A stretch of DNA of 22,095 bases from a virus: positions 1 to 22,095 of IMG/VR virus record IMGVR_UViG_3300046451_000328, one strand, 5' to 3'. The notes below the pieces were generated by a model. That model had not been told where the DNA came from and made no database searches. It saw only the letters and a list, made by a program, of their open reading frames with translations. Position numbers and translations under genes: made by a program. Every line of letters begins with the position of its first letter. Position 1 is the stretch's first letter. Positions 1 through 22,095 of this stretch are shown piece by piece.

Positions 1-79
1 CTATTCCATTTATCCATTCTGTGTAAGTTACTTTTTTACTGATTTGTCCGTTTACTAAATAAGTTCTCATTGGTTTCAT
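1..79 (-). CDS. Partial small hypothetical protein (N-terminus only)
   Basis: An open frame starts with ATG at 77-79 and runs off the left edge after 26 codons, beginning MKPMRTYLVNG. A second in-frame ATG lies three codons in. It follows the same-strand 99-aa gene after a 55-bp gap and has an A-rich leader like its neighbours. The visible part is too short to assign a family. It is called a gene because the frame is open to the edge and it continues the row of small minus-strand genes. The function is unknown and the true start could be either ATG. Confidence 0.5.
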   Translation of the reverse strand, partial: MKPMRTYLVNGQISKKVTYTEWINGI

Positions 80-95
80 AATATAATTTTTTTGT

Positions 96-118
96 ATAGA
101 TAACTATGTGCTATCTAT
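96..118. repeat. Inverted repeat upstream of the left-edge gene
   Basis: ATAGATA at 96-102 is perfectly complementary to TATCTAT at 112-118, with a 9-nt spacer. It lies in the 55-bp gap just upstream of the left-edge gene, so it could be an operator or a weak RNA hairpin. There is no T-run beside it, so it is not a convincing terminator. In DNA this AT-rich a 7-bp match can arise by chance. Confidence 0.35.
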
Positions 119-134
119 GGTTGTCTATTGTTTT

Positions 135-434
135 TTAAATATTAATTATTAATGCTCTGTCATCTACTACTAAATCTACTAACTTATTATCTAATAAATG
201 TTTCCACTCATTATGTATATTTAGCACTTTCATCATACCTTTTGCAGTCTGTGGCTCACTATCTTTCTCGTTTAGCCATATTGCAAATGTCTGTTTTCCA
301 TCTCCCCTATGCTCTCCTATATGCTGAAAAGGGCTACTCCATTCATCTGATAATTGCTTTATCAAATCTGTTCTTGTAGTAGTAATTTCTATTTTTGGAT
401 TTTTCATATCTGTTGTATTTAAAAATATTTTCAT
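135..434 (-). CDS. Hypothetical protein, 99 aa
   Basis: Small soluble protein of no recognised family, mixed in charge and without membrane segments or cysteine motifs. The middle contains the stretch EWSSPFQHIGEHRGDGKQTF, followed by a more basic region and a hydrophobic end. The ATG at 432-434 has an A-rich leader with no Shine-Dalgarno sequence, as is usual in Bacteroidota and their phages. It is 11 bp after the 65-aa gene and probably belongs to the operon driven by the promoter at 960-991. Its place among small genes outside the structural block suggests an early or host-interaction role, which is inference only. Confidence 0.7.
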   Translation of the reverse strand: MKIFLNTTDMKNPKIEITTTRTDLIKQLSDEWSSPFQHIGEHRGDGKQTFAIWLNEKDSEPQTAKGMMKVLNIHNEWKHLLDNKLVDLVVDDRALIINI

Positions 435-445
435 TGTGTTTGTTT

Positions 446-643
446 TTAGTTAATTAATTTTTGTATAATCTTTCCTTTACTTATGTAATATTCTTTTAAC
501 TTATTGTAAGCCAATCTATCACAATAAAATTCTCTCTGATGTTCTACTCCTACTTCTGGATTCCATCTTGAAATGTTGAGGGTTTCATCACAACAAATCA
601 TTGTCTTTTTATTTTCTAATTGTATGTAAATATCTTCTCTCAT
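446..643 (-). CDS. Hypothetical protein, 65 aa
   Basis: Small protein of unknown function with adjacent cysteines (MICCDET near residue 17), a third cysteine near residue 41 and a lysine-rich end. No recognised domain or membrane segment. Its ATG (641-643) overlaps the TAA of the upstream 96-aa gene in a TAATG arrangement, which suggests translational coupling and supports this start. It probably shares the promoter at 960-991 with that gene. Confidence 0.7.
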   Translation of the reverse strand: MREDIYIQLENKKTMICCDETLNISRWNPEVGVEHQREFYCDRLAYNKLKEYYISKGKIIQKLIN

Positions 644-933
644 TATTTCTGTTCTTGTTTTAATGTTTCATTTAGACCATTTACTCTCATCATTACAATA
701 GTTACTGATGATTCATATTCATCTTTGTTATAAATTGTACATTCTTTTCTATCATAATAATATCCTTTGGCTGGTCTAAATTGCTTACATAATTCTGCGT
801 AACTCATATCTTTCATATCTTCCTCCTTTATATAATCTGTTGCTACTTCATACGCTTTTGTTAGATTTGAACATAATCCTAAAATTCCATCTTCGCTACC
901 ACTTACTACATACATTTTTTTTAATTCTGACAT
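643..933 (-). CDS. Hypothetical protein, 96 aa, first gene of a promoter-led small operon
   Basis: Unrecognised small protein. It opens MSELKKMYVVSGSEDGILGL, the kind of beta-strand start seen in small phage proteins that take a residue-by-residue user of the form 'YVVSG..DG'. The middle is acidic and lysine-rich and contains KGYYYDRKE. No transmembrane segment or catalytic motif is visible. The ATG at 931-933 sits about 27 nt downstream of a clear promoter -7 box (960-967), so it is probably the first gene of a unit that continues through the 65-aa and 99-aa genes. It ends in a TAATG overlap with the 65-aa gene. Function unknown; an early or accessory role is inferred from the promoter. Confidence 0.75.
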   Translation of the reverse strand: MSELKKMYVVSGSEDGILGLCSNLTKAYEVATDYIKEEDMKDMSYAELCKQFRPAKGYYYDRKECTIYNKDEYESSVTIVMMRVNGLNETLKQEQK

Positions 934-959
934 TTGATTTTGTGTTTTTTAATTATATG

Positions 960-991
960 TAAATATACAATGTTTTTTTAAAGTATGCAAA
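960..991 (-). promoter_or_regulatory. Bacteroidota-type promoter A
   Basis: Read on the minus strand, a TTTG -33 box (988-991) is followed after exactly 20 nt by TATATTTA (960-967). This fits the Bacteroidota sigma-A pattern of TTTG and TAnnTTTG, with A in place of the last G. The same two boxes with the same 20-nt spacing occur in promoter B at 1658-1689. A 21-nt block covering the -7 box (949-969) is identical in both. A palindrome lies over the -33 box, so the promoter is probably repressible. Confidence 0.75.
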
Positions 992-1000
992 TTATTTGCA
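986..1000. promoter_or_regulatory. Perfect palindrome over the -33 box of promoter A (putative operator)
   Basis: TGCAAATTATTTGCA is a perfect inverted repeat with 7-bp arms around one central base. It covers the -33 TTTG of promoter A, where a bound protein would block RNA polymerase. Related TGCAA-N5-TTGCA sites occur at 1684-1698 and 1770-1784. The regulator is not identified in this window. Confidence 0.65.
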
Positions 1001-1027
1001 CATTATTTATAAGTTTATTTAGTTATT

Positions 1028-1309
1028 CTATAATACTCTTAAATCTTGTTTTCCTATAAAACTCTCATCTACCTTGTGATTTAGCCATCTGTGATTGAAA
1101 CAAACTTTAACGGCTACCCACATATTTAAGCGTTGACTCGCCCAAGCATTTGCTTGTTTTTCTGTGTGAAATTTTGCTGGTTTAGTATTGAAAGTATCTA
1201 TTGTGGTTTCACACTTTGATTCATTCTCGTTTGCTATCTGTAAACTTTCTTCATCTAATACTACCCATAATTTAGTAGATTTTTCTGTTGCTGTAAATTG
1301 TCCTCTCAT
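1028..1309 (-). CDS. Hypothetical protein, 93 aa
   Basis: Small soluble protein of no recognised family. It has a central AKFHTEKQANAWASQRLNMW segment rich in aromatic and polar residues, two cysteines and three tryptophans in the second half. No membrane segment is predicted. The start at 1307-1309 has an A-rich leader (AATAAATAAAAAAATAG). The gene follows the 96-aa gene at 1337-1627 by 27 bp and is probably transcribed with it from promoter B. The segment 'TEKQANAWASQRL' resembles short amphipathic helices in small phage proteins but does not permit a functional call. Confidence 0.7.
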   Translation of the reverse strand: MRGQFTATEKSTKLWVVLDEESLQIANENESKCETTIDTFNTKPAKFHTEKQANAWASQRLNMWVAVKVCFNHRWLNHKVDESFIGKQDLRVL

Positions 1310-1336
1310 AATTTCTATTTTTTTATTTATTAATTA

Positions 1337-1627
1337 TTAAAAATTGCTTCTCATTGCATTTCCTCTTGTCGCTTGTTCTCCATTTGAAATCCCAAAAGTT
1401 AAATGTCCAAAATGCTCTCTACAAAACTCCATTGTAATTTCATCATCAAACTTCATACGCTTATCATTTAATCTTAACTCAAACCAAATGTTCTGAAATC
1501 CGTTGTCAAAAGTGTGTAATGTAATAAATGCTCTATCTTCTATTGCATCAAATCCTTCTGTTGATAAACATTGTAATTCATTTGTTGTGATTTTTCTTCC
1601 TCCGATGTGTTTGCTAAAATTTTCCAT
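1337..1627 (-). CDS. Hypothetical protein, 96 aa, first gene after promoter B
   Basis: Unrecognised small protein, mixed alpha/beta in composition, with the segments GGRKITTNELQCL, FQNIWFELRLNDKRMKF and EHFGHLTFGISNGEQATRGN. No signal peptide, membrane segment or cysteine cluster. The ATG at 1625-1627 lies about 31 nt from the -7 box of promoter B, with an ACATAAAAAAACACAAA leader that closely matches the leader of the other promoter-led gene at 933. It is probably co-transcribed with the 93-aa gene. Function unknown; position suggests early or accessory. Confidence 0.7.
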   Translation of the reverse strand: MENFSKHIGGRKITTNELQCLSTEGFDAIEDRAFITLHTFDNGFQNIWFELRLNDKRMKFDDEITMEFCREHFGHLTFGISNGEQATRGNAMRSNF

Positions 1628-1657
1628 TTTGTGTTTTTTTATGTTATTAATTATATG

Positions 1658-1689
1658 TAAATATACATTTATTTTTCATTGTATGCAAA
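1658..1689 (-). promoter_or_regulatory. Bacteroidota-type promoter B
   Basis: On the minus strand TTTG (1686-1689) is followed after 20 nt by TATATTTA (1658-1665), the same boxes and spacing as promoter A. The 21-nt block 1647-1667 is identical to 949-969. It would drive the genes at 1627 and 1309. A TGCAA...TTGCA palindrome covers the -33 box. The duplication of both promoter and operator argues for co-regulation of the two small-gene units. Confidence 0.75.
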
Positions 1690-1698
1690 TATATTGCA
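1684..1698. promoter_or_regulatory. Palindrome over the -33 box of promoter B (putative operator)
   Basis: TGCAAATATATTGCA has 5-bp arms (TGCAA/TTGCA) around five bases and covers the -33 TTTG, as at promoter A. It differs by one base from the distal site at 1770-1784. Its repeated placement at two promoters is the main support. Confidence 0.6.
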
Positions 1699-1719
1699 AC
1701 AATATAACATAGGTAGTTT

Positions 1720-1732
1720 ATTGATTATCAAT
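1720..1732. repeat. 13-nt perfect palindrome
   Basis: ATTGATTATCAAT is a perfect inverted repeat with 6-bp arms around one base, between the promoter B operator and the distal TGCAA site. It could be a second operator. Being short and AT-rich, it may also be chance. Confidence 0.35.
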
Positions 1733-1769
1733 CAGTTACGAATATAAGAAGAAAATTGTTGTTATTTGT

Positions 1770-1784
1770 TGCAAATTTATTGCA
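1770..1784. promoter_or_regulatory. Distal third copy of the TGCAA-type palindrome
   Basis: TGCAAATTTATTGCA has the same arms and spacing as the promoter B site and one differing base. No matching -7 box lies 20 nt downstream on the minus strand, so it is not another promoter of the same type. Its centre is 86 bp from that of the promoter B site, about eight helical turns, which would suit cooperative binding or looping. Confidence 0.45.
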
Positions 1785-1876
1785 AAAAGACGTCGCTTTT
1801 GTGTGCATTTAAAGAGATGCAGTAAACATTTAATAGATATTAGTAGGCAATATGCCAGTCTGCACCCCCTTAAATG

Positions 1877-1917
1877 CTAAATAGGAGAAGGCTATTATGA
1901 GACCTCCCCCTATTTAA
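1877..1917 (-). ncRNA. Minus-sense RNA hairpin downstream of the holin-like gene
   Basis: Arms 1877-1891 and 1903-1917 pair over 15 bp in the minus-strand RNA (12 Watson-Crick, 3 G-U) around an 11-nt loop. In plus-strand RNA the three wobble positions become A-C mismatches, so the structure suits transcripts running in the same direction as the genes. No U-run follows, so it is not a standard intrinsic terminator. It may be a 3' end stabiliser, a processing site or part of a small RNA in the leader of the next operon. Confidence 0.55.
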
Positions 1918-1948
1918 ACAAGTACACAATTATAGAAAACGTTAGGTT

Positions 1949-2140
1949 TTATTTTTTACCAGAATCGGCAATCCCTTGACCTAAAACAAGTGTTAAAAGT
2001 GAGTAAAATACTTGTGTAGCAGTTTCTACGTCCATACCTAAAAACTTGCACATCACTGGTACTACAATGCTCGAAATTGCATACCAGAATTTTTTTGATT
2101 TAAGCATCTGCCCTAAAACGAATTTTTGTAAGAATATCAT
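1949..2140 (-). CDS. Small holin-like membrane protein, 63 aa
   Basis: Probable holin, which would permeabilise the inner membrane at the end of infection. It has a positively charged N-terminus (MLKSKKFW from residue 12), a hydrophobic segment at about 18-36 (FWYAISSIVVPVMCKFLGM), a second amphipathic or hydrophobic segment at about 40-56, and a short charged tail GQGIADSGKK. Endings of this kind are common in small holin-like proteins of marine and Bacteroidota phages. It starts 1 bp after the DUF5675-like gene ends, typical of holin/endolysin pairs. An internal ATG at codon 12 (MLKSKK) could give a shorter form, the kind of dual start known from lambda S. The call rests on size, topology and context. 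Confidence 0.65.
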   Translation of the reverse strand: MIFLQKFVLGQMLKSKKFWYAISSIVVPVMCKFLGMDVETATQVFYSLLTLVLGQGIADSGKK

Positions 2141-2141
2141 A

Positions 2142-2603
2142 TTATCTATTTTTGATTATTAAATTAATGTTTCCACTTCTTTCTCCCTTATTTGTTAAAT
2201 TCTGCATTAAACTTGTATGTGCTTTTTTGCTTAATCCAACAAAATTTTTCTTTCTAGTTTGTCCAGTTAATATGCAGCCCTTACTATTTGAGGTATTATT
2301 TCCTATATGAAATAAGATATAACTTCTGTTAGGTACTTCATTAACTATTAGATGATTGTATTTGTAACTTCTTGATTCATCTGCACTTCTTATTCTAATA
2401 TTATATTTACCTTCTGGAATGCAAGATATGCTTTTTTGATTGTCTAACCAAGGCAATTCTAAAGTTTCACACTCATACTCTCCATCTACATATAATTTCC
2501 CTAATGTAGAGTCTTGTGTCATATCATCTCTAATTAGCAGTAAATTGATAGGTTTAGGCTCACAGAACGCCTTTAATATGATGTCTTTAACCTTACCTAT
2601 CAT
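2142..2603 (-). CDS. DUF5675-like protein, candidate lytic enzyme, 153 aa
   Basis: Recognised from memory as a DUF5675-type protein. After a short N-terminal extension come LELPW at 48-52, SCIPEGKY at 60-67 and a core HIGNNTSNSKGCIL with His99, Gly101-Asn102, Gly109 and Cys110. This His and Gly-Cys layout recalls the HG...S.GC(I/V)R signature of YkuD L,D-transpeptidase folds, but shared fold or activity is inference. It lies between two small membrane proteins, where an endolysin is expected, and no classical lysozyme, amidase or peptidase gene is present in the window. Its first 11 bp overlap the end of the upstream 58-aa gene. No signal peptide is evident. It could instead be a virion-associated or accessory protein. 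Confidence 0.7.
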   Translation of the reverse strand: MIGKVKDIILKAFCEPKPINLLLIRDDMTQDSTLGKLYVDGEYECETLELPWLDNQKSISCIPEGKYNIRIRSADESRSYKYNHLIVNEVPNRSYILFHIGNNTSNSKGCILTGQTRKKNFVGLSKKAHTSLMQNLTNKGERSGNINLIIKNR

Positions 2604-2769
2604 TCTTCATTTTTTTGGCTTGATTGTATATAGTGATAATAATTGCTAATGATAGAGATAATGTTGTAAGCATAGCGTTAAAATCTACAATACCAATTCC
2701 AATAGCCCCTAAATTTGTTGTCCATAAAAAAACCGATTCTTTCACACTATTTTGTATTTCTGATTTCAT
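2593..2769 (-). CDS. Small two-TM membrane protein, 58 aa (holin or antiholin candidate)
   Basis: ATG at 2767-2769, TAA at 2593-2595. It opens MKSEIQNSVKESVFLWTTNL. Two hydrophobic stretches are visible at about residues 13-28 and 32-48 (LTTLSLSLAIIITIY), followed by a basic tail QAKKMKNDR, which suits a class II-like holin hairpin. The end overlaps the DUF5675-like start by 11 bp, so the genes are translationally linked. Similar proteins of about 60 aa with a 'LTTLSL.LAI..TIY' motif occur in lysis regions of Bacteroidota and other marine phages, recalled rather than searched. Together with the 63-aa protein it may form a holin/antiholin pair. Confidence 0.7.
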   Translation of the reverse strand: MKSEIQNSVKESVFLWTTNLGAIGIGIVDFNAMLTTLSLSLAIIITIYNQAKKMKNDR

Positions 2770-2868
2770 AATAATTTCTTATTATATTAATTCGTTTTAT
2801 TACAAACCCATAGCTTACTGGTGTAAGTTAAATTTGCATTAATTAAGTTTGTTGTTATTCCGTTGTAT

Positions 2869-3132
2869 CTAATTGTCATATTCTGGTAAGTATTCGTTAT
2901 CTTGTAATTCCCACATTTCTATTCCTAATCCGTCTCCACACCATAAATTAGCATTATATTCTGTGTGCAAAATAAATTTTTTCCAACTCTCAAACATAAA
3001 GAGATAATCCTCAATTATTTGCGAAGTTATTACGAGAATTTCAGTACCATCTAAACTAGTGTATTTATAAGAGATAAATTGCTTATTAAGAACATCAAAT
3101 TGCTGAGAATTTAATAGGTAATAATTTTTCAT
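2869..3132 (-). CDS. Hypothetical protein in lysis cassette, 87 aa
   Basis: Unrecognised soluble acidic protein rich in tyrosine, tryptophan and phenylalanine, with the segments GTEILVITSQIIEDYLFMFESWKKF and EYNANLWCGDGLGIEMWEL. No membrane segment or known active site. The ATG overlaps the TGA of the upstream 72-aa gene as ATGA, so the two are coupled. It is followed by 99 bp with no gene before the 58-aa membrane protein. Location suggests a lysis or virion role, but nothing in the sequence shows which. Confidence 0.7.
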   Translation of the reverse strand: MKNYYLLNSQQFDVLNKQFISYKYTSLDGTEILVITSQIIEDYLFMFESWKKFILHTEYNANLWCGDGLGIEMWELQDNEYLPEYDN

Positions 3133-3347
3133 TTATGTTTGCATTTAGTTAATCCTATTAATTCTTTTTCTAAATTAACAATCCTATCTGAACATTCATT
3201 TATTACTTTAATCTTTTTTTCAAGCCTATTTTCTAATACTTCTAAATCCTCTCCTAATTGATTTATTTGACTGTAAGCAATTCCCATTGTAAAAATGATT
3301 CCTATAATCCATATAATATTTCCTATATTAAGAGTAAAATCTTTCAT
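3129..3347 (-). CDS. N-terminal TM plus coiled-coil protein, 72 aa (spanin-like topology)
   Basis: One strong transmembrane segment at about residues 8-26 (IGNIIWIIGIIFTMGIAYS) is followed by a charged heptad-like coiled coil at about 29-66 (QLGEDLEVLENRLEKKIKVI) and a basic end KCKHK. This topology matches inner-membrane spanins of the Rz type, which bridge the periplasm in Gram-negative lysis, although at 72 aa it is short. It could equally be a small phage membrane protein of another kind. The start shares a TAATG overlap with the LamG gene and the end an ATGA overlap with the 87-aa gene. No nested lipoprotein (Rz1-like) partner was seen. Confidence 0.6.
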   Translation of the reverse strand: MKDFTLNIGNIIWIIGIIFTMGIAYSQINQLGEDLEVLENRLEKKIKVINECSDRIVNLEKELIGLTKCKHK

Positions 3348-4276
3348 TATATATTTTCAAAATTACTGTTTCCACTTACTACAAAAGGATTCCCACCATT
3401 ACCACTTGAATCAGTTCCATCTCCCTCAAATTTATAATAGCCTTTTAAATTACTTGCTGCTGAATGTGTAGTTAAATCTTTTGGAGTTCCCTCATTATAA
3501 ATTTCAGCAACTTCCGAAGCTGATAATTGCTTATTCCACCAAGACAAATCATTGTATTTTGTTTCAGCACTATCTCCAGATTTTGCGTAAGACCAAGAAT
3601 TACTCCCTACTGTTATTTGTCTGTCGGCAGTTGTCATATTTACTGCACCATTACTATTTCCATTAGCATAATATCCACTACCCATATCAGTCCCATTCCA
3701 GTACATTTTTGCATAGTTACCTCCAGCATTTGCCGTAGCACTTTGTGTTATGGTTATTAGTGTAAAATTATCATCTCCAACATTCCCTCTATTTGAAGCA
3801 CTCCAATAACTACTTCCTAATCCAGACGCTTGATAAGCAGCAGCATAATTTCCAGAATTAACTTGCATTAGCCAAAAATTCTGACTATATCTTGTAGGGC
3901 TTCCAGATGCAAATTGATAATAAATTCTATTATTATCTTCTCTGTAATAAATTCTAATTAAATTAGTGTAAGATACATAAGGGTCTACGGCAGATGCAAA
4001 TAAATGTATATTAGTATTTAATGATGTAGACCACCCTACTTTTATCCAAAAACTAATTGAATAAGCATCTGATTGTCTAAAATTAAATTTACCATTAGTA
4101 TCTGCTAACCTTATTGACTGCCCTACTCCAGTTGTTATTGACCTTGAGACACATTTTGTATTTGTAAAACTTGCTGGTATATCAACTCCATTAACTGTAC
4201 TAATTGCATTTTTTTCTACATTAGAAACTTTATTAATATCTCCAATAGGGACATTTGTTATTTTATCTATGCCCAT
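3347..4276 (-). CDS. LamG-domain virion/receptor-binding protein, 309 aa
   Basis: Concanavalin-A/laminin-G-like (LamG_3 type) domain at about residues 45-265. A strand pattern starts at AYSISFWIKVGW and ends in LSWWNKQLSASEVAEIYNEG, the characteristic 'W...L...EV..IYN.G' closing motif. The last stretch LKGYYKFEGDGTDSSGNG is also typical. Such domains usually bind carbohydrate; in phages they occur on tail fibres or as separate adhesion proteins. The region is rich in Gly, Ser, Asn and Tyr. The first 40 residues may anchor it to the virion. It is TAATG-coupled on both sides, in a run of putative virion surface proteins, so a receptor-binding or host-glycan role is the best inference. Confidence 0.8.
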   Translation of the reverse strand: MGIDKITNVPIGDINKVSNVEKNAISTVNGVDIPASFTNTKCVSRSITTGVGQSIRLADTNGKFNFRQSDAYSISFWIKVGWSTSLNTNIHLFASAVDPYVSYTNLIRIYYREDNNRIYYQFASGSPTRYSQNFWLMQVNSGNYAAAYQASGLGSSYWSASNRGNVGDDNFTLITITQSATANAGGNYAKMYWNGTDMGSGYYANGNSNGAVNMTTADRQITVGSNSWSYAKSGDSAETKYNDLSWWNKQLSASEVAEIYNEGTPKDLTTHSAASNLKGYYKFEGDGTDSSGNGGNPFVVSGNSNFENI

Positions 4277-4722
4277 TAAGCGTTAAGAATAAAAGTATTG
4301 TCTGGACTAAAATAAATACAATCTCCATTTTCCTCTATTCCATATCCTATAATTCTTACTGCTTCCCCACTCTGTGATGGTCTTGTAGTAACTACTCTCC
4401 CAGCCGTTGGACTTAAATAAACCGAAGCACCAGCCACATCTATTGCATCAAACATTGTAACTGCACCATTTAGCAACATTCCGTCTACGGCTGGATTTGT
4501 CCCCATCGCTACGGCTAATAATCCTTCATAGTATCCAGTCGCATTATTGTCGGTTGCATACCATACTACACCACCTTCCTCTCCTTGTTTCATAGTATAA
4601 ACTTTTCCAGCAACTGTTGTGCCAGTACCAATGAACGTGATATCCCCACTACCACGTCCATCAGTGCTTGACTGTATATTTACAACTCTGTCCTTTCTTT
4701 TTTCATATTTCTGTGAAGCCAT
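4276..4722 (-). CDS. Beta-rich virion protein, 148 aa
   Basis: Small protein rich in Gly, Val, Thr and Ala. It has a C-terminal module containing ASVYLSPTAGRVVTTRPSQS, EAVRIIGYGIEENG and CIYFSPDNTFI. This 'Y.S.TAG..T...P...G..vRviGy....iyF.Pd..' pattern recurs in tail-fibre or capsid-surface proteins of marine phages (recalled). The N-terminus is short and basic (KYEKRKDR). It lies between the long fibre and the LamG gene, with a TAATG overlap at its 3' end, supporting a structural role. It could be a fibre tip, decoration or collar protein. Confidence 0.65.
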   Translation of the reverse strand: MASQKYEKRKDRVVNIQSSTDGRGSGDITFIGTGTTVAGKVYTMKQGEEGGVVWYATDNNATGYYEGLLAVAMGTNPAVDGMLLNGAVTMFDAIDVAGASVYLSPTAGRVVTTRPSQSGEAVRIIGYGIEENGDCIYFSPDNTFILNA

Positions 4723-4748
4723 AATGTAAAAATACTAAAATTAATTAT

Positions 4749-6260
4749 TTATCCTATTAATTGTACTAAAACTGTAACATCTCCAGATGATGGTGCTGTT
4801 GCAAATCCTATTGTTACTGCACTAGTACTCGTTCTAACTACATCAGCATATACTGTTTCAAAACTAGATGTGTCATACATTTGTACCATAACTGCTCTAC
4901 TACCTAAATTATGAGTAACTGTTGCAGATACACTTCCTCCAACTGTTGTTGAATAGCGTCTTGCTTGTAACCCAGCCGGTGTAACTGCTAAACTTGCAGA
5001 TGAACTTGTTTTAGCTTCTGTTGTAGTAGCTAATTCAACAATACCTTTTGTAGTTAAATTTGCGTCAGGCTCATCTCCAGTATTTGTTCCAGATTGTCCA
5101 CTTAAATAAGTACTTGAAATTGCAGTTCCTTGCCATACACCAGTTCCAATAGTACCAACTGTTGTTAATGATGTGTTTCCAGCCGTTGGAGATTTTCCAG
5201 CTAATGCAGATGTTATTCCACTAGCATAAGAAGCATCATCTCCGATTGCTGCTGCTAATTCATTTAAAGTGTCTAATGCACCTGGAGCTCCTCCAACTAA
5301 TGAAGTGATTTTTCCAGTAACATAAGCCGTAGTTGCAATCTGTGTAGAGTTAGTTGCTGCACTTGCCGTAGGTGCAGTTGGTGTCCCAGTTAATGCTGGA
5401 GAAGCCTTTGGTGCTAAATTTGCAACTGTCATTCCTTTAACTCCAGCTAAATCTGTTAATTCTGAATCCATTACTGCACCAGCAGAAGTAACATTTGCTG
5501 CATCAGTAACATTTGCACCAGCTTCAATTCCGTCTAATTTAGAATTATCTGCACTTGTAAAATTAATCTGTGTTAGTCCACCATTACCAACAGAATATGT
5601 TGTATTAGTGTCAGTAGATGAAACAGTACCATTTGCAGCGATTGTAACATTAGTCCCTCCAGTTAAAGCAGCAACAACATTAGTTGTATCTGTAACGTCA
5701 GCACTTGCTTCAATAGCATCTAACTTAGATTTTAAAGTAGTAGTAAAATTCTTTTGAGTTAATCCACCATCTCCAACAGAATAAGTTGTATTAGTATCTG
5801 TTGATGATAAAACCCCACTACTTATACTTAAATTACTTCCTACTTTTATACCACCTAAAACTGAGCCAGATGCCGTTGGTAAAGAGAAATTATTTGCACT
5901 TGTAGCAATACCAGATAACTTAGAAGTTTGTGCAGATGAAATTCCAGTTTTAGCAGTATTTGCATCAATTTCAGCAATCGTTGCAGATGATAAAGCGATT
6001 GTTACAGAGCCACTTGTTCCACCACCAGTTAATCCAGTTCCAGTATTTACGGCAGTCATATCCCCAGTTGCAGATGATAAAGATACCCAAGCACTCGCAG
6101 TCGCATATTTTAAAATATCGCTTGATGTGTTGTAGTATAATTGTCCCTCAACTACGGCAGGGTCTGTCGCAAGTTTTTGCACAACTACGTTTAGTAATTG
6201 ATTGTCATTTAAATCTATTGTACCTTGTACGTCTAGATTATTTAAAAATTTAATAGCCAT
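4749..6260 (-). CDS. Tail-fibre protein with internal repeats, 503 aa
   Basis: Long Ala/Thr/Ser/Gly-rich fibre-like protein. The N-terminus (MAIKFLNNLDVQGTIDLNDN and following) resembles fibre attachment regions. The middle has a tandem repeat at residues 152-195 and 214-257 that shares STDTNTTYSVG and SKLD.IEA.A.VTD. It is followed by a TGTPTAPTASAATNSTQIAT collagen-like phage-fibre motif near 291-310. The last 70 residues contain VTHNLGSRAVMVQMYD, a beta tip module related to that of the 253-aa neighbour. It probably forms a trimeric fibre that binds the host surface. The start has a strong A-rich leader (AATAAACAAAAACAAAAAAA). No chaperone or enzymatic domain is visible. Confidence 0.85.
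   Translation of the reverse strand: MAIKFLNNLDVQGTIDLNDNQLLNVVVQKLATDPAVVEGQLYYNTSSDILKYATASAWVSLSSATGDMTAVNTGTGLTGGGTSGSVTIALSSATIAEIDANTAKTGISSAQTSKLSGIATSANNFSLPTASGSVLGGIKVGSNLSISSGVLSSTDTNTTYSVGDGGLTQKNFTTTLKSKLDAIEASADVTDTTNVVAALTGGTNVTIAANGTVSSTDTNTTYSVGNGGLTQINFTSADNSKLDGIEAGANVTDAANVTSAGAVMDSELTDLAGVKGMTVANLAPKASPALTGTPTAPTASAATNSTQIATTAYVTGKITSLVGGAPGALDTLNELAAAIGDDASYASGITSALAGKSPTAGNTSLTTVGTIGTGVWQGTAISSTYLSGQSGTNTGDEPDANLTTKGIVELATTTEAKTSSSASLAVTPAGLQARRYSTTVGGSVSATVTHNLGSRAVMVQMYDTSSFETVYADVVRTSTSAVTIGFATAPSSGDVTVLVQLIG
5490..5807 (-). repeat. Two-copy 186-bp-spaced repeat inside the tail-fibre gene
   Basis: Copies at 5676-5807 and 5490-5621 encode near-identical 44-residue blocks with SSTDTNTTYSVG and SKLD.IEA..NVTD-type cores, offset by 62 codons. 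The DNA remains clearly similar. This suits expansion of a repetitive fibre shaft by recombination. Confidence 0.8.
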
Positions 6261-6289
6261 TTTTTTTGTTTTTGTTTATTGTTAATTTA

Positions 6290-7051
6290 TTAGTTAAAGT
6301 ATGCCTTTCCACTAAAAGACGATACAAATGTTAGTGTTGCTTGTGTTGTTGAATTATAGCCAACTTGACCAATGACAACTGTACCAGCAGAATCTACAAC
6401 TGTTACACTCGGAAATTTATTTAAATTGTGATTCACTACCCAAGTTGCCGAAGCACTAGATTGTGTATGTGCAAAGTGTTTGTCGCCAATTCCGTCTGCC
6501 GCTGATTTAAAAACGAGTTTACCAGTATTTGCTTCCGATACTAAATACTCATCTGTCGATGCTTGTGTTTCTGTTAAGGTAAATCCAAAACCAGTATTAT
6601 AGTTTTCTGGTCTACCATTTGCTTCATTTACTAATACTAAATTTGTAGTATTGTCTGTTATTGTTTTAAATATTCTATGTGTAGTATCGTTTGCTGCCGT
6701 TAGTGATATAACTAAATCATCTATAATACTTGCAACTGTATCGTTAGTGTCTATTGCAATATCTATTCTTAAATCGCAATCATCTGGAGTAATTAAATTA
6801 CCAAGACCTCCAACATTAAAAGCTACGCAAATTTTCTTAGTATTACTTGTAGTCCATAAATAAAAATATTTATTATTTAGGCTACCATTACTATCTGCAA
6901 CTGGTACTAATGTAAGGGTGCTAACGTGATTTGTAGTTATATAAGATACGTTACCATCAATTTTTCCTATGACGCTATTATTACTCGCATCTTCAAATCT
7001 CTTTGGATTGTGTACTTGTGTCCCCTTTTGTTTACTATGAAAATTACTCAT
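6290..7051 (-). CDS. Virion/tail-fibre protein with beta tip module, 253 aa
   Basis: Probable virion surface or fibre protein. The N-terminus (MSNFHSKQKGTQVHNPKRFE) is a basic anchor-like segment. The middle is beta-rich with many Asn and Thr, including GNLITPDDCDLRIDIAIDTN and GRPENYNTGFGF. The C-terminal region, about 195-253, has DKHFAHTQSSASATW, VNHNLNKFPSVTVVDSAG and SSFSGKAYFN, a widespread phage fibre-tip module of the form 'W...HNL...P.V.v.D..G..v.G.v.y.....v...F....sG.ayl'. The neighbouring 503-aa fibre ends in a similar module. It lies 4 bp after the connector candidate and 30 bp ahead of the fibre. A role as fibre base or short fibre is inferred. Confidence 0.75.
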   Translation of the reverse strand: MSNFHSKQKGTQVHNPKRFEDASNNSVIGKIDGNVSYITTNHVSTLTLVPVADSNGSLNNKYFYLWTTSNTKKICVAFNVGGLGNLITPDDCDLRIDIAIDTNDTVASIIDDLVISLTAANDTTHRIFKTITDNTTNLVLVNEANGRPENYNTGFGFTLTETQASTDEYLVSEANTGKLVFKSAADGIGDKHFAHTQSSASATWVVNHNLNKFPSVTVVDSAGTVVIGQVGYNSTTQATLTFVSSFSGKAYFN

Positions 7052-7054
7052 CTA

Positions 7055-7591
7055 TTAATAAAATATTATTCCTCCCATTTTGTTAGCAGTAACATCTCCC
7101 ATAGCGTCCTCATCTTTATCAACGCTATTTTTGTATGTAGGATAATCACTTAAATTATTGTCGTCTGTCATAAAATCTAGCATATCTTGTAAAAATAACG
7201 TTGCCTTTCTAAAACAATCTTGCTTAATTAAATCAAATTGTTTTGGACTAACGGCAGTTGAAAAGTCATCTATGTTTTGCATAACACCAGTACCAGTTGT
7301 CTGATATTGGATATCATTTAACATTTCAAATTTAACAAACCAGCATAATGTTCTAATTAGATAATCATTCATAAGTGTAGTATTAGCAGCAGTTAAACTA
7401 GAAGCTGAATTTTGTATAACTAATTCTTCGTAATATGCTCTACCAATAGTTTTTTCTATATGAGTAATTTCTGCTATCTTAATAATATCAGTAGTAATTA
7501 GACCACCATCAAAATTAGCAGTATTTAAGGTTGCTATGATTTGGGCTTTACTGACTAACGTGTTTAAGTTATTTACGTTATTATAAGGCAT
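7055..7591 (-). CDS. Head-tail connector/adaptor candidate, 178 aa
   Basis: Mostly helical protein resembling phage head-tail connector proteins of the gp6-like class that stack under the portal. It opens PYNNVNNLNTLVSKAQIIAT. The segment DIIKIAEITHIEKTIGRAYY and the later NDYLIRTLCWFVKFEMLNDI are amphipathic helices like those of connector proteins found in Bacteroidota phages. The C-terminus is DVTANKMGGIIFY. The start overlaps the stop of the 144-aa gene (TAATG at 7589-7593), and that gene directly follows the portal, a usual neighbourhood for a connector. Family assignment is by similarity of pattern, not by search. Confidence 0.6.
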   Translation of the reverse strand: MPYNNVNNLNTLVSKAQIIATLNTANFDGGLITTDIIKIAEITHIEKTIGRAYYEELVIQNSASSLTAANTTLMNDYLIRTLCWFVKFEMLNDIQYQTTGTGVMQNIDDFSTAVSPKQFDLIKQDCFRKATLFLQDMLDFMTDDNNLSDYPTYKNSVDKDEDAMGDVTANKMGGIIFY

Positions 7592-8025
7592 TATGCAGTT
7601 ATTGTAGTTATTTCTATATCACAAACTAATGTGTTAGCCGTTCCTTTTACCATTAACATATCTGACAATGCAGTATCTCCCACAGCCATTTGATTATTCA
7701 TTAGTAAATATGAACCTCCAGCACCTAATTTAATTTGATAAAAACTAGCTGCCCCATTGTGAACGGCAAGCGTTACAAAATTAGTATCATCTAAATTAGT
7801 TATTCTGAAATACTCTAAACTATCTCCCACAACTGTACCAGCAGAATCTGCCGCTGCAAAATTTATTAATACTGTTGATGTTGTTGCACAAGACATTATT
7901 CTCGTTGATACTTCTCCTTGACTAGCAACTTCGTGAGTAATAGTGTTTCCGTGTGAATGTCCGTTTAAAGATATTAGTTCTGTTATAGTGCTTGTAAGTG
8001 TTGCTGCCGTTACTGTTGTAGCCAT
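7591..8025 (-). CDS. Small beta-rich virion protein next to the portal, 144 aa
   Basis: Small Thr/Ala-rich protein with a central segment EYFRITNLDDTNFVTLAVHN and KLGAGGSYLLMNNQM. Proteins with an 'r.tNLD.tN.v.l.....a....kL.aGgs.ll.n' core are known as virion proteins in marine phages, where they may decorate the head or form a fibre. The location between the portal and the connector candidate fits head decoration or an accessory structural role. The leader is A-rich (AATTTAAAATAAAACAAA), supporting the ATG at 8023-8025. No enzymatic motif is present. Confidence 0.65.
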   Translation of the reverse strand: MATTVTAATLTSTITELISLNGHSHGNTITHEVASQGEVSTRIMSCATTSTVLINFAAADSAGTVVGDSLEYFRITNLDDTNFVTLAVHNGAASFYQIKLGAGGSYLLMNNQMAVGDTALSDMLMVKGTANTLVCDIEITTITA

Positions 8026-8043
8026 TTTGTTTTATTTTAAATT

Positions 8044-9366
8044 TTAATATTCTTTTTTGTCTTTTTTATCTTCTTTTTCTTTTTTATCTTTTTCCTCTAT
8101 TACGATTTCCTCTGCATCAGCATCTACATCTTCTTCTTCTTTTTGGTTGTTTAATTTATCGTAATTAGGTTTCTCATCATATCCAATAATACTTCTTAAT
8201 TCGTTAATCTCTAATACTGTTGAAATATCAACATCACTAAAGAAAGAAATTGGTGGCTCATATTTAACGTTTAAATCCTCTGCACTAAATCCATTATCAA
8301 TTAATACTTTTCTTATTGGCTGCATTAAATAGTTTACTGTATTTTTTACCACTGTTGTCATAACCATTTCGTAAGCTATTCTAATTTCGCTTCCAGTATT
8401 ATTCATTTTACCAGCCGACACTATTCCAGACAATGCTGGTTGCCAGCGGTGTGCAGTTATAATGTTTTGATTTGTAGTGTTTTGTAAATCTAAAAAATTG
8501 CCCTCGCTTGTATCTCCAATAGGAGTTACTGTTGCTGGAGATGAATCTCCATTTTTTACCATAAATAAAATCTTCCCATTGTTGCCCTCTCCAGTAAATT
8601 TATTCTTAGCTTCTTCAATTAAGTTTTCTGCTTCATCGTCAGACATATCTCCGTTTATTTCAACTATTGCAGACGGCTGAAAATGATTTTTGAATTTACT
8701 ATTATTCCATCTTCCAATCTCATAATCAACTGATATTGATTCTAATACGGCAATATAATCTGGCATTCCGTAATGAGTAAATTCTGGCTCATATTTTTTT
8801 AAGTGTATTGCACTTCTTTTAACACCACCATCTCTTACAAAATCTGGATACAATGGTAAAACAACTGCCTTTGCTTTAGTGTGATTGTAATTTTCCCAAT
8901 CGTGATGTACTATAATGCTTTCAGTATCTTTTGCTTTTCTAACTTTCGTTGCGTCTATATGAAATAAATTAACACCACCTTCATAAGTTACTACCTCAAT
9001 ATAGGCATTTGCAAATGTATAATTATCAGATAATATCTTATACCATACATCAGTAAAATTTTCTGCGTTGCTATTTACGTTTTTAAAAAAATCAAGCAAT
9101 TTTTCGTCCTCTGTCATAAATCCACACCCAAGAGAAAATGCTACTTTCTGCTCTAATATAGACCTATGTGTTGCAGACTTTCTTCGCAACATAGCCAAAT
9201 GTTGAGGTAAATCGTTTTTAGCTTTATCTCCGAAAGGTATATAATCGTATGATAAATTTGCTAATTCTTTTTCCTCTGAAAAATCTCTTTGTGTTACAAA
9301 ATTCATTACTTTGAATTTCACTCCACCAGAAATGCTATTTTTTCTTACTTGCTTTCTTTTTGTCAT
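8044..9366 (-). CDS. Phage portal protein, 440 aa
   Basis: Forms the dodecameric ring through which DNA enters and leaves the capsid. Recognised by size, composition and segments such as NDLPQHLAMLRRKSATHRSI and LEQKVAFSLGCGF near the N-terminus. Also present are FANAYIEVV, a central HYGMPDYIAVLESISVDYEI, and the later NIITAHRWQPALSGI (the 'hr.p..l.gi' region common in portals). Length is typical for siphovirus portals. The last 40 residues are an unusually charged tail (VIEEKDKKEKEDKKDKKEY). The start overlaps the end of the upstream CxC gene by 32 bp, an arrangement that suggests coupling. Its position after rather than before protease and capsid is non-canonical. Confidence 0.85.
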   Translation of the reverse strand: MTKRKQVRKNSISGGVKFKVMNFVTQRDFSEEKELANLSYDYIPFGDKAKNDLPQHLAMLRRKSATHRSILEQKVAFSLGCGFMTEDEKLLDFFKNVNSNAENFTDVWYKILSDNYTFANAYIEVVTYEGGVNLFHIDATKVRKAKDTESIIVHHDWENYNHTKAKAVVLPLYPDFVRDGGVKRSAIHLKKYEPEFTHYGMPDYIAVLESISVDYEIGRWNNSKFKNHFQPSAIVEINGDMSDDEAENLIEEAKNKFTGEGNNGKILFMVKNGDSSPATVTPIGDTSEGNFLDLQNTTNQNIITAHRWQPALSGIVSAGKMNNTGSEIRIAYEMVMTTVVKNTVNYLMQPIRKVLIDNGFSAEDLNVKYEPPISFFSDVDISTVLEINELRSIIGYDEKPNYDKLNNQKEEEDVDADAEEIVIEEKDKKEKEDKKDKKEY

Positions 9367-9598
9367 TAGTGTAAGTTGGTTTGTTTTCTATAATTTCTAC
9401 TGAATCATATCCATTTCTATGTAAATTTTCTAACGTGCTTTGCGTTATGTGTTCTACAAAAATTTTTTCTCTACCGAAACGAATCCAAGTCGATGACGCT
9501 ACATCATCTTTCAGTTTGTAAGTTACATTTTTTTTCATAATCTTATTTAATTTATTAATTATTTTTTCGTTCTTAGTTTTATTACAATTACAACTCAT
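9335..9598 (-). CDS. Small basic CxC protein upstream of portal, 87 aa
   Basis: Unrecognised small basic protein. The preferred start is the ATG at 9596-9598, giving MSCNCNKTKNEK; a longer frame begins at 9634 but its start would lie inside the terminator stem. Features are a Cys-x-Cys at residues 3-5, a lysine-rich helix, a central RFGREKIFVEHITQSTLENL and a lysine tail KKKASKKK. The frame overlaps the portal start by 32 bp, and both proteins are lysine-rich there. It lies just downstream of the intrinsic terminator. It may be a virion-associated or assembly protein. Confidence 0.65.
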   Translation of the reverse strand: MSCNCNKTKNEKIINKLNKIMKKNVTYKLKDDVASSTWIRFGREKIFVEHITQSTLENLHRNGYDSVEIIENKPTYTNDKKKASKKK

Positions 9599-9611
9599 TA
9601 TTTTATACAAG

Positions 9612-9649
9612 AAAAAAAGCTGGATAGTGAGCATAACTCGCTACCCAGC
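9612..9649 (-). terminator. Strong intrinsic terminator after the tail-tube candidate
   Basis: On the minus strand, arms 9637-9649 and 9619-9631 form a 13-position stem (11 Watson-Crick, one G-U, one mismatch) with a 5-nt loop, followed directly by seven Ts (9612-9618). An A-run at 9651-9654 can extend the stem by pairing with the T-run, and a shorter T-run there may give weak bidirectional activity. It begins about 35 nt after the stop of the 199-aa gene and ends 14 nt before the next start, so portal transcription must read through or start from an unseen promoter. Confidence 0.85.
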
Positions 9650-9683
9650 CTTTTAAAATACAAACACTATTTTCTGTTCCTTC

Positions 9684-10283
9684 TTAAGATAGAATGTATG
9701 ACTGGTCTCCAGTCGTTTCTATTTCTACACCATTCCCAGATGCATCATATTCTCTAGGATATTCAGCCATAACACCAGTTAATTTTACAACTGTTTCGTT
9801 AGGGTCTTGTAATGCAGTTCCAGAATTTTGCTCTCCACTTCCAAACTCTAAGAAAGCGTCTGGAGAAAAGATGTTGTCATATCCTAATACAAACTTATAA
9901 GTTACATCAGTTGCATCAGTTGCATACGTTTCAACGATTGCAAATAATCCACAAGAATCTTTTAAGTTCTCTAATCTAGCATTTACTTCCGAAGTTATTT
10001 TCGGTATTGTAAATCCTAATTCAGTTTCTACTACTGTTGAGCCATTTTCTCTTGTTGCGTTAGCAGTGTAGTAAGCAGTTTCTCTGTCAAATTCAAATTT
10101 AAACATATATGCACCACCAGTAGTTACAAAACCACCGATAGATGTAAATGTATGTGTATTCGCAGCCGTTCCTATTGTAGCGGAAGTTACATTTGCTACC
10201 TCTCCTAAATAAATAGCTTTGATACCTCCTCTACGATTTCTGTCTGAACAAGTAATTACGTGTCCTTTTGTTAATACTCCCAT
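9684..10283 (-). CDS. Major tail tube protein candidate, 199 aa
   Basis: Probable tail tube protein. It starts MGVLTKGHVITCSDRNRRGG followed by IKAIYLGEV, then beta-rich sequence with KFEFDRETAYYTANATRENG and a C-terminal GTALQDPNETVVKLTGVMAE and YPREYD. Proteins of this length and pattern are found beside the capsid gene in Bacteroidota phages (recalled). The terminator just after it would suit a very abundant product. It could instead be a head decoration protein. The A-rich leader (AACTTAAAAAAATAAAATAAA) supports the ATG at 10281-10283. If it is the tube, it is separated from the tape measure by six genes, unlike most siphoviruses. Confidence 0.6.
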   Translation of the reverse strand: MGVLTKGHVITCSDRNRRGGIKAIYLGEVANVTSATIGTAANTHTFTSIGGFVTTGGAYMFKFEFDRETAYYTANATRENGSTVVETELGFTIPKITSEVNARLENLKDSCGLFAIVETYATDATDVTYKFVLGYDNIFSPDAFLEFGSGEQNSGTALQDPNETVVKLTGVMAEYPREYDASGNGVEIETTGDQSYILS

Positions 10284-10309
10284 TTTATTTTATTTTTTTA
10301 AGTTAGTAA

Positions 10310-11329
10310 TTATATTGTATCGTTAGAATCAGCAGTAACAGTTAACTCAGCGTTTTTGAAATTCGTTCCAATTACATACTCAAATCTAAATCTATTAACT
10401 TTCTCATCTTTATTGTACCAAACATCAGCACCACTTACTGCATTATAATCAGTAGCAATAACAATGTTATTTTTAACAGTTAAAACACTAAGATGTCCAT
10501 CAAGTTTTTTTGCTGGAGTATGTAAAGATTTAGCAGTTAAAGGTACTGCAATATTTGAATCAGTAGTTATATGAGTATCCCATTGTCCCATTTCTACAAC
10601 TGGAATTCCTTGATAAGCTAAAGATGGAGTTCCGTTTACAGAAGATAGGTAAGCTAATTCTTGGTTACCAGTTCTTAATGTTGCTCTGTAATTATCACAC
10701 ATTGAACGAGTTGCAAAGAATACTAAATCAGCTCTATTCTCCATTCCTTCGTTTGGCATAGCGTTTAATTGTGCTTGAAAAGTATCTCTTGCAGTATTAG
10801 CAATTAATGTAGAAACTACTTCTAATTTCTGTGCAGTTGGTAAACCAGCTAATTGCTTTAAAATTCCATCATAAGAATTATAGTCAGCATAAGCATTTGC
10901 AGCATTTGCTGAATCAGAAAACCATAGTTGTCTTTCTAAATCTCTTTTAACACCTCTTAGCATAATGTCAGCAACAATCGTTTGTAAGATTGTCCCAGTA
11001 ATATCATCTTTGTTTAATCCTAATTTTAGTAACTCTCCTTTAATTGTATTAAAGAAAGTTCCACCTGATTGCTCAATTTCTGCTTCCATTCTTGCAACAG
11101 TAATTGTTCTTTGCGTATATGTTACACCAGTTTGACCTTGAAATCCAGCAGCTTCTGCTATTGTGATTTTATCTAGTGTAGAAAATTTGTCTAGTTTTTG
11201 TGAAGACTTCACATTTGTCATTATCTCGAAATAATCTAAAGCACTATTCTGTACGAATAATGGTTGTAGAAAATACTTTTGAGCATCTTCTTTAGAATAA
11301 GTTAATGAGCTTGTAATTAGATTTGCCAT
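10310..11329 (-). CDS. Major capsid protein, 339 aa
   Basis: Main capsid subunit, probably with the HK97 fold. Diagnostic stretches are DYFEIMTNVKSSQKLDKFST, TQRTITVARMEAEIEQSGGT, LRGVKRDLERQLWFSDSANA, and the late AYLSSVNGTPSLAYQGIPVVEM followed by IATDYNAVSGADVWYNKDEK. These are typical of major capsid proteins of about 340 residues in Bacteroidota phages. It follows the ClpP-type protease by 26 bp, the classical protease-capsid arrangement. There is no separate scaffold gene; the protease C-terminus may provide it. The A-rich leader AATAACAAATAAAAAAAGAA supports the start at 11327-11329. High expression is expected. Confidence 0.9.
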   Translation of the reverse strand: MANLITSSLTYSKEDAQKYFLQPLFVQNSALDYFEIMTNVKSSQKLDKFSTLDKITIAEAAGFQGQTGVTYTQRTITVARMEAEIEQSGGTFFNTIKGELLKLGLNKDDITGTILQTIVADIMLRGVKRDLERQLWFSDSANAANAYADYNSYDGILKQLAGLPTAQKLEVVSTLIANTARDTFQAQLNAMPNEGMENRADLVFFATRSMCDNYRATLRTGNQELAYLSSVNGTPSLAYQGIPVVEMGQWDTHITTDSNIAVPLTAKSLHTPAKKLDGHLSVLTVKNNIVIATDYNAVSGADVWYNKDEKVNRFRFEYVIGTNFKNAELTVTADSNDTI

Positions 11330-11355
11330 TTTTTTCTTTTTTTATTTGTTAATTA

Positions 11356-12360
11356 TTAGTTCTTTTTTGTAAAATTGAAAGCACCATCTCCATCAATCAT
11401 TTCATTTGCAGTATCTCCCCAAACATTTGTTTCGGAAGAATCTGGTGTAGTAACCACAGGGTCTGCAGTTTCTTCTACTTCACTAGGTGTAGCATTATGT
11501 TTATTTATTTCTGCTTCAAGGTCTGCTTTTTCTACTTCCATAGATGCAATAGTTTCTTCCATTGTAGCAATTAAACTTTTTGAAGAATCTAATTCAGTAT
11601 GTACTGAATCTAATTCAACTAATTTTTCAGAGAATCCAATTATCTGTTCCTTGATACTTTCATCGTCTGTAATATTTACTGTAACATCTTCTGTTACTTC
11701 TTTAGCTTCTACCTCTGTATTTGTTACAAAATTAGCAACTGCATTTTTAAGGTCTAAAAGCATATTTTTAACTTCTTCCATTTCTGTATTATTTTCGTTA
11801 GTATATTTATCTTCTACCCATTTAGGTATATTATTAGTTATCTTTGTCAAATCAAAATGAGCAGCTACTTTGATTGCTTCGGTTACATTATCAATTAGTC
11901 CTACTTCCATAGCTTCGTTACTTGTAAACCAAGTTTCCTCGTCCATCATTTTGATAATTTCTTTTTCAGAAATATTTGATTTTCCTTTATAAATTGTAAC
12001 CATTTGTCCTTTCATTTTATCTAATAATTCTGCTCGTTTAGATAAATCTTTACTCTCTCCCATAACTCCAGCCGAAGGATTGTGAATCATTATTAAAGAA
12101 TTTTCTGACGCTGATATTGAATCTCCAGCCAACATAATGATTGAAGCCATAGACGCTGATAATCCTTCTATTTCAATAGATACTTTTCCGTCATATTTTT
12201 TTAAGGCATTATAAATAGCCATACCCTCAAAAACATCTCCACCTACTGAATTTATCCTTACAAGAATATCATCTCCTTTAGCATCATTGATTTGCTCAAT
12301 TACGTTTTTAGCCGTAAGGTCAAAGCTACCAATTACGTCATAAATTAAAATTTCTTTCAT
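11356..12360 (-). CDS. ClpP-type prohead protease with scaffold-like C-terminus, 334 aa
   Basis: Serine peptidase of family S14 that matures the prohead. Residues 1-160 form the ClpP domain. The nucleophile Ser70 is in GLSASMAS (66-73), His93 in MIHNPSAG, and Asp157 in EVGLIDNV. RINSVGGDVFEG at 35-46 is the substrate-strand and oxyanion-hole region. From about 190 to 300 the protein is acidic and coiled-coil-like (DSVHTELDSSKSLIATMEET), resembling scaffolding domains fused to phage proteases, and it ends GDGAFNFTKKN. Self-cleavage of this part during maturation is likely but not shown. The gene precedes the capsid gene, as expected. Confidence 0.88.
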   Translation of the reverse strand: MKEILIYDVIGSFDLTAKNVIEQINDAKGDDILVRINSVGGDVFEGMAIYNALKKYDGKVSIEIEGLSASMASIIMLAGDSISASENSLIMIHNPSAGVMGESKDLSKRAELLDKMKGQMVTIYKGKSNISEKEIIKMMDEETWFTSNEAMEVGLIDNVTEAIKVAAHFDLTKITNNIPKWVEDKYTNENNTEMEEVKNMLLDLKNAVANFVTNTEVEAKEVTEDVTVNITDDESIKEQIIGFSEKLVELDSVHTELDSSKSLIATMEETIASMEVEKADLEAEINKHNATPSEVEETADPVVTTPDSSETNVWGDTANEMIDGDGAFNFTKKN

Positions 12361-12418
12361 ATTGTTTGTTTGTTTAATGCAATAATACTAAATATAAATT
12401 AAACAGTTTACGAAGTTA

Positions 12419-12739
12419 TTAGCGATAAATATTGTTACTCGGTTGTAATTTTTTTTGATACTCGTAAATAATTGTCTGTATTTGTCTTTCTGACAATTTA
12501 TATTCTATGCTAATATCTATAAAAGTATGATTCATATGTCCATCATTATCTTTTAACTTTTTATAAAAATCTTGTATTATTAAATAATTTCTTAATGCTA
12601 CTGGCTTAATCGTTCCGTTCTGTGATAAATGAAATATAATATCCTTAATCGTTGCACCATCTCCAAAACGAACTACAATCTCGTTTTTTAAAATATCACA
12701 AAATTTAAGTACTCTTTTTATATTATTTCTCTTTCCCAT
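12419..12739 (-). CDS. Small helix-turn-helix-like protein, 106 aa
   Basis: Basic helical protein. Residues about 72-95 (TFIDISIEYKLSERQIQTII) match the shape of a helix-turn-helix with a '.DIA..Y.lS.rqI..Ii.e' core, as in Mor-like activators and other small phage DNA-binding proteins; the match is by eye. An earlier segment GDGATIKDIIFHLSQNGTI may be another helical element. The start overlaps the 92-aa gene by 22 bp. Its site between tape measure and protease is odd for a regulator, but the gap to the protease is 58 bp and holds a TATATTTA box at 12389-12396. A structural role remains possible. Confidence 0.6.
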   Translation of the reverse strand: MGKRNNIKRVLKFCDILKNEIVVRFGDGATIKDIIFHLSQNGTIKPVALRNYLIIQDFYKKLKDNDGHMNHTFIDISIEYKLSERQIQTIIYEYQKKLQPSNNIYR

Positions 12740-12996
12740 AAATCAAATAAAACAAAACTCCAAAATTTAACAACAGTATCTCTGCAATCTACACAATTAT
12801 ATTCTTCCTCGCTAAAACTTTCCATACTTTGAAATAAATTATTATAATGCGAAAATAACTTTTTAATTTCCTTATTACTATGTTTATTGTATTTACTAAA
12901 ATATTTTGCGTTGTTATTAAAGCAATAATGCACCTTACCTCTAATCAAATCATTAACTGCATTTGCTTCTTTTACTACCACTTCTTCTTGGGACAT
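12718..12996 (-). CDS. Hypothetical CxxC protein, 92 aa
   Basis: Unrecognised small protein with an acidic N-terminus (MSQEEVVVKEANAVNDLIRG) and a Tyr/Asn/Lys-rich middle. Near the C-terminus are Cys68-x2-Cys71, followed by VVKFWSFVLFDLWEREII. Cys25 is the other cysteine. The hydrophobic end is short for a membrane segment. It overlaps the zinc-ribbon gene by 22 bp and the HTH-like gene by 22 bp, so all three are translated as a linked unit. It may be a small tail or assembly protein; no family could be named. Confidence 0.65.
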   Translation of the reverse strand: MSQEEVVVKEANAVNDLIRGKVHYCFNNNAKYFSKYNKHSNKEIKKLFSHYNNLFQSMESFSEEEYNCVDCRDTVVKFWSFVLFDLWEREII

Positions 12997-13157
12997 ACTT
13001 TTGACTTTATTTTAGTTATTGACGCTAAAGGACATTTACACAAACTGCACCCAGCACCATTAAAGATTAATAAATATTTTTCACTTTTGTACTCACAAGA
13101 ATTACATATAGCCATTCTTTCTTTCCTTACTTCATTATTTGTAAATAAATTCCACAT
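12975..13157 (-). CDS. Small zinc-ribbon protein, 60 aa
   Basis: Short protein with six cysteines: Cys18-x2-Cys21, Cys37-x2-Cys40-x-Cys42 and Cys55, ending CPKKKW. The layout 'R...C..CEY...C..C.C.L......K...CP..KW' closely resembles small zinc-binding proteins found near structural genes of many phages (the DUF6171-like type, recalled). One zinc is probably held by four of the cysteines. It starts 12 bp after the tape measure ends and overlaps the 92-aa gene by 22 bp. The precise role is unknown; it may bind nucleic acid or aid assembly. Confidence 0.75.
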   Translation of the reverse strand: MWNLFTNNEVRKERMAICNSCEYKSEKYLLIFNGAGCSLCKCPLASITKIKSKVCPKKKW

Positions 13158-13168
13158 AATTATATTTT

Positions 13169-16100
13169 TTAAAAACTCATTCTCGATTCCATTACACTTA
13201 CACTTTTTTGTGTGCTACTAATTGATTGCTCTGTTACTACAACTTCTTGCGAATTTAATGCTTCTGCTATTCTACCAACATCTTCATCAGTCATCTGGCT
13301 TTGATTTTGTCTTTTAATCTGTCCGTCTAACATTCGTGTTATACCACCATCTGCAAACTTAACGCCACCACCAGCTTGATTTATTGCTGACAATTCATTT
13401 CTAAACATTGATGTTGATTGCTTATTTATTATTGCTTCCCCACCTTCTGCTTCCATTAGTTTTCCTCCAGACCTAAATTTAATACCTCCGTTTTTATGAC
13501 TTGCACCACTAAACATACCTCCACGTTTTAATTCTCCACCATTTTCAAACTCCTCTGCTATAAGACCACCATCTGCAAACGTTGTTTTATCAATAGTATC
13601 TAATTGGAATTTAGTCATAATTACTTGTGCAGCAATCGGAATCAAACTTAAAGGCCAAGGAATAGTAGATGCTATTTTCATAACTGCTTGAGCACCACTT
13701 AAAATTGCTTGTTGCTTACTTGTTTTTTTATTTCTCTCAAATGCTTCCCTTTCAATTATTTCTTTTTGTCTATCAAATTTTTGTGTTATTCTTAATTCAG
13801 CAGCAGCTTTTTGCTCATCTGTCATTGTTTTATAACGTGATGATTCTTTAAGGTTTTGCATCTCCGTAGATTGTTGCTTATCTAATCCCTTAACTCTTTC
13901 TTCTGTTTCCTTATTTAATAAATCTGCCCTAGCACCAATAATATCATTTACGGCAGATAGTCCCATCATTGTTGCTGCAAATGCTTCTTCTCCTTTTTCT
14001 CCACCACCAAACAATTTCTGCATTATATTATCTTCCCCCTCTACTCCAGACGCTGATTGTCCAAGTTTAATAATCATTCCATCTAATTCTGCTATTCGTT
14101 TTGTGTCAGCATCTGATAATGTTTCTCCAGCTTTTACTCTCGCAATTATTCTTTGAATCTCTAGTCTGTGTAATGTTGCTTGTGCTTTATTAACTCTATC
14201 TGCAACACCTTCTCCTTTTCCTAATGTTGCTATCAATGCTTCGTTAAGTGCAATTTCTTCATCAATTTTTTGTAATACAGTTTGTTTTGATGCTGCACTA
14301 TTATCATCTCCAGTTTTCAATTTTTTATCTAAAACAAGAATTTCTTTTTTAATAGCTTTATATTTATCACTATCTATTATTTCTTTCTTTAGTAATTTAT
14401 TATATTCTTGTTTCTTTTTATTGATTTGTTCTATTGTAGCAGATTGCATTTTATCAATCTTTTCTTTGGTCATTGTAGTATCAGTTCCTTTTTTCATTAA
14501 TACATTTAACTTCCGTTGTGATTCAACTATTTGTTTAGTAGCGTTATTAAAATCACTACTCCCTTCTAAAGACGCTGATTTTACTTTTTCTAAATCCATC
14601 AATTTTTGTCTGTAACCATCTATTGATTTTGTATAAGTTTTATTTGCTATTTCTTTTAAAGTTAGACTATCAGTATATGCAAATTGTTCTTTTTGTAGTT
14701 CTGTTATGTATAAAGACAAAGCGTCTATTTGTCTTTTAGTAGCAGTTGTATCTTCACTTTTGTTTTTGATTCCTTGCAACGTATTATATAAAACAATATT
14801 TTGATTCGTTCCTAATGCCATAAAAGCACTTCCTGCTTTTTCAAGCCAATTAACATTGTCGGATGCTTTAGAATTTTCTAAATCAAGTAAATCATTTGTT
14901 AATTCTTGTAATTTTTGTTGAGCACCTTTCATTTTAGCATTTGTAATTAGTGCTTCTGAATTTCTTTTTAATGCTGCACTACTTGCTTCTGTATTTATAT
15001 TTTCTAATGTTAGATTCCCATTCAATTCACGTACTTCTGTATTTAGTTTAGCAACTGCTTTTTCCCTCATTTCTGTACTATTGGATTCATCTTTAGCCAA
15101 ATCAACTAACGTGTTTATGTTAGATATTTGCTCTCCAGTTTGTTTTGCTGCATCTATTCCAATGTTGTCTATATTTTTTTGTGATTTTTCAACTGCCGTT
15201 AATTCTTTAGACCAATTTGATAGAGCATAACCTATGGCTAAAATAGCCGCTGCAACTGCTACATAAGGATTTTTCATTAATGCTGAATTTAATAATAAGG
15301 TTTTTGCCCTTGCAACACTTGCACCTATTGAAAAACTTTTTAACTGTAAATTGGTTAGCATTATACCTACCTTATATAATCCCCAAGCAACGGCTCCAGT
15401 TTTTAATAAAAGAGCTATACGTGATGAATGTTTAATAATCCAAGAAAGAGAATCTATAACTGCTATAAATATTGGTTTTAATTCTTCTCCTAATAATACT
15501 TTTTGTGCTGTGTATTGTGAATTAAGCCTAGATTGTGATTGCTCTAATGTTTCTTGTTGCATCGCTACTGCTGCTGCTAAACTACTATTTTCTCCGTAAT
15601 CAGTATTTACTTGTTGTAGTATATTGTCGTAGTCTTCTAATTGTGCAGTTCCTAATGCACCTACACCAGTCAATGCTTTAACGTTTGGAATCAATGCCGT
15701 TAGTGCATCAGCGTCTTTCTCGGCTGCTTTAGAAATTTGTTTAAGGGTATTCATAAATCCTTCCCCTTTTAATGCCGTTACTCCATAAGAAATACCTAAT
15801 CTCTTAAATTCTTTTTGAGCCGTTTCAGATGGCTTAATCAATGCACCAATAGCACCCTTTAAAGCCGTAGTTGCTACGTTAGTATTTAATCCTTGTTTAG
15901 TTAATACTGCCATTGCAGATAATAATTCTTTATATCCTAAACCAGCTTGTTTTGCAATAGGTGCAACTGTACCAATCGTTGTAGATAATTCTTCCACAGT
16001 AGTCTTACCAAATTTCTGTGCAGAGAAAAAAGCTGCAGCCACTTCCGTAGCATCTTTAGTTTCTAATCCAAAGGCATTTATTATTGTTGTGATTCCATCT

Positions 16101-16906
16101 GTTGCAGTCGTTAAATCTGTAACACCACCGATTGCTAACTCAGATGCAACTCGTAAAAAATCAACTGCATCTGCTGCTGGTACTCCAGCCGATACTGCAT
16201 CAAATAGTGCCTTATTCATATCCTCTATCTCCAATCCGAACTCTTGCATTACTTCGATTGCACCAGTCTTTAATGTATCTCCAAATTTATCTATATCAGC
16301 ACTACTCATCAATGACAGAATATTAGTAAATCCTTTTTCAAATTTTCCGAAATCTCCAGTTACTTGCTGCACTACTCTACTGATTGCTTGAAATGCAACA
16401 ACTGCACCACCTATTGCTAATCCAGTCGCTGCTAATTTTTCTTTAACACCACCTAATGCACTACCATAATTACCTACGTTTCTAAAATTATTACCTAATG
16501 ATTTATCAAATTCTTTTAGCTTACCATTGTTCGCAGTGTACTCTGCTTTCATTTTTTTCATAGCAGCCGTGTTATTGGTCAAGCCACCAGTTGTACCTTT
16601 AATTTTTGTAATTAGTTCTTTATTTCTTGCTACTAATCCATTGTATGAGCCATCTAATTTTTGTGATGCTTTACTAGAATCAAGGATTGCTTTACTTTCT
16701 TTATTGCGTTCTGAACGTAATTGCTTTAATTTTAATTTAGTATCTACAATATTTTTAGCGTGAATCTTTTGCATACCAGCATTTTTCTTACTGGCAGTTG
16801 TCATATTTTTTAGTTTTTGTTCTGCCTTTGTGATTGCAGCTTCCAACTGTTGAAGGTCTTGTGTCCCTATGATTTTTATATCAATTATCTTGCTTATCTT
16901 ACTCAT
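13169..16906 (-). CDS. Tail tape measure protein, 1245 aa
   Basis: Sets tail length and spans the tail lumen until DNA ejection. Residues about 20-135 are coiled coil. The PhageMin_Tail/TP901 core lies at about 185-440, with DKFGDTLKTGAIEVMQEFGL, ALFDAVSAGVPAADAVDFL and ELAIGGVTDLTTATDGIT. Hydrophobic segments lie at about 161-178, 494-518 and 547-564. A further long coiled-coil region follows, then a C-terminal section with TFADGGLIAEEFENGGELKR, GGMFSGASHKNGGIKFRSGG and EGGEAIINKQST, typical of such proteins. At about 0.15 nm per residue it suggests a tail near 185 nm. It is 6 bp after the 1007-aa gene. No programmed-frameshift chaperone pair was recognised upstream. Confidence 0.93.
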   Translation of the reverse strand: MSKISKIIDIKIIGTQDLQQLEAAITKAEQKLKNMTTASKKNAGMQKIHAKNIVDTKLKLKQLRSERNKESKAILDSSKASQKLDGSYNGLVARNKELITKIKGTTGGLTNNTAAMKKMKAEYTANNGKLKEFDKSLGNNFRNVGNYGSALGGVKEKLAATGLAIGGAVVAFQAISRVVQQVTGDFGKFEKGFTNILSLMSSADIDKFGDTLKTGAIEVMQEFGLEIEDMNKALFDAVSAGVPAADAVDFLRVASELAIGGVTDLTTATDGITTIINAFGLETKDATEVAAAFFSAQKFGKTTVEELSTTIGTVAPIAKQAGLGYKELLSAMAVLTKQGLNTNVATTALKGAIGALIKPSETAQKEFKRLGISYGVTALKGEGFMNTLKQISKAAEKDADALTALIPNVKALTGVGALGTAQLEDYDNILQQVNTDYGENSSLAAAVAMQQETLEQSQSRLNSQYTAQKVLLGEELKPIFIAVIDSLSWIIKHSSRIALLLKTGAVAWGLYKVGIMLTNLQLKSFSIGASVARAKTLLLNSALMKNPYVAVAAAILAIGYALSNWSKELTAVEKSQKNIDNIGIDAAKQTGEQISNINTLVDLAKDESNSTEMREKAVAKLNTEVRELNGNLTLENINTEASSAALKRNSEALITNAKMKGAQQKLQELTNDLLDLENSKASDNVNWLEKAGSAFMALGTNQNIVLYNTLQGIKNKSEDTTATKRQIDALSLYITELQKEQFAYTDSLTLKEIANKTYTKSIDGYRQKLMDLEKVKSASLEGSSDFNNATKQIVESQRKLNVLMKKGTDTTMTKEKIDKMQSATIEQINKKKQEYNKLLKKEIIDSDKYKAIKKEILVLDKKLKTGDDNSAASKQTVLQKIDEEIALNEALIATLGKGEGVADRVNKAQATLHRLEIQRIIARVKAGETLSDADTKRIAELDGMIIKLGQSASGVEGEDNIMQKLFGGGEKGEEAFAATMMGLSAVNDIIGARADLLNKETEERVKGLDKQQSTEMQNLKESSRYKTMTDEQKAAAELRITQKFDRQKEIIEREAFERNKKTSKQQAILSGAQAVMKIASTIPWPLSLIPIAAQVIMTKFQLDTIDKTTFADGGLIAEEFENGGELKRGGMFSGASHKNGGIKFRSGGKLMEAEGGEAIINKQSTSMFRNELSAINQAGGGVKFADGGITRMLDGQIKRQNQSQMTDEDVGRIAEALNSQEVVVTEQSISSTQKSVSVMESRMSF

Positions 16907-16912
16907 ATTTGA

Positions 16913-19900
16913 TTATCCTTTAATTACTTTATTAACTGTTTCTTTGTCCTCTGTATATAAATCAATTATATTCCCATTATCATCTTTAGTTACCATTCCA
17001 CTACCACCACCATTTTCTCCTAAATGTACTGCACCACTACTATCTACTACTAAAACATTTCGTCTGTCATTGTCCGAAGTACCTCCACCTATTACTAAAA
17101 TAGCGTCATCATCTTTTTTATTATATTGTCCTAATATAATTTGATTCTGTTTTTGTGTTGTCAAATTACTACCAAGCAATATGTTTCCATTTTCAGATGG
17201 GCTATCATTGTTACCTCGCAATACCAATCCTTCATTAGAATATGATTGACCTCTATCCTTTATTCTTGCTTTATCATCTATTCTAGTATTTCTATTCTTT
17301 CCTAATGTTGGTTGTTGTTTACGAAGTTTTAATTTTACGTTATCTTTTACATCTCCAAATTGGATTAGTTCTACTTTTGTAGTTCCTTGTGTGCTTGGTT
17401 TATAATCTATTACTTTGTGTATTATCCAGTATCCACCATTTGCACCAGCATTGTCTGTTATCCAAACTGGTTTTTGTAAATCTAATTGAGAGATATCTCC
17501 AGCTTTTAAATCAAAATATACTGTTTTAATTCTTGGGCTATCAGATAATTTATTTATAAATTTTTTCCAATAGGTTTTGTACAATCCATCTATTGCTCTA
17601 TCGCCATAATCTAAATTAGCAAAATTAGTATCTGTATCGTGGAATGTACTTGCAGATGGATATATATTACTTAATCCATTATTGCCGTTTTGCCAGCACC
17701 AACTTTGATAGACTCCTTCAATACCAGGTGTTGGCTGCATACCTTCATACGATAGTATTCTCATATGATGTGTTTCCATAACTTCTGGCTTCTGACTATG
17801 TGCTATGTCCTCAATATATTCTGATACTATTAAAGGGATTCTAACTAAATTTGATTCGCTTTGTGAGAACTCCCATTCTTCAAACATATATGTTGGAGCC
17901 GTTATTGGATTACCTACTTCTTCAATTTCATCAATAAAGCCATCTGCTAATAATACTTTTAATGAATGATACTCTTGTAGCAAATCTTGTTCAATCTCAT
18001 CAACATATCCATCTCCACTATCTTTAGCATATTTAAAATATAATTCTTTTCGTATATCGTCTAATATAAATTTAGTTGTCTGTGGTTTACTCATATCCAT
18101 TTTTCCACTCCAATCTTGTGCTTGGTTTCTTCCTAAATAAAAATCATTATAAGGCTCAACAGTAACTGATTTCTCTAACTCGTTTGTATCCCAGTATAAA
18201 TTAAACATACCAGTTACTGCTTTTACTAAATCAATTTTTGGAATATCACAAGGTAAATATGTACCCATTTGAATTTTATCTCCGTATGCTACTCTACCTA
18301 CTCTATCTACTTCAAATGTAGTTTCTGGCAGAAATCCACCATTTGCATTTTTTATATCATCAAAATTACCTATCTTCAATGTTCTAGAATGTTGGTCTTC
18401 CCCTACTATTTCTCCTTGCTTTCCGTGTAATACCCAGCACATTTGATTTTCTGGAGATACATTATTTAAATGATTATTTGCTTCTAAATTTGTTATAAAT
18501 ATACAGACCTCATCTCCAGCCAATAATGGTTGAGTACCAGTATTCAATGATAATGTCTGCCAGTGTATATGAGTATATTGTCCCGCTGGTTGCTGACTCA
18601 CATCTAAGGTTATTGTTTGCTGACTTATATCGTCATTTAATACATCACTAATAAGTATTAAAGGGTCGTGAGATGTGGGTTGAGTTATTGGGCATTGTGT
18701 CATAGCCCTAAACATAGCATCTTGATTCCCCCCTAATACATAACCTCCAAGATTGCTGGTTGGAGTTAAAGAATGTGGTCTATCATTTACTTGTAAATCT
18801 CTAAATACAATAACCGCTGCATATACTTCCGAGCCAGTTAATCTACCACATTGTATTTCAGAACGTATCTCATAATCTCCATCTTTTTGTACTGTCCAAG
18901 AATGATAAGGTGCTGGAGATATATTTCCAGTTCCCTCATCGTAGTCGTGTCCGTGCCTCATAGGATAGGACTCGTTTAATTCTGATACATAAGTAGAATC
19001 GTGAGTAGCTAATTTTTGACGACCATATACATCTTTATCCTCCGTATCAAATGGAAGTAATTTTTCTATACCCCTCTGCCAAGGGTCAGGGTCTCCACTC
19101 CACGAGGTATATCTGCGTATCCATCTTGCTTGTAAATTATCTGGAAATTGGTCGTGTACAAGTAATGCTTGGAATCTTGCTCTAACCTCACTATCTCTAT
19201 GTCCTAATGGATTGTCTTTTGTCCAGTTGTCTAATGATGTTGGTATAATTAATTTTTCAAATAAATCCGAATTAAAGAAATTACTTTTTATAGTATATCC
19301 AGCAGCATTAAAATATGTGTTTAGTAAATTTTTAACAAAGTATGATGGTCTTACTTCTGATAGGTCTATTTTTTTTACGTAGTTCTGACCACCTACCCAT
19401 TTTGTTTTCTTCCATTCTCCCCAGCATATAACTGGTAAGCACCAAACATTATTAGGAACAGTATTTATTTCATTCCATAATCCGTTAGTCCATTCGTGTA
19501 CAATACCACCATCAAAATTGCTTGGGACATCACACATAAATTCTTCAGAGAATACCTTTCCCCAAGTAATATTACTTCCTAAAATTGTAACACTATATGA
19601 TGTTAATTTATCAAATGAAGTTATTGATTTTACTTGTATCCCTCCAACAATCAAAACATTACTGTTTAATGATATTCTACACTCAACACTATTATCTAAT
19701 AATGATGTAAAATTAACTGCATTATCAAATCCTATATTGTTTAATACTTTATTATTGTTTTTAGTTGCTGGGATATTTAATGTCTTACTATATGTTCCAG
19801 TCGTTTCGCTTACATTAATAATGTTTTTAATTCCAAAATTAAGGGCTAAAGGAAAATTTGTTGATTCAAATAAATCCAAAGTACCTAGTATTTCATTATG

Positions 19901-19936
19901 TTTAAATACCTCAACCTTTACATCTCCGTTTACCAT
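16913..19936 (-). CDS. Large tail/baseplate protein with fibre-like C-terminus, 1007 aa
   Basis: Large tail-tip or baseplate protein. The N-terminal part contains TTGTYSKTLNIPATKNNNKV, a pattern common in large tail proteins of Bacteroidota phages. The middle is beta-rich with many Trp and Tyr. From about 903 onward it changes to GLVLRGNNDSPSENGNILLG, NQIILGQYNKKDDDAILVIG and NVLVVDSSGAVHLG. This resembles the trimeric head-like beta modules of phage fibres and YadA-type adhesins, and suggests a receptor-binding or trimer-forming end. No peptidase motif such as S74 was seen at the end. It begins 1 bp after the 447-aa gene, with which it probably works. Confidence 0.8.
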   Translation of the reverse strand: MVNGDVKVEVFKHNEILGTLDLFESTNFPLALNFGIKNIINVSETTGTYSKTLNIPATKNNNKVLNNIGFDNAVNFTSLLDNSVECRISLNSNVLIVGGIQVKSITSFDKLTSYSVTILGSNITWGKVFSEEFMCDVPSNFDGGIVHEWTNGLWNEINTVPNNVWCLPVICWGEWKKTKWVGGQNYVKKIDLSEVRPSYFVKNLLNTYFNAAGYTIKSNFFNSDLFEKLIIPTSLDNWTKDNPLGHRDSEVRARFQALLVHDQFPDNLQARWIRRYTSWSGDPDPWQRGIEKLLPFDTEDKDVYGRQKLATHDSTYVSELNESYPMRHGHDYDEGTGNISPAPYHSWTVQKDGDYEIRSEIQCGRLTGSEVYAAVIVFRDLQVNDRPHSLTPTSNLGGYVLGGNQDAMFRAMTQCPITQPTSHDPLILISDVLNDDISQQTITLDVSQQPAGQYTHIHWQTLSLNTGTQPLLAGDEVCIFITNLEANNHLNNVSPENQMCWVLHGKQGEIVGEDQHSRTLKIGNFDDIKNANGGFLPETTFEVDRVGRVAYGDKIQMGTYLPCDIPKIDLVKAVTGMFNLYWDTNELEKSVTVEPYNDFYLGRNQAQDWSGKMDMSKPQTTKFILDDIRKELYFKYAKDSGDGYVDEIEQDLLQEYHSLKVLLADGFIDEIEEVGNPITAPTYMFEEWEFSQSESNLVRIPLIVSEYIEDIAHSQKPEVMETHHMRILSYEGMQPTPGIEGVYQSWCWQNGNNGLSNIYPSASTFHDTDTNFANLDYGDRAIDGLYKTYWKKFINKLSDSPRIKTVYFDLKAGDISQLDLQKPVWITDNAGANGGYWIIHKVIDYKPSTQGTTKVELIQFGDVKDNVKLKLRKQQPTLGKNRNTRIDDKARIKDRGQSYSNEGLVLRGNNDSPSENGNILLGSNLTTQKQNQIILGQYNKKDDDAILVIGGGTSDNDRRNVLVVDSSGAVHLGENGGGSGMVTKDDNGNIIDLYTEDKETVNKVIKG

Positions 19937-21280
19937 TTATCTCTGTGTTAATATTTCGTTAGACATTCTTAATGACAATGTCATTTGTCCTACTGATTTA
20001 CCTTTTGGCTTTGTATTCATTTGTTTTGTAACGCTATAAACTGCGTTGATTTTTCCAGTCTGTAAATTCTCTACCCATATTTGAGGGCTTGTAATTATTT
20101 CTGATAGCCATCTCAATTCAGTTGCTATATGGAATTTACTTTTAACTGTGATTGTTTCATTAGCTATAATGTTAGTAGATGATAATGTTCGAGAACTACT
20201 GCCGTAAGTATTATTAAATAAATAGCCCATTGAATTAATATCTTCTGTATTAGACCTTCTATGACCTAAAGGAGATTTAGTTAATTTGCTTTTTACACTT
20301 GTTGTTACTTGCAACTCGCTATTAAATGTATATCCATCAATACCACCTTTTCTGTTTTTCCAATAGACTCTTAATCGTTCCGTAGAACATTTTTCCTTAT
20401 CTATTATATAATGACCTATTTCCGATACTTGTGCAGCATTATGGTCTTGCACCCAGTAACTAACTCTATATGCAGCATCCTTAATACTGTTCCAAGCACT
20501 AACTCCTATTTTTTCTATTATATTAGGAACTCCAACTCCTATTGAATTTAATCCCTTTCCTAGTTTATTTGAAAGACCATCATATAAAGCATTTGATATA
20601 TTACCACTCCAAACGTTTGGTCTAGCAGCTTGAATCTCCTCTGAAAAAGGTGATATTATATATCTTAATTGCGTTGCTTTGTGAGTATTAAAAATATAAG
20701 CATAATCATTATCAGTATGTGATTGCTTTGTAAGACCACTTTGTTTAAAAGGTAGATTCCCTCCACCCATAGGTCTGCTTGTTAAAAAATGTCCTAATCC
20801 ATTTTGTGTGCTTGAATCCATATGAGTTCTATAAATATCATAAAATGTTGACTGACTTAGATTAAAGGTTTCTTCGTGTTGTGTTGCAGCATCAATACCA
20901 TACGCTTCCCCAGTATTATACCAGGCATTCATATTGCTATTATAGTAAATCTCTCCAGAAGGTGCTACCAATTCTTCTGTCATTATTAATTTAAATCTAA
21001 CGCTTCCAGTATACATAACTTCGGCTAGGTGTAAATTTTTAAATCTTATTTGTGTTTCAATTTCATCTGCTAATATTTCAGACGGATTAATAAAAAAATC
21101 TCCAGCAGTTCCGTATTCTTTTGGTTGTCTTAATATACCACTAACCGCTACCCAGTTCCCCATAGGGTCTGCTTTATGAATTTGATATAATAAATTTACA
21201 GCATCTGTGCTAGTAAACTTCCATACAAAAGGTCTGCTTAAATCATATAATACTTTATAGTTTCCGTTTTCACTAATCAT
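19937..21280 (-). CDS. Tail/baseplate-associated protein, 447 aa
   Basis: Probable tail-tip structural protein. It begins MISENGNYKVLYDLSRPFVW. Segments in the last third, KEKCSTERLRVYWKNRKGGI and ATELRWLSEIITSPQIWVEN, followed by SVGQMTLSLRMSNEILTQR, match a type found beside large tail proteins in Bacteroidota phages, in which a central 'YWKN..GGID.Y' and a terminal 'L..L..SP.vw' recur (recalled). Its start is 2 bp after the stop of the lysine-rich microprotein, and its end is 1 bp ahead of the 1007-aa gene, so all are co-translated. The middle, with hydrophobic NIIEKIGVSAWNSIKDAAYR, is not assigned. Confidence 0.7.
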   Translation of the reverse strand: MISENGNYKVLYDLSRPFVWKFTSTDAVNLLYQIHKADPMGNWVAVSGILRQPKEYGTAGDFFINPSEILADEIETQIRFKNLHLAEVMYTGSVRFKLIMTEELVAPSGEIYYNSNMNAWYNTGEAYGIDAATQHEETFNLSQSTFYDIYRTHMDSSTQNGLGHFLTSRPMGGGNLPFKQSGLTKQSHTDNDYAYIFNTHKATQLRYIISPFSEEIQAARPNVWSGNISNALYDGLSNKLGKGLNSIGVGVPNIIEKIGVSAWNSIKDAAYRVSYWVQDHNAAQVSEIGHYIIDKEKCSTERLRVYWKNRKGGIDGYTFNSELQVTTSVKSKLTKSPLGHRRSNTEDINSMGYLFNNTYGSSSRTLSSTNIIANETITVKSKFHIATELRWLSEIITSPQIWVENLQTGKINAVYSVTKQMNTKPKGKSVGQMTLSLRMSNEILTQR

Positions 21281-21282
21281 AA

Positions 21283-21354
21283 CTAATACTTTTTCTTCTT
21301 GCCTTTAGACTTAGGTTTTGTTTTTGTTCCGTATGCTTTTTTCTTTTTAGCCAT
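21283..21354 (-). CDS. Lysine-rich microprotein, 23 aa
   Basis: ATG at 21352-21354, TAG at 21283-21285. The product starts MAKKKKAYGTKTKPKSKG and ends in four lysines and a tyrosine; more than half of its residues are lysine, and there is no acidic residue. It fits exactly between the gp10-like gene (4-bp gap) and the 447-aa gene (2-bp gap), which strongly supports translation. Very basic microproteins occur in structural blocks of other phages, where DNA or virion binding is suspected. Function unknown here. Confidence 0.7.
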   Translation of the reverse strand: MAKKKKAYGTKTKPKSKGKKKKY

Positions 21355-21358
21355 TGTC

Positions 21359-21832
21359 TTATAATTTATTTAATATTAAATCTACTGATTTATTTAATTC
21401 TCTAGTTACTACTTCATCTATTCTATTTTGCCTTGCCTTAATTGCTTTATCAACAAAATTTATTCTGCTTCTATCAAATCTTCCGTTCATTGTAGGCATA
21501 CCTTTTTTGCTATGTGTATATGCAATAGCGTATGCTATTCCTCTAATTACTGCATCACTTCCAGCCACTCCTTTTCTTCCTAGCCATTCAACTAAAGCAT
21601 TGATTCTTGCTGGTGCTTTTGGATATCTAATTTGTGATGCCTTAACTCCTTTGTCTAAAAATGTCCAGTATGAATTTCCGAATATGCTAACAGATGTTTC
21701 TTCTGGTTGTACTTTTAAACTCTTTATTAATCCTCCAGCCCTATTTGTTCTTCCTTGCTTAATCAATTCAATACCAAATGCTTTAGCATATTCCTCGCCA
21801 ATTAATCTTAATATTTTTTTATTGATTAACAT
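21359..21832 (-). CDS. HK97 gp10-like tail-completion protein, about 157 aa
   Basis: Resembles the HK97 gp10/phage virion morphogenesis family, which completes the head-tail joint. Typical features are SIFGNSYWTFLDKGVKAS followed by YPKAP, then LVEWLGRKG, an AIAYAYTHSK-like segment (YAIAYTHSKKGMPT), and a final helical region ending LNKSVDLILNKL. The preferred start is the ATG at 21830-21832 (MLINKKILRLIGEEY), 1 bp after the upstream stop. A longer frame from 21871 would overlap the upstream gene by 38 bp and adds a poorly fitting N-terminus. It is followed by the lysine-rich microprotein. Confidence 0.8.
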   Translation of the reverse strand: MLINKKILRLIGEEYAKAFGIELIKQGRTNRAGGLIKSLKVQPEETSVSIFGNSYWTFLDKGVKASQIRYPKAPARINALVEWLGRKGVAGSDAVIRGIAYAIAYTHSKKGMPTMNGRFDRSRINFVDKAIKARQNRIDEVVTRELNKSVDLILNKL

Positions 21833-21833
21833 A

Positions 21834-22095
21834 TTAATATAATAAGCAATCAGTAAACGCTGATATCTCAATAGTGCAAACTATACCAACTGCATTATCG
21901 TTAAATTCTCTTGATACTCTTTCAATCTGCCAGCCACCACTTAGTATATATTTGTCCTCATTATTCTTAACCAATGCTTGAATAGTGGCTTTAAATTTTT
22001 CCTTTAAATTATCTAATGTAAATGCTAATCCAGTTGTCATATCCTTATTATTATCTAAAGCATCTGCATTAAAATCGTAACAATGGAATACACAA
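21834..22095 (-). CDS. Partial neck/tail protein (C-terminus only)
   Basis: The frame is open to the window edge: codons upstream of the internal ATG at 22038-22040 read VFHCYDFNADALDNNKD, so the gene starts outside and the visible 87 residues are its C-terminus. It contains TLDNLKEKFKATIQALVKNN and a final GGWQIERVSREFNDNAVGIV and TIEISAFTDCLLY. The position just before a gp10-like protein suggests a neck, head-closure or tail-terminator protein, but the fragment does not prove it. It ends 1 bp before the preferred start of the next gene. Confidence 0.7.
   Translation of the reverse strand, partial: CVFHCYDFNADALDNNKDMTTGLAFTLDNLKEKFKATIQALVKNNEDKYILSGGWQIERVSREFNDNAVGIVCTIEISAFTDCLLY

Follow-up and report, generated by a model that had tools for sequence, protein, structure and literature searches.

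Promoters that share an operator-like palindrome in the early region of an uncultivated phage, probably of Bacteroidota

Several phages are known to control dispersed genes through a repeated DNA element. In the temperate phage phiC31, conserved inverted repeats are bound by the phiC31 repressor, and the CII protein of lambda is associated with direct repeats, TTGC-N6-TTGC, that flank the -35 element. The Bacillus prophage SPbeta carries a repeated element, SPBRE, which is bound by the master repressor MrpR/YopR (PMC10516654). In cluster K mycobacteriophages, the SAS and ESAS repeats, some of them with inverted repeats, lie upstream of a subset of genes and are conserved between relatives (PMC3203893). 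The stoperators of cluster A mycobacteriophages are described as asymmetric sites at which the repressor stops elongation (PMC9283540). The literature that we searched holds little on how genes are switched on and off in Bacteroidota phages, and the promoter class and control module reported here were not found described in it.

The DNA that we analyzed, referred to here as the window, is a linear IMG/VR phage fragment of 22,095 bp with 32% G+C, from an uncultivated virus whose host phylum is probably Bacteroidota. The main genes of the window lie on the minus strand. Its right part encodes tail proteins, a tape measure protein, a head protease, a portal and a tail fiber. Around 2 to 3 kb there are small genes, together with a possible holin gene, and small genes without an assigned role extend from 1.6 kb down to the left end. 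Searches of the window against known-phage DNA and against Rfam returned no matches, and a tRNA search of the window found none.

The locus resembles each of the described systems in part. Its palindromic operators are dispersed in a phage early region, as in phiC31, but the host phylum and the promoter class are different, and the comparison concerns layout. Unlike the repeats associated with lambda CII, the half-sites are inverted and not direct. As with SPBRE, which is bound in SPbeta by a single phage repressor, a repeated 15-bp element is present at many promoters of one phage; in our case, five perfect palindrome-promoters were found across the window and the contigs L004 and L163. However, SPbeta is an integrated prophage in which MrpR keeps lysogeny, whereas no integrase among the larger ORFs surveyed and no proviral copy was found here, and the SPBRE element differs from ours, which is a palindrome fused to the -33 box. 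The SAS and ESAS repeats are likewise elements upstream of phage genes that are conserved among relatives (PMC3203893), but SAS is a 13-bp asymmetric sequence, GGGATAGGAGCCC, at translation starts, whereas the element here is TGCAA-N5-TTGCA at -45 to -31. Stoperators (PMC9283540) share with our sites the proposal of one phage protein at many dispersed positions but are asymmetric, whereas the sites here are palindromic and all but one, site A, are tied to promoters. The use of a common operator across scattered early promoters is a design familiar from other phages; this set of sites is new.

Two promoters and their palindromes in the window

A preliminary description of this DNA had proposed two promoters with the same boxes and the same spacing. 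In agreement with this, TTTG-N20-TATATTTA was found exactly twice in the window, at 960-991 (P1) and 1658-1689 (P2), both on the minus strand, against a chance expectation of about 0.05. Both promoter blocks (950-1000 and 1648-1698) are part of a direct repeat (946-1000 and 1644-1698; 82% identity over 55 nt), and the 21-nt identical block that had been reported, TGTATATTTACATATAATTAA, does span the -7 box in P1 and P2. The -7 box itself, TATATTTA with A at -5, is located at 960-967 in P1 and at 1658-1665 in the lead promoter P2, on the minus strand in each case. The palindrome said to lie over TTTG was also recovered, as an exact TGCAA-N5-TTGCA that overlaps TTTG at both promoters: O1 (986-1000) occupies -45 to -31 of P1 and includes the -33 box at 988-991, and O2 (1684-1698) occupies -45 to -31 of P2 and includes the -33 box at 1686-1689. 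Chance would supply 0.08 such palindromes in the window and approximately 5e-7 occurrences of the joint promoter and palindrome motif. A two-mismatch palindrome scan and a two-mismatch promoter scan of the window alone gave no excess over shuffles; therefore, only the exact or the joint motif is informative.

The transcription starts had been placed at 953 and 1651. In host promoters 4 to 5 nt separate the -7 box from the transcription start (PMC6847099), a rule that predicts starts at about 955 and 1653, 2 bases away from the earlier positions. The palindromes stand about 55 to 70 nt upstream of start codons. Behind P1 are minus-strand genes for proteins of 96 aa (643-933; the first gene, without a family), 65 aa (446-643) and 99 aa (135-434), and the homologue of the last in the related contig L007 (105 aa) lies directly behind the second operator-promoter of that contig. 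Behind P2 are minus-strand genes for proteins of 96 aa (1337-1627; the first gene, with no Pfam match and a 108-aa homologue in L007) and 93 aa (1028-1309), the latter with a homologue behind the operator-promoter of G003 (contig L171). A TATAAT of sigma-70 type, located shortly after the -7 box in the downstream direction, was rejected, as it is not conserved in relatives. A second dyad, TGTA-N4-TACA, was observed over the -7 box, without informative variation among the copies.

Further copies and the conservation of the palindrome

The motif had been expected to find the rest of the regulon, and a search with it gave further copies in L004 and in L163/L120. Judged by its sequence, L004 is the same virus as the window, with 99.94% identity and 2 differences in 3,268 aligned bases. 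It lengthens the left end of the window by 777 bp and carries, just past that end, a third palindrome-promoter (L004 about 124-194). L120 shares its sample with L004 and is contained in L163, with 99.98% identity over that part. It has two more perfect palindrome-promoters and a further copy whose upstream arm is degenerate; between one of the L163 copies and the L004 copy, identity is 97% over 71 nt. The genes of L163 include a replication region, VRR-NUC and the large terminase subunit. In the relative L007, a single contig unites genes homologous to the left part of the window with genes homologous to L163. In the relative G003, the homologues that correspond to the lower end of L163 are close to those that correspond to the upper end of the window. 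L163/L120 is very likely the rest of the genome of the window virus, and we infer, as the simplest reading, that the window, L004 and L163 form a single genome, about 38 kb long and interrupted by two short gaps; the reading draws on the shared sample, the near-identical promoters and the synteny of contigs that do not overlap.

Across the window, L004 and L163 (about 37 kb), six perfect palindromes are present against 0.13 expected; five are at promoters and one is site A. At least five perfect palindrome-promoters are thus counted, three in the window and L004 and two in L163/L120, with weaker copies besides, and the copies stand at the heads of early-region gene groups. A loose pattern scan of viral contigs gave mostly chance occurrences among the matches listed but yielded L120, L064 and L088. 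The preliminary description had envisaged a two-promoter regulon under one repressor. The common operator-like palindrome on which that proposal was built is well supported by the sequence comparisons as the mark of a regulon; the number of promoters is at least five and not two, and a repressor would be the likeliest reading.

In 17 aligned promoters, the conserved block extends exactly from -45 to -31 with background positions on both sides, and the same alignment shows an A-tract at -24 to -18 and TGTATATTTACA at -14 to -3. Of the promoters identified independently of the upstream arm, seven of eight have at most one mismatch to TGCAA, versus 3 of 179 other TTTGCA sites, a set that excludes 23 sites with an exact arm match, taken as the palindromes themselves; this test overstates independence, the copies being partly duplicates of each other. 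Part of the likeness of the copies is descent, because they are related by duplication, and the better argument is that the block keeps sharp edges where the flanks have diverged. In copy 2 of G003, the palindrome is perfect and TTTG has become GTTG, and in copies 3 to 5 of L088, TTTG is retained and the palindrome is broken; therefore, the operator and the -33 box are selected separately. A scan with TGTATATTTACA matched 12 viral contigs, consisting of the family of the window and one other lineage (L045/L162/L165/L166), and none of 84,980 species genomes of bacteria and archaea matched the palindrome-promoter motif. Matches in viruses alone, with none in the species genomes, fit a phage-encoded regulator.

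The -7 box departs from that of the host. Promoters of F. johnsoniae have a nearly invariant G at -5 and a weakly conserved -33 element (PMC6847099). The copies described here share with the Bacteroidota primary promoters (TTTG / TAHHTTTG; PMC6847099) the spacing, the TA..TTT core and the AT-rich spacer, but they have A at -5 throughout and a -33 box embedded in the palindrome. The distance from TTTG to the -7 box is 19 to 20 nt, as for sigma ABfr, in all aligned copies except copy 2 of G003 (GTTG), whereas the near-invariant G at -5 of TAHHTTTG is replaced by A in every copy, the N19 copy having been put in register. The constancy of this A is partly by selection, as the family searches required TTTAC, a requirement that did not apply to the choice of the two copies in the window or of the copy in L004. 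When the same intergenic regions were scanned openly for G at -5, few such boxes turned up, and none of them had a palindrome at -33 spacing. TTTG is nearly constant here because it lies inside the palindrome, and the near-constant TTTG together with A at -5 means that the promoter class departs from the host consensus. At L163 9210, L163 480 and L172 2830, other genes have consensus -7 boxes with G at -5 (TATATTTG) located 3 to 5 nt before their start codons, which suggests a separate canonical, possibly leaderless promoter class.

The control module of the lead promoter

P2 follows closely on the late operon. The third exact palindrome of the window, site A (1770-1784), is 86 bp upstream of O2; it has no -7 box at promoter spacing and is preceded by a conserved block, CGACGTCTTTTT (minus strand). 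Between the distal and proximal palindromes lies site B, GTAACTGATTGATAATCAATAA (1718-1739, minus strand), an inverted-repeat element conserved in relatives, in which paired changes are found (ATTG..CAAT / ACTG..CAGT). A hairpin at the late-operon end (1878-1916, minus strand), a putative terminator with no T run, replaces the terminator-like hairpins of relatives, and a second strong hairpin (1805-1877, minus strand) is absent from the aligned relatives; the two follow each other on the minus strand at 1805-1916, with z = -6.1 for the region.

The arrangement is retained in relatives. In L006 to L009, found by protein similarity, a hairpin or terminator, site A, site B, and the proximal palindrome with its promoter stand behind late genes, the contigs L006 and L009 ending before the proximal palindrome, and in L064 and L088 the whole module is present twice. 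In six module copies, the distance between the distal and proximal palindromes is 86, 87, 88, 88, 88 and 88 bp. In L007 and L006, the distal palindrome has a TTTG that is followed 25 nt later by TATCTTTG; this pair was considered as an extra promoter and rejected on spacing and non-conservation. The comparison yields a precise conserved operator-promoter motif and a rigid module composed of distal operator, site B and promoter.

Site B has look-alikes in bacterial chromosomes. Its pattern, GTAACTRAYTGATNNNCARTAA, was found at 120 loci or more, mostly in Bacteroidota; among the loci listed, 40 of 120 are 100 to 200 bp from the start of rplM, and several in Flavobacteriaceae are 300 to 500 bp ahead of tRNA clusters. 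In three genomes that were tested, a single copy was present in each and the controls gave no matches; therefore, the rplM cases are probably due to shared descent. The paired positions of site B co-vary in the genome matches listed (Fisher p = 0.003, uncorrected for relatedness).

Possible regulators and modes of control

We see about an even chance that the palindromes are bound by one phage-encoded dimeric protein that represses the early promoters by occluding the -33 box, with the distal site helping. A single dimeric DNA-binding protein acting on all of the palindromes, positioned at -45 to -31, would compete with RNA polymerase for the -33 box and thereby shut off the early promoters jointly. 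At P2, site A may provide cooperative or looped repression across about eight helical turns, the looping being suggested by spacing alone. Copies with one mutated arm would be repressed more loosely, which would give graded control. As the dispersed early regulon, the first part of which lies in the window, has one shared operator, a single protein could switch all of its promoters together, and the set offers Flavobacterium genetics a built-in series of graded promoters and a candidate switch. Because signs of a lysogeny system are lacking, early shut-off in lytic growth is likelier than prophage immunity; none of the larger ORFs of the window, L163 and G003 was seen to encode an integrase, in a survey with two gaps in which family searches covered part of the ORFs.

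Less probable, but a serious competitor, is the reading of the palindrome as the site of a phage activator. The promoters would then form a phage-specific middle-type class with a poor -7 box, firing only when an activator over the -33 region contacts RNA polymerase. The main reason to consider it is the A at -5 in place of the nearly invariant G of host promoters; in addition, TTTG is weak in host promoters and near-invariant here as part of the palindrome, and its spacing to the -7 box is fixed at 19 to 20 nt. However, some copies in L007 and L163 keep the promoter despite a damaged upstream arm, which would be odd if they depended on an activator, a distal site copy at 86 to 88 bp is more typical of repression, and a search at the head of the same small-gene region found no stronger promoter of canonical type.

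A host-read promoter class with no phage regulator, in which TGCAA-N4-TTTGCA would be recognized by RNA polymerase itself or by some host factor, is unlikely. The look-alikes of site B, which belongs to the same control region, in many Bacteroidota chromosomes would suit such a class, as would the scattered Bacteroidota promoters with a palindrome over -33 seen in a loose scan, but the latter are about as many as the breadth of that scan predicts (a rough estimate), and the full palindrome-promoter is absent from the 84,980 species genomes. Slightly more doubtful still is a combination in which a phage-specific Bacteroidota promoter class with A at -5 depends for its firing or gating on a phage factor at the palindrome and the lead promoter borrows the site B element of host tRNA clusters and rplM; if so, the first genes of the phage would be tied to a host growth signal. 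That there was only a recent duplication of promoters, with a palindrome that has no function of its own, is very improbable: identity between P1 and the L004 copy does reach about 93% over 94 nt, flanks counted, but the palindrome block is sharply bounded across copies with diverged flanks, and relatives also conserve the distal copy, which has no promoter.

Two small early proteins were considered as candidates for the regulator, the 83-aa protein of L163:12389-12640, with its L007 homologue, and the 74-aa protein of L163:10936-11160; neither gave a match in Pfam or PDB, and we name neither as the regulator. AlphaFold modeled the 83-aa protein with low confidence (pLDDT 56), and Foldseek gave no significant match. 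In the independent lineage, L165 encodes an HTH_3 protein (193 aa, 5483-6064) about 0.8 kb upstream of its single palindrome-promoter (6833), and the promoter ahead of the HTH_3 gene has no palindrome.

Two further features were observed beside copies of the promoter. Behind the third promoter copy, at L004 1-118, a stretch bounded by GGGGGATTA and TAATCCCCC folds better than shuffles (z = -2.8); there is no listed ORF on that strand, the contig ends there, and the stretch is a possible leader or small RNA. In L171 (G003), iteron-like repeats, TTAGCACTCA and GTAGGCATTTGCAGGCA, lie at 1140-1330, directly upstream of the operator-promoter, and may mark a replication origin.
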